Source: Thermosphaera aggregans DSM 11486
GTDB lineage: Archaea > Thermoproteota > Thermoprotei_A > Sulfolobales > Desulfurococcaceae
Length of the DNA stretch: 64,000 nucleotides
Assembly: GCF_000092185.1 (NCBI RefSeq)
Contig: NC_014160.1
Location: 1,240,001 to 1,304,000 of the forward strand
Direction: 5' to 3'
Part shown: positions 1 through 64,000 of the stretch, piece after piece
Layout: the number at the start of each line of letters is the position of its first letter
Position numbering within the stretch: position 1 is the stretch's first letter
Program-made: the position numbers and the translations under genes
The notes under the pieces: generated by a model
What the model was told of the DNA's origin: nothing
What the model saw: the letters and a program-made list of their open reading frames with translations, nothing else
Database searches by the model: none

Positions 1-296
1 AGAGTTACAATGGTTGCCTCCTCAATGCTTACCTCGAAAAAATCGCCATGAATTATGAACGCCCTGTCGGAGATGTTAGCCTCCTTTATCTTTAAGGAAG
101 CCTCCTTAACCCTTTCCAAATCCTTCTCTATCCCTACAGCCTTCTTAACGTTGAACTCTTTAACGGCAGTGATAAGTATTCTGCCATCACCGCACCCTAG
201 ATCGTAGAGAACGTCATCGGGGCCAGCGTTCGATAATTTAAGCATCTCCCTTACCACGGGGTAAGGGGAGGGAACGTATGGCACGTAGGGTGGCAA
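1..296 (-). CDS. aKMT-like protein-lysine methyltransferase (3' part outside window)
   Basis: The reading frame enters from the left edge and its N-terminus lies here, so the protein is C-terminally truncated by the window. The SAM-binding motif I (DLGCGDGRI) is clear about 30 residues in, followed by an acidic residue after a second strand (VKKAVGIEKD). The N-terminus, rich in Pro and Tyr (PPYVPYVPSPYPVVREML), resembles the small crenarchaeal protein-lysine methyltransferase aKMT, which methylates many chromosomal and housekeeping proteins. The most likely start is TTG at 296, just after the TGA of the upstream gene, which suggests translational coupling. A generic class I methyltransferase cannot be excluded because the C-terminus is missing. 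Confidence 0.75.
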   Translation of the reverse strand, partial: MPPYVPYVPSPYPVVREMLKLSNAGPDDVLYDLGCGDGRILITAVKEFNVKKAVGIEKDLERVKEASLKIKEANISDRAFIIHGDFFEVSIEEATIVT

Positions 297-299
297 AAC

Positions 300-653
300 T
301 CAGGTTCCCTCATGCTCCGTTGGTGAAGCAGCAATCTCGACGCCTAGGCTCCTGATCTTCTCCAGCATTATCTCCTGAGCCTTAGACTCATCCGGCTGGA
401 GAGCCTCGTTTAACGGTAGCTGGGAAAGAAGCCACTGGACTCTTCCGTCATCAAGCTCCACGAGTATTTGCGGCGCCCACGCCATGCCGAACTCATCCTT
501 ATCCCCGTGCTCGACAAGGTAGACGTAATCCTCCTCCTTAACCTCTAGCTCAGAGTTAACTCTCTTGCTCAAATCCTCGGCCATTTTAACCCACATTTTA
601 TGGTAGGGATGGTGTTTAGCCGTGACCAATACGACCTTCTTGATTTTAACCAT
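300..653 (-). CDS. conserved hypothetical protein, 117 aa
   Basis: I do not recognise a named family. The protein is small, soluble and acidic. It starts with a hydrophobic strand (KKVVLVTAKHH) followed by a helix and later strands ending in WAPQILVELDD, a layout reminiscent of a thioredoxin-like or small alpha/beta fold, but it has no CxxC. It lies directly upstream of the aKMT-like gene with only three bases between stop and next start, so the two are probably co-transcribed and may act together. ATG at 653 is the only reasonable start. Confidence 0.7.
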   Translation of the reverse strand: MVKIKKVVLVTAKHHPYHKMWVKMAEDLSKRVNSELEVKEEDYVYLVEHGDKDEFGMAWAPQILVELDDGRVQWLLSQLPLNEALQPDESKAQEIMLEKIRSLGVEIAASPTEHEGT

Positions 654-687
654 TAATCAACTACCTCCACGCGCTCTAGATCTAAGA

Positions 688-1143
688 TTATACTGTAAAC
701 ATATTAAATATGTGCTCTAGACTTCTCAAATGATATAGGATTGGGATCAGGGCGCTCGCCAAGTAAGGAGTGGGCCCTAGGGAGGTTTTGAAAACACTGT
801 AGAATAGTGCTGTTAAAACCTGCTCCAGCTCTTCCGGAGGATCCGAGTGAACGCCTGAGATGAAGCAGTCTTCGACAGGTTTTGAAACCGCCCCGTCCTC
901 TCTTAAAACATGGATGCTTCGGCAACCATTGAAAAACTCTTTCAACAAATCCTCTAGTGCTGTGGAGAACAGGAGCGTGGAGGAGCCTCGTCCCAGTTTT
1001 TCAAGAATGTATTCCTTGCCACCAGTGGTTAGTAATCCTACCTCAAGGTTTTCATAGGATAGTTTCCCATAGAGTGCTCTTATCCTTTCAAAAACATCTC
1101 TACGCTTGAAACCCGGCGTTAACTCCACGTAGAGGAGTCTCAT
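688..1143 (-). CDS. hypothetical protein, 151 aa
   Basis: No family recognised with confidence. The sequence begins MRLLYVELTPGFKRRDVF, contains a segment LLTTGGKEYILEKLGRGSST and later FISGVHSDPPEEL. This alternation of strands with glycine-rich turns is loosely like an alpha/beta knot (SPOUT) methyltransferase, but the diagnostic C-terminal knot signature is not evident, so I do not assign it. The C-terminal 35 residues are hydrophobic. It follows S26e with 3 bp between them (S26e stop at 1147, this start at 1143), so it is probably the distal gene of the S26e transcript. Confidence 0.6.
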   Translation of the reverse strand: MRLLYVELTPGFKRRDVFERIRALYGKLSYENLEVGLLTTGGKEYILEKLGRGSSTLLFSTALEDLLKEFFNGCRSIHVLREDGAVSKPVEDCFISGVHSDPPEELEQVLTALFYSVFKTSLGPTPYLASALIPILYHLRSLEHIFNMFTV

Positions 1144-1146
1144 TCC

Positions 1147-1434
1147 CTACACTGGCGGGGGCTTGGGCTTTCTCTCCTCCTCAGCCCTCACCTTGACAAT
1201 GCCGTAGTGGATTGCGCACGAGACACAGTAGCATTTCGTCACAGGGTATCTTTGTATGACAGCCCCCTTCTTCTCAAGCTCCTCCGCGAGTTGCGGTGGG
1301 ACCGGGCTGTACATTCTGGTTACACATATGGCTTTATCGCTTGGAACCCTTCTCCCGCAGTTATCGCATTGGACAATCTCAACCTTACCTTTATCGCCCT
1401 TGTGCCTACCCCTGCTCTCCCTTTTCTTAGGCAT
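1147..1434 (-). CDS. rps26e: 30S ribosomal protein S26e
   Basis: Small-subunit protein eS26, which in eukaryotes sits at the mRNA exit channel; in archaea it is typical of the TACK lineages. The start MPKKRESRGRHKGDKG is basic. Zinc ligands are visible as CDNCG and later CYCVSC. ATG at 1434 is chosen over an in-frame upstream start at 1458 because the extra eight residues are not family-like. A TATA-like element lies about 35 bp upstream, so this gene probably starts its own transcription unit and carries the downstream 151-aa gene. Confidence 0.95.
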   Translation of the reverse strand: MPKKRESRGRHKGDKGKVEIVQCDNCGRRVPSDKAICVTRMYSPVPPQLAEELEKKGAVIQRYPVTKCYCVSCAIHYGIVKVRAEEERKPKPPPV

Positions 1435-1466
1435 GTGTGTAAACACCTCGTTAAACAATCTTGCTG

Positions 1467-1480
1467 AATTTATAAAATAA
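1467..1480 (-). promoter_or_regulatory. TATA box for S26e
   Basis: The minus strand reads TTATTTTATAAATT, a good archaeal TATA element, placed 33-46 bp upstream of the S26e ATG. That spacing allows a short leader. Confidence 0.6.
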
Positions 1481-1511
1481 TACTGTTATAAAACTATTGC
1501 CACCGCGCCCG

Positions 1512-4097
1512 CTACGCCCTATTGTTTCTCAAAAGCTCGGTTAACCCGCCGGAGCCTATGATATCCTCCCACCTTATTCCGAAGGCTGAGAGGAATTGTT
1601 CAAGACCGCTTTTAACAAGCTCAATGTACTTATCAGGGTCTACTTCGTGAAGCCTCGTTAACTGTATAGCCTTATAGCCCTCCTTGCTCTTCACCTTGAC
1701 AAACGTTATAATATCCCCCTCCTCCACGCTGTACCCGTAGTTCATTAATTGGAGGGCTGCCTTAACATGCGGCGGCTTAGTCTTAGTGTAGAGGGATGGC
1801 GTCTTGGTTAAGGCCACCCTTATGGCGAGCCGGTCGAGCGTTATCTCCTTCCTCCTAATATCGTTATGTATTGTCTTCACCTGATGCTCCAACCACTTGA
1901 CGAACTCTATGAAACCCGCGGGGTTTTCAACGCTTTTAAGCTTTTCGATAACATTCTCGAACAAGTCTTTCAGGAACTCCGGAGTATTCCTCTTCTTCGC
2001 GACAAGCCCCTTGATCTCTATGCCGCCGTCAACCGTTCTGCCCAGGTAGTTCTTCTTAAGCCCTGTGAAAACCACGTATGTAAAAGACTTGTCAATCTCG
2101 ATCTCCAGGCCTAGCTTCTCAAGGATCCATGACTGTAGCTTCCTCAACTGCTCCTGGGTTGGGGCCCAGACGAATATCGAGTCCGTGTCGCCATACAGTG
2201 TTTTAACCCCGAGATCCGCGGCCTTTCTCACAATAGTGTAGAAGGACTTCCTACCCATCGCGGTAACGCTTTCAGCCACTGCTGGGGAGTACAGAGAGAA
2301 CTTCTCATCCCCGAAGACCCCGTAGCTAGCGTTTATGAACACCTTAATAGCTCTCTGAACCACCTCGTACCAGGCCAGGGTTTCAGGGGGAAGGCTCTTA
2401 TCCTTAGACCTCTTCTTATATATTCCAACCCTGTAATCCCTTAGAATACCGGTTAGTTGCGCGGTCAACCCGGGCTTGTCAACGCAGACTTCGTGAAGCC
2501 TTCTCCCGGTTTCATCGACAATATCTATTGTCTTGCTACACCACTTCATGTCAACGGTCTCATAGCTCAGATTGTATTTTTTGATAATGCTAGGGTATAG
2601 GGAGGCTATGTCGAGGACGACCACGTTGAAGAAAGCCCCTTTCGGAGGCTCAACCACTAAGGCTCCAGCGTACTTCTTACCCTCAATAATCGCCTTCGTC
2701 CCCGTCCCCCTTACATGCCTCAGAATGTCCTCCTTGTTAGGTATGAGGTAGCCGAGCTTCCTGTGCTCCCAGAAGAACAGATTTTGAATCCAGTAGGAAA
2801 TCTGCCTCCTACACAGGTCTTCAATGCTTGTCTTGGAAACCCTAGCTAGAAGAATAATGAGTTTCCAAACGAGTTCATTACTGAACATGGTTAGGTTTAA
2901 CGTGATCTCGGCATCCCTGTAGTTGTAGGCGGCTAATAGTGAGGCCGATATGTCGCCGATTGTTTCCTCGAAACCTATTTTCGACACTCCTAGCAGTGCC
3001 CCTGAAACAGCGTCAAGCTTCTCCTCCTGGTATTTCCCCCCGAAAGCATAGTTTTTAACAGCCCTGTTCGAGAAGAACTTGTATAGATCTAGGTGTATGC
3101 TTGTGTCAATTCTAATCATATCCTCCCCTATCTTCAACGGGATATGGCTTCTCAGAATCCCCAGCTTGAAGGCTCTCACGTACAGGTATTGAAGGTCGAA
3201 ATTATCACCGTTGTAAGTGAGGACGACGGGATAGCTCCCCATTATTCTGAAGGCTTCCAGCAACATGTCTTTCTCGGAGTCGAACACCTCCACCTCGGCT
3301 TCAACAGGGTAATCCTCCATCATGTAGTCGAAATCATGCTTGTATTCCCTGGCCAGCAGGAGGATTTTCTTCAAGCCGTCGCTACCGGCCAATGCTATGC
3401 TAATCACAGGGTATTCGGCGAGCTTCGGGCTGGGGATACGCCCTTTGAATGGGGTGAAAACCTCTATGTCGACTGCTACGCGCTTCACCTTGGGCGGTGA
3501 CTCCTCGAACAAGAGGAGGAGTTCCTCAGCCAGCTTCACTGTTTCAGGAGGCTCATTCCTGAACAACTCCCTTACTTTCTCAACAAGGGATTGGGGTATC
3601 TCTGGCTTAACCATTACAAGCTTTTGCGCACCGTTGGAGAAGTCTGTAACATACCTCATTCCAGGTATCAGCCTATTATCGTAGATGTAGTTTGCATGAT
3701 ACTTTATCTTAGCCTCCCACGCAGTGTTAAACTTGCTCCTAATCTTCCTCACGATTAGAGGATCCTTGGTAACCACCTTCACTAGGCGAACCCTCTCCAT
3801 GGTGAGAGGATTTATCCTATACTCCTCCTCGATAGAGTCTACCCCGGAACTCTCTAGGTTCCCCAACCTCTCCCTTATCAACGAAGGGTCGTCCGAGGTT
3901 AAGAAGTATGGTTTATGCCTAGTGGGGTCAGCTATTTTAACAAGCTTCTCCCCTTTCTCATCAACGAACTCTAAGATGGCCTTCTCCATTTTACCATCAT
4001 AGTAGACTCCTAGCAGGTAGTGAGGTTTGCTTAAAACCTTCTCATATGTTTCAGAGGGAAGGGATGCGACATAGCCTATTTTGCTAATCCTCATCAA
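1512..4097 (-). CDS. polB1: family B DNA polymerase, PolB1 type
   Basis: Replicative polymerase of 861 residues with intact proofreading and polymerase active sites. Exo I is seen as VAVDIEVF (about residue 209), Exo II as YNGDNFD (about 297) and Exo III as YNYRDAEI (about 392). Polymerase motif A is DIASLYPSII, motif B KVFINASYGVFG and motif C YGDTDS. The N-terminal segments (YYDGK, HKPYF, WEAKIKYHANYIYD, PGMRYVTD) match the crenarchaeal PolB1/Dpo1 lineage rather than PolB3. No intein is present in motifs A or C. ATG at 4097 overlaps nothing; the next gene upstream, NAC, ends 2 bp away, so the two are probably co-transcribed. Confidence 0.95.
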   Translation of the reverse strand: MMRISKIGYVASLPSETYEKVLSKPHYLLGVYYDGKMEKAILEFVDEKGEKLVKIADPTRHKPYFLTSDDPSLIRERLGNLESSGVDSIEEEYRINPLTMERVRLVKVVTKDPLIVRKIRSKFNTAWEAKIKYHANYIYDNRLIPGMRYVTDFSNGAQKLVMVKPEIPQSLVEKVRELFRNEPPETVKLAEELLLLFEESPPKVKRVAVDIEVFTPFKGRIPSPKLAEYPVISIALAGSDGLKKILLLAREYKHDFDYMMEDYPVEAEVEVFDSEKDMLLEAFRIMGSYPVVLTYNGDNFDLQYLYVRAFKLGILRSHIPLKIGEDMIRIDTSIHLDLYKFFSNRAVKNYAFGGKYQEEKLDAVSGALLGVSKIGFEETIGDISASLLAAYNYRDAEITLNLTMFSNELVWKLIILLARVSKTSIEDLCRRQISYWIQNLFFWEHRKLGYLIPNKEDILRHVRGTGTKAIIEGKKYAGALVVEPPKGAFFNVVVLDIASLYPSIIKKYNLSYETVDMKWCSKTIDIVDETGRRLHEVCVDKPGLTAQLTGILRDYRVGIYKKRSKDKSLPPETLAWYEVVQRAIKVFINASYGVFGDEKFSLYSPAVAESVTAMGRKSFYTIVRKAADLGVKTLYGDTDSIFVWAPTQEQLRKLQSWILEKLGLEIEIDKSFTYVVFTGLKKNYLGRTVDGGIEIKGLVAKKRNTPEFLKDLFENVIEKLKSVENPAGFIEFVKWLEHQVKTIHNDIRRKEITLDRLAIRVALTKTPSLYTKTKPPHVKAALQLMNYGYSVEEGDIITFVKVKSKEGYKAIQLTRLHEVDPDKYIELVKSGLEQFLSAFGIRWEDIIGSGGLTELLRNNRA

Positions 4098-4098
4098 T

Positions 4099-4467
4099 CT
4101 AACCCTTTGCAGACTTGATCGCTAGGATTGCTTGAATGATGTCTCCCTTGGAATTGACAAGGGCTTTGCGAGCCTCCTCGTATGAAACACCCGTCTGCTC
4201 CATGACGAATCTAATGTCCTCCTCAGATATTTTAACCTCCTCAGCAACCGGTTGCTGAGGAGCTGGCTGAGCCGAAGCCTCCTCCTCCCTCACCACGCCT
4301 GAGATTTGGAATGCAACCTGCCCGCCTGTCTTGAACGCGACGACCTGAGGGCTGGTGATAACCAGCTTCTTGTTTTTAAGGAATATCTCGACCCTGTCAA
4401 CATCACTGTATTCTTCAACGTCAATACCCATTTTCTTAAGCATTCGCTTAAGCTCTCTCGGGCTCAT
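4099..4467 (-). CDS. nac: nascent polypeptide-associated complex protein (NAC alpha)
   Basis: Ribosome-associated chaperone. An N-terminal basic helix (PRELKRMLKKMGI) leads into the NAC beta-barrel (VITSPQVVAFKTGGQVAFQI). A Pro/Ala/Gln linker connects this to a C-terminal UBA-like helical domain (ISEEDIRFVMEQTGVSYEEA). An in-frame GTG at 4494 would add nine residues, and a purine-rich GAGGTG sits just upstream of a GTG at about 4476 and the ATG at 4467. I prefer ATG 4467 because it gives the normal family N-terminus. Head gene of a short operon with polB1. Confidence 0.92.
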   Translation of the reverse strand: MSPRELKRMLKKMGIDVEEYSDVDRVEIFLKNKKLVITSPQVVAFKTGGQVAFQISGVVREEEASAQPAPQQPVAEEVKISEEDIRFVMEQTGVSYEEARKALVNSKGDIIQAILAIKSAKG

Positions 4468-4520
4468 GGAAAACACGTGTAAAACACCTCTCACTTGTTA
4501 AACAAACATATAATAGATGT

Positions 4521-4532
4521 GATTTATATCTT
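4521..4532 (-). promoter_or_regulatory. TATA box for nac-polB1
   Basis: The minus strand reads AGATATAAATC. It lies about 55 bp upstream of the chosen NAC start and is the only good TATA-like element between nac and the divergent beta-CASP gene. Confidence 0.5.
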
Positions 4533-4565
4533 AATCAACCAGGTTTCCCAAGGAGTAGTTAGTGA

Positions 4566-5852
4566 GTGATATGTTTGACAGTCAAGTTAAGGATTTTAGG
4601 CGGCGGTAGGGAGGTAGGCAGGGCGGCGTACCTTCTAGAAGGCAGGGAGAGAGTACTGTTTGACTACGGGGTAAACTTTGATGAGAAGGATCTCCCGCAG
4701 CTACCTCTTCACGTGAGGCCTGTCGACCTGGATGCCGTTGTAATCTCGCACGCCCACCTAGACCATGTGGGGGCGGCTCCATACCTGTTCATCACCGGTA
4801 AACCGAAAATATATGCTACGCGTCCAACCCTCGACATAGCCAGGCTCCTAACCATAGACTTCCTCAAGCTCAACGCCGCAGTGATCGAGTACGACATGCT
4901 AGAGTTCGAGAAAATGTACTCTAGCACGGTCTTCGTCGACTATCAGGAGTCTGTTGAGCAGGGTTTCAAACTAGTGTTTACGAATGCGGGGCACATTCTA
5001 GGTAGCACCATGGTCTACCTTGAGACCTCAACAGGTGAGAAAATCCTCTACACCGGAGACGTGAACAACATTTCCACCTGGACGCTGTCAGGGGCTGATT
5101 TCCTCCCCGTGGGTGTTGACACCATTATAATGGAGTCAACCTACGGCGGTAGGAACCATCCCAAGAGGCATCTAGTTGAGAAAAGGTTTGTCGAGACGGT
5201 TGAGGAGGTCGTGGACAAGGGTGGCACAGTGCTCATCCCTGCCTTCAGTGTTGGCAGGAGTCAGGAATTGATGACCCTCCTCACGAGCGAGCTACCATAC
5301 GTTGACATCTACATTGACGGGATGGTTAAGGACGTCAGTGAGATTTATTTGAAGCATAGGAAGTTCCTAAGGGATCCCGGCTTGTTCATGAAAACCGTGG
5401 AGAACGTTAACTTCGTCACAAAGGCAAGCGAGAGAAAGAAGCTTGTCAGCAAACCCTGCGTGATAATAGCCTCCGCTGGGATGTTGAAGGGCGGTCCAAG
5501 CGTATACTATTTTAAGAAAATAGCTGAAAACCCAAGGAACGCTGTACTCTTAGTGAGCTATCAAGCGCCAGCGAGCAACGGTCACAAGCTCCTGGAGGAG
5601 GGCAGGCTACCGGAGCTAGAGCTGAACGAGGTTAAGGCAAGGGTTGAATGGTATGATTTCTCCAGCCATGCGGGAAGGGACGGTCTCGCAGAGATTGCCG
5701 AGAAGTATAAGGCAAGCTTGAAGAACGTTATCCTGATCCACGGAGGCGAAGATGATCAGGAGGTTCTTAAGAAGGAGTTAGCCGAGAGGCTTGGGGGAGA
5801 CGTTAAAATCGTAACGCCTAAGACCGGTGACGAAGTAGTCTTAAGCCCGTGA
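4566..5852 (+). CDS. beta-CASP ribonuclease, aCPSF2 type
   Basis: Metallo-beta-lactamase/beta-CASP nuclease for RNA 3'-end processing or decay. Visible motifs are HAHLDHVG (metal site), NAGHILGS, YTGDVN, ESTYGG (start of the beta-CASP domain), PAFSVGRSQEL, and FSSHAGRDGL near the C-terminus. At 428 residues it lacks the N-terminal KH domains of aCPSF1, which places it with the shorter aCPSF2-like enzymes (endo- and 5'-3' exonuclease activity is known for the group). The start is ambiguous: GTG 4566 or TTG 4575, with a GGAG about 12-20 bp upstream. It is divergent from nac and monocistronic before tRNA-Asn. Confidence 0.9.
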   Translation: MICLTVKLRILGGGREVGRAAYLLEGRERVLFDYGVNFDEKDLPQLPLHVRPVDLDAVVISHAHLDHVGAAPYLFITGKPKIYATRPTLDIARLLTIDFLKLNAAVIEYDMLEFEKMYSSTVFVDYQESVEQGFKLVFTNAGHILGSTMVYLETSTGEKILYTGDVNNISTWTLSGADFLPVGVDTIIMESTYGGRNHPKRHLVEKRFVETVEEVVDKGGTVLIPAFSVGRSQELMTLLTSELPYVDIYIDGMVKDVSEIYLKHRKFLRDPGLFMKTVENVNFVTKASERKKLVSKPCVIIASAGMLKGGPSVYYFKKIAENPRNAVLLVSYQAPASNGHKLLEEGRLPELELNEVKARVEWYDFSSHAGRDGLAEIAEKYKASLKNVILIHGGEDDQEVLKKELAERLGGDVKIVTPKTGDEVVLSP

Positions 5853-5864
5853 GAAACTGATTAG

Positions 5865-5998
5865 CGCCGGGGCGGGGACTCGAACCCCGGACCACCGGGT
5901 GTCCGCCATACCAGGCTTTTCGAAACGGGTTTCTGCAGGGGGCTGGTTTACAACCCCCTTTAACAGCCCGGCGCTCTACCGTGCTGAGCTACCCCGGC
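5865..5998 (-). tRNA. tRNA-Asn (GTT) with 60-nt intron
   Basis: The acceptor stem GCCGGGG pairs with CCCCGGC, with G73 as discriminator; no CCA is encoded. The D stem is GCTC/GAGC and the T arm is CGGGG TTCGAGT CCCCG. The anticodon stem CCGGG/CCCGG encloses the loop C-U-G-U-U-A with anticodon GUU, interrupted after position 37 by an intron at 5901-5960. The mature tRNA is 74 nt. Exon boundaries (5' exon 5961-5998, 3' exon 5865-5900) are inferred from the canonical 37/38 position cut by archaeal splicing endonuclease. Confidence 0.93.
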
Positions 5999-6024
5999 GC
6001 TATTAATGTTTAAATCCTTAGCGG

Positions 6025-6034
6025 GTTTATAAAC
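6025..6034 (-). promoter_or_regulatory. TATA box for tRNA-Asn
   Basis: GTTTATAAAC, itself palindromic, 27-36 bp upstream of the mature 5' end, the expected place for an archaeal tRNA promoter. Confidence 0.6.
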
Positions 6035-6095
6035 TCTAAACGATTCAATAGTTTTGCCTTCCCCCCAGTTTGAAACCCTGCAGTGGGCTTAAAGG

Positions 6096-6332
6096 ATGGG
6101 TATGGGAAGGTTTACTGTGTCAATAAACATTGAGAAGCTTTACGAGAAGCTTCTCAAGCGGGGTAAGATGCATGTAAGGGTTGACGAGGTCGCGGGCTAT
6201 CTCTGCATCTCGGAGAAGAGTGCTGGAAGATTGTTGTCGAGGATGGCTGAAAAAGGTTTTCTCGAGAAATGGGGTAATGGAATATACTTGTTGAAAACAA
6301 ATAGGAGGTTGCTCGCCCTTAGAGACTCATGA
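6096..6332 (+). CDS. small winged-helix DNA-binding protein
   Basis: A 78-residue protein that is essentially one winged helix-turn-helix. Helices span [11 protein letters not shown] and [10 protein letters not shown], a recognition helix follows in [16 protein letters not shown], and the wing is [12 protein letters not shown]. The start could be ATG 6096 or ATG 6102; an AAAGGA lies immediately upstream. The last 14 bp overlap the 3' end of the convergent EF-2 gene. No target is evident; similar stand-alone wHTH proteins are common in Desulfurococcales and their functions are mostly unknown. Confidence 0.75.
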
Positions 6333-8529
6333 ATTCCTCGGGCCTCGGCGGCTCCGGTTTCAACCCCTTCCTCTGCCTTATCTTGGCGATCAAGTCCATC
6401 AGCATGCTGTCGGGGACGTAGGACCACCTGCTGAACTCCTGACCCCATATTGCTTTGCCGGCTGTGACGCTTCTCAGGAGTTCTGCTAGATCGAAAGATT
6501 CTGCAACGGGTATTTCAGCTACAACTCTTGCGAGAGCGCCTGACTGTTGCACATCGATGAGCTTGCCCCTCTTCTTCGTCAACACCGTGGTGACGTTGCC
6601 TATGTATTCCATTGGACTCCTAATATCCAGCTTCATGATAGGCTCCAGCAGAGTCGGCCTCGAGGTGAGGAAGCCTAGGAATATGGCGTTTCTCACAGCT
6701 GGGAATATCTGGGCCGGGCCCCTGTGAGCAGGGTCTTCGTGAACCACTGCGTCGTGCAGGACTACTTTGACGCCTCTAACAGGCTCGTTCGCAAGAGGCC
6801 CCTCCTTCATGGCCAGCCTGAAGCCTTGCACAATAGTGTCCTTTATCTCCCTCAAGTATTGAACACCGGAGGTCATGTCAACCAGCAGGTTAATGTTCTC
6901 ATCAATGGCCCATATCCTCCTGGCCTCGTCGGCATCCCAGCCAGCCTGATCCCTCAGTATCTTAGCCCTCTCCCTCGCATCCATGTCCTCAGTTATAATC
7001 CCGTCCTGTATGAGCCTAATGGTTTCTTCGTTCAACGGGGATACGCTGATGTAGAACCTGTTGTGCTTGTTCGGGGACTTGCCCTCGTAAACCTGGCTCT
7101 TATCTCTAACCGTCTCCCTGTAAACTATAACCGGCTGTGACGACACCACCTCAAGGCCATAGAGGTCTTTCAGTAGCGTTAAAGCAATCTCTATGTGGAG
7201 TGTTCCAACACCGCTGAGCAAGTACTCACCGGTTTCCTCGTTGATCTTGATTATGAGGCTTGGATCTTCAATGCTCAGCTTGTGGAGTGAGTCTATGAGT
7301 TTCGTGAGCTGAGACGGGTTCTTCGGCTCTATTGCAACGGTTACCACCGACTCGGTGATCATTCTCAGCTTCTCGAACGGCGTCATCACGTCCTTATAGT
7401 TCATTGACACCAAGGTTTCACCGGACCTTGCCTTGTCAATGCCTAGAACGGCCGCTATGTTTCCAGCAGTTATCTCGTCAGCGAGCTCCCTGTAGAGACC
7501 CATGTAGAGGCTGACTTGCAGTACTTTCTGAGGCATACGCGCGTTTACAAGCCACACCTCTTCTCCAGCTCTAACAGTGCCGGAGTAAACCCTGCCCGTC
7601 GCGACCAGTCCCGCGTGCGGGTCAACCCTCACATCGTTTACAAGCATTATCAAAGGACCGTTAGGGTCTGCATCCATCATGTACTTGGCTAGCTCGCTGT
7701 TAACGTCTCCATGCCAGATCTTGGGAATCCTGTACTTCTGAGCATCCCTCGGGTTCGGCACAAACTTCACAACCATGTCTAGCACTGCTTCATGCAGAGG
7801 CGCAGCCTTCTGTAGCTCCGGCACGGCTTCCTTTCCACGAGTGTAGACGTCGACCACGTCTGAGAACTTTATACCTCTCTGCTGAGCCATGGGGATTGTG
7901 AAACCCCACCTGTCCCTTGCGGAGCCGAACGCCACCTGTCCTTTAGCAGGGTCGAGCTGCCAGGCCTGCTGGAACTCTTTATCAGCGTACGACGCTATCA
8001 GGGCGTTGACATCCTTTATTATCTGTATGAGCCTCTGCTGGATTTCATTGGGCGATAGCCTTAACTCTTTAATCAACCTGTCAATCTTGTTTATGAACAG
8101 GATCGGCCTAACCCTCTCCTCTAACGCCACGCGCAGGTACATTTCCGTCTGAGTCATAACTCCTTCGACAGCGTCGACGACAACGATTGCCCCGTCTATG
8201 ACTCTGAGGGCACGGGTTGTCTTAGCCTGGAAGTCAACGTGCCCAGGCGTGTCGATAAGGTTGATAACATACGGCTTTCCCTTGTATTCGTGGTAGAGGC
8301 TGACGTTGGCAGCCTTAACGGTCATCTGCCTCTTCTGCTCGACATCCAGGTAGTCGAGGGCTAGTGCCTGCCCAGCTATCTTCTCAGAGATCAACCCAGC
8401 GGCGCCGAGCAGTGAGTCGGAGAGCGTTGTCTTACCGTGGTCAACGTGGGCTGTTATTCCCACGTTTCTAACCTGCTCAACATTCTTCATTATCTTGAGC
8501 ACTTCGCTTGTCTGCTTGTACCTAACCAT
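6319..8529 (-). CDS. fusA: translation elongation factor EF-2
   Basis: Ribosomal translocase of 736 residues. The G domain shows G1 [10 protein letters not shown]3 DTPGHVDF and G4 NKID. Domain IV carries the loop HRGPAQ, whose His-flanked tip is the diphthamide region in archaeal and eukaryotic EF-2. The start is [11 protein letters not shown] at ATG 8529, with a TATA element about 55 bp upstream and no gene fused, so it is probably transcribed alone. Its 3' end overlaps the small wHTH gene on the other strand by 14 bp. Confidence 0.98.
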
Positions 8530-8580
8530 GATTTATCAACCCATACCTACATGGATAAGCATTTGATGCTTAAAACAATA

Positions 8581-8592
8581 ATTTTATAAACG
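8581..8592 (-). promoter_or_regulatory. TATA box for EF-2
   Basis: The minus strand reads CGTTTATAAAAT, 52-63 bp upstream of the EF-2 start. Confidence 0.6.
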
Positions 8593-8618
8593 AATTATAA
8601 AGATTTAGCCTGAAAACC

Positions 8619-8942
8619 TTACGCGGTCTGGCCCGCACCCTTCTCGGAGGAGTATTCTTTAAGCTTCTCCTCTAAAAACTTCCTCGCATACTGAATAGCC
8701 TTCTCAATATACTCGTTGTAGTCAACCATGTCCTTGAAGCCTCCGCGAACCCCTACGTCAAGAGCGATGTTCAAAGAGTCGTTGACTTTTTCAATGCTCA
8801 CTATGATTGAGAAATCGCCTTTAAACGGGAGGTTCTCGTTGAGGAAGGAGGAGATTTTCTCCTCTGCCAGCGAGGCCAACTCCTCCATGAACTCGGGAGT
8901 AATCTCGTTGATTTTCAAATTAAGCTTTCTAGGCTTGCCCAA
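8619..8942 (-). CDS. DUF3194-like protein
   Basis: A 107-residue acidic protein beginning MGKPRKLNLKINEI and ending in a charged helix (KAIQYARKFLEEKLKEY). The predicted strand-rich middle (DFSIIVSIEKVNDSLNIALDV) and its position right after prefoldin beta fit the archaeal DUF3194 family, which is often found there. The reading frame overlaps the end of the prefoldin gene by 14 bp, suggesting translational coupling. The function is unknown; a role near co-translational folding or KEOPS is only an inference from location. Confidence 0.7.
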   Translation of the reverse strand: MGKPRKLNLKINEITPEFMEELASLAEEKISSFLNENLPFKGDFSIIVSIEKVNDSLNIALDVGVRGGFKDMVDYNEYIEKAIQYARKFLEEKLKEYSSEKGAGQTA

Positions 8943-9300
8943 CAGTAATCCCGTATCTCCCTAAGGCTTCCTTAAGCTTTGCTTCAAGCTCACTTATCTG
9001 TTTCACGAGGAAGTCCAGCTGCTTCTTATACTTGTCCCTTTTCAAAGACAGGACCTCCTTCCTCTCTTCAAGCTCCTTGATCACGTCGTTCTTCCCCTTT
9101 TTAACAAGTATGTGGCCAACAACCTTGTAGAGCTCGGCAGTGTCCTCAAGGTTTTTCACAGTGTTTAAAACAGTGTCAACATCGGTTAACTCCGCCTCGG
9201 TGAGCTTTAACTCGGCATCTATCTTAGCATGGGTTTCCTTTAAAGTCTGGTATTGAACTATTAACTGTTGAACCTCGGGTGGAAGCGTTTTCCTGCTCAT
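8929..9300 (-). CDS. pfdB: prefoldin subunit beta
   Basis: Coiled-coil chaperone subunit of 123 residues. An N-terminal helix (LPPEVQQLIVQYQTLKET) and a C-terminal helix are separated by the beta hairpins (TAELYKVVGHILVKKG). It forms the hexameric jellyfish-shaped prefoldin with the alpha subunit, which is not in this window. The conserved LPPEVQ start requires ATG 9300, so the upstream Pcc1 frame overlaps this gene by 77 bp. Confidence 0.95.
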   Translation of the reverse strand: MSRKTLPPEVQQLIVQYQTLKETHAKIDAELKLTEAELTDVDTVLNTVKNLEDTAELYKVVGHILVKKGKNDVIKELEERKEVLSLKRDKYKKQLDFLVKQISELEAKLKEALGRYGITVGQA

Positions 9301-9544
9301 TCCTCAATCCCTCGCTCAACTCCAGCAACATTATAATTAATCCTATAAAGCTATTGTGAAGAGCTCTTAAAATATTTATTTCAGCCGAGCGCATCTTCAG
9401 AGTTAAAACATCGTTCGAACACTCCACTACTACTTCAACGCTCCTAGGGGCCGACTCAGCCTCCGGCTTCAACGCCTTCTCAAGGGACGTGCAGACCTGC
9501 TGAGGTAGCCCGCTAAGAGAATACTCCACTCTATACTGGTTCAT
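9224..9544 (-). CDS. pcc1: KEOPS complex subunit Pcc1
   Basis: Dimerisation subunit of the KEOPS complex, which makes the t6A modification at position 37 of ANN-decoding tRNAs. The Pcc1 helix is well seen (LRALHNSFIGLIIMLLELSE, about residues 62-81), preceded by two strands (VEVVVECSNDVLTLKM). ATG 9544 is preferred over the frame's first ATG at 9553. The normal family length is about 80 residues, and this frame continues for roughly 25 residues into prefoldin beta, which is unusual. The 5' end overlaps the Brix gene by 14 bp. Position between Brix and prefoldin is a common crenarchaeal order. Confidence 0.85.
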   Translation of the reverse strand: MNQYRVEYSLSGLPQQVCTSLEKALKPEAESAPRSVEVVVECSNDVLTLKMRSAEINILRALHNSFIGLIIMLLELSEGLRNEQENASTRGSTVNSSIPDFKGNPC

Positions 9545-10070
9545 TAAGCACAACCCATGAAACCCTTAACAGGGGTCCTACCTCAACCCCTCCCTTCCCG
9601 AGAAATCTCATCTTCAGTCCTCCCTCTTCTGCAAGCTTAACAGTGACGTCAGGCTTGTCGCTTAAAGCCTTGGAGAACACCATGAGGAGTAGGTCAGCCA
9701 GGTTGAAGCACTTACCCCTTGTGCACTCCCCGTAGTCAACGCTTATTGTTGAAGGATTAGAGATCTTCACTGCCTCCGGGTTTTCCCTGACAAGCCTCAC
9801 TCCTTTGAGAGTAACCCAGCCTACTTCCCTCCCCTCGGGCTTAACTCCTTTGAACTCTACATGGTAGAATCTCAGCCGCGAGGGGTTCCCGTTTTTCTCG
9901 TCAACCACCAGTAGCCATTTGAAACCATTGAGATAGGTTTCAGTAAACAATTCTTGAAGAGTCTTCTTACCCCTGGTGGTTTTCTGGGAAAAAGGGATCA
10001 CGCTTGACAAGTCTTTTACAAAGCTCCGGGTTCTCTGAGACGACCTGTGGGATGTGGTTATGAGGATCAA
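9531..10070 (-). CDS. Brix domain ribosome-biogenesis protein (Imp4-like)
   Basis: Archaeal single-domain Brix protein of 179 residues. The N-terminus ILITTSHRSSQRTRSFVKDL is the typical Brix opening, the middle has GFKWLLVVDEKNG, and the C-terminus LLRVSWVVLNEPV is also family-like. The eukaryotic relatives (Imp4, Rpf2, Brx1) act in rRNA processing and ribosome assembly, and the archaeal protein is thought to do the same. It sits 4 bp downstream of L37Ae in the exosome superoperon. Confidence 0.88.
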   Translation of the reverse strand: MILITTSHRSSQRTRSFVKDLSSVIPFSQKTTRGKKTLQELFTETYLNGFKWLLVVDEKNGNPSRLRFYHVEFKGVKPEGREVGWVTLKGVRLVRENPEAVKISNPSTISVDYGECTRGKCFNLADLLLMVFSKALSDKPDVTVKLAEEGGLKMRFLGKGGVEVGPLLRVSWVVLNEPV

Positions 10071-10074
10071 AAAC

Positions 10075-10335
10075 TTACTCCCTGACTATGACGTTGGGGA
10101 AGTACCTGGCCACCTCGGTCTTGGGGACGTAGGCTCCCCCAGCCCATTTGTTACCGCACTTCCTGCACATCCAGAGCCCTGTTGAAACCCTGACAACCTT
10201 GCCCTGGTAGCCGCAGAACGGGCATGTGTGCGGAGCGTAGCGTTTCATTAATATGTCTCTAACCTTCTTCCTCAGCGTAGACCCGTATCTCGCCCCATAT
10301 CTTCCCGCTATCTTAACAACCTTTGTCCTCCCCAT
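10075..10335 (-). CDS. rpl37ae: 50S ribosomal protein L37Ae
   Basis: Large-subunit zinc protein eL43, 86 residues. The N-terminus GRYGARYGSTLRKKV is family-typical, and the zinc finger is CPFCG followed after 15 residues by CRKCG. It is embedded between Rrp42 and Brix in the RNA-processing operon, the usual archaeal location. Confidence 0.96.
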   Translation of the reverse strand: MGRTKVVKIAGRYGARYGSTLRKKVRDILMKRYAPHTCPFCGYQGKVVRVSTGLWMCRKCGNKWAGGAYVPKTEVARYFPNVIVRE

Positions 10336-10349
10336 TTCTAAGCACCACG

Positions 10350-11219
10350 TTAATACTGGTTGGTTTCTAACGGTTTCATGTAGTCACTGGGATTATTTAA
10401 TATTTTCCTTATTAAATCTATAAGGAAGCCTCCCTTGTTGAGGGCTATTTCAACAGCCTGGTCCAGCATCTTCTTGCTGAGCCCTGCAATACCCTTCTTC
10501 TGAATCCCGCACACCCTGCCTTTCTCGTCAACCGCAATGGTTAGGAAAGTGTTTAAAACCACCTCCTCCTCTATCGAGGGATCGACAATTATTACGTCCT
10601 CGTGAATCCCCATGGTTACTGTCGCCACGAGCGTGTTAACCGGTAGTGGTGACGTATGCCTCTTATTGTCGACTACGTAGACCCCGGGCTCCTTCTCTTC
10701 GTAGTAGGGTATTTTAGCCGTTGCTAGCGCTAGCATGCTGGACAGCATACTAGCGTCCATAATATTGCCCCCGTGGTCTATAAGGTATATGTCGTTGAAC
10801 ACTACCCAGACTTTCTTACCGGGGGCTACAACCAGCTGTTTGAAATCTATTGCTTTAGGCTCGCGAAGGCTCCTGTCAACCACTCTTGCCACTTCAATAG
10901 AGTTCTCGTCAGGCGGCCCCGGTTCAAAAGTCTGGGATGCTAGCGGGACGAACTCCGCGTGAACCTGTAGCACTCCCTCGTCAGGCCTGTCAGCGAAGGG
11001 TTCTCCAAGCTCTATTTTCACGCCAGTTATAACTTGCGTCGTCCCCAGTATGACGTGGGAGCTTCCATCAGCCTTCTCTATCGGGTTTAAATAAACGTTG
11101 ATTGGTCTGTAATCCAGGAGCCCCCTGCCGTCAATCCTTTCCCCCTTCTTCAACAGCTTGATAATGGCTTCAGCCTGGGCTTTAGGCAGGATGGGTTCCT
11201 TGACAGGCGTAATGCTCAC
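10350..11219 (-). CDS. rrp42: exosome complex subunit Rrp42
   Basis: RNase PH-fold subunit of the archaeal exosome ring, 289 residues. Hallmarks are ERIDGRGLLDYRP near the N-terminus and ILGTTQVITGVKIELGEPF. Rrp42 is the catalytically silent partner that forms the Rrp41-Rrp42 hexamer and contributes RNA-binding residues. Its start is immediately after the Rrp41 stop (11219 against 11220), so it is tightly coupled. Confidence 0.96.
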   Translation of the reverse strand: MSITPVKEPILPKAQAEAIIKLLKKGERIDGRGLLDYRPINVYLNPIEKADGSSHVILGTTQVITGVKIELGEPFADRPDEGVLQVHAEFVPLASQTFEPGPPDENSIEVARVVDRSLREPKAIDFKQLVVAPGKKVWVVFNDIYLIDHGGNIMDASMLSSMLALATAKIPYYEEKEPGVYVVDNKRHTSPLPVNTLVATVTMGIHEDVIIVDPSIEEEVVLNTFLTIAVDEKGRVCGIQKKGIAGLSKKMLDQAVEIALNKGGFLIDLIRKILNNPSDYMKPLETNQY

Positions 11220-11969
11220 TTACTTCACCTCCTCGAAAGCCTTAATGTATTTAGCGTAGAGGGCTTCCTTGGCAATCTTATATATAGAGTCCACGCCCTT
11301 CCACGCAAGCTCGATCCCTGCTTTAAGCTCCTCGGGGGTTAAAACACCGTTTAATTGGAGAAGCACGATCTCCCCAATGTTCGGAGCTATCCCGAGAGGC
11401 AGGTCTGCCTCTCCATACTCGTCTTCAAGCTCGCTTATATCCAACACGAGATTCCCCTCAATCTTCCCCACAGCAACACCTATTACAAGATCCTTCATAG
11501 GTATGCCGGCATCGGCGAGAGCTACCGAGGCAGCGGTTAACCCAGCAGTCCTAGTGCCCCCGTCTGCTTGCAAAACCTCTATGAATATGTCGATAGATGT
11601 TCTCGGGAACTGCTCGGAGAAGACAACTGATTCAAGAGCCTCCCTGATAACCTTGGAGAGCTCTATCTCTCTCCTTGACGGGGCTGGAGACTTCCTCTCG
11701 CTCGTTGAGAACGGGGCCATGTGGTACCTAACCCTTAGCGTAGCCCTATCCGGGAGGGCTATATGCCTCGGCAGAGCCTCCCTTGGGCCGAAGACCGCTG
11801 CCAGTACTTTCGTCCCCCCGTACTCAACGAGGGCGCTTCCATTGGCGTTCTTCAAAACCCCTACCTTGATCTTAACGGGGCGTAGCTCGTCCAGCCGTCT
11901 CCCATCCAGCCTCGTACCATCTTCCCTGAGCAACCTAGGCTTGATGCTCACCGCTTCCACCTCCGCCAA
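11220..11969 (-). CDS. rrp41: exosome complex exonuclease Rrp41
   Basis: Catalytic phosphorolytic subunit of the exosome (3'-5' decay and polyadenylation), 249 residues. Visible are [33 protein letters not shown], the phosphate-binding [10 protein letters not shown] segment and the acidic active-site region [16 protein letters not shown]. It overlaps the end of rrp4 by 35 bp. An in-frame internal start would remove conserved N-terminal residues, so ATG 11969 is kept. Confidence 0.97.
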
Positions 11970-12678
11970 GCTTTCTCTCCAGAAACATCTTAACCTCCTC
12001 TGTTAAACCACGCATGTGGGCTTTTAACTCAATAAGCTTAATCGCCTGTATTAAAACCTTAGCCCTGTTCTCATCGTGGCATTTAAGCCATACGAAGCCG
12101 TTCTGGGCTATGGTTATCTCGCACCCGCTCATGCTTGTCAACAAGTTGTACATGCTCCCCCTCTTCCCAATTAACCTTGGAATCTTGCTGGGCTTCACGT
12201 CGACTACAACCCCCTCGGTTATCTTCCCCAGCCCCTTACCCTTCACTGTTATAACCGGATCCCTTGTCCTGTCGAACAACGCTATCCTCCCTATCACGAA
12301 ATCCCCGGTGTCAAGATAATTCCTAAGGTTGTGGATTAGAGGATTGAAGCCTTCTATTACCTCGCTAGCGTTCAACACTCCCGGGTAGGGGCTTCTTATG
12401 TCAAGAGTCCAGGCTGTGACGCCGACGTTTTCAACAATACCTATTACGAGGTCGTCTTTCCGGGGAATGTAGACCCCTTCCAGCGGGATTACCTGTATGT
12501 CCTCGCCGCTAACGTTGACGACCCCTACTAAGTCGCTTATAATCTTGTTGTCGAAAATGTATACGTGTTTATCAGGGATTTTCTTGAACTTTACTACCTC
12601 GCCGGCCTCCTCGATATATGCTAAAATATCCCCGGGCCTGACCAGTTGCCTGTCAGCCACGATTACTTTGAGCTTCAT
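11935..12678 (-). CDS. rrp4: exosome complex RNA-binding protein Rrp4
   Basis: Cap subunit that binds RNA and feeds it into the Rrp41-Rrp42 ring. At 247 residues it has the N-terminal domain ([18 protein letters not shown]), an S1 domain ([19 protein letters not shown]) and a KH-like domain with the loop [12 protein letters not shown]. It overlaps SBDS by 4 bp and rrp41 by 35 bp. The order SBDS-Rrp4-Rrp41-Rrp42 is the conserved archaeal exosome operon. Confidence 0.97.
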
Positions 12679-13385
12679 CTCTCCCCCACGCTCACAATCT
12701 TTATCTCCGCGCTCCCCTTGGTCAGCGCGTTCACCTTATCTATAAACTCCTGTTGCATCCCAGCAGGTATTTCAAGCTCCACGCTCACGCTTCCATCACT
12801 CCCCCAGTTAGACTTCTTCACAACCCCGAGTGATTGCACAGTCTTATATGCCTTGCTAGCGTATTCTGCAGGTATTTTAACCAATACGTATGCTTTAGCA
12901 AGCTTTATAGGTATGAACCTGGCTATTTTCGACACGATCTCCTCAACCTGTTGCTCAGCAGGCTTGTACGGGTCTATGGTGACTCTTGCCTGCTCCATCG
13001 CCAGCTCAATTCTTTTAGCAGGTATGGGGAGCTTGGTCTTAGGGTCGACAGCATTCTTAGCTATCAAGTTCACGATCTGGTTTTTCTTATCCTCAAGTAG
13101 TTTTCTCCTCTGCTCGGCCGTGAACTGTAGCTCTCCCTTCTTAATAATCTCCATGGCAACTACTCTTGGATCGTCCGTGCCGAAAACAGCCTTCAAGGAT
13201 TCGGGAGAGGCTTTCAAACCCTTCCTAGCATCCTTGTATATGAAGTCCCCCGCTACGACCTCGTCAACGCTGACCTGCTTCCCCTCCTTCACCTTCAGTG
13301 CCAGGTCGGGGTCGACGAGGATTTCAAACCTATGCCCCTTGGCCTCGTACTTGGCTATGACCAGTTTATCCTTCACAAAAACCAC
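12675..13385 (-). CDS. sdo1: ribosome maturation protein SBDS
   Basis: Archaeal Shwachman-Bodian-Diamond protein of 236 residues that, with EF-2-like GTPases in eukaryotes, releases the anti-association factor from the 60S subunit. The N-terminal FYSH domain is seen as ANYEAKGHRFEI-type strands (AKYEAKGHRFEILVDPDLAL), followed by helical domain II (TAEQRRKLLEDKKNQIV) and the ferredoxin-like domain III. It is the first gene of the exosome part of the operon and follows psmA after 62 bp. Its own promoter may lie in that gap, which contains an AT-rich stretch. Confidence 0.95.
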   Translation of the reverse strand: MVFVKDKLVIAKYEAKGHRFEILVDPDLALKVKEGKQVSVDEVVAGDFIYKDARKGLKASPESLKAVFGTDDPRVVAMEIIKKGELQFTAEQRRKLLEDKKNQIVNLIAKNAVDPKTKLPIPAKRIELAMEQARVTIDPYKPAEQQVEEIVSKIARFIPIKLAKAYVLVKIPAEYASKAYKTVQSLGVVKKSNWGSDGSVSVELEIPAGMQQEFIDKVNALTKGSAEIKIVSVGER

Positions 13386-13447
13386 CGTTCAATCCAATAA
13401 ATATTGTTATTGTAAAGACTTGATTTAAATGATTCTTGAAAAAGAAG

Positions 13448-14200
13448 CTACTTTCTACCCTCCTGTTTAAGACGGCCCTCCTTCTCAAGCTCTGCGAGAA
13501 GCTCCTCTATCTCGCTCTTCCCCATTATTCTGAACTGCTTCGTTTCAACATCTATGTAGCCTGCTTCAATATAGTCTTGCAGGGGCCTGCTCTCCACAAT
13601 GGAGGCTATTGCGAGAATTCCGAGCTTAACCGTTTCCCTAGCGCTGAGATCGTAGCTGTAGTTTTTCTCGAGGAACTCCGTGACATTACCGCTCTTCTCG
13701 CCTATTGCAACTCCGTAGTAGCTTAGGTATCTTCCACTAGGCTCCGTCATGAATAATTGAGTACCCTTCTCATCCACGCCCACGAATATCATTGAGACTC
13801 CGAAAGGCCTCACGCCCGCGTGCTGAGTGTAAGCCTGCTTCACATCGCAAACCAGCTTCGTCAAGTACTCTACAGGGATTGGCTCGTCATAGTAGAACTT
13901 GTGTATAAGGGCCTGGTGTATAGCATAGTCTATCAATATCCTGCCATCGCCCGCCATGCCTGCGAAGCTTACCCCGATGTGATCATCCACTTTGAACACT
14001 TTCTGAATAGCTTTCTCATCAGTTAGAGGAGAGATCTTCTGCTTCTCAGCAACCACTACGGCCGCATTCCTCGTTCTAACGCCTAGAGTGGTCCAGCCCC
14101 TCCTAACGGCTTCGAAAGCGTATTCAACCTGGTAGATCCTGCCGTCCGGGGAGAATATGGTGATAGCCCTGTCGTAAGCAGCAGCCATTGAAAGACCCAT
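13448..14200 (-). CDS. psmA: proteasome subunit alpha
   Basis: Structural ring subunit of the 20S proteasome. The N-terminal gate sequence and H0 helix appear as AYDRAITIFSPDGRIYQVEY, followed by VVVAEKQKISPL and GVSFAGMAGDGRILIDYA. It lacks a propeptide and the catalytic Thr, as expected for alpha. ATG 14200 is chosen; an in-frame TTG at 14209 would add three residues. About 250 residues long, ending in a charged tail. Heads the transcription unit into SBDS and the exosome, the well-known archaeal proteasome-exosome superoperon. Confidence 0.96.
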   Translation of the reverse strand: MGLSMAAAYDRAITIFSPDGRIYQVEYAFEAVRRGWTTLGVRTRNAAVVVAEKQKISPLTDEKAIQKVFKVDDHIGVSFAGMAGDGRILIDYAIHQALIHKFYYDEPIPVEYLTKLVCDVKQAYTQHAGVRPFGVSMIFVGVDEKGTQLFMTEPSGRYLSYYGVAIGEKSGNVTEFLEKNYSYDLSARETVKLGILAIASIVESRPLQDYIEAGYIDVETKQFRIMGKSEIEELLAELEKEGRLKQEGRK

Positions 14201-14228
14201 ATCAATCAACCCTGTTTTTAGATAAAAC

Positions 14229-14240
14229 TACATTTAAAGG
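14229..14240 (-). promoter_or_regulatory. TATA-like box for psmA
   Basis: The minus strand reads CCCTTTAAATGT, about 30-40 bp upstream of the psmA start. This is the only such element in the divergent psmA/SDR gap on that side. Confidence 0.45.
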
Positions 14241-14306
14241 GAATAATAAGACTTTTTCTCAAACACGTTCACCATGTTTAAAGCACTCTGAGGCCATAGT
14301 AGTAGC

Positions 14307-15224
14307 GTGAAGGGGTTTTCGTTGAAAAGGTTTGAAGGTAAGACATGCATTGTAACCGGGGGAGCAAAAGGTATTGGGGCCGCAATAGCGTGGAGGCTGG
14401 GGATCGAGGGTTGCAACGTAGCGGTTTTCGATATTGACGAGGAGGCTGGAGCATACAGGGTTGGAGAGCTCGCTAAAGCAGGGGTTAGAGCACGCTTTTA
14501 CAGGGTTGATGTTTCAAACGAGGAGCAGGTTTTCAAAGGGGTTGGCAACGTCTACGCGGATTTCGGCGGGGTTAACGTTCTAGTCAACAACGCGGGCATA
14601 GGGTTCACGGGGAGGAGTATTGAGGAACAGAGCATTGAGGAGTGGAGGAGGATAATAGACGTCAATCTAACAGGCCCCTGGCTGTGTAGCAAGCACGTTG
14701 TGAAATACATGAAGAAGACTGGCGGAGTCATAGTCAACATCGCATCGACGAGAGCGCTCCAGTCAGAACCCAACACAGAGCCATACTCAGCATCTAAAGG
14801 AGGGCTACTAGCCTTAACACACTCGCTCGCCATCTCCCTGGCCAAGTACAGGATTAGAGTGCTAGCCGTCTCCCCTGGCTGGATAGACACTAGTGAGTGG
14901 CAGTTCCCGCCGAGAAAACCATCCCTCACACGGTTGGACCACGAGTGGCATCCCGCTGGAAGAGTCGGAAGGCCTGAGGATGTTGCATCGCTAGTGGCAT
15001 TCCTAGCCTCCGACGAAGCAGGATGGATGACGGGCGTTAACGTGGTGGTGGACGGCGGTGTAACGTCTAGAATGGTCTATCTTGATGAGGAAATGATTAA
15101 GCAGGCATTGTCAACCATTCTTGGAGACCCAGGGCTGGGCGAGGCCGTGATGAAACTGGTCTCCAAGGCTAAGGAGGACAAGATGGTTCTCGAAAAAATA
15201 AGGACAATGCTCAAGGAGCTGTAG
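14307..15224 (+). CDS. short-chain dehydrogenase/reductase with C-terminal extension
   Basis: Rossmann-fold NAD(P)-dependent oxidoreductase of 305 residues. The cofactor motif is TGGAKGIG, NNAG follows, and the catalytic Ser (VNIASTRA) and YSASK motif (Tyr/Lys) are intact. An acidic residue at the end of beta 2 (VFDIDEEAG) suggests NAD(H) preference. The SDR core ends near VDGGVTSRMVY, and about 45 residues of predicted helix follow (EKIRTMLKEL at the very end), longer than the classical ~250-residue family. The substrate cannot be named. Start GTG 14307; TTG 14322 is an alternative. It is divergent from psmA. Confidence 0.88.
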   Translation: MKGFSLKRFEGKTCIVTGGAKGIGAAIAWRLGIEGCNVAVFDIDEEAGAYRVGELAKAGVRARFYRVDVSNEEQVFKGVGNVYADFGGVNVLVNNAGIGFTGRSIEEQSIEEWRRIIDVNLTGPWLCSKHVVKYMKKTGGVIVNIASTRALQSEPNTEPYSASKGGLLALTHSLAISLAKYRIRVLAVSPGWIDTSEWQFPPRKPSLTRLDHEWHPAGRVGRPEDVASLVAFLASDEAGWMTGVNVVVDGGVTSRMVYLDEEMIKQALSTILGDPGLGEAVMKLVSKAKEDKMVLEKIRTMLKEL

Positions 15225-15258
15225 GAAAAATTATTACTTCTGAAGCGTAGAATACATA

Positions 15259-15456
15259 GTGGTGTCAGGCTTGAAATGCCCCTACTGCGGCTTCGAGGGA
15301 GAGCTCCCAAAGATAAAGCAGTGGAAAATGCGCTGGTACACTGTTGAAATGCTGGAGTGCCCGAAATGCCATGGAAGAGTCAACCACTACTACGGTACAA
15401 CCCCGACCGGGAAGAAAAGCGACTTCTACTTCAGAATAGGACGCAGGAAGAAGTAA
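15259..15456 (+). CDS. small zinc-ribbon protein
   Basis: A 65-residue basic protein with two CxxC knuckles, CPYCG near residue 7 and CPKCHG near residue 34. This is a rubredoxin-knuckle zinc ribbon without any other domain. The C-terminus GKKSDFYFRIGRRKK is strongly basic, so nucleic-acid binding is plausible. GTG at 15259 or 15262 is the start. I do not recognise a named family; small zinc ribbons of this size are common and mostly uncharacterised in Desulfurococcales. Confidence 0.75.
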   Translation: MVSGLKCPYCGFEGELPKIKQWKMRWYTVEMLECPKCHGRVNHYYGTTPTGKKSDFYFRIGRRKK

Positions 15457-15504
15457 GGGGAAACCGGCAGGGCAAGTACTGATAGTCCGTGTGAAACGTT
15501 CGGA

Positions 15505-15528
15505 AAAACTCTCTTGAAAGAGAGTTTT
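15505..15528. repeat. 11-bp inverted repeat
   Basis: AAAACTCTCTT and its exact complement AAGAGAGTTTT flank a two-base centre. The element sits between the zinc-ribbon gene and the promoter of the PVPEP protein gene. It could be an intrinsic-like terminator or an operator; nothing in the sequence decides between these. Confidence 0.7.
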
Positions 15529-15554
15529 AAATAAGAGTTTAAACCATGCGAGGA

Positions 15555-15586
15555 CTTATATATCACCTGCACGAAAAATTATATAC
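15555..15586 (+). promoter_or_regulatory. tandem TATA-like boxes before the first PVPEP protein
   Basis: CTTATATATC at 15555-15564 and AATTATATAC at 15577-15586. The first is spaced for transcription initiation just upstream of the GGTGG ribosome-binding site (15598-15602) that precedes ATG 15607. Confidence 0.55.
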
Positions 15587-15606
15587 TAGGTTGAGAAGGT
15601 GGTTAA

Positions 15607-16581
15607 ATGAAAACCCCGTTCCTCGCCCTAGCACTCTTGCTAATACTCACTAGTCCTCTCGCCGCTCTAGGAGGTTCAGGGGATAAGGCACTCCCGTTAT
15701 CCAGTGCATCAGCGTCAATAAGATTAGACGGAGACCCGGCCGAGTGGGGAGTATTCAACTGCACCGGCAAAGCCCCCGGCCTATATCTTGAAACATTAAA
15801 CGGTATACCCCAGTGGATATGGTGCGATCCTCAAGGAGATGAGAGAACGGATTTTGCAAGCCCGGATCCACGGGCGGATCTCTTAGAGTTCAGGGTGACG
15901 GCTGATCAGGACTATCTCTACGGGCTTGTGAAAGTAGCCGGCATGGACTTCGGAAACCTGGGAACCAATGGTGCTACAGCAGTATTGATCACTGTGAACA
16001 GGAATGGTTCGGGAAGCCAGGAAGGGTTTGGATTAGAGTCTGAAACAAAAATCTCTCCAGATGCAAAATGGTTCAGGCAGGTAATCATAAACCTTGGTAG
16101 CGCACAGCTCAGCGGTACACTGGAAAGCGTGGGATTAGGGGATAGCTGGGGCAAAGCCTTCCTCCTCGTAGATGAGAATTGGAACCGTCTCACAGACAGC
16201 GACAGCGAGAGCCAAATGGCCGCAGACGTGTCCAAGAACACTATCGAGTTCAGGATTAAATGGGACATGCTGGGGGGTGTGCCAAGCGGCGGTAGCTTCT
16301 TTCTGCGAATAGAGTTGATAACGGGCAGGGGCTACGGTGATGGGGGTGGAAATGGAAATATATGGGAAATTAACGGGGCAAGCGACGCTTTGGACGCGGT
16401 GACGAATATCAAAGAAAACACATGGGTTGAGGTCGAGAATGGAGTGGTTGACTACTACATCGACCTGTACTTTGAGACAACACCACCCTACTACCCGGTT
16501 CCCGAGCCCGGCTTGCTAATAGGGATTGCCACGGCCGTATCAGTGCTTGCGATGCTGTTGCTCCTGAAGAGGAGGAGGTAG
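15607..16581 (+). CDS. secreted protein with PVPEP C-terminal anchor (PEP-CTERM-like)
   Basis: A 324-residue exported protein of unknown function. Residues 1-22 are a signal peptide (lysine, then a Leu/Ala-rich core). The mature part starts with IRLDGDPAEWG, which resembles the opening of CBM9/DOMON-type beta-sandwich domains, and is rich in Asp, Asn, Gly and Trp. The C-terminus has PVPEP, a hydrophobic stretch of about 18 residues and a final KRRR. This tripartite layout is that of PEP-CTERM or archaeosortase substrates; a plain C-terminal membrane anchor is the alternative. A second gene at 27848 has the same kind of tail. It has a clear RBS and its own promoter. No sortase gene is in the window. 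Confidence 0.82.
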   Translation: MKTPFLALALLLILTSPLAALGGSGDKALPLSSASASIRLDGDPAEWGVFNCTGKAPGLYLETLNGIPQWIWCDPQGDERTDFASPDPRADLLEFRVTADQDYLYGLVKVAGMDFGNLGTNGATAVLITVNRNGSGSQEGFGLESETKISPDAKWFRQVIINLGSAQLSGTLESVGLGDSWGKAFLLVDENWNRLTDSDSESQMAADVSKNTIEFRIKWDMLGGVPSGGSFFLRIELITGRGYGDGGGNGNIWEINGASDALDAVTNIKENTWVEVENGVVDYYIDLYFETTPPYYPVPEPGLLIGIATAVSVLAMLLLLKRRR

Positions 16582-16624
16582 TTTTCCAAACCTAATCCTG
16601 CTCGAAGCCGAACCCTCCTGCTAG

Positions 16625-16709
16625 TGCGGGGGGTGGGATTTGAACCCACGCAGGCCTATGCCAGCGGATCTTAAGTCCGCCCCCTTTGACCAAGCTCGGG
16701 CACCCCCGC
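16625..16709 (-). tRNA. tRNA-Leu (TAA)
   Basis: Type II tRNA of 85 nt. The acceptor GCGGGGG pairs with CCCCCGC, and the discriminator is A, as for leucine. The anticodon arm GCGGA CUUAAGA UCCGC gives UAA. There is a long variable arm and the T arm is GTGGG TTCAAAT CCCAC. No intron and no encoded CCA. An AT-rich GGTTTAAAAC at about 16738-16747 may be the promoter. Confidence 0.95.
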
Positions 16710-16845
16710 ACTACTCAATAAGTTATCTGTGATCAAGGGTTTAAAACATTACAGGTGATCAGATCGTCGCGAAGCAATCACTTCTCATTTTGGAGCGGCA
16801 TCATCATCTGTTTTAAAGATCCCTTCAACATCCTATTAAATAGGT

Positions 16846-17307
16846 TCACTTCTTCTCCATAATCTTCAATGCTTTCTTGAGGGTTCCGGTTGTTTTCAAA
16901 GGTATTATTAAGCATTTGCATTCCCCTGTCTCCAACGGTACTGTAAACAAGCTGATCAAGTGTTTAACATACAGGTGGCTAACCCTGTAAACACCCCTCC
17001 TAGCCTTCTCATCCATGAACACCAGCTGGGGGGATGCCTTGGCGAGCACAGCCCTCCCGTAGTAGGCGGTGAACGCGTTTTCAACATGCTTTTCAACCAC
17101 CTCTCTAGACGGGTTTCCGTTGCACGCTAGCTCGAAAACCACGTACCTCTTCCTCGGCTTAACGGGCTTCCCGTGCTCTTTCTCCACCAGTGTTTTCCAA
17201 ACCCTCAGCACTTTTCGAACCCTTCCAAGATAGTAAACCGTGGCTGCGAGGAGGGCGGCCTGAGCTATCAGAAGTGTTACGAGGAGCGTTGCAAGCTCTT
17301 CAACCAT
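16846..17307 (-). CDS. RNase P protein Pop5 with N-terminal membrane helix
   Basis: Subunit of archaeal RNase P, which matures tRNA 5' ends with Rpp30, Rpp29 and Rpp21. The Pop5 core is from about residue 53 on (KRYVVFEL, then FTAYYGR, GVYRVSHLYVKHL and a GTLKKALKIM end). Residues 5-29 are a continuous hydrophobic segment, a predicted membrane helix not usual for Pop5. ATG 17307 starts 1 bp after the Rpp30 stop, which supports this long form, although an internal start cannot be excluded. The neighbours L15e, COG1325 and Rpp30 are the classic context for Pop5. Confidence 0.82.
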   Translation of the reverse strand: MVEELATLLVTLLIAQAALLAATVYYLGRVRKVLRVWKTLVEKEHGKPVKPRKRYVVFELACNGNPSREVVEKHVENAFTAYYGRAVLAKASPQLVFMDEKARRGVYRVSHLYVKHLISLFTVPLETGECKCLIIPLKTTGTLKKALKIMEKK

Positions 17308-17308
17308 T

Positions 17309-17902
17309 CTAACCCACCTTTCCCGCGATCACGGAGTACGGGTGACTGGTTAGAGATAGGAGGGCCTCCTTCTCCGGGAAGTCCAGGAAGAGTGTTAGCA
17401 AGTATACAACCGCCCTGGGATGAGGTAGCTGGCTCCAGTCTGAAGCGCCCGAGCCCGTTATGACGGGGATTTTCATTCTTAAAGCAAGGTTTACCCTCCT
17501 GTAATACTTGGCTAATTGTACACTACCCGCCCTTCTCAAATCGCTGAGCCAGATCTCTAACGGCTTCCCGTAGTACTTCATCGTGGAGAACTGCTTTTTA
17601 TCGAACACGTCAATGTTTTCAAGAGTCATCACGATAGTGTCAACCCTTCCGTCATGAGCACTCCACCTTGCCGTCGCACTATCCCGCGGGGAGACAGACA
17701 CCACGGCCCTGCCCGTTGGGATTTTAACCAGGGTTTGCTTCAACTCCTCAAGGCTCCCCGGGGCCAGCACTTTCTTCCCTACAATCCTTATTCCTACCTC
17801 CCCGTTTGAGTACCCCCAGCATGCTAGCGCGGAGTAGCCTAGCATGGTGGCTTTTTCCAGGAGCTCGCTCCCACAGTCTTTAACGTTTAAATCCGTGAAC
17901 AT
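17309..17902 (-). CDS. RNase P protein Rpp30
   Basis: TIM-barrel-like RNase P subunit of 197 residues that pairs with Pop5 to support the catalytic domain of the RNA. It starts MFTDLNVKDCG. Strands recur as ALACWGYSNGEVGIRI, RAVVSVSPRD, PLEIWLSDLR and IPVITGSGASDWSQL, and the end is the PHPRAVVYLL helix typical of Rpp30. Its N-terminal catalytic-like HHH/PHP relatives' metal ligands are not obvious. Order: COG1325, Rpp30, Pop5, with 49 bp before this gene. Confidence 0.88.
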   Translation of the reverse strand: MFTDLNVKDCGSELLEKATMLGYSALACWGYSNGEVGIRIVGKKVLAPGSLEELKQTLVKIPTGRAVVSVSPRDSATARWSAHDGRVDTIVMTLENIDVFDKKQFSTMKYYGKPLEIWLSDLRRAGSVQLAKYYRRVNLALRMKIPVITGSGASDWSQLPHPRAVVYLLTLFLDFPEKEALLSLTSHPYSVIAGKVG

Positions 17903-17951
17903 GAGCTATCAGCCGGCTGGCAGTGTATGGCTCAATTAGATATTCACGGCT

Positions 17952-18419
17952 TCAACGTATTAAGCCTATTTGTCTAAGCAGTGTCTTAACCTCCTCCTCC
18001 CTCTTAGCGTTTGAGAAGTGGACCACCACTTTCACGACATCGTCCGAGTCCAGGAGGCGGAGGCTCCCCATGTAAGCGTCTTGCTTGCTGAACCTGAGGT
18101 AGAGCCTCCCAGTCCTAGCATCATACCTGAGCTTGAAGCTTGCTGATAGAATGCTCTTTTCGGTTTCGGAAAGGCTTTCTGCCAAGTGTTTGAGGAGCAG
18201 GTCTCCATTAGTGGTCTCTGTTTTCATCAACAAGATCCTGTTGCCGTAGAAGCCGTGGAGGGTTTCGGCGGAAATCTTGACGTCTGAGTGAAGGGTTTTA
18301 GGCAGGAGGTTTAAAAGAGCCGTGCGTACTTTCTCACAATCCTCTGTTGAGTGGCAGGAGGTGGTTACCTCCACGCTCTTGACGACTACTCTTCGCTTAT
18401 CCTCTCTGCTACTTGCCAT
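17952..18419 (-). CDS. COG1325 RNA-binding protein (exosome-associated)
   Basis: Predicted RNA-binding protein of 155 residues found with L15e and RNase P genes in many archaea and often called an exosome subunit; direct evidence for that role is thin. The sequence shows an alternating strand/helix layout ([15 protein letters not shown], then [15 protein letters not shown] and a C-terminal [14 protein letters not shown]). It overlaps the 3' end of L15e by 34 bp, suggesting coupled translation. Confidence 0.82.
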
Positions 18420-19048
18420 GGATCGCGTGCTCCCCTGCTCGCCTCATGCCTCTTCTTCAGCAATCTCTCCTTCTGCTTCCTCTTCCACTTATAGCTGGTC
18501 GTGCCCCTGATTCCCCGGCTCTTCCTCAACCCTCTCATCTTCTTGCCGGCACTGGTTAAGCCTCTGAAAACCCTTCCCCTGTTCTGCGGCTCACATATCC
18601 ACTTGATCTCGGGGTCGCTACATATTGCCGGATGATGCGGGTCTACAAGTATTACCTCATACCACTTATACCTGCCGTCCTCCCCAACGTAGTAGCTGTT
18701 CAGGACTTCGAGACCCGGGAACTTCCGGGCCGCCCTCTCCTCAGCGATAAGCCTAATGCTCTTCGCCGGGGCATACCCGTAAACACCCATCCTCTTCGGC
18801 CTTCTACCGCTGTCAGGCCTGGGTTTTCTCTGACCGCCCTTTCTAACCCTGACCCTAGCGATGACGAAGCCTGGTTTAGCCTTATAGCCCAGCTCCCTGG
18901 CCCTGTCAAGCCTTGTCGGCGACTCAACCCTCACTACCGAGGGTTGCCTCCTCCACTCTATCAGCCTCTGCCTCATCAACTCTTTCATCTCTCCCTCGTA
19001 GGGCTTCTTCCAAAGCTCCGCAATATAATGGTAGACGCTTCTAGCCAT
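18386..19048 (-). CDS. rpl15e: 50S ribosomal protein L15e
   Basis: Large-subunit protein eL15 of 220 residues, highly basic. Recognised by [16 protein letters not shown] at the N-terminus, [18 protein letters not shown] in the middle and [17 protein letters not shown] near the end. ATG 19048. The C-terminal tail beyond [12 protein letters not shown] is acidic-ended and overlaps the next gene, a bit longer than typical. Confidence 0.97.
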
Positions 19049-19134
19049 GGCTTAAGCACCATTACTAAGGGTTAATATGATTTTATACGGGGTTTATAAA
19101 GCATGGTTGTTAAAGAAATTCATGGTGCCCTGCA

Positions 19135-20355
19135 ATGCCGCCGCCTGAGAAGCTCATAGGCATCGTAGGCAAGACCAACGTGGGCAAGTCAACCCTTTTC
19201 AGCGCTATAACAATGGTACCCGTTAAAATAGCCGACCACCCTTTCACAACCATCGAGCCCAACATAGGGGTTGGCTATGTGAGAGTACCATGCGTCCATG
19301 TTGAGCTCGGGCTTAAGCAGTGCAACCCGAGGAGCGGGTTCTGCATCAGAGGCTTCAGGTTCATCCCGGTTAAGCTAATGGATGTGGCTGGGCTCATACC
19401 GGGGGCTAGCAGAGGGCGGGGGCTCGGAAACAAGTTCATGGATGACCTGAGGCAGGCGGACGTCCTCATACATGTTGTCGACGCTTCAGGCGGGACAGAC
19501 CTCGAGGGAAACCCGGTCAAGCCCGGCACCCAGGACCCCTTGGAGGAGGTTGAGCTAATCAGGAGGGAGATTGACGAGTGGTTCTCATCCGTTGTGAAAA
19601 GAGTCTGGGAGGCCAAGATAGCGAAGAGCATTCAGTCATCGCCCAACCCGTTAGACCTGGTAACGCAGAACCTATCAGGGCTCAGCATTAGGAAACACCA
19701 TGTTATTGAGGCGTTGAGAGAATCCGGCTTGGAGTCAAAGCCCATCAAGAACTGGTCAGCCAGCGATGTCGAGCTGTTCGCGTTAAAGCTTAGGCAGGTT
19801 GCAAAGCCCATAGTTATAGCCGCTAACAAGGCAGACCACCCTGTGGCGGAGGAGAACGTGAAGAGGCTAAGGGAGAAGTATGGTGATGATGTGAAACCGG
19901 TTAGCGGGCTTGCGGAGATGATTTTGAAGAAGGCCGCTCAATCAGGCCTCATAGACTACTTGCCCGGTGACCCGGATTTCAGGGTTAAGCCCGGTGTAGA
20001 GCTCTCCAGGGAGCAGTCCAGGGCGCTGGAGCTGGTTAAGGGCAACGTTCTCGAGAAATACGGTTCCACAGGCGTCCAGGAACTCCTGAACCATGCAGTG
20101 TTCAGGAAGCTTGGGCTGATAGTTGTCTACCCGGTTGAGGATCAGAACAAGTACACGGATCACTCGGGCAACATCCTCCCCGACGCCTACCTTGTCCCGG
20201 GTGGCACGACGGCTAGGGAGCTGGCTTACATGGTTCACACCGACCTGGGGGAGGGCTTCCTATACGCTGTTGACGCGAGGAGAAAGGAAAGGATTGGAGA
20301 GAGCTATGTGCTGAGGAATGGGGACGTGGTTAAGATAGTGTCCGCTAAGTCCTGA
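19135..20355 (+). CDS. YchF/Obg-like GTPase with TGS domain
   Basis: Predicted translation-associated P-loop NTPase of 406 residues. G1 is GIVGKTNVGKST, the switch region is DHPFTTIEP, G3 is DVAGLIPGAS and the specificity motif is NKAD, which favours GTP. A C-terminal TGS domain (VYPVEDQN through NGDVVKIV) is intact. Bacterial YchF/OLA1 prefer ATP, but this archaeal branch keeps NKxD. It is divergent from L15e, and its stop abuts the stop of the convergent DUF2095 gene with no spacer. Confidence 0.92.
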   Translation: MPPPEKLIGIVGKTNVGKSTLFSAITMVPVKIADHPFTTIEPNIGVGYVRVPCVHVELGLKQCNPRSGFCIRGFRFIPVKLMDVAGLIPGASRGRGLGNKFMDDLRQADVLIHVVDASGGTDLEGNPVKPGTQDPLEEVELIRREIDEWFSSVVKRVWEAKIAKSIQSSPNPLDLVTQNLSGLSIRKHHVIEALRESGLESKPIKNWSASDVELFALKLRQVAKPIVIAANKADHPVAEENVKRLREKYGDDVKPVSGLAEMILKKAAQSGLIDYLPGDPDFRVKPGVELSREQSRALELVKGNVLEKYGSTGVQELLNHAVFRKLGLIVVYPVEDQNKYTDHSGNILPDAYLVPGGTTARELAYMVHTDLGEGFLYAVDARRKERIGESYVLRNGDVVKIVSAKS

Positions 20356-20724
20356 TCAACCCCTGCCCCGTTCGCTTTTCCTAGCCCTCAGGCTCTCCCA
20401 GTACCTTGAAGCCTCCCTGTAATAGTAGTCGTCACCCTTCCTCTCGCCGAAGAACCCAAGCCCCTTATCCTCCAGGATGCTCTTCAGCTCGGAAGCCTCC
20501 CTCTCCCCGATCTCCCCTCGTTGCCTAAGATAGTTGACGACCTCGAGGGCTTCTTCAACGCTCCTACACCTTCTTATGTAGTCCACAACGCTTGGAACAT
20601 AACCCCTCCAGGGGTCTATGGTTGACGGGTCGAAGCCGACTGTTATGCCTTTTCCCTCCTTCTCCACGATCTCTCTGTAGAGGTTTGGGTACTTCTTCTT
20701 GAACTCTTCCAAGTCATGGCTCAT
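20356..20724 (-). CDS. DUF2095-like protein
   Basis: A 122-residue charged, mostly helical protein (EEFKKKYPNLYREIVEKEGKG at the N-terminus, then DPWRGYVPSVVDYIRRC). The length and the opening around YPNLYREI fit the archaeal DUF2095 family as I recall it, but no function is known. The C-terminus is Arg-rich. It stands convergent to the GTPase gene with directly abutting stops and is followed upstream by the nucleotidyltransferase gene in the same direction. Confidence 0.65.
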   Translation of the reverse strand: MSHDLEEFKKKYPNLYREIVEKEGKGITVGFDPSTIDPWRGYVPSVVDYIRRCRSVEEALEVVNYLRQRGEIGEREASELKSILEDKGLGFFGERKGDDYYYREASRYWESLRARKSERGRG

Positions 20725-20774
20725 TTACATCATCATTTAAAATATCTTGCTAACCCGGCTTATAACCTGCGTGG

Positions 20775-22001
20775 TCACCTGGGGTAAACTGTTTTCGAAG
20801 GCACATCCCTGTGGACAACGCTTCCAGGCAATATCCATGAGTATGAGCCTATCTTAACCCCCGGCATTATGGAAACGTTCACGCCTGTTTTCACGTGCCC
20901 GCCAATGACGGCTCCCAGCTTGACTCTCCCCGTATCCTCAAGCCTATCCTTCACCATCATTTTAACAGGTTTCTCGTCAAACCTGAGGTTCGCGGTAATA
21001 GTGCCCGCTCCCAGGTTAACGTTCTCGCATACCACGCTATCGCCTATGTAGGCGAGGTGGCTTGCCTTAACGTTCTCGAACAAGACGCTCTCCTTCACCT
21101 CAACGCTGAACCCTATTTTAGAGCCGTTGCATATCACGCTGAACGGTCTCACCCTGGCGTTCGGCCCTACCTCAACTTTAGAGTCTATGTAAACCGGGCC
21201 CTCTAGTGATGAGAAAGAGTGTATAATGGAGTCCTCCCCTACATACACCTCCCCGGTCATCCTGACAGGCTCCTCAACCACTCCCTTGATACTCCCCTTC
21301 AAGTCCTCGAGAGCCATCTTATTAGCCTCCAGTATGTGCCACGGCCTCCCTATGTCTATCCACCAGCCTTTCGGCAAAGTGTACACGCTCACCTGCTTCT
21401 CCCTGGCTATCCCGTTGACTATGTCGGTGAACTCGACCTCCCCTCTAACGCTAACCCCGACATTCTTATGCTCATCTATGTCCTTAGTGTTGAGCTTGTA
21501 GACTCCTGCGTTAGCGATGGGCGATGGTGGTTGTGAAGGCTTTTCAACAATGCTTTTCAACCCTCCATTCTCCAGCTCGAGCACGCCGTAGTGTTCAGGC
21601 CTATCCACGACTGCCCCGAGGATGACCGGTTCTTTAATGCTGACCAACTCCCTGTAAACGCTCATATCTTTTATGAAGATATCTGAGTACACAATGAGCA
21701 CGTCCTCGCCGTACGGGAGGTGGTCCAGCGCCTTGATCACGGCATCGCCGGTGCCCGCGGGCGGGTCTTGAACCACGTACTTGACCCTGAGCCCCTTGTG
21801 AAACCTGCTCACGTAGTCCATGATCATCTCCTTCATATAGTTTACAATCAAAACTACCTCGTCAATGTTTAAACGGCTCAGCCAGTCGAGATGCCAGCCT
21901 AGAACCGGCTTACAGAGGACGGGTATGAGCGGCTTGGGCCTTGTATCGGTGACAGGCCTTAAACGCACACCGTTACCAGCGGCTAGGACAATGGCTTTCA
22001 T
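20775..22001 (-). CDS. GlmU-like bifunctional sugar-1-phosphate nucleotidylyltransferase/acyltransferase
   Basis: A two-domain enzyme of 408 residues for activated sugars. The N-terminal nucleotidyltransferase domain has the signature AIVLAAGNGVRLRPVTDTRP, followed by KPLIPV. The C-terminal half is a left-handed beta-helix built from hexapeptide repeats (for example VGEDSIIHSFSSLEGPVYID, and later VGPNARVRPF). Archaeal relatives of this type make UDP-GlcNAc or dTDP-sugars; the exact substrate cannot be read. ATG 22001 places the signature at the N-terminus; an upstream in-frame start at 22028 is less likely. Confidence 0.9.
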   Translation of the reverse strand: MKAIVLAAGNGVRLRPVTDTRPKPLIPVLCKPVLGWHLDWLSRLNIDEVVLIVNYMKEMIMDYVSRFHKGLRVKYVVQDPPAGTGDAVIKALDHLPYGEDVLIVYSDIFIKDMSVYRELVSIKEPVILGAVVDRPEHYGVLELENGGLKSIVEKPSQPPSPIANAGVYKLNTKDIDEHKNVGVSVRGEVEFTDIVNGIAREKQVSVYTLPKGWWIDIGRPWHILEANKMALEDLKGSIKGVVEEPVRMTGEVYVGEDSIIHSFSSLEGPVYIDSKVEVGPNARVRPFSVICNGSKIGFSVEVKESVLFENVKASHLAYIGDSVVCENVNLGAGTITANLRFDEKPVKMMVKDRLEDTGRVKLGAVIGGHVKTGVNVSIMPGVKIGSYSWILPGSVVHRDVPSKTVYPR

Positions 22002-22060
22002 AGCATTCACATGTAATGTTAAGAACAAGTGATTGCTAATAAAGAATTTTGTGAAAATAC

Positions 22061-22702
22061 CTACCTAGACTTCAACTGGACTGGGGAGACTACTACGGCT
22101 GGCTTAGGCCCTTCCTCGGTGGGGATCATTATGAGCTTTGACTTGTACACTTCGACACGCCTTATAGGGTAAATCTTCCTCGCAAGCTCTGCTATTTCAT
22201 TGGATATCTTGCCGCTCAATATTTCGTTAACCAGCTCATCCATAATGAGCCCCGGTGTCTTGGAGAAGATGTAGTCCTTGATAATCCTCCTGATAGCTCT
22301 CCTCTGGCTTGACTTACACCTGAAGCTCGTTAAAGCAGCTATTGTCAGCCTCACCACGTATCCATCCTTGGTTGTAACGTCGAATATCCCCTGGACCTTA
22401 CTACTCTTCCTCCTGATCAAGCTCTTCATATAGTCTCTCGCCAGCTCATGCCCCTTAAACCTGGTGTAGGCCTTGCCCTCCTCAACGCTCACGATCTGGA
22501 AGTAGAGCTTAACATGTACTTGCGAAATATCTCCTGTTAGATCGTAGAGGGTTGTCTCAACAACCCTGCCTATTAGCTTATCGGGGTCGTCCGCTGGCGT
22601 AGTGCCCAGCGACACCTCTCCGAAAGCTTTCGGCGCGAGCACTTCATACCACTTCTTCATCTTCCACTTGTCTCGCGCAGTATACTTTGCTTTAGCCGGC
22701 AT
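22061..22702 (-). CDS. rps3ae: 30S ribosomal protein S3Ae
   Basis: Small-subunit protein eS1. The start MPAKAKYTARDKWKMKKWY is family-typical, and TLYDLTGDISQVHVKLYFQI and the RRAIRRIIKDYI segment support it. ATG 22702 is preferred to 22708 because GGGATGAT lies just before it. Located directly downstream of a Pcc1-like gene and a DHH-like gene. Confidence 0.96.
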   Translation of the reverse strand: MPAKAKYTARDKWKMKKWYEVLAPKAFGEVSLGTTPADDPDKLIGRVVETTLYDLTGDISQVHVKLYFQIVSVEEGKAYTRFKGHELARDYMKSLIRRKSSKVQGIFDVTTKDGYVVRLTIAALTSFRCKSSQRRAIRRIIKDYIFSKTPGLIMDELVNEILSGKISNEIAELARKIYPIRRVEVYKSKLIMIPTEEGPKPAVVVSPVQLKSR

Positions 22703-22748
22703 AATCATCCCTTTCCATGTCTAGGTAGGGTTTATATCGTTTTAGGGG

Positions 22749-23009
22749 TTATTTAAACATTGCCAGCTTCTCAGCAACCTCCAGTAGTTTCAAAACCTCG
22801 TCAACACTCCCCTTTAAAGTCCTCAGCTCTTTCAACCCTCCGGGGGCTGTGAAAACAAGCTCGTAGGAGGTGCCATCCTCGCCAACTACTTCCTTTACGG
22901 TAACCCCTCTCGGAGGGGTTGCGTTATCCGGGCTAAGCATCCTGTATACGGAGCTGATGAAGACCGGGTTGCTGGATGATACTTTCACGGCTACTTTAAA
23001 CCGCCCCAC
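22749..23009 (-). CDS. Pcc1-like protein, candidate fifth KEOPS subunit (Pcc2)
   Basis: An 86-residue protein with the Pcc1/CTAG layout: a first strand (FKVAVKVSSSNPVFISSV), the SPDN motif with following prolines, and a final helix (TLKGSVDEVLKLLEVAEKLA). It differs clearly from the Pcc1 at 9224-9544. A paralog of Pcc1 has been described as an additional archaeal KEOPS subunit (Pcc2), and this gene, next to S3Ae and a DHH protein, fits that. It overlaps the DHH-like gene by 14 bp. Confidence 0.72.
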   Translation of the reverse strand: MGRFKVAVKVSSSNPVFISSVYRMLSPDNATPPRGVTVKEVVGEDGTSYELVFTAPGGLKELRTLKGSVDEVLKLLEVAEKLAMFK

Positions 23010-24237
23010 CCTGGATCACGCATAGCTGTTTATCATCGCAGGACTCGTAAACCTTCCTCGGGTCCCAGCCAACTCTGAGAAGCTCCCTCGCCACCGTGTA
23101 GACGCGGTCGCCCCGGATGATTGAGGCAGGGGTTTTAACCTGCGGCAGGTACCAGCCTGCCACGTCGGCTATGATGTCAGCCCTCTCCAAGTAATCCTCA
23201 ACATCGACAGGCTCGCCTTCAAACAAGTACCTGGGTATTGAGGATGCTAGTATCGCTGCGAGCTCGTCAACCACCTCCTCATATATCGCTAGGATCTGTG
23301 TTGCAACGCTTTGAAGCGTTGCCCCCAATATTTTCAACGGGTTTTCAGCCTCCAGGCTTGCGTAAACCATGAGGGCTCCAGCGAGCTCGAGAAGATCGAT
23401 TCTCCTAGTGTCGACGGATGTGGAGTACTCGAAGCCGATTATTCTTAAAATAGCGTTCTTAACGTAGTCCTGAGGCGCTTTAACAGTGTTTTGCAAAGCC
23501 TCAACTAAATCGCGAAGCATCTGCTTCCCCGACTCGGTGAAGAAATCGGTAGCCTGGAGTTTTTCAACAGGCCTCCCCTTGGAGATCTTTCTCAACAATT
23601 CCTCAACCCTGTCCCCGGCCCCGGTGTACCCGGGGATGAACGGGGTGAGGGTTCTGGTTAACGATTTGGAAAGCCCTATCCTCCTGTGCCCCCACAGCCT
23701 GAAGCCCAGCTCAGACGATATCTCGCCGCTTTCTAATAGATTGTTTAAAATGTTCCTCTCAACCCCTTTGAAACCGTCTCTCCCCGTGTCAAGCGCTTTG
23801 TAAACACCTGCAACTAAAGCGAGGATCTTATCCCACTTGTCAACGCCGAAGTACTCGTCCAGCACGCTCACCACCGTGCCGGTTACACTACTATCCCTCG
23901 CGGGCTCCAGCACGGCCTGGGTTGAAGGATTAACAGGTTTCAGGTTCACAAGTAGAGCAGGCTCCCTGGGCTCGTCAATAATCCTCTTCAAGTCGAAGCT
24001 CACCTTGACATCGTAGCCGTGCTGCGACAGGTTTTTAAAGAGAATAGCCGAGGCGAGCAATGAGTCAACGTCGCTGCTGGGTATAATTCTGAAGCTCTTC
24101 TCGCGCTGTATAAAATTAATAAGCACCTCCCTGCCCAAGCCACTGCACCAGCTGTTTAAAATATAGCGCATTACTAGTAATAAGGATTCGGCTCCAGGAT
24201 TAGGAGAAGGGGAAAAATCTAGAGCCTGTGTGGTCAA
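22996..24237 (-). CDS. degenerate DHH (RecJ/Cdc45-like) protein
   Basis: A 413-residue protein with a DHH-type opening: IIPSSDVDSLLASAILFKNL takes the place of the usual HxDxDGxxSA motif, retaining Asp but lacking the His. Later segments (ALLVNLKPVNPS, VVSVLDEYFG) match where a DHH-family nucleotide-binding core would continue, with an ILALVAGVYKAL helix after. Archaeal relatives in this gene context are RecJ-like nucleases or inactive Cdc45-like proteins of the replisome. The loss of His suggests an inactive or altered site. The start is unsure (ATG 24237 or internal). It overlaps the Pcc1-like gene. Confidence 0.65.
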   Translation of the reverse strand: MTTQALDFSPSPNPGAESLLLVMRYILNSWCSGLGREVLINFIQREKSFRIIPSSDVDSLLASAILFKNLSQHGYDVKVSFDLKRIIDEPREPALLVNLKPVNPSTQAVLEPARDSSVTGTVVSVLDEYFGVDKWDKILALVAGVYKALDTGRDGFKGVERNILNNLLESGEISSELGFRLWGHRRIGLSKSLTRTLTPFIPGYTGAGDRVEELLRKISKGRPVEKLQATDFFTESGKQMLRDLVEALQNTVKAPQDYVKNAILRIIGFEYSTSVDTRRIDLLELAGALMVYASLEAENPLKILGATLQSVATQILAIYEEVVDELAAILASSIPRYLFEGEPVDVEDYLERADIIADVAGWYLPQVKTPASIIRGDRVYTVARELLRVGWDPRKVYESCDDKQLCVIQGGAV

Positions 24238-24245
24238 GCCCTGGT

Positions 24246-26279
24246 TTAACCCAGTAGCGGGATTTGCAGAAGCTCCTTGTAGGTTTCAAGGCTGAAAACC
24301 TTGACCAGCCCGGGCGAAATGGTGTATAACTCGTTGCCAACGTATATTGTGCGGACGCAGGAGTAGTGTGGTAGCATAGCGTCAACCCTTAACTCGTCAC
24401 TACCATACTTGATCACGAGGACCCCGCTCGATGCGCCGCCCCCATCGTATCTGGTGAAAGGTATTAGCACTAGTTGCATCCCGGAATGTATGGTCACGGC
24501 GTGGTGGTCGTAAAGGGCTAGGGACCATGTCGAGGGCAGGTTGATCTTGAATATTTCGCTCATGTTAACTGGGTCGGTAACGTTGAACAATGATATTTTA
24601 AGCCCTCCCTCCTCAACCCCTATGCCTAGTAGCCTGTCACTGCTCAACGGGTGAAGATATTCGCTGAACCCGGGTATTTTAAGGAAGCCTATGACCACCG
24701 GGTTGCCGGGGTCTGAAACATCTATCGCGAACAACGGGTCCACCCGCCTGAAGGTTACGAGGAAGAAGACGTCTCCGATTAGTCTAGCTGAGTAAATCCT
24801 CTCTCCGGGTGCTAAATGCCTGAGGGAGCCCGTCACGTTCAAGCTTTCCAAATCGATTACGAAGACATTGTTCCCGGTGTCGATAACGCTCCATCCGATG
24901 TGGAGGGTTCCCGTTACATTGCTTGATGAGTATTCAACGCCTCCGCCTCTCTCATACAGTACTAGTGATAAAGCGGGGTAGAAGTATGCTCTCACCTCGT
25001 AAATACTCTCTGTTGTGGCGACAATGAAGAAGCCCCCGAACTCCTCCATGGCGAACTGGTCTAGCAGTAATCCCGGGATTGTAAAGGAACCCTGCAAGCT
25101 CACTGAGAGACCGTTAACGTTGAAAACATAGAATGTTGTCTCATCACTCATGGGTTCCTTGTTAATTTCGGAGACGACCTCATCGAGTAGCTTCTGTCGA
25201 ACATCATCGCTCAGGCTTGACAAGTACTTGTTAACCCTCTCGTAAGCCTTATCCAGCGATCCCTCATTCAACAGGTTTAAAACCTCCCCTTTCTCCTCGG
25301 GAGGCATGCGCTCGGCAATAGCTTTCAACACTACAGTGGAGGCCTCAATAAACGTTACGGGCCTCTCACAGGCAATGTAGAGGTTTCTCATGGACATGTA
25401 TAGCCAGCCGCCGCTCCTAACCAGAAAGGTGTAGGTTGCGTAGACAAGCTCCTCTAGATCAACTGCAAGTATTACAGTATAGGCGTCAGGGTGCTGATCC
25501 ACTGCCACAAGGGTTTCAAGGGGAACCGGCCTCCCGTTCACGTAGGGGATGATGGGCTCGTATATGTAGGTGTTAGCTACAAGGTAGACGTATTTGTCGA
25601 GGAGCCTTGAGCCAAGCATGTAACCTGACACGGATACTTCCCCGAGGAGTACTGGTGCCTCAGGGATTGTGATATTGTAGAAGTAGACTCTTAACTCGGG
25701 CACTCCCAGGGGCGGTTTCAAAGACTGGGTCGACTCAACGGCCTCGTAGTAGTAACCGTAGGACTCGGTGAAAACAACCAGCTTCTCCTCGTAGAGGAAC
25801 AATCCCTTAACGCCTGTTTCAAAAGCAATTACTGATTTGACAACTCTTTCCCCAGTGCTGATCACGAAGACCTTGTTGCCCGAAGCAACAATCACGAGCT
25901 CCCCATTAGTCTTAACCACATCGGGCTCGTCAACCCCTTCCACCTGTACGTTGGTCCTGGATGCTTGCTGAGACCCTGCACCGCTACCACCCTCCCCTCT
26001 CGGCGCTCCCAAAAGGTCAAGCGAAGCAATTACCAAGCCCGGATACCACCTGCTTGCGGCTAAAGCCTTCTCTAAGAACCGGTACAGCTCGTCGTAGTTG
26101 CCGAATCTTTTCAAGCCTTCAAGATTGTACGCGGGAGATGTTCCCTGAAGCATCTGGGTCGCAGTAGTCTTGGAGCCCTCACGTCCCAGGAACCCCGTAA
26201 TTAACGGGGGTATGAAGGCTCCGATCAATACTGTCGCCAACGCTAGTGTTACGAAGACATGCTTCCTCACGTCAACCAC
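24246..26279 (-). CDS. secreted beta-propeller domain protein (COG4880-like)
   Basis: A 677-residue exported protein. Residues 7-30 are a signal or anchor helix (VFVTLALATVLIGAFIPPLI). After a low-complexity linker rich in Gly and Ser comes TNVQVEGVDEPDVVKTNGE, the diagnostic start of the archaeal secreted beta-propeller family, followed by blades such as VIVASGNKVFVIS and SARLIGDVFFLVTFRR. The function is unknown; members are usually cell-surface proteins. Divergent from a membrane-anchored wHTH gene with a palindromic site between them, so joint regulation is likely. Confidence 0.85.
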   Translation of the reverse strand: MVDVRKHVFVTLALATVLIGAFIPPLITGFLGREGSKTTATQMLQGTSPAYNLEGLKRFGNYDELYRFLEKALAASRWYPGLVIASLDLLGAPRGEGGSGAGSQQASRTNVQVEGVDEPDVVKTNGELVIVASGNKVFVISTGERVVKSVIAFETGVKGLFLYEEKLVVFTESYGYYYEAVESTQSLKPPLGVPELRVYFYNITIPEAPVLLGEVSVSGYMLGSRLLDKYVYLVANTYIYEPIIPYVNGRPVPLETLVAVDQHPDAYTVILAVDLEELVYATYTFLVRSGGWLYMSMRNLYIACERPVTFIEASTVVLKAIAERMPPEEKGEVLNLLNEGSLDKAYERVNKYLSSLSDDVRQKLLDEVVSEINKEPMSDETTFYVFNVNGLSVSLQGSFTIPGLLLDQFAMEEFGGFFIVATTESIYEVRAYFYPALSLVLYERGGGVEYSSSNVTGTLHIGWSVIDTGNNVFVIDLESLNVTGSLRHLAPGERIYSARLIGDVFFLVTFRRVDPLFAIDVSDPGNPVVIGFLKIPGFSEYLHPLSSDRLLGIGVEEGGLKISLFNVTDPVNMSEIFKINLPSTWSLALYDHHAVTIHSGMQLVLIPFTRYDGGGASSGVLVIKYGSDELRVDAMLPHYSCVRTIYVGNELYTISPGLVKVFSLETYKELLQIPLLG

Positions 26280-26319
26280 CGTTTATCATTAACGCATGAG
26301 ACTTGATAACCCCATTGTT

Positions 26320-26335
26320 TGAACACTAGTGTTCA
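26320..26335. promoter_or_regulatory. 16-bp perfect palindrome, candidate operator
   Basis: TGAACACTAGTGTTCA is identical to its reverse complement. It lies between the beta-propeller gene and the divergent wHTH gene. A weaker copy (GAAC-7-GTTC, 26343-26357) follows. Its size and dyad symmetry are right for a dimeric winged-helix regulator. Confidence 0.65.
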
Positions 26336-26342
26336 GGTTTTA

Positions 26343-26357
26343 GAACACCGTTGGTTC
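26343..26357. promoter_or_regulatory. second imperfect dyad of the same half-site
   Basis: GAACACCGTTGGTTC shares the GAACAC left half-site with the perfect palindrome 23 bp away, with a diverged right half. It may be a lower-affinity site placed next to the regulator's TATA box. Confidence 0.4.
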
Positions 26358-26367
26358 ACTGGGTTGC

Positions 26368-26378
26368 TTATAATAAAC
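26368..26378 (+). promoter_or_regulatory. TATA box of the wHTH regulator
   Basis: CTTATAATAAA, 32-42 bp before ATG 26410. Its position means an in-frame ATG at 26380 would be upstream of the expected transcription start, which decides for 26410. Confidence 0.6.
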
Positions 26379-26409
26379 AATGCGGTTATTGCTAATTGGG
26401 GGCTTACTG

Positions 26410-26832
26410 ATGGATTCTAGGAGCGAGGACTTGGGGAGTACAGCGTTGAGAATATACGTCTACCTCCTCGAGTCCCGTGAGCCCAGGGGTGTAAGGGATG
26501 TTGCAAGAGCTCTCAACATGCCCGTCAGTAGCGTCCACTATCATTTGAAAAGGCTTGAGGAGCTGGGAGTGATTGCCAGGGCCCCCGGAGGCTACGTGGT
26601 TGCTAAGGCGATCCCTTTGGAAGGATACATCCTTCTCCGTAAAAGGCTCATTCCCAGGCTACTCATATATTCAATGTTCTTCCTAGGAATCGCAATTGGA
26701 GAGAGCTATGTGATCCACGCGTCGAGGAGGCTCAGCCCTGAAGGAGCCTTGTCGTTGATCACGAGTATTGTAGCGTTCGCGATCCTGTTCGTTGAAGGGT
26801 TATTGATGAGGTTCAGGCTCAAGCCTGGTTGA
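26410..26832 (+). CDS. membrane-anchored winged-helix transcriptional regulator
   Basis: A 140-residue protein. Residues 10-70 form a wHTH (STALRIYVYLLESREP, then GVRDVARALNMPVSSVHYHL as the helix-turn-helix, and a wing GVIARAPGGYVV). The C-terminal half has two hydrophobic helices (LLIYSMFFLGIAIGESY and SLITSIVAFAILFVEGLLM), so it is probably tethered to the membrane. This one-component layout fits sensing at the membrane with DNA binding. It faces the beta-propeller gene across the palindromic site and could regulate that gene and itself. Confidence 0.8.
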   Translation: MDSRSEDLGSTALRIYVYLLESREPRGVRDVARALNMPVSSVHYHLKRLEELGVIARAPGGYVVAKAIPLEGYILLRKRLIPRLLIYSMFFLGIAIGESYVIHASRRLSPEGALSLITSIVAFAILFVEGLLMRFRLKPG

Positions 26833-26881
26833 GGAAACGGTTTTAGCCAGCCTCATCAGTAAGCTCTGACAGGGAGCGTTG

Positions 26882-27349
26882 ATGAGTCGTCGGGGAACCC
26901 CCGAAAGGGTTAGAGGTCTCCTCGAGGAGAAAGGTGTTTGGTACAGGTTTTACGAGTTCCCGGAGCACACAGCCACCGTCGAAGCAGCGGTTAAGCAGGT
27001 TGGAGCTGACCCGGGGAGGATTATTAAAACACTCATCCTCATCGATGATGAAGGAAATTACGTAGCGGCGATTATACCGGGGAATAAGAGGCTGAGCCTT
27101 GAGAAGCTTTCAAGAATAATAGGTAAAAAGCTTAGGCTGGCGCGGGCAAGGGAGGTTGAGAAGGCTACTGGGTATCCTGTTGGAGCTGTCCCACCTGTCG
27201 GGCATGGTTTGAAAACCTATGTTGACAGGGAAGTTTTAAACGTGGAAACAGTAATAGGTGGGGGAGGTAGCACTCACTCCTTATTAGAGATGAGGACAAA
27301 GGATTTACTGGCTCTAATTCAGCCCACTGTGTCTGACATTGCTGAATAA
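26882..27349 (+). CDS. YbaK/ProX-type aminoacyl-tRNA deacylase
   Basis: Trans-editing enzyme of 155 residues that hydrolyses mischarged tRNA (YbaK family: Cys-tRNA-Pro, Ala-tRNA-Pro or related). Family segments are FPEHTATVEAAVKQVG, RIIKTLILIDDEGNYVAAII and the PVGAVPPVGHG glycine-rich loop; a lysine in IIKTL is the position of the conserved catalytic lysine. The substrate specificity cannot be told from sequence. Starts at ATG 26882 (TTG 26879 immediately before). Confidence 0.9.
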   Translation: MSRRGTPERVRGLLEEKGVWYRFYEFPEHTATVEAAVKQVGADPGRIIKTLILIDDEGNYVAAIIPGNKRLSLEKLSRIIGKKLRLARAREVEKATGYPVGAVPPVGHGLKTYVDREVLNVETVIGGGGSTHSLLEMRTKDLLALIQPTVSDIAE

Positions 27350-27420
27350 CCTTTCTCGCGAAGTATTTATCAGCATAAGATGAGTAAGTTTTACGGCTTA
27401 CGAGTGTTGAACACATAATA

Positions 27421-27745
27421 GGATCCCGGGCTTGAAAGCTTAGGGGAAGCTTAACGAAACTTTCGCCGCTACCGAGGAGCTCTACTTATTTATGAAGTTT
27501 GACGAGACGGCTGAATCAAGCAGTGTGCTCGACGGGAAAACCAGGGAGCCGGCCTCGCTCGCGGCAGAAGTAGACGCCAAGCGTGGATCATACATCGCAT
27601 CGTGTATAGGGGAATGTTGCAAAAAGTCAGCGCAAGCTTCGAGGGGTTCTCGATGCTTCAACGGTAGCCTTGGGGGGACGGTACAGCGTTGGCGTACTAG
27701 GTTAAAGCCTAAGAGCTCACGGAGGAACACTATAGGGGGTTGATT
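27421..27745 (+). ncRNA. candidate structured RNA (no known family)
   Basis: The gap 27350-27847 has no credible gene. Within it are several hairpins: AAGCTT/AAGCTT (27436-27452), ACGC/GCGT (27574-27584), ATACA/TGTAT (27590-27607) and a 10-bp stem with one mismatch (27634-27658). A long-range pair GAGCTCT/AGAGCTC (27477-27483 with 27712-27718), extended by CCG/CGG, would close the domain. I looked for RNase P and SRP RNA signatures and did not find them. The strand is uncertain. It may equally be a decayed region. Confidence 0.35.
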
Positions 27746-27847
27746 GAAAGATTCGTGTTTTTGAAAAGGTTTTCAACACATGCGCCGGACGCGTAGTGTT
27801 CATATAGCGTGATTAGTAAGGTTATTGTAAGGGAGAAGGGTTTGGAA

Positions 27848-28525
27848 ATGGTTAAGAAAGCGGTGCCCTTAGCTCTGGTACTAATTCTCACCGCTTTAAT
27901 CACTGTAGAGGCAACCTGGGTTTACATAAGAGAGTTCAGCGATGCGTCTGGAGATATCGAAAACTGCCCCGTATATGCCGACATATTAATCACCGGATAC
28001 GGGTTCAATGAGACTCACGTGGGCTTTAACATTACTGTTAACGGGAATGTCCCGCTTCCATCATCCAGTACTTACTGGTATGGAGTATTAATAGACAGCG
28101 ACAATAATCCTTCAACAGGCCTCGCCCACTGGACACTCATAGGCGTGGATTACCTCCTGGAGGCATGGATTGATACTACTACTGTGTCAACTCCGGGTGC
28201 TAAGCTCTATCGATACGTAGGCGATGGTTCAAGCTGGGAGTGGAGCGAGGTGAGTGATGCAGAAGTATCAGCTAGTGTTTACGGGAAAACCGTAACCAAT
28301 GACACGATAGAGCTGGTGGTTGGCAAGAAATATTTGACACCGCTTAGCGGGGAGATAGGCTTCACGATCTATGTAAGCAATTCTTCTGGGGCAACATGCG
28401 ACACAGCTGTCGTAGCATCGGGGGGCGAGGGCCCCGTGCCCGTTCCCGAGCCCGCCCTACTGGTAGCTGCATCCGTAGTGATAGTTTCAGCGTTATCCTT
28501 GTTCCTCATCAAGGATAAGCTGTAG
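27848..28525 (+). CDS. secreted protein with PVPEP C-terminal anchor, second copy
   Basis: A 225-residue exported protein. Residues 1-22 form a signal peptide (MVKKAV, then a Leu/Ile-rich core). The mature domain is a beta-sandwich-like sequence with WYGVLIDSDNNPSTGLAHWT, typical of CBM9/DOMON-like extracellular domains. The tail is PVPVPEP, a hydrophobic stretch of about 18 residues and the final KDKL. The tail layout matches the gene at 15607, while the domains differ. ATG 27848 puts the signal peptide at the N-terminus; a GTG at 27809 would add 13 residues before it. A TATA-like CATATAG is at about 27800. Confidence 0.8.
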   Translation: MVKKAVPLALVLILTALITVEATWVYIREFSDASGDIENCPVYADILITGYGFNETHVGFNITVNGNVPLPSSSTYWYGVLIDSDNNPSTGLAHWTLIGVDYLLEAWIDTTTVSTPGAKLYRYVGDGSSWEWSEVSDAEVSASVYGKTVTNDTIELVVGKKYLTPLSGEIGFTIYVSNSSGATCDTAVVASGGEGPVPVPEPALLVAASVVIVSALSLFLIKDKL

Positions 28526-28954
28526 CTTCTAAGCCCCCGGTGCCTGGGCATGTGTCCAAGCCTGTCAAAACCCAAAATATAAACAGCTACCTTATCAGCA
28601 CCACTCCGTCCAACCCCCTTAGAGGGTTCTCAAGGATTGCTGTCAATCCTGCTTACCTGCATTCCGGAACAAGAACCTTAATATTGCAGGTAGGCTCACC
28701 CACCCTTGTCACCGGCTAGTTGCCGCTTAGCTCTGGGTTTCAACACGATGCACCTATCACTGAGGAATCGGTGTAGAATAGTTTGAAAACATCGCTCCCC
28801 GACTATGCTTTCCCGGCCCCAAGAGCCGGAGCATGCGCGTGCTTGGAGGAATTTTTAGAGAGGGTTTAAACTGAGAAATACTCTCTCATTAGATCAAACA
28901 GAATGATAAATATTTTAAGGATTTAGGGAGAAATAAGATAATACTCTAACCTGT
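28526..28954. other. structured intergenic region
   Basis: No gene is supported in these 429 bases. Perfect stems are present: AGGATTG/CAATCCT (28633-28650), ACCTGCA/TGCAGGT (28655-28691), CGGC/GCCG (28713-28725) and CCGGC/GCCGG (28813-28829). The last 90 bases are AT-rich and hold the promoter for the OB-fold operon (ATAAATATTTTA around 28907). The stems may belong to a non-coding RNA or a long 5' leader. Confidence 0.4.
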
Positions 28955-30991
28955 ATGATTGGGGTGGCTTCTACGTCTGAGTCTCGTGAGTATTCGGAGA
29001 TCGAGAAATATCTTTACTATCCTGAAACCGAGGAGCGAAGGCTTTACAACGTGGGCTTCCTCAAGATAATAGCGGTCGTCCTCGTCATTGCAAGCGTTGT
29101 GGGCGTTTTCGCCGCGGCCCGTTACTCGCCGATCCCGGTTGTAAGGATTAGCGATGTCCAGGGCAACGTGTTGATGAACTATGCCACTTTCTACGTTGAG
29201 GGGGTTGTCGTGGAACCTCCACGGGTGGATTACTCCGGGGGGAAGCTGAGGATTACGCTCACAGTCAACGATAACTCACCGCCCGTGAGCCTTCCAGTCT
29301 ATGCTTACGACCCGCTCGCGTCCGAGATGATTGAGGCTAGGAAAATACCTTTCATAGGGGACAGGGTGAGGCTTCTTGTCCAGCTGAGGGTGAGGGAGGA
29401 TTTCGCTTACGCCTATCTTCAGGATTTACGGGGGATTGAAATACTCGAGAGGCCTGGGCGGGGTGATGGAGGGGTTTACGTTGACTCGCTGGAAGGTGTT
29501 GCCGAGTACTCGTATGTTTGTGTAAAGGGCTTGGTTAAAAGCCCGCGTAATGTTTCAGCAGGATTATTGTTCGATGTTGCAACCTCCAGGGGTGCTGTAA
29601 CAGTGTTGATACCAACTATAGTAAACCATGTCTACGGGGGCGATGTTGCACCGGTCATCTCAACTATTTCTGCGGGAGGAGTGCCCGTGGACGTTTGCGG
29701 CGTAGTCTACTACTACAGGGGTACTTCGCCAGAGATCGTTGTCCGCGAGCTCGAAGACATCAGCGTGGGAGTAATACCCGCGGCTGAAACAGTAGGCTTC
29801 GGCGACCTAGTGTTCAACACAGCCTTATACGAGGGGCAGACGGTTAAGACGCAGGCAAGGTTCCTCGGAGTCTACTGCGAGGCTTTCGACGACCCGTGCA
29901 GGCTTGTCTTCGAGGATGTTGAGGGCCAGGGCATTACAGGAGACATAATGATGCCCAGGACGCTGATGGCGGCCGTCATAGACCCGTGGACAATGGGCTC
30001 CGGCACGGTGTTCAACTTAACGGTCAACGTTGTCAACTCAACATACATTGCCGCGTACGGTGCAGACCCGGTTGAGGTTAAACCCCCGTTTGAAGCCAGA
30101 AGTGTTGAGGAAGCCCTCTCGCAGGAGAGGGGCAAGATTATAGTGCTGAAAAACGTGTCCGTGCTATCTTCAAGCGTAACAAGCGGTGGTAGCTGGAGGA
30201 TTTACGTTACCGATCCATCGGGCTTCAACATACTGGTGTTCGTGCCCTCCACGGTGGCTACGTCGATGGGGTTTGATATCCCGTCCCAGGGTAGCTACAT
30301 CTCGGTAGCAGGGTACAGGCATGTCTACGGGAGCACGGACGAGATTGTTGTCTACACTGTGAACGGGGTTGTCGTCGAGACGGCCCCGCCACCGCCGCCC
30401 CCAGCCTTCCTCGAGATAGATATAAAGAGCGTGCCAGGCTATGTCGGCCGCAACGTCTCGTTCACAGGACTCTTCTACGCAATACGCTACGACAGCTCCC
30501 TTAGAATATATTATGTAGAAGTCAGGTCGAGCGATGAAGAATTCGCTGTGAACATATCCATGAAAAGGGAGCAGCTGATATCTTTCCTGGATCCAGCCCT
30601 GGTGGGATGGAAATCGCTCATCAGGATCAACGGCACCGTGAAATCGGCCAACCTGGTTGAGTATGTGTACGGCGAAGTGGTTCAGCTCAGGGATCCGTTG
30701 AAAGTAACTGTCCAGGAAGCGCTGGGGCTACCTCTAGGCAGGCCTCTTGTAGTGCTCAACGCTACCGTGGTCAGCTCAAGGGTTCTCTCAGGGAGCTGGG
30801 AGATCAATATAACGGATTCCACGGGCGCGATCATAACAGTGTTCATACCTTCATCAACAGTCAGCGAGCTCGGCATGACCTCTCCACCTCCTAGTGGGGC
30901 AGTAGTCAGGGTGGCAGGGTACAGGGATGTTTACGCTGCTAAACAAGAGATTGTCGTCATCTCCAAGAACAGTTTCACAATTCTCGGGTAG
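28955..30991 (+). CDS. membrane-anchored protein with multiple OB-fold-like repeats
   Basis: A 678-residue protein. A short cytoplasmic N-terminus is followed by one membrane helix (residues about 34-57, GFLKIIAVVLVIASVVGVFA), then about six OB-like beta domains on the outside. Two repeats align well: KIIVLKNVSVLSSSV...SWRIYVTDPSG (about 393) and PLVVLNATVVSSRV...SWEINITDSTG (about 600), each ending in an AGYR-VY motif. A run of seven prolines separates repeats 4 and 5. OB domains of this sort usually bind nucleic acid or partner proteins, but no ligand can be named. First gene of a three-gene operon; the next start is 10 bp downstream. Confidence 0.72.
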   Translation: MIGVASTSESREYSEIEKYLYYPETEERRLYNVGFLKIIAVVLVIASVVGVFAAARYSPIPVVRISDVQGNVLMNYATFYVEGVVVEPPRVDYSGGKLRITLTVNDNSPPVSLPVYAYDPLASEMIEARKIPFIGDRVRLLVQLRVREDFAYAYLQDLRGIEILERPGRGDGGVYVDSLEGVAEYSYVCVKGLVKSPRNVSAGLLFDVATSRGAVTVLIPTIVNHVYGGDVAPVISTISAGGVPVDVCGVVYYYRGTSPEIVVRELEDISVGVIPAAETVGFGDLVFNTALYEGQTVKTQARFLGVYCEAFDDPCRLVFEDVEGQGITGDIMMPRTLMAAVIDPWTMGSGTVFNLTVNVVNSTYIAAYGADPVEVKPPFEARSVEEALSQERGKIIVLKNVSVLSSSVTSGGSWRIYVTDPSGFNILVFVPSTVATSMGFDIPSQGSYISVAGYRHVYGSTDEIVVYTVNGVVVETAPPPPPPAFLEIDIKSVPGYVGRNVSFTGLFYAIRYDSSLRIYYVEVRSSDEEFAVNISMKREQLISFLDPALVGWKSLIRINGTVKSANLVEYVYGEVVQLRDPLKVTVQEALGLPLGRPLVVLNATVVSSRVLSGSWEINITDSTGAIITVFIPSSTVSELGMTSPPPSGAVVRVAGYRDVYAAKQEIVVISKNSFTILG

Positions 30992-31001
30992 GTGAAGGAT
31001 C

Positions 31002-32336
31002 GTGGAGGCTTTAATCAACCCTGTTGAAGTATTGGCGTGGGGTTTAACAGGCACTCTCATGGGCCTGATGCTGTCGTGGATTCCGGGGCTACACATCTTC
31101 AACCTCCTAGTCCTGGTTTTCGCCCTTGCCCCAGGGTTCATAACCTCAAACATCTACGCCCTGCCATACTTCGCCCTCGGAGCCGTGGTAGGGTTCTCCT
31201 TCGCCAGCTCCATTGCTTCAACATACCTCAGCGTCTCAGACGAGTCGATGATGCTCATGCTCTTCCCCTCGCAAAGGTATCTGCTCGCTGGAAGAGGCCA
31301 CAGGGCCGTACTGCTCTATCTCATAGGCGCGTTGACAGGGGCGGTTTTCCTCGCCGTCTTCATGGCAACCATCGGGGTTTACGCCATGCCCATCATATAC
31401 AATCTTTTCAGCCCATACTACTGGTTCATCCTCCTGGCAATAGTCGTCTTCATGTTCATGAGCGAGTACCCTAAGGAGGCTGACTACGGGAGGACGCCCA
31501 GGGAGAAGCTCTGGCTTGCATGGAGGCAGGTTCTCGGCGGGGTCCTAGTCTTCTTCGCCTCCGGCATACTGGGCTTCATAGCGTCCTACTCGGGTCTTCT
31601 AAGAATTGAGGCAGCGTACGCTAGGCTCACGCCCTTGTTCATAGGCTTCTTCGGCTTCCCATGGGTTTTAAGAAACATCATCTCCAAGAGGAGCATCCCC
31701 AGGCAGGATACGAGGGATTTCGTGGAGACCTCTCCCGGCGCAGTCATCAACGGGAGTGCCTCGGGGATAATAGGGGGAGGGATAGCAGCGTTCTTCCCCA
31801 TTATAACGGGTGGGATGGGTGCGCTGGTTGGAGGACACATGGCTAGTAGCAGGGGTGATGACGCCTTCCTGGTCAGTCAGGGGGCTGCTAGGACAGTATA
31901 CTATACTGGAGCACTGTTCTTCCTATTCCATCCGACCATGAGGATCACCAGGGGTTCAGTGGCTTGGCTTGTTGGAGGGGTTTACACGCCTAAGACGTGG
32001 GCGGAATTCTACGTTGGAGCAGCCTTCATCATTTTAGCAGCGGCCCTATCCTTCGCGGTCACCCTATACTTGTCTAAAGCAGTGGCGTGGCTTCTAACCA
32101 GGGTTAGCTATGTCTACATATCAGTTGCCACGCTGGCGTTCCTGGTGGGACTAGTGTTCTACTTGACGGGCCCTGTGGGGTTGGCTTTAATGCTTGCCGC
32201 GGCGAGCGTTGGCTTCGCGGCAATGGTTTTCAACACGAGGCTGAGCTACTGCCTTGGTTCCCTGATCCTCCCGGTTCTAGCGAACACTATGGGGTTCGCG
32301 GGCTTCTTCTTCGGACTGCTCGGGCTGGGTGGTTGA
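31002..32336 (+). CDS. TctA-like membrane permease (COG1784 type)
   Basis: A polytopic membrane protein of 444 residues with about 10-12 helices. The N-terminal TGTLMGLMLSWIPGLH and the repeated GSASGIIGGGIAAFFPIITGG segment are the paired glycine/proline motifs of the TctA family, whose bacterial members carry tricarboxylates with a periplasmic binding protein. No TctB or TctC partner is adjacent; instead it lies between OB-fold proteins, so the transported substrate is unknown. The start is GTG 31002. It overlaps the next gene by 4 bp (ATGA-like), strong evidence for one transcript. Confidence 0.8.
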   Translation: MEALINPVEVLAWGLTGTLMGLMLSWIPGLHIFNLLVLVFALAPGFITSNIYALPYFALGAVVGFSFASSIASTYLSVSDESMMLMLFPSQRYLLAGRGHRAVLLYLIGALTGAVFLAVFMATIGVYAMPIIYNLFSPYYWFILLAIVVFMFMSEYPKEADYGRTPREKLWLAWRQVLGGVLVFFASGILGFIASYSGLLRIEAAYARLTPLFIGFFGFPWVLRNIISKRSIPRQDTRDFVETSPGAVINGSASGIIGGGIAAFFPIITGGMGALVGGHMASSRGDDAFLVSQGAARTVYYTGALFFLFHPTMRITRGSVAWLVGGVYTPKTWAEFYVGAAFIILAAALSFAVTLYLSKAVAWLLTRVSYVYISVATLAFLVGLVFYLTGPVGLALMLAAASVGFAAMVFNTRLSYCLGSLILPVLANTMGFAGFFFGLLGLGG

Positions 32337-33736
32337 GGATGAGAGGGTGGACGCACTACTTGTCCGGGCTGGCCATGGCGATGTTCTTTCCGCCGCTGCT
32401 CTCGGATCTTGTTAAAGGAGTCATGTGGCCTCTTCTAGCAGGGGTTTCAGCATACCTGCCGGACTTCCTGGACTTCAAGTTCAAGAAGTTCCTGTGGAAA
32501 GTGAATTATGTGGTGGATCCTGCACCGAGGGATCCGTTGAGGAAGCTATCGCCCCGAAGGATAAGGGTTAGCGAGCTCTCTGAGAGCCTGAGGTGGAGGC
32601 TGTTCTACCTGGAGGGGAGGATTGAGGAAGTGTTGGAGGAGAGAGAGGGTTATGCCAGGTTCAAGCTGGCTGATGAAACCGGGTCTGTAATCGTTGTCGC
32701 AAGAGACGGGGATTACTATAAGCTCAGGGGAATCCTAGGACAGAGCCTCAAGGATTTAGCAGCATCGGGCAGGAAGGTGAGGATACCGGGCTACCTGGAG
32801 GTGGGCGGGGACGGCTCCACATACTGGAACGTAGCGGACGCTCCTCACCCGCAGTATATTGCGGACGCTGTTGCTAGAGCTATTGACGAGGCTTATGAGA
32901 CCGGGAGGATGGTCACTGTTAAAATACATAATATAAGGATGCCCGGGGACTTCTACAGGAGGTTCCTAATACAGTATGATCCCAGGAATAGGAGGATAAT
33001 TGTTCACATGGGTCCACTGGTCTCCACGGGCGGCTTACCCCTCGAGGGGACCGAGCCCCCGGAGTATAGGAGGATGGGGGTTGCGGAGACAAAGCACGCG
33101 TTCAGGAAGGTCTACCCGAGGCCGACGGTGATAGATGCCTTCTCAGGCCCCGAGATAGGGTATGAGAGAGTGGGGGATGTGGTCGAGGAAGTGTTCATAC
33201 CGTGGCACAGGGGCTTCTCCCACAGCCTGACGGCGAGCGTGGTGGTCGGCGTGATCACGGGGTTGATAACACTGGTGCTTGGATATGCTAACTGGCCATA
33301 TCTCGCTGTAGCGTCAACGCTGGGCCACGCGATGCATGTTTTAGAGGACCAGTTGGGCTTCATGGGCTCTGTTCTCCTCCCGCCCCTGACGAAGCGGAGG
33401 ATACCTGGGCTGATGCTGGGACCGAGCAGGCAGGGCTTGATAAACTTCGCCACAAACTGGCTGATGCTCGCGCTGATAGCTTGGAACGTCAACAGGTTTA
33501 TGCCTGAAGTATCCCCGGGCACGCCTAAACCCATCGAGCTGTCCAACACTATTCCCGTTACACCCGTGTTCGGGGATGCACTACTGCTCCTCCTGCTAGC
33601 ACTTCCCGCGATCGCGATATATGCGTGGGGCGTGTTCGACAGGAGGAGGTTCATCGCGAAGCAGAAGGAGAGGCTTGAGGAGGAGAAGGCTAAGGAGGCT
33701 GTGGAAGAGGCTTACGAAGAGGTTGGAGGATACTAG
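32333..33736 (+). CDS. YdjM-like membrane hydrolase with inserted OB-like segment
   Basis: A 467-residue membrane protein. The metal-dependent hydrolase fold is indicated by GWTHYLSG near the N-terminus, YLPDFLDF, HRGFSHSLTASV and GHAMHVLEDQ (His/Asp ligands), embedded in membrane helices. Residues about 90-165 are an inserted soluble segment (FYLEGRIEEVLE, FKLADETGSVIVVAR, and GYLEV) that reads as an OB fold. The C-terminus is a charged coiled tail (KQKERLEEEKAKEAVEEA). The parent family has an uncharacterised hydrolase activity. Last gene of the operon, with a 4-bp overlap to the permease. Confidence 0.8.
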   Translation: MRMRGWTHYLSGLAMAMFFPPLLSDLVKGVMWPLLAGVSAYLPDFLDFKFKKFLWKVNYVVDPAPRDPLRKLSPRRIRVSELSESLRWRLFYLEGRIEEVLEEREGYARFKLADETGSVIVVARDGDYYKLRGILGQSLKDLAASGRKVRIPGYLEVGGDGSTYWNVADAPHPQYIADAVARAIDEAYETGRMVTVKIHNIRMPGDFYRRFLIQYDPRNRRIIVHMGPLVSTGGLPLEGTEPPEYRRMGVAETKHAFRKVYPRPTVIDAFSGPEIGYERVGDVVEEVFIPWHRGFSHSLTASVVVGVITGLITLVLGYANWPYLAVASTLGHAMHVLEDQLGFMGSVLLPPLTKRRIPGLMLGPSRQGLINFATNWLMLALIAWNVNRFMPEVSPGTPKPIELSNTIPVTPVFGDALLLLLLALPAIAIYAWGVFDRRRFIAKQKERLEEEKAKEAVEEAYEEVGGY

Positions 33737-33912
33737 GGAACCATATCCCAGGGCCTCCACACAATCCATCTACAACGTTTTAAAACCCCGTCTTAACTAA
33801 CGAGTTCAAAGGGCTGTGGAAACCTCTCCACTGTTTCAACTCGTAGAGGGGTTTTTCAACGAGGCTGTGGACAATACATCCAAAATACCTCGATAGGATC
33901 GGGCTGGTAGCG

Positions 33913-34377
33913 TTGTGGAGGGAGGGCTTGCTCGCGAGAAGTGTCCTCCAGGGGTTTACTAAGGGATATAGGAACCATCCTCAGCTGGCGAGGTTTAAGA
34001 GGTATGAGAAGCCTCTCGATCTGGTTGACGCTTACCTCTACCAGGTTTACCTCGAGGCTTGCAGAAGAGGCTACAGGTTCAACTCTTCAAAGATCAGGAT
34101 GATTGAGCTTCGCGAAGCAGTAGAGGTGACGCGCGGCCAGCTCGCGTACGAGTTCAACCACTTGCTGGGGAAGCTTGAGAAACGCGACAGGAAATGGTTC
34201 GAGAGGATTAGAGGTGTTGACCCCTGGAGTGTTGAAGCCAACCCTGTCTTCAAGATCGTTGAAGGGGGTATTGAAGAGTGGGAGAGGCTGAAGAAATCCA
34301 GGGGTAGTGCGGGGCGGGGAAGATGTGGGGCATTCTTAAATACTAGTGGCGGAATAGTTTGCCTCAAGGGTGGTTAA
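33913..34377 (+). CDS. pyrimidine-dimer DNA glycosylase, T4 endonuclease V family
   Basis: A repair enzyme of 154 residues that cuts the glycosyl bond at UV-induced cyclobutane dimers in family members. Recognisable are the opening MWREGLLARSVLQGFTKGYR and HPQLARF, then AYLYQVYLEACRRGYRF. T4 endonuclease V uses its N-terminal residue and a Glu as catalysts; here the second residue is Trp. The start is TTG 33913. Its stop is followed at once by the ATG of a small membrane protein (TAA then ATG), so the two are coupled. Confidence 0.8.
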   Translation: MWREGLLARSVLQGFTKGYRNHPQLARFKRYEKPLDLVDAYLYQVYLEACRRGYRFNSSKIRMIELREAVEVTRGQLAYEFNHLLGKLEKRDRKWFERIRGVDPWSVEANPVFKIVEGGIEEWERLKKSRGSAGRGRCGAFLNTSGGIVCLKGG

Positions 34378-34548
34378 ATGTCTGGGGAGAAGGATAGGGA
34401 GAAGCGCGGGAAGCTCGTTCACGCAGTCACCACAGGCGTTTTCCTAATAGGTCTCGCAATACTGTTCTACCTGGACGCTTTCTGGCCCTGGATACTGGCT
34501 CTTGTAGGTGTATTCATAATATTGGAAGCATTGCTCAAACCGAAATAG
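34378..34548 (+). CDS. small two-helix membrane protein, 56 aa
   Basis: Begins MSGEKDREKRGKLV, then two closely spaced hydrophobic helices (TGVFLIGLAILFYLDAFW and PWILALVGVFIILEALL) and a KPK end. The pattern resembles the LiaF/LiaI-type transmembrane segment, in which a Trp-Pro turn joins two helices. The ATG directly follows the TAA of the glycosylase gene, which supports translation of both. Function unknown. Confidence 0.7.
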   Translation: MSGEKDREKRGKLVHAVTTGVFLIGLAILFYLDAFWPWILALVGVFIILEALLKPK

Positions 34549-34715
34549 TGTCCAATAGGGTATCCCTCCAGGCTTATGCACGTTTTCTGAGGGGTTAACG
34601 TGTAAGTACTGAAGCTTCCGGTTCCTCCTAATCGGCATTCCACGATAGCAGGAGCTTAGGAAGTCCTGCTTTGGATTCATTCTAACAAGGACTTGTTGTT
34701 TTAAGCTCCAGGATT

Positions 34716-34727
34716 CTTTTATATATC
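34716..34727 (+). promoter_or_regulatory. TATA box of the glycosyltransferase island
   Basis: CTTTTATATATC, 20-31 bp before ATG 34747, so the transcript is nearly leaderless, although a GGTGG sits just before the ATG. Confidence 0.55.
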
Positions 34728-34746
34728 ATAGCATTTATGGTGGCTG

Positions 34747-35702
34747 ATGTTGCGGAAAATCTGTGTTTACGGAACAGTTTACAACAATGTCCCTACGGTC
34801 GAGGAGAGCATTAAGTCGGTTTGGAAACCCGAGTATGAAATCGTGATAGTGGATAACTACTCCACTGATGGCACATGGGAGAAACTGCTAGGGCTTAGAA
34901 AGGAGTATAATCTTAGAGCTTACAGGTACAGATGTAGCAGAGGGCTCGGCAGAAACATAGCTCTTCACATGTGTCCAGAAAACTCCATAACAGCATACTT
35001 CGATTTAGATACAAGGTATAATTATGCATATCATAAAATAATTGAAGCGTCCCAAGCCTACGGCTCTATGTCAGCCCCCGGCTTAGTGGTCGTTGAAAAA
35101 GAGTTCGCTCTCAGGAGAGGTGAGTGAGAGATTTGAATGCTGGAGAAGACTCGGACTTCGCAGTCAAAATATATCCTAGGGCTTACGTCCCGGTGATCGT
35201 TGGTGAGAACGCTAGCCCAGGGCTCGCGTCTATCTGGCGAGAGAAGAGATATGCGAAAAGGCTGATTAAAATCCATCTCGACAGTAGCATAGCTTATGGT
35301 TTAAACCCTTACAACCTTCTAATGATGGGGTCGAAGAGACTGACAATACTATCACCTCTTCTACTACCGTATGCCAGGTTCATGAGGGTCCACAACTACT
35401 ATGATGCACTCCCAACTTTCTCGATAGAGAACTTGGAAAGGCTGAGCCGTGTAATCCCGCCTCGTGAGATAGGGATAAGGGAAGACTTGTTCTTCCTCAA
35501 CACGGATTACCTGGCTTGTAGAGCAGTGAATGAGTGTTCGATCCTGGACGAGATGGTTAAAACAATCGTCTCGCCACCAATCATAAAGCTTGAAGGCTTG
35601 AGCAAAATATACTGGAAGACATATTTCAAGTCACTAGACCATCTTTTCATGGCAATCCCACAAGGGCTTGTTAAACGTGGGAAAATAAGTGTGGTGACAT
35701 AG
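34747..35702 (+). pseudogene. family 2 glycosyltransferase split by a one-base frameshift
   Basis: Two frames together make one GT2 enzyme. The first (34747-35127) has the GT-A nucleotide-binding part: VYNNVPTVEESIKSV, VIVDNYSTDGTWE and the DxD site YFDLDTRYN. The second (35124-35702) starts with RDLNAGEDSDFAVKI, the acceptor-side GED motif. They meet at GAGTGAGAG, where adding one G would give GEWRDLNAGED in a single frame. This means a deletion of one base, a sequencing error, or a coupled split pair with a GTGA overlap. The last 190 residues show no membrane segments. Likely acceptor is a lipid or protein glycan. Confidence 0.75.
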
Positions 35703-35703
35703 T

Positions 35704-36843
35704 GTGAAAACAATAATCTTCCACCCGCTTCTAGAAGTGGGAGGCGGGGCTGAGAAGCTCGCGCTCGAGATGCATAGAGCTCTTCTCGAACTGGGCTACG
35801 AGTCAAGGCTGATCACCTTCGTTATTGACGAGGAAAGGCTTGAAAAAACTGTTGAACTATTAACCCCGGGGTTTAAACCCGTACTAGATGTTTACGAATT
35901 ACCATTGTACAGTGAGTTATTGGATACCCTAACGTTAGGTTTAACTCGTGGTAGGCTGGTGATGTTAAGAAGGGCTTTGCTAATTAAAACCCTGCTCAGT
36001 CATGTTAAGAGGAACCCCGGGGAATTATTCATAGATACAGCCTCCCATGTTCCAACGCCCGTAGACATAGCGTATGTTCACGTCCCTCTCGTACTACCCT
36101 CCGTTAACACCGGGTTGGTGAGGAAAACCTATAACTGGCTTGTGAGAAGGGTCGCTGATTCTCTAACAGGCGATACAGGGCTTGTCCTCGTTAACAGTTC
36201 ATGGACTAGGAGAGTGTTCGAATCAGTCTACGGGTCAAGGTATAGGGTGAGGGTTCTCCACCCTCCCGTGGATGTGGAATACTTCTACAGCAATAATGCG
36301 AAAAGGGATAAATTGATTGTTACTGTGTCAAGGTTCAGCCCCGAGAAGAAGCTTGAAAGCATTCTTACGGTAGCAAGGCACCTAACCGACTACAAGTTCT
36401 ACATCATAGGGTCTGCGACGAGGGCTTCGGGAAAAGTGTTGGCGGAGCTCAGGAGGAGGATTGAGAGGAATGGTCTTGAAAACGTTGAGATTAAGACTAA
36501 CATGCCGAGAGTCGAGTTGAAAGCGGTCTTGGCGAGAGCAATGTTCTACCTGCACCCACCTTACCCAGAGCACTTCGGGCTCTCCGTGGCCGAGGCTGTT
36601 GCAGCTGGAGCTATCCCAATTGTTTACAAGGATGGAGGGGCTTGGACTGATATTGTGTCAGTTATCGCACAGGACTTAGGGTACGTCAAGATCGAAGAAG
36701 TACCTGGAATAGTCAGAAGGTTTGAGGATAAATTCGAGCTAGTTAACCAGCTCAGAACCCGTGGGCATGAAGTAGCTTCACGATTTAAGTATGAAAACTT
36801 TAAGCATGGAGTTGCTGAAGTAATTAAACAATTCAACCCTTAA
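35704..36843 (+). CDS. family 4 glycosyltransferase (ALG2/ALG11-like)
   Basis: GT-B fold enzyme of 379 residues for transfer of sugar from a nucleotide or lipid donor. The N-terminus IIFHPLLEVGGGAEKLALEM is the typical glycine-rich opening. The C-terminal half has VSRFSPEKKLESIL and the donor-binding EX7E-type segment PPYPEHFGLSVAEAVAAGAI. Relatives act on lipid-linked oligosaccharides for N-glycosylation. GTG 35704 starts 2 bp after the frameshifted GT2 frame, so they are co-transcribed. Confidence 0.88.
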   Translation: MKTIIFHPLLEVGGGAEKLALEMHRALLELGYESRLITFVIDEERLEKTVELLTPGFKPVLDVYELPLYSELLDTLTLGLTRGRLVMLRRALLIKTLLSHVKRNPGELFIDTASHVPTPVDIAYVHVPLVLPSVNTGLVRKTYNWLVRRVADSLTGDTGLVLVNSSWTRRVFESVYGSRYRVRVLHPPVDVEYFYSNNAKRDKLIVTVSRFSPEKKLESILTVARHLTDYKFYIIGSATRASGKVLAELRRRIERNGLENVEIKTNMPRVELKAVLARAMFYLHPPYPEHFGLSVAEAVAAGAIPIVYKDGGAWTDIVSVIAQDLGYVKIEEVPGIVRRFEDKFELVNQLRTRGHEVASRFKYENFKHGVAEVIKQFNP

Positions 36844-37308
36844 ATTAATGGGAACCACGGGTTTCTCTAAAGAACACTCCCAGCTGACGCGGTACTGGAA
36901 GTAGCTTTTTCATTGGAAATACGACTGTGAACAAGGTTTACCAATGCTATTCTGTCGATTAACCGTTTCCCGCTGGTTCGGCGATGAGGTTGAAATACTT
37001 GTTTTGAGCGGTGCACTAGGGTTGGATTCACTCTCTTCTTCAACGACCAGGAAGCCTACTGGGGGTTATTAAAGAATCTTTAAGGTCTGTGTTTAACGCT
37101 TTCATACTGGTGTAGCGTAATTATGATATAGTTGTTGTAAGCCGGGGTTAGGTGCCATAGGGTTTAAAGCTTCAGAACTTTAAGACATCACCGATTTGAA
37201 GATATTAATCGGGGGGAGATAAGTAGATAGGTACTAAAGAAATCAGTATACGTGGGCGAGCACCGAGTATTTTTGCAAAAGGTATCCTGATTCATCATGA
37301 GGAGTCAG
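36844..37308. other. 465-bp intergenic region between convergent glycosyltransferases
   Basis: No gene supported and no long open frame of coding character. The sequence is AT-rich with a GGGGGAGATAA stretch near 37211. It lies between the ends of two convergent GT4 genes, so transcription terminates here from both sides. I see no tRNA or repeat. Confidence 0.4.
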
Positions 37309-38613
37309 CTATTTTCGCCACATCCCCTCTACTAGCTTGTAAATCAATCCAACTTCCTCGGACATTATTTCCTCCCAGGACTTAATCTTAGGGGGTTCCA
37401 CCGCGACAACGCCTTTCTCTAAAATGTCAATGGCCTTCACCGTTAACGCCTCAAGATCCCATTCCTCGACCAACTCCACACCAGGCAACCCACCATAATA
37501 GATCTCAATGGCCGGTATCTTGTAAGCTACGACTGGAGTGTTGAGATATAAGGATTCTAGGACAGCATAGGAAAAAGAATCTACGTGGCTTGGGTAGAGC
37601 ATGAGCTTTGCTTTTGCAACTATTTCAAACCTTTTCTCTCTCGGGACAAACCCGGTGAAAGCAACCTTGTCCCCTATTCCTAGCTTTCTGCAAACCCTCT
37701 TAATGCGTAAATAAGATGGAAGAGGTATGTTTCCAGTTATAACCAGTTTAAGGTCTGGAAACCTTTTCGAGATATATTTAAAGGTGATTAAAGCCTCTAT
37801 AAGGCCTTTATCAGCCGTTGCCCTTCCACCGAAAACCACATAGTTTCCTTTTTCTCCAACATTATTCTTGATTCTCTGCATAGCTTCTAAGTCTTTTTCA
37901 TCGAGTGATACTCCGGGATCAAGGCTTTTCGCTCTGTTTAGCCATTCATTCCCCATCTCCACGGGTATGGCTTTCGATACGCATAACACTAGATCGTATT
38001 TCCTCAGTCGATTTTCAAGTCGGGAACTACGCAAATACCCTATGAGAGAATATCTAACTATTGCCTCACTCTCAAACATCACCTCCTCAAGTGGTGAGCT
38101 ACTTATTGATTTCCTCCATAACAACGATGCTTTAAGGATGTTTGAGAGCCTCTTTCTAGAACCATAGAATGGGGGAAGCTGGAGAAGAACCATGCTACGA
38201 GCATTAAAATATTCTGCGAGAACCCCTCCAGCATGAACAGCATCCCAGACTTCGTGGAGAGAAATCACAACTTCATACTGCGCGGCGTTTACTTTCAGTT
38301 GTACCGAGCCTGGAATTATAATTGCTAAATTTTCTAAAACCCCCTTAGAATTAGCGATCTCACCCAGTTTGTAGAATATTCTAGATAGGTTTGAGTATCC
38401 TCCAAGCTTTACACCAGTATTCCTTAGCTCTGTCAGGAAGCCCAGGGAGGCCTGTAATAATCTTTTATCACCCCATAATCCCCAGGGAATAAAAAGGTAA
38501 GTATCGAAGAATTTTGCATACTCTTTTAAAGAACGCGTAGCGCGAAGACCCCCACCGGTTAAGGGCGAGGGATTGGCGACAACTAGCATGCTAGGTTTTT
38601 TCTTTACATCCAT
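37309..38613 (-). CDS. family 4 glycosyltransferase
   Basis: GT-B enzyme of 434 residues. The start (PSMLVVANPSPLTGGGLRAT) has the glycine-rich donor/acceptor loop; the C-terminal half has VVFGGRATADKGLIEALITF, LVITGNIPLPSYL and the PSHVDSFSYAVLESLYLNT segment with the conserved glutamate. The region is clearly more AT-rich than the ribosomal genes around it. It is alone on its strand, convergent with the other GT4. Substrate unknown; surface-glycan synthesis is likely. Confidence 0.85.
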   Translation of the reverse strand: MDVKKKPSMLVVANPSPLTGGGLRATRSLKEYAKFFDTYLFIPWGLWGDKRLLQASLGFLTELRNTGVKLGGYSNLSRIFYKLGEIANSKGVLENLAIIIPGSVQLKVNAAQYEVVISLHEVWDAVHAGGVLAEYFNARSMVLLQLPPFYGSRKRLSNILKASLLWRKSISSSPLEEVMFESEAIVRYSLIGYLRSSRLENRLRKYDLVLCVSKAIPVEMGNEWLNRAKSLDPGVSLDEKDLEAMQRIKNNVGEKGNYVVFGGRATADKGLIEALITFKYISKRFPDLKLVITGNIPLPSYLRIKRVCRKLGIGDKVAFTGFVPREKRFEIVAKAKLMLYPSHVDSFSYAVLESLYLNTPVVAYKIPAIEIYYGGLPGVELVEEWDLEALTVKAIDILEKGVVAVEPPKIKSWEEIMSEEVGLIYKLVEGMWRK

Positions 38614-39251
38614 GAAAATACACCATGATATCTGAATTGAACACTTGCATCTGACACATGCCGGGGCTAGGATTTACTTACACTACTAATTCCTTAAATT
38701 CATATTTTAAGGAAAAACGCTACACAGTGCTTCTTCAATATTGTAAAATAGCTTGACATTATTTTGAGTTCACATGGATTGTAATCTGCCTAGTCGGTAA
38801 GTTGGAATGGTTGACGCTTACATTTCGAAGTTCTTTCACATCAGCTTTATTTATATTCCCGTAGTGGAGAAGGCAGGTTGCTTTAAACGTCTTGAACGTT
38901 TTCCCTATATTGAAGAGTTATGCGTAAATATTTTGGTTCGGAGTAGTGTTTTCGCCGTGAACGCTGTATAGGATTTTTGTTTATTCATGTTAATGAATTT
39001 TGTAGTGCTTCGCGACCAGTAGAGCACTTAAATAATCTTCATGGAGTTAGTCAAGACATCCGTGCACCGGTCTTATTAAAAGCTTGAATAAGCTTACATC
39101 AACCAGTATTGTATAAGCGAGGTTATGAGCAGTTGTTAAGCCACGATGACTGCTGAACACCAAGTATGTGTAGAGTCTCCATCAACAGGTATTTTCAAGC
39201 AAGTTAGTGGACGGTCCATGAAGGGGTTTACGCTTCTAGAGCTAATGATCC
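38614..39251. other. 638-bp AT-rich intergenic region
   Basis: No supported gene. The first part holds the promoter of the minus-strand GT4. The rest is AT-rich with short palindromic bits, such as AAGCTT around 39081-39096, and no repeat array. The right end includes TTTAAATACC (39268-39277), a TATA-like element pointing to 39252-39824. It could be a decayed gene. Confidence 0.4.
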
Positions 39252-39824
39252 GTGCCTTGGCGACAAGGTTTAAATACCTCCTCGGACTGGACTGACCGAC
39301 TGGGATGGTTTGGATTTTCCGGATGGTCTCGGAGCAGGGGTTGGCGTTCAAAGAAGCTGTCTGTTGCTGGGAGGGATATCGAAGGGCTTTCAAGCTTTTT
39401 CATCGGAACAGTGGTGGATTTTAGCAGGGAGAGGTTCGAGGTTTTAAGGAATAGTGCGTTAAGGGTGGTTAGTGCTGGGAGGTCGTACTTGCTTGTTGGA
39501 AAGCATTTTGTCGCTATTCCCAGGACACGCTGGTGGAAGAACAAGGTTTTAAACGTCTTGAGCACGGATTCAGGGGAGGATGTTGCCGAGCTTCCTTTCG
39601 AACCGGGGCAGTGCGATTATATCTACATAAATGAGTTCAGCGTCAAGGCAGGGGAGGATGGCAGAATTGTTTTCAACCGGATCTGCTTCTACAAGGAATA
39701 CACTATTGCCGTGGGGCTGGCGATAGGCCCGAAGAACGCGGAGCTACTGGATGAGGAGGTTTTGAAAATAATACTTCCCCATCTAGACTTCCGGCTCATG
39801 GACAATGCTTTCAGACCAATGTAG
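39252..39824 (+). CDS. hypothetical protein, 190 aa (start uncertain)
   Basis: No family recognised. The frame from about residue 50 on reads like a real protein (GTVVDFSRERFEVLRNS, LVGKHFVAIPRTRWWKNK, CDYIYINEFSVKAGEDG, KIILPHLDFRLMDN). The first 35 residues are Trp- and Arg-rich and unlike protein, and a TATA-like element lies inside them. The true start may be GTG 39411 (about 137 residues). No signal or membrane segment is seen. Confidence 0.55.
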   Translation: MPWRQGLNTSSDWTDRLGWFGFSGWSRSRGWRSKKLSVAGRDIEGLSSFFIGTVVDFSRERFEVLRNSALRVVSAGRSYLLVGKHFVAIPRTRWWKNKVLNVLSTDSGEDVAELPFEPGQCDYIYINEFSVKAGEDGRIVFNRICFYKEYTIAVGLAIGPKNAELLDEEVLKIILPHLDFRLMDNAFRPM

Positions 39825-39986
39825 CGGTTCAGCCCTGCCTGTCTCAGCGGTGAGAAGCTTGCTTGGTAATAACGCCTGAAGTATCATTAAGCACGGGTTT
39901 ACCCACGAATTTTCTCTCGTAAAAGCTTAAGCTACGCTACGTTTTAACAAGGCTTGAGACCAGTTTTTGTCTTCTCAGCCATGAAC

Positions 39987-40051
39987 TCCCGAGCCATTGA
40001 TCCCCGGGAGGGTTCGCTAACCCATCCATTAAGCCGTGTGCTGGCTCGGGA
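39987..40051. repeat. 10-bp inverted repeat with nested hairpin
   Basis: TCCCGAGCCA and TGGCTCGGGA pair perfectly around an inner stem GGGTT/AACCC. It lies just beyond the 3' end of the permease gene on the minus strand and may be its terminator or a small structured RNA. Confidence 0.55.
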
Positions 40052-40060
40052 TTATGGGGG

Positions 40061-41166
40061 CTATTGTCTCCAGACGGTGTTTCCAGCTATGTATGCCGTG
40101 ATTGTTGAAATTGCTATCGTGGTTGCAACGTACACTGCTGCTTTTCTGAGCCCGAAAACTCTTGATATGGCGAGCCAGTTCGGCAGGCTCTCGCCGGGTC
40201 CTGCGAGTAATAGTCCCAGGGCCGGCCCCTTCCCCATGCCTAGCGTGATAAGTGTTTTCACGAACGGGGCTTCCGTCATCGTGGCGAAGTAGGAGACTGC
40301 TCCTATTAACGTGGCGAGGAAACTTGATGTCAGGGAGGAGCCTCCCAGGTATGTTTCAACAAATTCTCGAGGTATCAGCTTTCCTATTACGCCGACCACG
40401 AAGACTCCTGCCAGCAGTAACGGGAGGATTTGCCTCACAAACCACCATGTCTCGCGGAGCCATATGTTAACCTCGTCGCTGCTCAGCCTTCTAAACGCGT
40501 AATAAACCGCTACGGCTAGGATCGCGAGGAATAGTTCCACCTTGAAGACGTAGGGGTTTCCAAGGTATGCTTGCTCGGGGAGCAGTTTGTGAAGAGATAG
40601 CCCGCCAAGGTAGTTCGGGATGAGCAGGGAGAGGGCTAGGAGCGTCAGCAAGACCAGTATTCCGCGCTCTATAACGACCCCCGTGTTCGATGAATGGGGA
40701 GCGGGCTTGGCCCTTGCCCACCTAGCGTTCTCATCCTTCCTGAACACTGTGCTCATGACTAGTCCTACAATAACGCCCGTGAGCATTGCCGCTGCGAGGC
40801 GTGCGGCCGCCATGTCGAATCCTAGGACAGCGCCCGTGTAGGTTAAAGCTAGTATGTTGGCTGCAGGAGTGACCCAGAGGATTACGAACGCCGGCCCTAT
40901 GCTACCCCCTTCCTGTAGAGGCCTGAGGCAATGGGTATTACGGTGCAGGAGCATGCGGCCACGAACATCCCGGCTGCTGAGGCCAGTGGGAGTGAGACAC
41001 GCTTCCTCGTCTCAGAGCCTAAATACCTTATGATAACATCCCTCGGCAGGAACGCCACGATAGCTCCTGCCAGCAGGAATGCTGGCACGAGGCAGGTTAG
41101 AACGTGATAGCCCACGTAGTCTACGAGGGCTTCTAAACCGCTCGCTAACAGGCCGGAGATGTTCAA
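40061..41166 (-). pseudogene. COG0701-type permease interrupted by a frameshift
   Basis: A membrane permease of the ArsP/DUF318 type. The N-terminal frame (40897-41166) has the family motif CSCTVIPIASGLYRKG; the C-terminal frame (40061 to about 40905) resumes with GPAFVILWVTPAANILALTY and has about seven more helices. They join at a run of five G on the minus strand (C in plus, about 40904-40908); a sixth G would restore one open frame of about 370 residues reading YRKGGSIGPAF. Either a real inactivation, a homopolymer error or -1 slippage. The thioredoxin-like gene upstream is its usual partner. Confidence 0.8.
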
Positions 41167-41178
41167 GCCTTAAACCCC

Positions 41179-41463
41179 TTAACCCTGCACATCCCTTGAG
41201 AGGAAGCTTCTCAGCAACTTCTCAAGCTCCTTCTCCGATGGAACCCTCCCCTGGAACTTTACCTCTCCGTTCACAGCAATCGCGGGGGATATTAAAACAC
41301 CATACTTATCCAGCACGTCATCAGAGTTGATATCCTTCTTAACCACTTCAACACTTCCACGAACCCCAAGCCTATTCACAACCTTGTTGACAATGTACAA
41401 TGCCGCGCTGCACCGGGGGCATGGGGGTTCAGGCCCCAAAACCTCTATGACGACTTCAGGCAT
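41179..41463 (-). CDS. thioredoxin-like small redox protein
   Basis: A 94-residue thioredoxin-fold protein with the active site PPCPRCSA (CxxC), the cis-Pro loop ISPAIAVNG and a final helix. This is the type often called redox-active disulfide protein 2, which is commonly encoded next to COG0701 permeases; here it starts 12 bp before the permease. It may deliver electrons or metal to the transporter. Confidence 0.88.
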   Translation of the reverse strand: MPEVVIEVLGPEPPCPRCSAALYIVNKVVNRLGVRGSVEVVKKDINSDDVLDKYGVLISPAIAVNGEVKFQGRVPSEKELEKLLRSFLSRDVQG

Positions 41464-41895
41464 AACCCCACCTGGAAGAATTTAATCAAGAAGCATGAAT
41501 AAAAGGCCTTCGCGCCAGGGCTTGCAGAGTAGAGCTCGAACTAAAGATATGAGACCCGAGGAGGTTTGGGAGAAACTAGGGGTCAGCCGGTTGTGAATTA
41601 AGCCCCAGGATTTGGAAAACACTCGCTGACTCAACCAGCCGCAATAGGAGCAGTGCTAAAGCCGTCTCATAACGATCAAGGCTACAGAAATTCCCGTAGC
41701 CGCGACAGTGCTTCCAGCAAGTAGTAGCGGCGGCTATGCGACAGGGTATGGCAGACTCCCGCTTCGTGTTAGGTCGTAGCGGCCCCCAGTACCATGTTTC
41801 CAGGTTCCTTGGATAAGCGTTACGACACATGGTTTTAAGAGAGGACCTGGTAAACAAATCTTGAGCTATTGGCGGGGGAGAAGTGTTGGAGGAGT
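41464..41895. other. 432-bp intergenic region
   Basis: No supported gene. A hairpin GGCTAC/GTAGCC lies at 41680-41701, and the section 41571-41790 is GC-rich with open frames that look random. Nothing resembles a tRNA, RNase P or SRP RNA. Confidence 0.35.
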
Positions 41896-42396
41896 TTAAA
41901 CTGCTTGAACACTCTCCTGGCTTTCAAACCTGTACATTCCACCGGAGATGAGGAGCTTGGCCTTCTCCGGCTCATACTTCCAGTCAGGCGGTAGAACACC
42001 CGTTCTCTTATAGTATTTCACCAGCCTGTGTATCTTGGATTCAACCTCTATCAAGCCCTTCTTACTGTGATAGTCCTTCGGGTGCTCGTCGAGATGCCTC
42101 CTCAGGTTAACAGCCTTCTGCATGAGAGCCATCAAGTCCTCGGGGATGACTATTTTAACACCGTGCTTCTCAAGTATCTGGGCGAGCTTCTTCCCCGTGA
42201 CCTGCTTCACAAGGGGTATGCCGTACTGGTCCCGTAGCAAAACCCCTATCATGGATGGAGTATAGCCTTTCTTAGCGAGCTCCACCACGAGGAGCTCAAC
42301 ATCGCTAGGGCTCATGTCAAGCTTTAGCCATCTCGGCGGCCCCGCCCTGGCAGGTCTGTTTGAGTGTGACTGACCCTTATCCCTCTTCTTGTTCAT
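41896..42396 (-). CDS. rps15: 30S ribosomal protein S15
   Basis: uS15, 166 residues, longer than bacterial forms through an N-terminal archaeal/eukaryotic extension. [20 protein letters not shown] and the central [20 protein letters not shown] match the family. It is the downstream gene of the Kae1/Bud32/RdgB group, separated by 61 bp from rdgB. Confidence 0.96.
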
Positions 42397-42457
42397 AAAG
42401 ACACCTTATCCGTAAACACTGCTATATTGGAATCCATATTAAAAACGGGTTTTAAAT

Positions 42458-43030
42458 TTATTCAGGCGCCCTCAGGTACTCCCCGAGGGTTTTGAAAACG
42501 CTCCGGAGGGCCCTCGCTCTGTGGCTCACCCTGTTCTTTTCCTCAACACTCATCTCGGCGAAGGTTTTATCGTAACCATCGGGTATGAAAATCGGGTCAA
42601 AGCCGAAGCCTCCAACCCCTCTGGCCTCGTACGCCACTGCCCCGCACACTTCTCCAACACCCGTTATCAGGAACGGCTCGTAAACGAGGACTGCAACAGA
42701 TTTGAAGCAAGCACTCCTATCCTCCACACCCTCCATGAGCTTGAGCAGCCCCGCATACCCTATGGTCTTGTAAACATAGCTACTGTACGGCCCTGGGAAA
42801 CCGTTGAGTGCTTTAACAAACAAGCCCGCGTCCTCAACCAGTACGGGCACGCCCAACTCCATGTAGGCTGTTAAAGCAGCATGCTTCGCAACCTCCTCGA
42901 GGCTGTCGGACTGGATTTCTCTCTTAACCCCCGGGCACTGCTTAAGGATCACGCCGTGCTCTCTCGCAATAGCCTCCGCCTCAGCATACTTGTGCCTGTT
43001 CCCCGTTGCAAAGCATATTTCACGATACAT
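42458..43030 (-). CDS. rdgB: XTP/dITP pyrophosphatase (Ham1/RdgB)
   Basis: House-cleaning enzyme that hydrolyses dITP and XTP, 190 residues. The opening ICFATGNRHKYAEAEAIA has the family SFATGNxxK signature, and VLVEDAGLFVKALNGFPGPY and the FGFDPIFIPDGYDKTFAEM segment complete the active site. It overlaps bud32 by 11 bp. Confidence 0.94.
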   Translation of the reverse strand: MYREICFATGNRHKYAEAEAIAREHGVILKQCPGVKREIQSDSLEEVAKHAALTAYMELGVPVLVEDAGLFVKALNGFPGPYSSYVYKTIGYAGLLKLMEGVEDRSACFKSVAVLVYEPFLITGVGEVCGAVAYEARGVGGFGFDPIFIPDGYDKTFAEMSVEEKNRVSHRARALRSVFKTLGEYLRAPE

Positions 43031-43697
43031 ACCTATCCCTCATGACAGTCTTCCTCAACTCCCTGTCAACATACCTCCCCCTAACCCTTACTTCGAGAAA
43101 CCTTTTCCTGACCTCCTCGAAAACACCGCTGTACCACTGCTTGTAGCTTTCTAGGAAGCGGTTCATGAACTCCTCGGCTATCCCGGGATGCATCGCCTGA
43201 AGGTTCCTGTAGAGAAGGTGGAGATCTATAGCGTACTCTTCAACATCATCGCTGTAGCCTGCGAGCCCGAAGTCTATTATGTAAACCCTTCCCCCGCCGT
43301 ACAGGGTGTTGGCAAGGGTTAGGTCCCCATGGTAAATCCTGTTGGAGTGCATTACTGCAACCTGCCTCCCAAGATCCCCTGCAACCATCCCCAGCTCCTC
43401 ACGGCCCATCGAGTCGACAAGGCTTGACAACGGAACCCCGTCCACATACTCTAACACTAGGATTCCTCTTGAAACATCAACTATCACAGGGAATGGGACG
43501 TTGAGCCCGAGGCTTCTTAAATGAGACAGTATCCTGGCCTCAACCCTTGTCCTATACTCCTTGAAAACCTTGTTGAAGGCTTCATGCCTGTAAGGCTTGT
43601 CAAGCCTTTTCTTAACAATGCAGTCTAAACCCAGGATCCTGGCCCTGTATAAAACCGCTTCAGCCCCCTTGTTAAAATAATCTACCCTCTCAGCCAC
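43020..43697 (-). CDS. bud32: KEOPS kinase/ATPase Bud32
   Basis: Minimal RIO/piD261-type kinase of 225 residues that activates Kae1 in t6A synthesis. Visible are the N-lobe lysine (LGLDCIVKKR), HRIYHGDLTLANTLY-type catalytic loop (IYHGDLTLAN), and VYIIDFGLAG (DFG). The C-terminal basic tail (GRYVDRELRKTVMRDRYVS) contacts tRNA in homologs. It overlaps kae1 by 16 bp, consistent with the frequent fusion of the two in other archaea. Confidence 0.94.
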   Translation of the reverse strand: MAERVDYFNKGAEAVLYRARILGLDCIVKKRLDKPYRHEAFNKVFKEYRTRVEARILSHLRSLGLNVPFPVIVDVSRGILVLEYVDGVPLSSLVDSMGREELGMVAGDLGRQVAVMHSNRIYHGDLTLANTLYGGGRVYIIDFGLAGYSDDVEEYAIDLHLLYRNLQAMHPGIAEEFMNRFLESYKQWYSGVFEEVRKRFLEVRVRGRYVDRELRKTVMRDRYVS

Positions 43698-44743
43698 GGG
43701 TAGTCGCCCTCGTCGAGCCTAAGCCTCTGCTTCACCACAGCCTTCTCGGGCTCAACGCTCACGCCGTACAAGTACATTAAGAGCCCTGTGTACGATATCA
43801 TGAGGCCGTTATCCCCCGCGACCTCTGGGGGTGTCCCATAATAAGGTATTCCATGGGCTTCCGCCAGCATCTCAAGCTTCCACTTCAAAACAGTGTTGGA
43901 TGCAACCCCTCCCACCAGGAGCAGGGACTTCTTCCCGGTTAGCAGGAGGCTTCTCTCAGCAACCTCTACAAGCATGTTGAAAGCAGTCTCCCTCAAGCTG
44001 TTGCATACAGCACCCAGCCCCTCCCTTCCAACCTCCCTGGCTTTCTGAAGAGCAGCTGTCAACAAGCCGGAGAAGCTTAAATCACCCCCCTTAACAGTGT
44101 AGGGGAGAGGAATGAACTCCCTGCTCCGCTCCGCGCAGATGTCGACAGCGTGCTTCCCGTCGACAACGTAGGGCGGGGCTATGCCGACCTCTCTCGCGAA
44201 AGTATCCAGCAGGTTTCCGAGCGGGATGTCGAGAGTCTCTCCTAAAACCCTGTAGCCACCGTCCCTCGCCGCGACGATCATGGTGTTCCCTCCCGACACG
44301 TATATTACCAAGGGGTCTTCAAGCCCGCTGAAAAGCCTGCCAACCTCTATGTGCGCCACGGCATGGTTCACGGGGACCAGCGGCTTACCATAGTATGATG
44401 CTATGAATCTTGCAACGCTTGCTGAAACCCTCAGGCATGGCCCCAGACCCGGCCCCATTGAATAGCTTACCAATGAGACATCGCCGAGGCCGACCCCAGC
44501 CTCTCTCAAAGCCTGCTTGAGAAGCGGGTAAGCCTTCTCCATATGGTGTAGTGCGGCCTCCCTCGGGTGGAGGCCTCCTTTCAAAGGCTTGTACTGGCTG
44601 TTAACGTTGGCTAGCACCTCTACAAAGCCTTGTCTCAGCCTCACGACACCTACTCCGAAAGTATGGCTCGTGGACTCGAAGCCCAGGGATATAAGCTCCC
44701 TGTCCAAGGGTATGTTGTAAGGAACCTTGTAGGTGAGGGGCAA
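43682..44743 (-). CDS. kae1: KEOPS tRNA threonylcarbamoyltransferase Kae1
   Basis: Catalytic subunit transferring threonylcarbamoyl to A37 of tRNA, 353 residues, ASKHA fold. LGFESTSHTFGVGVV is the nucleotide-phosphate segment, HHMEKAYPLL and VNHAVAHIEVG hold metal-binding histidines, and YVSGGNTMIV and LLVGGVASNTVLK are the other core loops. Forms the complex with Bud32 (next gene), Pcc1 and the Pcc1-like protein; Cgi121 is not in the window. Confidence 0.96.
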   Translation of the reverse strand: MPLTYKVPYNIPLDRELISLGFESTSHTFGVGVVRLRQGFVEVLANVNSQYKPLKGGLHPREAALHHMEKAYPLLKQALREAGVGLGDVSLVSYSMGPGLGPCLRVSASVARFIASYYGKPLVPVNHAVAHIEVGRLFSGLEDPLVIYVSGGNTMIVAARDGGYRVLGETLDIPLGNLLDTFAREVGIAPPYVVDGKHAVDICAERSREFIPLPYTVKGGDLSFSGLLTAALQKAREVGREGLGAVCNSLRETAFNMLVEVAERSLLLTGKKSLLLVGGVASNTVLKWKLEMLAEAHGIPYYGTPPEVAGDNGLMISYTGLLMYLYGVSVEPEKAVVKQRLRLDEGDYPWLRG

Positions 44744-44784
44744 ACCCGGACCCAGCCTTTCAGCCTGGGTTTAAAAAGCCTGGT

Positions 44785-44946
44785 CTACTTCGCGTACTCG
44801 ACGTATCCGCATCTCCCGCAGTGCCATCTAGGGACTGGTTGCTCGTGGAAAGCCATGAAGGAGCCGCACTTAGGGCACGTCTTATTCTTCCTCACCAGCT
44901 TCCCCGTCTTATAATCCACCTCGTATAGTTTGTGAACATAGGGCAT
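44785..44946 (-). CDS. rps27ae: 30S ribosomal protein S27Ae
   Basis: eS31 zinc protein of 53 residues. The sequence opens MPYVHKLYEVDYKTGKLVRK, and the zinc finger is CPKCG then CGRCG 18 residues on. The stop (TAG at 44785-44787) and ATG 44946 are clear, 6 bp from S24e. Located upstream of kae1, as in many archaea. Confidence 0.95.
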   Translation of the reverse strand: MPYVHKLYEVDYKTGKLVRKNKTCPKCGSFMAFHEQPVPRWHCGRCGYVEYAK

Positions 44947-44952
44947 TCAACA

Positions 44953-45285
44953 TCACCCTTGTTGCTGAACCTTCTGTAATGATTCATCATTCCTCTTAAT
45001 AATGTACTCGGGCTCGAAAAGCTTAACGCTGGATGCGTCGTCGTAGACGTGGGCTTCAACCCTGCTTACCTGAACCCCGTACTCTGTTTCCAAGCTCCTT
45101 ATAATGACCTGTTCAACGGGCTTTCCGTAGTGTTTCGACAACGCTATTCTGAGCAGGCCCCTGCTCGGGGTTCCCTCGCCAGGGTGCCCAAGCCTTATGA
45201 CAAGCTCGAGTCTCTTAATCAGCGGGTTATACCGCTCCTCCAATACCTCTCCGAGATACTTGTCAAGCTGGATTGTCTTAGCCAC
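44953..45285 (-). CDS. rps24e: 30S ribosomal protein S24e
   Basis: eS24, 110 residues. Opens with a longer N-terminus (MAKTIQLDKYLGEVLEERYN) before NPLIKRLELVIRLGHPGEGT, typical of the family, and ends with SVKLFEPEYIIKRN. It is in the conserved run Spt4, dephospho-CoA kinase, S24e, S27Ae, Kae1. Confidence 0.95.
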   Translation of the reverse strand: MAKTIQLDKYLGEVLEERYNPLIKRLELVIRLGHPGEGTPSRGLLRIALSKHYGKPVEQVIIRSLETEYGVQVSRVEAHVYDDASSVKLFEPEYIIKRNDESLQKVQQQG

Positions 45286-45300
45286 GCTGTAACCACCTTA

Positions 45301-45786
45301 CTATATGAAACCATTAACTGGTTTAAATGTTTTAAGAAGCTTTAAAATCCTAATGCCACGGGCATCGAGCTCCACGACCCCGACGTTGGGTTGCCCGTAG
45401 ATTATACTGGAAACCCCTGTGGATGGAAGAGCCAGCGGGAATACCAGCAGGTCCTCCTCCCCAATCACTTCGACAACGTGCTCACCTTTCAGGAAGCCTA
45501 TTGTGAAGGAGTTGAGGCTCACGCACCCTGGAGGGTTCACGACCCTGAAAACCCGGCTCCCCGCGGGCCCTTTCCCAGTTGGTATGTTTCTCTTGGTTTT
45601 ATAGTCGACGACCCGTATCCTCGCGTAATGGTTTCTTGATACGACATCGCCCACGGCGGCGTCGCAGGACAGGCCTGTTATAGCTTGCTTGTCGGACACG
45701 TAGAGCTTGCCCTGGGGGAGGCTGAGAGCTTTCCTAAGGTGGTCCGGGGGTTTTAAGCAAGGAATGCTCCTCCCGGCACTAGCCAA
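45301..45786 (-). CDS. GTP-dependent dephospho-CoA kinase (DUF359)
   Basis: Final step of CoA synthesis in archaea, using GTP instead of ATP, 161 residues. Family marks are LRKALSLPQGKLY, AVGDVVSRNHYARIRVVDYK, and KGPAGSRVFRVVNPPGCVS. It overlaps Spt4 by 8 bp. The function was assigned experimentally in a euryarchaeal homolog; the crenarchaeal protein is inferred. Confidence 0.88.
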   Translation of the reverse strand: MASAGRSIPCLKPPDHLRKALSLPQGKLYVSDKQAITGLSCDAAVGDVVSRNHYARIRVVDYKTKRNIPTGKGPAGSRVFRVVNPPGCVSLNSFTIGFLKGEHVVEVIGEEDLLVFPLALPSTGVSSIIYGQPNVGVVELDARGIRILKLLKTFKPVNGFI

Positions 45787-45994
45787 TCTTAACCACGTAC
45801 CTTCCCTTATCCTTTAGCTCAAGCTTTTTAGCGATATCGCTTCTCTCAGGGTTTAAAACAATTATGACACCATTCCACTCGTCGGTGAAGCTTCTCGACC
45901 CGCATTTAGGGCATACCTCTACCTCTCTCTCAACCAGTGCTTTACAGTTCCTGCAGGCTTTGAAAGGCCTACCCCTCTTGCTCAACCCTACCAC
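45779..45994 (-). CDS. spt4: transcription elongation factor Spt4 (RpoE2)
   Basis: A 71-residue zinc protein that pairs with Spt5 on RNA polymerase. The finger is CRNCK and CPKCG; the rest (SFTDEWNGVIIVLNPERSDI) is the Spt5-binding sheet. It overlaps RpoE1 by 26 bp. Confidence 0.94.
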   Translation of the reverse strand: MVGLSKRGRPFKACRNCKALVEREVEVCPKCGSRSFTDEWNGVIIVLNPERSDIAKKLELKDKGRYVVKIG

Positions 45995-46547
45995 CCTGGC
46001 CTACCTTGCCCATCCCCGGCTGCCTCATAGTCATGTGAACCCTCAAGCCCTTGCCGGGCATTGGCGAAATGTTGAATATTCTCGCTCTCACAACATCTCC
46101 CTTGTCAACATACTTCTTAGACTCCTCGAGGAATAGGGCGCCCCTCCCGGGGTCGTAGGTTACCTTCTCATCGGCAACCTGGTTGATGTATATAAAGCCG
46201 TCGAGCACTCCCAGGTCTACGTAGAGCCCGTTCTTAGTGACAGTTACAACGTCTCCCTCGACAACCTCCTTGAGGAAGGGGTGGAAGACGAGTGCTTCAA
46301 ACTCAACGTTATGGTACGTGGCCCCGTCGCCCGGTATGATCTTCCCAGAGGGCTCTATGCTGAGGCCGAGAATTGTGACAATGATTGATGGCTCCTTCTT
46401 CTCCTCACTGGTGAACGGGTTTTTCAAAATGACTACCGACCCCTCGTACTGCTCCCTAAGCTCCTCGAGCGCAACCTCTTCGAGCGGTCTCCCGAACTTC
46501 GAGGGAGGTATTCTGACAACGTCTCTAACCTTTATTACGTTGTACAA
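45969..46547 (-). CDS. rpoE: RNA polymerase subunit Rpo7 (RpoE1)
   Basis: Stalk subunit, eukaryotic Rpb7 homolog, 192 residues. The N-terminal tip (MYNVIKVRDVVRIPPSKFGR) and a C-terminal S1 domain (EVVEGDVVTVTKNGLYVDLG, then DGFIYINQV) are clear. A C-terminal Gly-rich tail follows. It acts with Rpo4 in initiation and RNA binding. Confidence 0.95.
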   Translation of the reverse strand: MYNVIKVRDVVRIPPSKFGRPLEEVALEELREQYEGSVVILKNPFTSEEKKEPSIIVTILGLSIEPSGKIIPGDGATYHNVEFEALVFHPFLKEVVEGDVVTVTKNGLYVDLGVLDGFIYINQVADEKVTYDPGRGALFLEESKKYVDKGDVVRARIFNISPMPGKGLRVHMTMRQPGMGKVGQGGRVEQEG

Positions 46548-46641
46548 TCACGCAACACCTTGTCATTAATGTTTTAATAAGCACTTTATAGTATAAATCA
46601 ATAATCCTTTTATAAATAACTTGAGCATTGAAAGAGATTCC

Positions 46642-47052
46642 TCAATACTCCAGCAGGCCCTCGACAACTATTCTGTGCGACTCCTCCCTCAAGTATATCT
46701 CCGACAAGCCCTTCTCCCTCGCCCTCCTCCTCAACTCCCTATCGTTGGAGGCTACTGCGGCATTGTTCAGAACCGCGTACTCTATGATTGCGTCGTCAGC
46801 GTTTTTCAAATCCCCGCGGAACTCAACTATCCTACACTTCTCCCTTGCGATTTTAACTGCGAGTTCGCACTTCTTCCTCATCAACCCTCCCTCCCTCTCC
46901 CCTATAGCCTCCAGCTCCCTGAGGGAGTGTGTTAGGACAACGCACTCGGGCTTGAACGCGGTCTGCTCCTCAATCATCTCGAGGAGGGGGAAGCCCTCGG
47001 CCATTAAGAGGAGCATGTTAGTGTCTAAAACAACCTGTGACGGCTTCCTCAG
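46642..47052 (-). CDS. PIN domain protein (COG1412, Fcf1-like), non-ATG start
   Basis: A PIN-fold nuclease-like protein of 136 residues. The family start is VVLDTNMLLLMAEG, whose first Asp is a metal ligand; DADDAIIEYA-like and ASNDRELRRRAREKG (NDxxL) supply the others. The first in-frame ATG at 47016 lies after that Asp, so the true start must be upstream. In this frame no ATG, GTG or TTG occurs before a TAA; CTG at 47050-47052 is the best choice and overlaps the aIF2-gamma stop as CTGA. The archaeal relatives near aIF2-gamma are probably rRNA-processing, not toxins. Confidence 0.82.
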   Translation of the reverse strand: MRKPSQVVLDTNMLLLMAEGFPLLEMIEEQTAFKPECVVLTHSLRELEAIGEREGGLMRKKCELAVKIAREKCRIVEFRGDLKNADDAIIEYAVLNNAAVASNDRELRRRAREKGLSEIYLREESHRIVVEGLLEY

Positions 47053-48299
47053 CTGATTGATTTAACAACACCCCAGCCTGCGAGCCTCCACCTTCCGAGA
47101 ACCCTCCTGCTTAACGCAACCCTCCCTCCCTCCCAGACGGCGACAGGGTCTTTAAGCTCGACAGTCATCGTGGACTTGCCAAGGCCTGTTACAACGCCGA
47201 TCCTCGTGGCAGTTCCTATGGTGAGGACGATGTTTTCCTTAACCTGTATTGGGGGAAGCTTGGTCATCTCCTTACCCCCCACAACCCTTTCCAGCACGCT
47301 GTACTCTATCTCTAGGACTCTGGCAACAGGCGGCTGGTGATCAGGATGTGACACAATGTTTCCAACCATTGAGTCAGCCTTTGTCAGAGACGGGTCGAGC
47401 GGCGTTCTAATAGCCGCCAGCCCTCCAGGCCTCGCCTCCTCAACCTGTAGCTCGCCGAACCTTATCTCCTCAATCCTTGTCGTAATGGGCTCGTACTTGT
47501 AAGCCGTCTTGGAACCCCCTACAGGGGTTTTCACGCCTGGGAGGATGGCCACCTCATCCCCGACCTTCAACACGCCCTGGATTAGCGAGCCCCCTATCAC
47601 GCCCCCGACAAGGTCCTGGAATGATGTCCCAGGCCTGTTGACGTCGAAGCTTCTGACAATGAACATTAACGGTGGCTTGCTCAGGTCTCTGTGAGGAGTC
47701 GGTATCCTCTCCTGGAAGCTCTGGAGCAGGACATCAATATTCGTCTTGTGGAGGGCGCTTACAGGTATTATCGGCGCGTCCTCCGCAACGGTTCCTCTCA
47801 CAAGATTCTTTATCTCCCTGTAGTTTTCAAAAGCCCTCTCCCTCGTCACAACGTCTATCTTGTTCTGAACTATAACGATGTTCCTTATCCCTATAGCGTT
47901 CAACGCGGCCAAGTGTTCAACGGTCTGGGGTTGCGGGCATGGCTCGTTCGCAGCAACCACCAGTATAGCGCCATCCATGAGCATTGCACCGCTCAGCATG
48001 GTTGCCATCAAAGCCTCGTGGCCGGGGGCGTCGACATAGCTTACCCTTCTGAGAAGCCTTGACTCGGAGCCTGTTGGGCAAACCTCATCAGTGGTGTATG
48101 CCTCAGGGGGCTTCATGTCCTCGCAGAAGGCTATGTTACCGTCAGCGTAGCCTAGCTTGATGGTCATGCCTCTTTTAAGCTCCTCGCTATGCCTCGCTGT
48201 CCATATGCCCGTTAAAGCCTGAACAAGCGTTGTCTTGCCGTGGTCCACGTGCCCGACCACGCCAATGTTTACTTCCGGTTGTTGCTTAACCCAGGGCAT
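47049..48299 (-). CDS. eif2g: translation initiation factor aIF2 subunit gamma
   Basis: GTPase subunit that carries initiator tRNA, 416 residues. G1 is [10 protein letters not shown]3 DAPGHEAL, G4 NKID and the beta-barrel domains follow. The zinc-knuckle region between about residues 58 and 80 keeps only two cysteines (FCEDM... and VCPTG). Part of the conserved run S6e, aIF2-gamma, PIN, RpoE1. Confidence 0.97.
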   Translation of the reverse strand: MPWVKQQPEVNIGVVGHVDHGKTTLVQALTGIWTARHSEELKRGMTIKLGYADGNIAFCEDMKPPEAYTTDEVCPTGSESRLLRRVSYVDAPGHEALMATMLSGAMLMDGAILVVAANEPCPQPQTVEHLAALNAIGIRNIVIVQNKIDVVTRERAFENYREIKNLVRGTVAEDAPIIPVSALHKTNIDVLLQSFQERIPTPHRDLSKPPLMFIVRSFDVNRPGTSFQDLVGGVIGGSLIQGVLKVGDEVAILPGVKTPVGGSKTAYKYEPITTRIEEIRFGELQVEEARPGGLAAIRTPLDPSLTKADSMVGNIVSHPDHQPPVARVLEIEYSVLERVVGGKEMTKLPPIQVKENIVLTIGTATRIGVVTGLGKSTMTVELKDPVAVWEGGRVALSRRVLGRWRLAGWGVVKSIS

Positions 48300-48364
48300 G
48301 ATGAATCCCTTGTTGAAACCAATCCCTTAGGAATTATAGGCGAGGTTGCTTTTATACTAAGAAA

Positions 48365-49018
48365 CTACTTTGGGTAAACGATCACAGTGTTTACCTGGAC
48401 TATGTCCGGGGCTATGGTGTTCCCCCTGATCATCCTCCTCCTTCTCTCACCGTTTTTCTCAGGGTGGAAGCCCGGGGGGCCTGATAGAAGAGCCCTCTTC
48501 TTGACGGGCCCCTGTATGTCAGGCCTCATCGGGAACCCGCTGATATCGCTCCCGCCCGTTATCTTGAGCTTAACGTTTCTCAAACCAATAATGGAGCCGT
48601 CGACCTCGTCCCCTATCTTCAACCCTACCAGCGATGTCGCTCTTTCATCGTTCACTCTTATCTGCCAGGCGCTTGCCCTGAATACCTCACCCTCCAGCTC
48701 CGTGTTACCGGAGAGGTTTATCAGGAACTCCGAGTTAACCAGCACAGTGTTCTCGGGGACGTTGTCAGCAGGCTCAAGCCTCCCGGTGATCTTGATCTTG
48801 TCCCCGGTGTCAGGCCTTCTCATCCTAATTGTTACCACCCCGTGTACAGCGTTAAGCTCCTCGAGAAGCCTCCTCCCCACCCTTATAACGGGGAGTTCAA
48901 ACTTATCCTTCATCTCGTCCGTGAAGGGTACTTCAGCATCCCCTACTACTTTAACCTTAACTACCTTGCGTTTTTTCGGCGCCTCAGGGTCGTTTACAAC
49001 GATTTTGAAATCCGGCAT
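48365..49018 (-). CDS. rps6e: 30S ribosomal protein S6e
   Basis: eS6 of 217 residues. MPDFKIVVNDPEAPKKRKVV opens it, and GGSDISGFPMRPDIQGPVKK with RRMIRGNTIAPDI are family marks. ATG 49018 is preferred to an in-frame upstream start at 49057. Divergent from infB across an 82-bp gap. Confidence 0.95.
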   Translation of the reverse strand: MPDFKIVVNDPEAPKKRKVVKVKVVGDAEVPFTDEMKDKFELPVIRVGRRLLEELNAVHGVVTIRMRRPDTGDKIKITGRLEPADNVPENTVLVNSEFLINLSGNTELEGEVFRASAWQIRVNDERATSLVGLKIGDEVDGSIIGLRNVKLKITGGSDISGFPMRPDIQGPVKKRALLSGPPGFHPEKNGERRRRMIRGNTIAPDIVQVNTVIVYPK

Positions 49019-49073
49019 ACAGCATCCTCCACCAGTTTCCCGGTGGGGCTGTTTCACTAATAAGCTATTAAGA

Positions 49074-49086
49074 GGTTTTTATATAT
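49074..49086 (+). promoter_or_regulatory. TATA box of infB
   Basis: GGTTTTTATATAT, 15-27 bp before ATG 49101. The short distance makes GTG 49113 a reasonable alternative start with a short leader. It may serve the divergent S6e gene too. Confidence 0.45.
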
Positions 49087-49100
49087 TCGCATGATTGTGA

Positions 49101-50921
49101 ATGGTGGTTTCAGTGAGCAGTACCAGCAGGGAGTGGATTAGGCAACCGATAATAGTTGTCATGGGGCATGTCGACCACGGTAAGACAACCCTTCTAGACA
49201 AGATAAGGGGTACGGCGGTGGCTAGGAAGGAGCCCGGCGAGATAACCCAGCATGTTGGGGCAAGCATTGTGCCCGCGAGCGTTTTGAAGAAGATTGCTGA
49301 GCCCCTTAAGAAATACTTCCCCAAGCTCCAGATCGAAATCCCCGGGCTACTCTTCATAGACACCCCTGGCCACGAGCTGTTCGCCAACCTTAGGAAGAGG
49401 GGCGGGAGCGTGGCTGACATGGCCATTCTCGTGGTGGACGTCATGGAGGGTTTCCAGCCCCAGACTGTTGAAGCAATCAACATTCTCAAGGAGAAGAGGG
49501 TTCCATTCGTAGTCGCTGCCAACAAGATTGACAGGATCGAGGGTTGGAGGCCGACACCCGACGCGCCCTTCCTTGAAACCATTAGGAATCAGTCCCAGAG
49601 GGCGCTGAACCTTCTCGAGGAGAAAATCTACAGGATAGCCGGGGAGCTCTACAACCATGGGTTTGAAGCGGAAAGGTTTGACAGGGTGAGAGACTTCCGC
49701 AGGACAGTGGCGATAATACCTATCTCGGCGAAGACCGGGGAGGGCGTCAGCGAGCTCCTCGCACTAATAACCGGCCTCGTCCAACAGTTCATGAAGAAGA
49801 AGCTGGTGACGAGTAGTGAGCCCGCTAAAGGCGTTGTCCTAGAGGTTAAGGAGGAGCCGGGGCTGGGTACAACAATCGACGTCATAATCTACGACGGGGT
49901 TTTAAGGAAGAACGACTTGTTCATCATAGCCGGGAAGTCTAAGCCCGTTGTCACCAGGGTTAGGGCGTTGCTAATGCCAAGGCCTCTGCAGGATATGAGG
50001 ATGCACGAGGGCAGGTTCACCCAGGTTGAAGAGGTTTACGCCGCAACAGGCGTGAAGGTCTCCGCCCCGGATCTCGACGACGCGCTCGCCGGTTCACCAT
50101 TATACGTCATTCCTGATGAGACCAAATTGCAGGATTATTTGAGAATGGTTTCAGAAGAGGTTTCGGAGCTGAGGTTTAAGGTTGAGAGCGATGGCGTGGT
50201 CATTAAGGCGGACACGCTCGGGTCTCTCGAAGCCCTCTTGGAAGCTATGAGGAGGGAGAAAATACCTGTTAGGCTGGCGGATGTCGGTAATGTTTCGAGG
50301 AACGATGTAATAGAGGCTTCGGTTGTTAAGAAATCCAAGCCCGAGTACGGGGTGATCCTGGCCTTCAACGTCAAGCTCCTGCCGGAGGCGGAGGAGCTGG
50401 CGGCCAGGGAGGGCGTTAAGGTGTTTCAAAGCAACATAATCTACCACATCATAGAGGAGTACGGTAAATGGGTTAAAGAGTTGAAGGAGAAGGAGGTTGA
50501 GAAGGAGGTTTCATCCCTCGTTAGGCCTGCGAAGATCAGGATACTACCCGGCTTCATATTCAGGCGTAGCGACCCAGCAATTGTCGGCATAGAGGTTCTT
50601 GGAGGAGTGTTGAAACCCGGTTGCAACGTGATGAGGAGTGATGGAATGGAGCTCGGAATGGTCGTGCAGATAAGGGATAGGGATAATGTTCTCAAGGAGG
50701 CTAGGGCCGGCCAGCAAGTAGCGATCAGCATTAAGGGGAGAATCATGGTTGGACGCCATGTTGACGAGGGAGACGTTCTCTACACGAGCATACCCAAGGA
50801 TCACGTCACAATGTGGCTTACAAAGCACAGGGATAAGCTGAGCACTGATGAATACTTGGTTTTAAGAGAGATCATAGAGATTAAGAAGAAGCAGGACCCC
50901 TTCTACGGTTTCACCGGCTAG
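49101..50921 (+). CDS. infB: translation initiation factor aIF5B (IF-2)
   Basis: Subunit-joining GTPase of 606 residues. G1 is [16 protein letters not shown]3 DTPGHELF and G4 NKID; domain III (DTLGSLEALLEAMRREKIP) and the C-terminal initiator-tRNA-binding barrel follow. No intein is seen at the G1 or switch regions, which are common sites. Two starts are possible, ATG 49101 and GTG 49113. Confidence 0.96.
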   Translation: MVVSVSSTSREWIRQPIIVVMGHVDHGKTTLLDKIRGTAVARKEPGEITQHVGASIVPASVLKKIAEPLKKYFPKLQIEIPGLLFIDTPGHELFANLRKRGGSVADMAILVVDVMEGFQPQTVEAINILKEKRVPFVVAANKIDRIEGWRPTPDAPFLETIRNQSQRALNLLEEKIYRIAGELYNHGFEAERFDRVRDFRRTVAIIPISAKTGEGVSELLALITGLVQQFMKKKLVTSSEPAKGVVLEVKEEPGLGTTIDVIIYDGVLRKNDLFIIAGKSKPVVTRVRALLMPRPLQDMRMHEGRFTQVEEVYAATGVKVSAPDLDDALAGSPLYVIPDETKLQDYLRMVSEEVSELRFKVESDGVVIKADTLGSLEALLEAMRREKIPVRLADVGNVSRNDVIEASVVKKSKPEYGVILAFNVKLLPEAEELAAREGVKVFQSNIIYHIIEEYGKWVKELKEKEVEKEVSSLVRPAKIRILPGFIFRRSDPAIVGIEVLGGVLKPGCNVMRSDGMELGMVVQIRDRDNVLKEARAGQQVAISIKGRIMVGRHVDEGDVLYTSIPKDHVTMWLTKHRDKLSTDEYLVLREIIEIKKKQDPFYGFTG

Positions 50922-51008
50922 GTTCTCCGGCAATTTCCTCGTTCGGAAAACAACCCTAAGCTAGGTGTTTATTAACTTTTCAGCGAAATAATTACATGAT
51001 GTGTTGGA

Positions 51009-51449
51009 ATGTCCTATGAGTTGATTAGAAAAGCTTTAGATATCGAGGAGAAGGCCACCACATCATACTTTCACTCAATAGGTGTTCTAAGGCTAAAGGG
51101 GATTGAAGTTAAAGATCTCGAAGAAGTTATTAAGAAGATAGCTGTTGAAACACTGATTCATAAGGAGATAATGAAGGGCATGCTTAAGGCTTACGAGGAA
51201 GCCCTTGAAAAAGAGAGCCAGGTGATGAAGGAGTTGGAAGAGGTAAAGCCCTCTGCTATTGAAAAAGCCTTGATAGTGAAGCTTTTGAAAGAACACTTAA
51301 TTATTGAGAGCGATATGATCGCTACTTACAAGAAGCTTGCAGAGTCGTTGAGATATCCTGTGTTGAAACATCTGGCGGAAGCCTTAGCTGAAAACGAGCG
51401 AATACATCACGAGCTACTTTTGTCCCTGATAAAGAAGTATGAGGAGTAA
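51009..51449 (+). CDS. ferritin-like four-helix protein
   Basis: A 146-residue almost wholly helical protein. Glutamate and histidine residues occur where a di-iron site would need them: EEKATTSYFHSIGVL in helix 1, THIHKEIM-like ETLIHKEIMKGML in helix 2, EHLIIESDMIATY in helix 3 and NERIHHELLLSL in helix 4. This suits a rubrerythrin or ferritin-like fold, but the exact ExxH pairs are only partly canonical. It could act against oxidative stress or in metal storage. Monocistronic. Confidence 0.65.
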   Translation: MSYELIRKALDIEEKATTSYFHSIGVLRLKGIEVKDLEEVIKKIAVETLIHKEIMKGMLKAYEEALEKESQVMKELEEVKPSAIEKALIVKLLKEHLIIESDMIATYKKLAESLRYPVLKHLAEALAENERIHHELLLSLIKKYEE

Positions 51450-51532
51450 TGGTTGACTAGCAGGCATGTTTTTCTAAAACCCTTCCCTGCACTAAACAAG
51501 GCATTCACGCCCATGGCCGGCGGGGTCGAAGG

Positions 51533-52513
51533 CTAAATAATGAAGTATGAAGCAATGAGAGATATTGAAACGGTAAAAGCCAGGTAAACCAGCATAGTGG
51601 TTAACACTTCTTTCCCAGTCTCCGGTAGCTTCTTACCTATTAGCTTTCTAACCGGGTAGGTTACTGCTTCGCCCAGCTTCCCTGGCATTGGAATCATGAA
51701 TGGAGTGTGCTCGGCGTACTTAACATAATCTCCCAGCCTACTCCTCAGCCCAGCCTCCTCGAGCAACGCCGCCCCTATGATGATTAGCGTGGAGAGAAGC
51801 CACGGCAGTCCCGGTGCAGGCGGGGACCAGCCTCTCCCAGGCTCAGCCGTGCTGGCGAGGTATAGGAGTCCGTAACTCCATATTATGAACCCTAGGTACA
51901 TCGGGTGTCTAGAGAGTTTGTAAACACCCTCGGTGCTCAAGGCTTTTCCCCTCAACCTATCGCTGACCCATGTGTAGGTGGCTAGGATGAACAGTGTTAG
52001 CCCGGTGATCATGAGAGCGAAGCATATTGGGATTGAAAAGTCCCCGGTGAACCCTGGGATAACTAGTTCGGCTACCCTGGTTATCGCGGTGTTCGCAATC
52101 CACGCTGGCAGGAATGTTATTAAGCCGAGCCTTGTGAGAACATCGGAATCCGTGAATGGAAGCCAGAGAAGCCTCAGGGCTCCTACGCCGGCTAGGAAGA
52201 ACATTGTGAAGGCGAAGTACCCTATGGTTGGAAGGTAAATCGCTAGCGAGCCGAGGATGGATAGCTTAGTCTTCTTCAACAGGAACCCAGCGGTCGTGAT
52301 CAAGAGGATAACCGCTAGCCCCACATACCCGGCGAGCCTGAACAATGCCTCCAGCTCCTGACACCTCGGGAAATCTGACAGGAGGACGCAGTCCGGGATG
52401 AATCCCAGCATCCACGCGTTAACAATCCTGACAACCTCTATAGACGCGTAGGCAAGGGCCGTGGAGAACGCTACTGCGAATACTAGGGATGCTATGAGTT
52501 CACGCTTAGCCAA
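51533..52513 (-). CDS. membrane protein with ICMT/PEMT-like methyltransferase domain
   Basis: A 326-residue protein with about eight membrane helices. The C-terminal third has GVYKLSRHPMYLGFIIWSYG and EEAGLRSRLGDYVKYAEHTP, the RHPxY and EExxL motifs of isoprenylcysteine carboxyl methyltransferase and phospholipid methyltransferase families. The N-terminal helices have no clear relatives. Substrate unknown, perhaps a lipid. Confidence 0.75.
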   Translation of the reverse strand: MAKRELIASLVFAVAFSTALAYASIEVVRIVNAWMLGFIPDCVLLSDFPRCQELEALFRLAGYVGLAVILLITTAGFLLKKTKLSILGSLAIYLPTIGYFAFTMFFLAGVGALRLLWLPFTDSDVLTRLGLITFLPAWIANTAITRVAELVIPGFTGDFSIPICFALMITGLTLFILATYTWVSDRLRGKALSTEGVYKLSRHPMYLGFIIWSYGLLYLASTAEPGRGWSPPAPGLPWLLSTLIIIGAALLEEAGLRSRLGDYVKYAEHTPFMIPMPGKLGEAVTYPVRKLIGKKLPETGKEVLTTMLVYLAFTVSISLIASYFII

Positions 52514-52579
52514 GCAGACACCGGAAATGATATGAAAGGACTAATTAATATGCTTTACCGTGGGCTAGGGCCTTAAAAC

Positions 52580-52765
52580 CTACCTCGTCTTAGACCCATA
52601 CTTCAAGGTCCACTTGAGCTTTCTCGGATCCCTCTTCATGTTGTAGTTTTTAAAACACTTCCTGCTACAGAACCACATTATTGTCCCATTGTTTAAAACA
52701 TACATTAACCCTGTCCCCGGCTCAAGATCGCTCCCGCAAAACATGCATTTAGCAAGCCTCGCCAT
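52580..52765 (-). CDS. rpl24e: 50S ribosomal protein L24e
   Basis: eL24, 61 residues, with zinc ligands CMFCG and CSRKC and the FKNYNMKRDPRKLKWT end typical of the family. The ATG at 52765 is chosen; an upstream in-frame ATG at 52774 would add three residues. Normally next to S28e in one operon, which here lies on the other strand. Confidence 0.95.
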   Translation of the reverse strand: MARLAKCMFCGSDLEPGTGLMYVLNNGTIMWFCSRKCFKNYNMKRDPRKLKWTLKYGSKTR

Positions 52766-52876
52766 ATCCTTCACCGTGCTTGAGCACTAGCTAACTCTCG
52801 TTAATGTGTTAACAAGGTTTTTAAATTTTCCCAGGCAACACTTATAAGGATAAATAACATGTGTATAGGGAAATAG

Positions 52877-53155
52877 GTGAATGATTTGAGCAGTGAGCAG
52901 GGTTCGGAGAGAATAATTGTGGAGCCGCCGAAGATCAACATTGTCGAGGAGCTGGGCTTTCCGGCGGAGGTTATTCAAATAATAGGTAGAACCGGCGTTT
53001 CCGGGGAGATCATCCAGGTTAGGGTAAGAGTTCTTGAGGGAAGGGATAAGGGTAGGATTATAACTAGGAACGTGAAAGGACCTGTCAGAATAGGAGACAT
53101 CGTTATTCTCAGGGAGACTGAGAGAGAGGCTAGGAAACTTTCAACGAAGCGTTAG
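52877..53155 (+). CDS. rps28e: 30S ribosomal protein S28e
   Basis: eS28, 92 residues, with an N-terminal extension ([12 protein letters not shown]) before the family core [34 protein letters not shown], and the ending [18 protein letters not shown] 52877. It lies between L24e and L7Ae but on the opposite strand. Confidence 0.95.
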
Positions 53156-53201
53156 CGAGGAATATTGTTTTAAAGGAAAAAAGAATAATAATCCTCTATT
53201 C

Positions 53202-53585
53202 TTAACCGCTCTTAGCCCTAAGCTCTTGGACAGCCTTAACTATCTCCTCAACCATCGACTTGACTTCGCCAGCGTCCACGATCGCAGCGCTTGAAGCCGC
53301 TACCTCAATGCCTGCTGCCTCGCCAAGCTTTTGCTTGCTTGGAACGTAGACGTAGGGTATTTTCTTCTCATCGCACAGCAGTGGCAGATGGGCAACGATC
53401 TCCGGTGGGTCAACATCCTCGGCTATTACTACAAGCCTTGCCTGCCCTCTCTCAACAGCCTTCGTGGTCTCGTTAGTGCCCTTCTTGATCTTGCCACCGG
53501 TTTCCCTGACTTTTTTCACGGCCTCGTAGACCTTCTCCGCCAGCTCAGGCGGTACCTCGAACTTAACATAGAATGGTTTAGGCAT
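53202..53585 (-). CDS. rpl7ae: 50S ribosomal protein L7Ae
   Basis: Kink-turn-binding protein of 127 residues that also serves box C/D and H/ACA RNPs and RNase P in archaea. [20 protein letters not shown] and [19 protein letters not shown] are the RNA-binding segments. Convergent with S28e over a short gap that contains an imperfect GAGGA/TCCTC hairpin, a possible bidirectional terminator. Confidence 0.97.
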
Positions 53586-53677
53586 ACTTCATCCTCCTCC
53601 CTATTGGTCGTCCATACTAGGGGTTTAACGCTATCGCGTCTTATAAATATTGTGGATTAATTAGCGAGAAGGAAGAG

Positions 53678-55438
53678 CTAGTCATGAGCGTAAACCGCAA
53701 CCACCAAGTCCTCTAAAACCTTCTCGATCCTTGCGAAACCAATCCTATATAACTGTATTATGGAGCCCTCCTTCTCGCTCAGAATTCTCTTCTCCGCCAG
53801 CAAGGTTTTCCTGGCGAGCCTCATGCCCTCGGGGATTAAGAGCTCTAAGGCAACCTTCTCATCGTCTTTAACCCATTGAATTATTTGGAGACCATGCTTC
53901 CTAGCCTCCTCCTGCTCCCTGCTGTGCAACCGGGCTGTGACAACAGGTTTCCCACTCTTCAGGGATGCACCGGTCACCTGGAAGTTGCCAACCCCCATTA
54001 ACCTGAACAATCCTTCCCCGCTCCTCGGGAGATCCTTGGATGATACATACACCGCTGACCCCCTGCCGATTTTGTAGGTGTAGTAGGTTTTCCTTGACGG
54101 GTGGACCGGTATGCTGGCTTCAACATCCTCTGGAAGATCCTCCAGGATTACCTCGACAGGGTCTTCAACAGCCATGTAGCGGTTGGCCACCGGGTCAACG
54201 ATCACCCTGTTGATCGCCGAGAGGTTTGCATAGCTTATTTTAGCGTCAACAGGCTTTGTCCCCACATCCTTAATTATCTTCCACAAGCACTCCCTCGTAA
54301 TACCCCTCCTCCTCAGCCCGGAGAGTGTGCCAAGCCTCGGGTCCGAGTATGCTTCGACACCGGACTCCTTTATCATCTTCCTCATCTTTGACTTGCTCAG
54401 TATGACTCCTTCCAGGGATAGCCTGCCGAAGTGGATTGTCTCAGGATACTTCCAGCCCATGTGGTCGTACAGGTATTTCTGCTTAACAGTGTTTGAAACA
54501 TGCTCCTTAGCCCTCAGAATATGTGTGACGCCCATTAAGTAGTCGTCAACGCCTGCCGCGAAGTTGTAGGTAGGCCACACGATGAACTTTTCCCCTACAA
54601 CGGGGTGGGGTGTTCTTGAAGTATCTATAATCCTGAAGGCAACCCAGTCCCTCACGCTGGGGTCTGGGTGTTGCAGGTCGGTTTTGACTCTGACAACAGC
54701 CTCGCCCTCCCCATAGTGTCCTGAGAGCATCTTGTCGAACTCTTCAAGCTGGGTCTCAACGGGGAGCTCCCTGTGAGGGCACGCCCTCCCCTCCCTCCTC
54801 CATGCTTTAAACTCTTTCTCACCGCACTTGTCAATGTATGCTCCACCCTTCTCTATCAGCTTCTTAGCTGTCTCGTAGAACAAGGGTATTCTCAAGCTTT
54901 GAATATACTCCTCGCTCCACTTAACCCCCAGCCATTCTAAATCCTGCTTTATCATTTGATAAGCCTCTGGATAAGGGGACTTGGTCCTTGGGTCGGTATC
55001 CTCGAATCTTAGAACCATCCTCCCCTTATACATTACGGCATACCAGTAGCTCAGCAGTGCAGGCCTTGCATTACCCAGGTGGATCGTATAGTCCGGGTTA
55101 GGGGCGAACCTTGTTACAACGGCCCCCTCCACCGCGTTTGGTAGCGGCGGAAGCTCCTTCTCCCTGACCTCTTTCTTCTCCTCGAGCAGCTCCGGCCAGT
55201 TACTCCTCACTATTTCAAGTTGCTTCTCGAGCGGAAGCTTGTTAACCTCCTCGACAATGCTTCTTATGATGTCGATGTATTCCCGCAGGACACTTCTAAT
55301 CTCAGGGAGCTCCCCGATTATCTTTGAGGTAACAGCTTTCAAATCGGCTTTACCATTGTATTTCACAGCATTCAACAAGGCGTGCTTAAACCCTACTTCA
55401 CGCACTTTTTCCAATAACGACTTCTCTAGGCCGCTCAC
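53678..55438 (-). CDS. gltX: glutamyl-tRNA synthetase
   Basis: Archaeal class I (GlnRS-like) GluRS, 586 residues, which charges tRNA-Glu and probably tRNA-Gln for later amidation. The HIGH-type signature is PNPDYTIHLGNARPALLSYW, and the KMSKS-like loop is VILSKSKMRKMI. The C-terminal beta-barrel anticodon-binding domain is seen in VDPVANRYMAVEDPVEV. The annotated start overlaps DUF2118 by 41 bp, so a later start is possible. Confidence 0.96.
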   Translation of the reverse strand: MSGLEKSLLEKVREVGFKHALLNAVKYNGKADLKAVTSKIIGELPEIRSVLREYIDIIRSIVEEVNKLPLEKQLEIVRSNWPELLEEKKEVREKELPPLPNAVEGAVVTRFAPNPDYTIHLGNARPALLSYWYAVMYKGRMVLRFEDTDPRTKSPYPEAYQMIKQDLEWLGVKWSEEYIQSLRIPLFYETAKKLIEKGGAYIDKCGEKEFKAWRREGRACPHRELPVETQLEEFDKMLSGHYGEGEAVVRVKTDLQHPDPSVRDWVAFRIIDTSRTPHPVVGEKFIVWPTYNFAAGVDDYLMGVTHILRAKEHVSNTVKQKYLYDHMGWKYPETIHFGRLSLEGVILSKSKMRKMIKESGVEAYSDPRLGTLSGLRRRGITRECLWKIIKDVGTKPVDAKISYANLSAINRVIVDPVANRYMAVEDPVEVILEDLPEDVEASIPVHPSRKTYYTYKIGRGSAVYVSSKDLPRSGEGLFRLMGVGNFQVTGASLKSGKPVVTARLHSREQEEARKHGLQIIQWVKDDEKVALELLIPEGMRLARKTLLAEKRILSEKEGSIIQLYRIGFARIEKVLEDLVVAVYAHD

Positions 55439-55907
55439 CGGTAAACACCATTATGATTTTTTCAGGCTTCTCCCAGGTTAAATCTATAACAGCTAGTAAT
55501 ATACCTTTCAACGGGGCCTTGATCACCCTGACCTCTCTCTTATTGGTGATGATGTACCCTATTTTCTCATGGGGCTCCACGGCATCGCCTTCTCTTTTCG
55601 AGACAGCAATCGTTGACCCCGAGGCTTCGAGCAGATACAGCTTTTCTCCTTTCTCGATGAGAAACCCCTTGTAATAACCTCCCTCCTCCCTGTGCACTAT
55701 TATCACGTCCCTCGTGAAGCAGGGCTTCTCCAAGTCCATGTATTCTACAAGCTTCTCGAACGGGGTGTTCACGAACGTTTTAACACACTCGCCCGTGCCA
55801 GCGTTTTTCGCAAAAGCAATGTAGATGTCGTTGCCTTTGAAGCATATTGACCTACCGGATTCTAAACCGTTCTCAACGTAGGCCTCGGGGAAGAAGTAGT
55901 TGCTCAT
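55398..55907 (-). CDS. DUF2118-like protein
   Basis: A 169-residue protein of unknown function. The C-terminal half (DAVEPHEKIGYIITNKREVR, then APLKGILLAVIDL) looks like a biotin/lipoyl-type hybrid domain, as in DUF2118 proteins, but lacks a modifiable lysine at the hairpin tip. It overlaps both neighbours (idi-2 by 4 bp, gltX by 41 bp), so it is part of this operon. Confidence 0.7.
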   Translation of the reverse strand: MSNYFFPEAYVENGLESGRSICFKGNDIYIAFAKNAGTGECVKTFVNTPFEKLVEYMDLEKPCFTRDVIIVHREEGGYYKGFLIEKGEKLYLLEASGSTIAVSKREGDAVEPHEKIGYIITNKREVRVIKAPLKGILLAVIDLTWEKPEKIIMVFTGERPREVVIGKSA

Positions 55908-57016
55908 TTCCTAAGCATCTCCAAGTATTTGTCGAGGCTGAAGCCTCGCGAGGACACGTAGTTTCTTAAAACCGGTCCAACAACCACGGGGATCCTCCTG
56001 AGATCCCCTAGCTTCTCGGCCCCTACCAGGAACATCACAGTCTTCATTGATTCAACGTATTCGGCAACGAACCTTGAGGCTGATTCAAAACCCTCTTTCA
56101 AAAGCCGGGTTAAAACCGGCTTGGCAAAGCCAGCCATGTCAGCACCGAGTGCCAGTGATTTAACAGCTCTTAAACCATCCCAAACCCCTCCTGAAGCAAT
56201 AATTGTTGAATCCGGGCTTGCCAAGCGTGTCTCGATAATGGAGACCGGGGTGGGTATACCCCATTCCCCTATAACCTGTGCGACGTGTTTCCTTACATCG
56301 TCCGCGGTCCTGTACATTTCAACCTTCACCCAGCTTGTCCCGCAGGCCCCTGCTACGTCGAATATCTTGACCCCTGTCTCAGCCGTGATCTTCCTGACAA
56401 CCTCGTAGGAGAGGCCGTTTCCAACCTCCTTGACCAAGATTGGAACACCCACTTCCCTCGCCACCTCTCTTAGAACACTGAGTGTTTCAAGCGAGAAATC
56501 GGTATCCCCCTCCGGCTGTATAGCCTCCTGGGCTGGGTTTAAGTGGACGGCGAGAGCGTCGGCTCTCACAGAGTCAACCAATTGTTTAACCTCCTGGACG
56601 CCGAGGGTTTTAAGAGTGTTAAACCCTATGTTCCCTATTAACGGGATGTTGGGCGCAGTGTCGCGCGCGACCCTGTAGGTTTCGACTACTTCCCTGTTGA
56701 AATTACTGGTTAGGATTGGCCTCTGGCTTCCAAGCCCCAGCGCTATTCCGTGTTGACTAGCTATTTGAGCAAGCCTCCTGTTAACGTCAAGGGTTTCACG
56801 GGCTCCCCCGGTTATCCCGGTTATCATTACTGGTGCTTTAAGCTCGTAGCCCAGGAACCTTGTGGAGGTGTCAACGTCATCTCTCCGGAACCCAGGGATT
56901 GCCTGGTGGATCAGGATTATGTCTCTGAAATATTCCTCACACCTGTCCTTGAAGTCGACGTCACGGTTTACAACTATCTCCAGGTGCTGTATCTTCCTCC
57001 AGTAAATATCGCTCAA
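55904..57016 (-). CDS. fni: isopentenyl-diphosphate delta-isomerase, type 2
   Basis: FMN- and NADPH-dependent isomerase converting IPP to DMAPP for archaeal lipids, 370 residues. TIM-barrel phosphate- and FMN-binding parts include APVMITGITGGARE, GIALGLGSQRPIL, PILVKEVGNGLSYEV and IIASGGVWDG. Operon with DUF2118 and gltX. Confidence 0.94.
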   Translation of the reverse strand: MSDIYWRKIQHLEIVVNRDVDFKDRCEEYFRDIILIHQAIPGFRRDDVDTSTRFLGYELKAPVMITGITGGARETLDVNRRLAQIASQHGIALGLGSQRPILTSNFNREVVETYRVARDTAPNIPLIGNIGFNTLKTLGVQEVKQLVDSVRADALAVHLNPAQEAIQPEGDTDFSLETLSVLREVAREVGVPILVKEVGNGLSYEVVRKITAETGVKIFDVAGACGTSWVKVEMYRTADDVRKHVAQVIGEWGIPTPVSIIETRLASPDSTIIASGGVWDGLRAVKSLALGADMAGFAKPVLTRLLKEGFESASRFVAEYVESMKTVMFLVGAEKLGDLRRIPVVVGPVLRNYVSSRGFSLDKYLEMLRK

Positions 57017-57128
57017 TACCTACACCTTTAACATGAAGATTTAGTTCACCAGGAAATATAAAACTAGCCAAAACACCGGGTTCGAGAACGTGCTCCGTAA
57101 AGGGGTGTTTAGAACCCTGTGTTTCAAA

Positions 57129-57992
57129 CTACTGTGTTGAAAACCTTATGGACGCGTATCCTACCACGTGTGACTTATCGCCCGAGACATCCCCGCTTGT
57201 CGCATACTTCAACAATTCGGCCCTCGCGCCCCCTCCTCCAGCGAGCTTAGCGTACTCTATTAAAACCATGATACCGCCCGGACCGCAGACTGATACGTCC
57301 TCCCTAAGCAAAGTGTTGTAGAAGCCTACCGAGTCAAGCTTGAGTATCATGGATACCGCCTCCCCATCCTTCCTCACCGTTACATCATGAGGGTCATAAT
57401 GGTTGAAATCGCTGCTCGCGACAATGATTATGTCTCTTTTCAATGAGGAAGCTGCATCAAGCAGTGATTTAGCAACTTCTCTTGCAACATCCGGCGTGTG
57501 CAACCCCATTACCACGGGCAGTATTCTAACCTTGCCCCCGTAGATGTACTGGATGAATGGGAGCTGGACTTCCACGGAGTGCTCCTCAAGATGCGCGTAC
57601 TCGTCAAGCTCTGCTATACTGCTCTTATCCGCGAGGGCTTTCGCAAGCTCGGAGTCTACTTCGAGAAGCCCGAGAGGAGTCTCCCACACGCCGCCAGGGT
57701 ACACTGAGACGAGCGCCCCGTAACCTGTATGGTTCGTGCCAATAACCACTACTGTTTCTGGAACACCGTCGAGAGCCATTTGATAGTAAGTATGGGCTGC
57801 TACAGGGCCGCTGTAAACATAGCCAGCATGGGGTGCTACGTAGCCTATCGTCTCCCTTCTTCTAGAAGGAGAGGTCTCGGGGAGTTTACCGGGGCCTATT
57901 TTATGGGTGAAAGACCATTTGATAAGGGCTTCGAGCTCATGCTTGTCGTTGGGATAAAAATACCCTGCTACAGCCGGGTGCCTCCTCTTCAA
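57129..57992 (-). CDS. MEMO-like protein
   Basis: A 287-residue protein related to human MEMO1, which binds metal (Cu/Fe) and resembles extradiol dioxygenases. Metal-site residues are kept: VAPHAGYVYSG, GTNHTGYG, EEHSVEVQLPFIQ, ASSDFNHYDP and the cysteine in SVCGPGGIM. Archaeal function unknown. Follows S2 with 10 bp gap and is probably co-transcribed. Confidence 0.9.
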   Translation of the reverse strand: MKRRHPAVAGYFYPNDKHELEALIKWSFTHKIGPGKLPETSPSRRRETIGYVAPHAGYVYSGPVAAHTYYQMALDGVPETVVVIGTNHTGYGALVSVYPGGVWETPLGLLEVDSELAKALADKSSIAELDEYAHLEEHSVEVQLPFIQYIYGGKVRILPVVMGLHTPDVAREVAKSLLDAASSLKRDIIIVASSDFNHYDPHDVTVRKDGEAVSMILKLDSVGFYNTLLREDVSVCGPGGIMVLIEYAKLAGGGGARAELLKYATSGDVSGDKSHVVGYASIRFSTQ

Positions 57993-58002
57993 TACTTCAC
58001 CC

Positions 58003-58662
58003 CTACACCTCGGCCTCGAACTCAGTGGGCTGTTCTGGAAGATCCCCGTTCGGCGGTATGGCTCCGCGCTCCCTGAGAACCTGCCTCGTCAATATCCAGT
58101 ATAGCAGTGCTAGGCTCTTCCTACCCTTGTTGTTGCCGGGGATGACGAGGTCTATGAAATCCGTCTTGTTATCGGTGTCGGCGAAGGACACTATTGGTAA
58201 GCCTATTTCAGCAGCCTCCTTCAAAGCCTGCGCGTCAGCCCTGGGATCCGTGAGCAGGACGATATCGGGTTCATAGTACCATTTAAGGCTTGGGTTTGTG
58301 AAGGTTCCTGGTAGGAACCTACCGGTGAATGTTTTACAACCAATGTACTGGCACATCTTGCTAACAGGCTTCTTACCGTACTGTCTAACCGAGACAACCG
58401 CTATCTTAGCGGGCTCGTACCTCGCCAGGAACTTGCCAGCTATTCTCAGCCTGTCATCTATCTTCCTCACGTCGAGTATGTATAAACCATCGCTCCTAAC
58501 TCTGTAGACGAAGGGCTCCATGAACTTCGTGCATATGTGGGTGCCTATGTGAACGCCTGCTGACAAATACTTGTCCACTGGAACCAATAGCTCTATAACC
58601 TTCTCTCCCGGCCTCGGTGTAACGGGTTGTTCGTTCAAACCTATATCCTCGGTCTCGAACAC
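58003..58662 (-). CDS. rps2: 30S ribosomal protein S2
   Basis: uS2. [40 protein letters not shown]-like ([12 protein letters not shown]) and the NPLIPGNN-like [17 protein letters not shown] segments are diagnostic. The longest frame starts at 58713 within RpoN. A GAGGTGAG just before GTG 58662 favours this start, giving about 219 residues and removing an overlap. The C-terminus is Pro- and acid-rich. Confidence 0.94.
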
Positions 58663-58672
58663 GCTTCTCACC

Positions 58673-58873
58673 TCACGAGATCTTGGGGAATTGTAAAACC
58701 TCTTTTGAAACATCTACATACGATAAAAACATTCTCCTGCAACAATATCTTTTAACCCCTAGATCATCTAAAACCTTACCTGGCTGCTCGCCAGCCTTAA
58801 CCCTCTTCTCATACTCCTCCCATAAGTGACCAATAGGGGCGCCGCATGTGAAGCATCTAACAGGGAAAAGCAT
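58673..58873 (-). CDS. rpoN: RNA polymerase subunit Rpo10 (RpoN)
   Basis: Zinc-bundle subunit of about 66 residues that bridges the Rpo3/Rpo11 platform. [19 protein letters not shown] and [15 protein letters not shown] carry the cysteines of the atypical CX2C...CC motif. ATG 58873 with AGGTG just upstream; GTG 58882 is the alternative. Confidence 0.95.
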
Positions 58874-58882
58874 ACTGTACAC

Positions 58883-59308
58883 CTACCTGTAGCTCTTCTG
58901 CCACCTTCTCCTGGCGCTGTACCTTCCCCACTTCTCCGACTCGGTCCTCCTGGGGTCGCCGCTCAACATGTGCCTGTCATACTCGGTGAATATTTTCTTA
59001 ACCTCTTCATCATTGTTAACATACTCTAGCAGACCCCTCGCTATAGCTGTTCTAGCAGCCTCTGCCTGGCTCATGACGCCGCCTCCCCTCACCTCTACTT
59101 TGATGTCAACCTTCCTCCACAGGTCGCCGACGAGCATTAAAGGCTCCATCATTTTGACCCTTGCCAGCTCCACTGGGAATATTTCGAGCGGTATGCCGTT
59201 GATCCAAACCCTCCCTATCCCCGGCTTGACGACTGCTTTAGCAATGCTTGTCTTCCTCTTGCCTGAGGCTACGACGATTTTATACTTCTCGACAACTGTT
59301 TCACTCAT
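58883..59308 (-). CDS. rps9: 30S ribosomal protein S9
   Basis: uS9, 141 residues. VVASGKRKTSIAKAVVKPGI, MEPLMLVGDLWRKVDIKVEV and the C-terminal DPRRTESEKWGRYSARRRWQ with KSYR end are diagnostic. It overlaps L13 by 8 bp. Order L18e, L13, S9, RpoN, S2 is the conserved archaeal arrangement. Confidence 0.97.
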   Translation of the reverse strand: MSETVVEKYKIVVASGKRKTSIAKAVVKPGIGRVWINGIPLEIFPVELARVKMMEPLMLVGDLWRKVDIKVEVRGGGVMSQAEAARTAIARGLLEYVNNDEEVKKIFTEYDRHMLSGDPRRTESEKWGRYSARRRWQKSYR

Positions 59309-59756
59309 TCAAACCACCCTTCCAGCCCAGCGCGGTTGCTACCTCGCCCACGTAAACAAAGCCTCTCTTAAGCCTGGAGGCATCGGCCTCCTTAAACCTC
59401 ACGAACTCCTTCCCCTTCAAGCTTTCAGGGGTTCCAACGAATATTCTCAACCTCTTCAATGCCTCCCTCCCCTTGGGCTGGGTGTAGGGTAGCATTCTCT
59501 TGACCGCTCTCTTCATTATCGTGACCGGGGATCTCGGTCTCTTAATCCCGGATTTCTCCGGGTTGCGGTGGGTTTTAGCCTTCAAAATGTTCTTGTATCC
59601 TTCGATAACCCTGTTTCTCTCGCCGCTTAGAACAGCTTTCTCAGAGTTGACTATGATTACCTTGTATCCTTCAAGCAGTTTCTTAGCAACGATGCTAGCC
59701 ATTCTCCCGAGGACCTGGTTTGAAGCATCAACATACAGTATTTTCTCCTCGCTCAC
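59301..59756 (-). CDS. rpl13: 50S ribosomal protein L13
   Basis: uL13, 151 residues. YVDASNQVLGRMASIVAKKL, GYKVIIVNSEKAVLSGERN and VKRMLPYTQPKGREALKRLR match the family. Ends with a short archaeal C-terminus (VYVGEVATALGWKGG). Confidence 0.97.
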   Translation of the reverse strand: MSEEKILYVDASNQVLGRMASIVAKKLLEGYKVIIVNSEKAVLSGERNRVIEGYKNILKAKTHRNPEKSGIKRPRSPVTIMKRAVKRMLPYTQPKGREALKRLRIFVGTPESLKGKEFVRFKEADASRLKRGFVYVGEVATALGWKGGLNE

Positions 59757-59760
59757 GGTC

Positions 59761-60123
59761 TCACCCTATGATTTTAACGTTAGACCCCTTAGGGTTCTCC
59801 CTAACCAGCTCGGTCAGGCTAAGCACTCTGCAGCCTGCCTTCAACAATTGCTCATAGGCTGTTTTAGAGAAGCTGTATGCCGCTACAGTTATCTTGTGGT
59901 CTATTCTCCCGGAGCCCAGTACTTTGCCTGGGACAACCACGACATCGCCTTCCACGGTGTATCTGTTTAAACGACTCAGGTTTACTGCTCGACGCCTCCT
60001 AGTTGGCTTAGCCAGCTCCTCGGCAATCCTTGCCCATATGGGGGCGTCGTGGATTTTAGATGCTTTTTCAAGCTCCCTAATAGTTTTCCTCAAGACTACG
60101 CTTGTCTTCTTCAACTCCATCAT
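59761..60123 (-). CDS. rpl18e: 50S ribosomal protein L18e
   Basis: eL18, 120 residues, with VNLSRLNRYTVEGDVVVVPG, VLGSGRIDHKITVAAYSFSK and the ending VRENPKGSNVKIIG. It starts 2 bp after rpoD's stop and follows it in the operon. Confidence 0.97.
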   Translation of the reverse strand: MMELKKTSVVLRKTIRELEKASKIHDAPIWARIAEELAKPTRRRRAVNLSRLNRYTVEGDVVVVPGKVLGSGRIDHKITVAAYSFSKTAYEQLLKAGCRVLSLTELVRENPKGSNVKIIG

Positions 60124-60125
60124 GC

Positions 60126-60968
60126 TTAAACACCCTTCTCTCTCAGCGTTTCAACGAAATCGTCAAGCTTTTTCTCAAGTATTCTAACAGACTCTAATAA
60201 AACATTTCTAGCTGATAAAGCACCGGTTAACTCGAGGGTTAGGATGAACTCATCCTCCTCATGGCTTACCTTGACGGCTCCTGAGGGGCATAGGTTTTCA
60301 CAGAGCTTGCACATGGTACAGTCCAGTAGCTTGTCGCTCCTTACCTTTACCTCTCCTGATTGGAAGGCGAAGACTTCTTTCGGGCAGGCTTCAACACACT
60401 TGAGGCATTCTTCTCCTCTGCAAAGCCTCTGGTTTACAAGTATGTTTGGAACATACTTGTGCGCTGCAACGGAGACGGGGCTCCACTTAATATGCTCCTT
60501 GCCTCTTCCAAGCCTAGCGTAGGCTTCCAGCTTTACTTTCTGAGGCTTTATCAGCTTAACTATCGGGATCTTGCCGAAGCTGGGCTTGACGTCTGGATCG
60601 CTTGACACTAGATTGTCGCTGTATAGTGTTACTGCTTCATCCCCGCCCTCACCCTCTAGGCTGAGGCGGACGAAGCAGTCCTCCGAGAACAATCCTTTCT
60701 CACCAGCCTCCCTGCACTCCTCGGGGCTCTTGTACTTCCACAATGCCTGGTCGCTCGTCAGCGGGATCAACCCTAGCCTGTGTGCAAGATATTCATCGTA
60801 AAAGACCGATGAGTTCTCCATGAACGCGACGTAGTCGATAGCCATTGTGGGTACTTCGGATATTATTACCCTCCTTATAGAGTTTAGGAGGTGGAGGCTG
60901 ATTCCCTTGATCCTTAACCTGGTGAGCAATGGTTTCTGCTCCAAAACCTCTATCTTCAAGTCGGACAC
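60126..60968 (-). CDS. rpoD: RNA polymerase subunit Rpo3 (RpoD) with ferredoxin-like domain
   Basis: Assembly-platform subunit, alpha-like, 280 residues. SLHLLNSIRRVIISEVPTMA is the alpha motif. Between about residues 180 and 230 two cysteine clusters (CRGEECLKCVEACP and CTMCKLCENLCP) form a ferredoxin-like domain, so two [4Fe-4S] clusters are possible, as in some Desulfurococcales. The last part returns to the dimerisation domain (EFILTLELTGALSARNV). Confidence 0.96.
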   Translation of the reverse strand: MSDLKIEVLEQKPLLTRLRIKGISLHLLNSIRRVIISEVPTMAIDYVAFMENSSVFYDEYLAHRLGLIPLTSDQALWKYKSPEECREAGEKGLFSEDCFVRLSLEGEGGDEAVTLYSDNLVSSDPDVKPSFGKIPIVKLIKPQKVKLEAYARLGRGKEHIKWSPVSVAAHKYVPNILVNQRLCRGEECLKCVEACPKEVFAFQSGEVKVRSDKLLDCTMCKLCENLCPSGAVKVSHEEDEFILTLELTGALSARNVLLESVRILEKKLDDFVETLREKGV

Positions 60969-60977
60969 ACCTGTGGA

Positions 60978-61382
60978 TTAGACCCTCCTTCCTCTCCTAC
61001 CGCCCGGACGCCTCGTTGTGTCGTGCGGTATTGGCGTTACATCTTCGATCCTGCCTATTATGAACCCCGCCCTAGCCAGGGCTCTAATGGCTGCCTGTGC
61101 TCCGGGGCCAGGAGTCTTGGAGCCGTGTCCCCCTGGAGCCCTCACTTTTATGTGTATAGCGGTTACGCCTTTATCCATGGCCTCGTAGGCTGCTTTAGAA
61201 GCAGCAATCATTGCTGCGTAAGGGCTGGGCTTCTCCCTGTCGGCTTTAACAACCATTCCGCCGCTGAACCTGCTGACGGTTTCAGCCCCGCTTAAATCTG
61301 TGATGTGTATAATAGTGTTGTTTAAGCTGCTGTAAATATGTGCTACTCCCCATTTCAACTCTCTAGCAGAGAACGCCATCAA
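60978..61382 (-). CDS. rps11: 30S ribosomal protein S11
   Basis: uS11, 134 residues. [40 protein letters not shown] and the C-terminal [20 protein letters not shown] are diagnostic. Overlaps S4 by 4 bp. Confidence 0.98.
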
Positions 61383-61900
61383 GCACCACCCTGTTGAACC
61401 TGTTGAATAGGCTTCTCCTTAAAAGGACTGAAGGGAGCGTAGTCGACAAGGGGTTCCTCCTCGACGGATACGATGTAGCCGGGTGATGTAATCCTTCTCC
61501 CGGCAACAGCTATGTGGCCGTGAACTATGAGTTGCCTAGCCTGGTAAATAGTGTTCGCCAATCCTTTCTTGTAAACAATCGTTTGAAGCCTCCTCTCGAG
61601 AAGATCTTCAACCTTAAGGTTTAAAGCATCCTCCAGCCTCGAGCCCTCCTTGAGCAATCCTAGTTTAACCAGCTTGCTTATCAGAATCTTCCCCTCTGCC
61701 TCTCGGATCTCGGCTGGTTCGCCTAGCAGTGAGCGTGCCCTGTGCCTGAAATAGCGGATCATTGAGGAAGCTCTCCACAACTCCTTCTTATTCCTCAAAC
61801 CGTATTGGCCTAAAAGCTTGGTTTCATATATTAAAATATCCTTTCTCCAAGGATGTCTTGGACCACTCCACTTCTTCCTAGGCTTCTTCGGATCACCCAT
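61379..61900 (-). CDS. rps4: 30S ribosomal protein S4
   Basis: uS4, 173 residues. The S4 domain is [20 protein letters not shown]-like ([16 protein letters not shown]), followed by [21 protein letters not shown]-terminus has [20 protein letters not shown]. Standard place between S13 and S11. Confidence 0.98.
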
Positions 61901-61905
61901 TTACA

Positions 61906-62403
61906 TCACCCCTGCTTAGACTGTTGTTGTTGCTGCTGACCCTGTCTCTTCTTTCTAACTCCAACAGTTACTCCAAGCCTTCCAGTAGTCCTAGTCCTCT
62001 GCCCTCGTACTTTCAAGCCGAGAGCATGCCTTACTCCGCGCCAGCTCCTCACCCTCTTCTCCCTCTCGATATCCTCCTTCACATAGTATATGAGCTCGGC
62101 GCCGACCAAGTGGAGGTCCTTCCCCGAAGCATAATCCTTCCTCCTGTTGAACATCCAGGATGGCAGTCCATAGGAGCTCGGGTTTTTCACTAGTGCTTCA
62201 ATCTTCCTCACATCCTCGTCGGAGAGGTAACCGATCCTTGTGTTAGGGTCTAACCCTAGTATGCGCGTAATCGCGAGAGAGAAGGTGTAGCCTAACCCCT
62301 TAACCTCCGCTAGCCCGTATATTAGCGGGAGAGACCCGTCTATATCAGTCTCCAACACGCGTATGATCTGCCTGAAAGATTGCTGAACGCTCACTTCTCC
62401 CAC
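61906..62403 (-). CDS. rps13: 30S ribosomal protein S13
   Basis: uS13, 165 residues. IIRVLETDIDGSLPLIYGLA, LAITRILGLDPNTRIGYLSD and the RSWRGVRHALGLKVRGQRTR segment are diagnostic. The C-terminus has a glutamine run (QGQQQQQQSKQG), unusual low complexity. First gene of this ribosomal/RNA-polymerase operon after a ~120-bp gap to tRNA-Ser. Confidence 0.98.
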   Translation of the reverse strand: MGEVSVQQSFRQIIRVLETDIDGSLPLIYGLAEVKGLGYTFSLAITRILGLDPNTRIGYLSDEDVRKIEALVKNPSSYGLPSWMFNRRKDYASGKDLHLVGAELIYYVKEDIEREKRVRSWRGVRHALGLKVRGQRTRTTGRLGVTVGVRKKRQGQQQQQQSKQG

Positions 62404-62523
62404 CGCATAGTAAGCAGTATCCTTTAACTAACCATGTAGTAATCTGTTTTTAAGCTTATATCATATTTTAAAACTTACCCATCAAGCCCTAGGAAGCCCC
62501 TTAGGGTTAAACCATTGATTAAG

Positions 62524-62623
62524 CGCCGGGGGCGGGATTCGAACCCGCGCGCCCCGGAAGGGGCACTGGCTGACCGGGGAATATTCTCCAGGCCAGCCCC
62601 TTAGACCGCTCGGGCACCCCGGC
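62524..62623 (-). tRNA. tRNA-Ser (GGA) with a very short intron-like insertion
   Basis: Type II tRNA. The acceptor GCCGGGG pairs with CCCCGGC, and the discriminator is G, as in archaeal serine tRNA. The anticodon stem CUGGC/GUCAG encloses 17 nt instead of 7 (C-U-G-G-A-G then 11 more bases), so the anticodon is GGA followed by about 10 extra bases, consistent with a tiny intron at 37/38. The variable arm (GTGCCCC/GGGGCGC, loop UUCC) and T arm GCGGG TTCGAAT CCCGC are normal. Mature length about 90. Confidence 0.88.
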
Positions 62624-62728
62624 ACTGTTAAAAATATTAGGCAACAAGGAGCTTTAAAAATACCTTCCAGGATGGTGGTTTTAAAATACAGATTGCCCTT
62701 CTTCAAAACCCTTGTTTTAGTTTTAAAA

Positions 62729-63040
62729 CTAGAGCTCTATCTCCATCCAAATCTCTGGTGGTACACGGATACGTATCAACTGCTTCATAACCCTCTCGTC
62801 CTCAGCGATGTATAACAGTCTCTTGTGAATCCTCATCTCCCATTTCTCATACTTTTTCTTACCCTCGCCGTGAGGCAGTTTCAAAGTCCTTATCTTCAAC
62901 TTCTTCGTGGGCAGGGGTATGGGCCCCTTCATGCCGACTCCTGTTTTCTTAACGATATCGGTTATTTTCCCTATGAAATCCTCAAGCACATCTATGTTTG
63001 TGCTCCAAATCTTTATCTTAACCATTCTCACCGTAGACAT
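62729..63040 (-). CDS. rps10: 30S ribosomal protein S10
   Basis: uS10. MVKIKIWSTNIDVLEDFIGK, GPIPLPTKKLKIRTLKLPHG and the ending RIRVPPEIWMEIEL are diagnostic. ATG 63040 gives the family N-terminus; the longer frame from 63076 is less likely. Follows EF-1alpha after 63 bp, the usual archaeal order. Confidence 0.96.
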   Translation of the reverse strand: MSTVRMVKIKIWSTNIDVLEDFIGKITDIVKKTGVGMKGPIPLPTKKLKIRTLKLPHGEGKKKYEKWEMRIHKRLLYIAEDERVMKQLIRIRVPPEIWMEIEL

Positions 63041-63103
63041 AAGCACCATCCTTTCAAGTAGCCTGCTTAAAAACATAAGCGTTTTAGGGGTTTAAAAAAA
63101 CCT

Positions 63104-64000
63104 TTACTTCTTCTGTTGCTCTAAAACCTTGACATCTAGTACTTGGCCGATACCTATGGTCTTACCCATGTCACGCATCGCGAATCTTCCCAGCGCTGGG
63201 AAGTCGGAGTACTTCTCTATCACCAGCGGCTTAATCGGCTTGAACTTCACGATAGCGGCATCACCCTGCTTGAGGAACTGCGGGTTCTTCTCAACCTCCT
63301 TACCCGTCCTCGGGTCGAGCTTGGCAATTATCTCGGTGATTCTGCACGCTACGCTAGCGGTGTGGACGTGCACCACGGGCGTGTAGCCAACGGTTATAGC
63401 TGTTGGATGCCACATCACGAAGATACGGGCTGTGAACTCGTCTGACACTGTGGGCGGGTTGGTTGTGTGGCCTGCCACGTCTCCTCTCTTAATATCCTTG
63501 CGCTCAACGCCTCTCACGTTGAAGCCGATGTTGTCGCCTGGCTCAGCCTTCTCGATCTTAGTGTGGTGTGTTTCAATGCTTCTCACTTCTCCAATCACGC
63601 CCGGCGGGTTGAATATTAGCTTGTCGCCAACCTTCAATACTCCTGTTTCAACTCTTCCAACCGGGACTGTTCCAACACCTGAGATGGCGTAGACATCCTG
63701 GATAGGTATTCTCAAGGGCTTGTCGACAGGCTTGCTGGGAACCTCCAACATGTCTAATGCTTCAACAAGCACTGGTCCAGTGTACCAAGGCATGTTGGGG
63801 CTTCTCTCAATCAGGTTTTCACCAGTCCATGCTGATACTGGTATGAAGGGTATTTTCTCAATATTGTAGCCGAGGCTCTTCAAGAACTTGCCAAGAACCT
63901 CCTTAACCTCCTGATACCTCTTCTCGCTGTAGGGGGGCTCGGCAGCGTCCATTTTGTTGATTGCAACGATTAACTGGTTGATACCCATCGTCCTCGCGAG
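63104..64000 (-). CDS. tuf: translation elongation factor EF-1alpha (N-terminus outside window)
   Basis: The C-terminal ~300 residues of EF-1alpha. The end of the G domain shows [20 protein letters not shown] (NKMD = G4) and [14 protein letters not shown]; domains 2 and 3 follow with [40 protein letters not shown] and [20 protein letters not shown]. The frame is open to the right edge, so the P-loop part is missing here. Confidence 0.98.

Follow-up and report, generated by a model that had tools for sequence, protein, structure and literature searches.

How DNA passes across the archaeal membrane is an open question, for which a TctA-like protein is a candidate transporter (PMC10133366). In Methanococcus maripaludis, two adjacent genes, MMJJ_13020 (an OB-fold protein with one membrane helix) and MMJJ_13030 (a TctA-like protein with 11 helices), were each shown by a transposon screen, clean deletions, and complementation to be essential for natural transformation (PMC10133366). 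A TctA-like homologue is likewise essential for natural transformation of Methanoculleus thermophilus, and the authors raised the possibility that DNA transport in archaea, in which ComEC homologues are not identifiable, falls to the TctA-like protein (PMC10133366). YdjM is absent from this account of the Methanococcus transformation genes (PMC10133366), and our search of the literature found no description of a YdjM gene added to an OB and TctA pair. In bacteria, ComEC unites an extracellular OB domain, a membrane channel, and a metal hydrolase (PMC12455585).

Here, we describe a three-gene locus of Thermosphaera aggregans DSM 11486 that extends this anatomy. It lies in the window, the whole 64,000-nucleotide stretch analysed, which belongs to a genome consisting of one contig of 1,316,595 bases. 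The three genes are as follows.

Gene A, 28955..30991, + strand: anchored in the membrane near its N terminus (residues 33-57), with a tandem array of six OB-like domains predicted to be extracellular
Gene B, 31002..32336, + strand: TctA-family permease of the long class, 444 aa
Gene C, 32333..33736, + strand: membrane protein of the YdjM family that carries an OB insert and conserved candidate His/Asp metal ligands

The spacing given in the initial annotation is exact: 10 bp separate the end of A (30991) from the start of B (31002), and the last 4 bp of B are shared with the start of C (32333). The trio fits the defining anatomy of the archaeal transformation pair, in which a single-helix OB-fold gene stands next to a TctA-like permease. 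As with MMJJ_13020 and MMJJ_13030, neither TctB nor TctC adjoins the genes. This placement follows gene anatomy; at the sequence level, A and B were compared with the short-class pair of Thermococci treated below. Unlike the Methanococcus pair, the trio carries a long OB array in A and is continued by a YdjM-family gene with an OB domain of its own.

The OB domains of A become visible mainly through its orthologues. A Pfam search with the window's own gene A is nearly empty, returning a weak OB match (E=0.05), whereas PF01336 (OB) is matched by 13 of 14 aligned A proteins (best 2.5e-25). The AlphaFold2 model of A (mean pLDDT 86.5) contains a single N-terminal helix at residues 33-57, followed by six OB-like beta units at about 78-165, 187-271, 296-381, 395-475, 500-577, and 597-676, and an iterated repeat profile seeded with the modelled units also recovered six. 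Together, these lines of evidence bear out the earlier description of A as one membrane helix with about six OB-like repeats. The charges around the helix suggest a topology in which the N terminus of A lies inside the cell and its OB array outside. By the repeat profile, the number of OB units ranges from one in L081, the most divergent locus, with an A of 272 aa, to eight in Thermococcus (about 990-1030 aa). A single-sequence search with gene A alone reached 9 of 99 relatives, a figure that understates its spread. Structure searches with the model of A retrieved for the most part OB proteins that bind DNA (HIN domains with dsDNA, CST, RADX, RPA, and SSB), a bias that in part reflects the OB fold itself. 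The OB domain of ComEC, DUF4131, is weakly matched by 4 of the 14 A orthologues (best 1.4e-6, below the curated cut-off) over a region comprising the anchor and first OB unit; the window's A has no DUF4131 match.

Gene B belongs to the TctA family (PF01970, E=3.4e-41) and is the single TctA of the host genome, where only the long class occurs. Searches of the neighbourhoods in the window and in related loci detected no TctB- or TctC-like genes beside the trio, so that B is, as first annotated, a TctA-like permease without either partner next to it. The clear family membership of B is what would favour a conventional TctA-type carrier of organic acids, with A as a substrate-binding partner replacing TctC and C as an unrelated passenger. 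We consider this quite improbable and reject plain organic-acid transport as the main reading: compared with TctABC, the trio has a TctA-family member in common but differs in its OB array and YdjM protein, A does not have a TctC-like fold, no TctB adjoins B, and C is inherited and lost along with A and B (see below). Moreover, an archaeal OB and TctA pair is needed for DNA uptake (PMC10133366). No solved structural relative of B was found, the structure matches of the trio being confined to its OB parts. Homology of B to ComEC is also unsupported, as B is a TctA and the competence channel domain PF03772 has no match in the genome.

The third gene belongs to the YdjM family (PF04307, E=3.2e-11; 43.5 bits against a curated cut-off of 29). 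Its OB segment is weakly matched in the window (residues 93-132, E=0.05) and more strongly in orthologues from Thermococcus and Thermofilaceae (3.4e-6 and 7.3e-6), and AlphaFold2 predicts one OB-like unit at about 89-165 (pLDDT 85). The proposal that C is YdjM-like with an extra OB-like segment thus holds, and OB folds are predicted by AlphaFold2 in A and C alike, as had been anticipated. C differs from the rest of its family by this OB domain and by an additional beta-rich segment inserted between the membrane parts. The OB insert is present in most lineages and absent in L081, where C has 339 aa. Seven His/Asp residues (H6, D42, D45, H290, H295, H333, and D337, taking the ATG at 32339 as residue 1) are invariant across 12 diverse sequences, among them the C that lacks the OB insert, as would be expected for a candidate metal site. 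Charges and hydropathy hint faintly at a cytoplasmic position of both the active site and the OB insert of C, in which case DNA would reach C only after crossing the membrane. We know of no nuclease activity in the YdjM family, and a structure search found no solved relative of the YdjM part. A second, ordinary-sized YdjM-family gene is encoded elsewhere in the host genome (G000:C1:636940-637371, ~162 aa, E=2.3e-19).

The three genes form a real unit that is inherited and lost together. Wherever the contig permits reading, the trio occurs in identical order in Desulfurococcales, Thermofilaceae, Geoarchaeota, further archaeal MAGs, and Thermococcus; the linkage noticed in a single genome therefore recurs in several lineages. 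Long-class B is found in 30 of 115 genomes of the Thermococcus phylum, and all 30 of these also carry C; the sole C without B in this set is fragmentary and lies at the edge of a 3.4 kb contig. In Thermococcus, the trio occupies a recurring site that bears the scars of loss. Five genomes of the phylum without long-class B retain no more of C than a C-terminal stretch, as listed here.

Remnant of C, L155: 10127-10794
Remnant of C, L156: 10061-10321
Remnant of C, L157: 9696-9869
Remnant of C, L158: 8950-9078
Remnant of C, L160: 9669-9881

In the four genomes whose surroundings were read, the remnant is flanked by the same genes as the intact operon, and in L155 an OB fragment of A adjoins it. 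Such remains of C and A at the operon site are to be expected if the operon was lost as a whole on repeated occasions. Where the trio persists, its neighbour genes vary between genera. Between two Thermosphaera genomes, dN/dS is 0.12 for A, 0.04 for B, and 0.08 for C; these low values indicate purifying selection and thus that all three genes are maintained. Interruptions of A or B in a few MAGs (G035; A of G016) may be due to assembly error or decay.

A second, related module was encountered in Thermococcales and related genomes, which encode a shorter TctA of about 375-400 aa. In most loci read, the gene immediately before this short TctA encodes an OB-like protein with a single helix, giving the same order as in the trio (e.g., L126 5717-7992). 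Profile comparisons link both components across the two classes, the long and short TctA at E=5e-38 and A with the OB protein of the short pair at 97.6% (E=3e-12). The short-class pair is thus homologous to A and B; it differs in its TctA of ~375 aa, in the lack of a YdjM gene behind it, and in the frequent presence of a KaiC-family ATPase upstream. A gene matching the C profile follows the short TctA in none of the loci read, which indicates that C is an addition rather than part of the core.

KaiC-family ATPases recur around both modules. In Thermococcales, one lies directly upstream of the short pair (L126 8060-8833, L128 2446-3962, L133 2812-4396, L136 2454-3978, and L138 8265-9816); in many Thermococcus loci, one lies a few genes from the trio (L051 9536-10360), and in L081 it adjoins the trio (4657-5379). 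These ATPases might power or regulate the module. An obligate role was rejected because they are absent from the trio loci of Desulfurococcales.

In a tree that also contains some long branches, the long and short TctA classes split with full support, and many Thermococcus genomes hold both. Relative to the shorter pair, the trio stands as a deep sister class, and it may have another substrate. Developed further, this becomes the foremost competing explanation: a DNA-uptake paralogue that has shifted to another polymer or conjugate (surface polysaccharide, lipid-linked phosphate, or RNA), in which A would be the surface binder, B the transporter, and C a lipid- or phosphoester-hydrolysing enzyme. 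The coexistence and clean separation of the two classes fit such a shift, as does the fact that, among the loci read, the YdjM gene accompanies the long class alone, and OB folds bind not only nucleic acids but also proteins and sugars. We nevertheless judge it unlikely, if well worth keeping in mind, given that genes for making sugars or lipids are not among the recurrent neighbours of the trio and that DNA-binding OB proteins predominate in the structure searches with A, partly a fold effect as noted above.

On balance, the trio is probably a membrane DNA-uptake module of the archaeal OB and TctA type, in which A captures, B translocates, and C processes DNA. As an anchored surface protein, A would capture incoming nucleic acid with its tandem OB domains and hand it over to B, which would serve as the channel or carrier moving it across the membrane; C would then be a membrane-bound, metal-dependent phosphoesterase or nuclease that processes DNA at the membrane with the aid of its own OB domain. 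That DNA is the substrate is suggested by analogy with the published Methanococcus genetics on the OB and TctA pair, and inward transport and nuclease activity of C are likewise presumed. The initial annotation had supposed that the OB proteins replace the missing binding protein and that the operon handles an extracellular polymer or nucleic acid at the membrane. Both suppositions fit our results, with nucleic acid better supported than a generic polymer: because the Methanococcus pair is needed for transformation, the nucleic acid reading is the more specific one. The accompanying statement that no function had been characterised was mistaken as regards the core pair, which is required for natural transformation of M. 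maripaludis.

Direction is the point on which an opposite view can be built, in which the trio exports DNA for release or intercellular transfer. Sequence does not tell direction, and other archaeal DNA-transfer systems, Ced/Ted, are known (PMC9905601); against export, the only genetic data that we found for an OB and TctA pair concern uptake (PMC10133366). Export thus seems a shade more improbable still than organic-acid transport, and both rank as less likely than the shifted paralogue. Antiviral defence was also considered and rejected, as PADLOC gave no match for A, B, or C.

A bolder form of the DNA-uptake reading can be stated by comparison with bacterial ComEC. The trio follows the same logic of OB domain, channel, and hydrolase, but divides among three genes what ComEC holds in one protein, and draws its channel and hydrolase from unrelated families. 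In addition, the nuclease of ComEC faces outward, whereas the hydrolase of the trio may face inward. No match to ComEC, including PF03772, was found in the host genome, and no metallo-beta-lactamase domain in A, B, or C; the genome does encode three secretion/pilus-type ATPases above cut-off. It is conceivable, albeit rather doubtful, that in this trio archaea have arrived by convergence at a full equivalent of ComEC, made up of a tandem-OB receptor, a TctA-type channel, and a YdjM-type membrane nuclease. If this is true, DNA uptake of the OB and TctA type would reach Thermoproteota, and the YdjM family would gain a function.

Independently of this stronger proposal, the conserved trio of Desulfurococcales, Thermofilaceae, Geoarchaeota, and Thermococcus gives the candidate machinery a broader distribution and points to one particular additional component, the putative metal hydrolase C. 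To our knowledge, transformation has not been reported for Thermosphaera. Thermococcus kodakarensis is amenable to genetic work and undergoes natural transformation, and one trio-bearing genome (G605) is presumably that of this species; the uptake question is thus directly testable.

Several features of the surroundings may be recorded. Directly behind the trio, at 33913-34377 of the window, lies a gene resembling pyrimidine-dimer DNA glycosylases (PF03013, 2.3e-12), which is shared with the other trio-bearing Thermosphaera genome (L039) and absent from this position in other genera. Upstream, at 27809-28525, is a gene for a protein that is hydrophobic at its N- and C-terminal ends and without a family match; a similar gene also precedes the trio in L039. 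Finally, two tRNA genes of the window, at 5865-5998 and 62524-62623 (- strand), were detected by Rfam and not by ARAGORN, and their lengths of 134 and 100 bases suggest that they contain introns.
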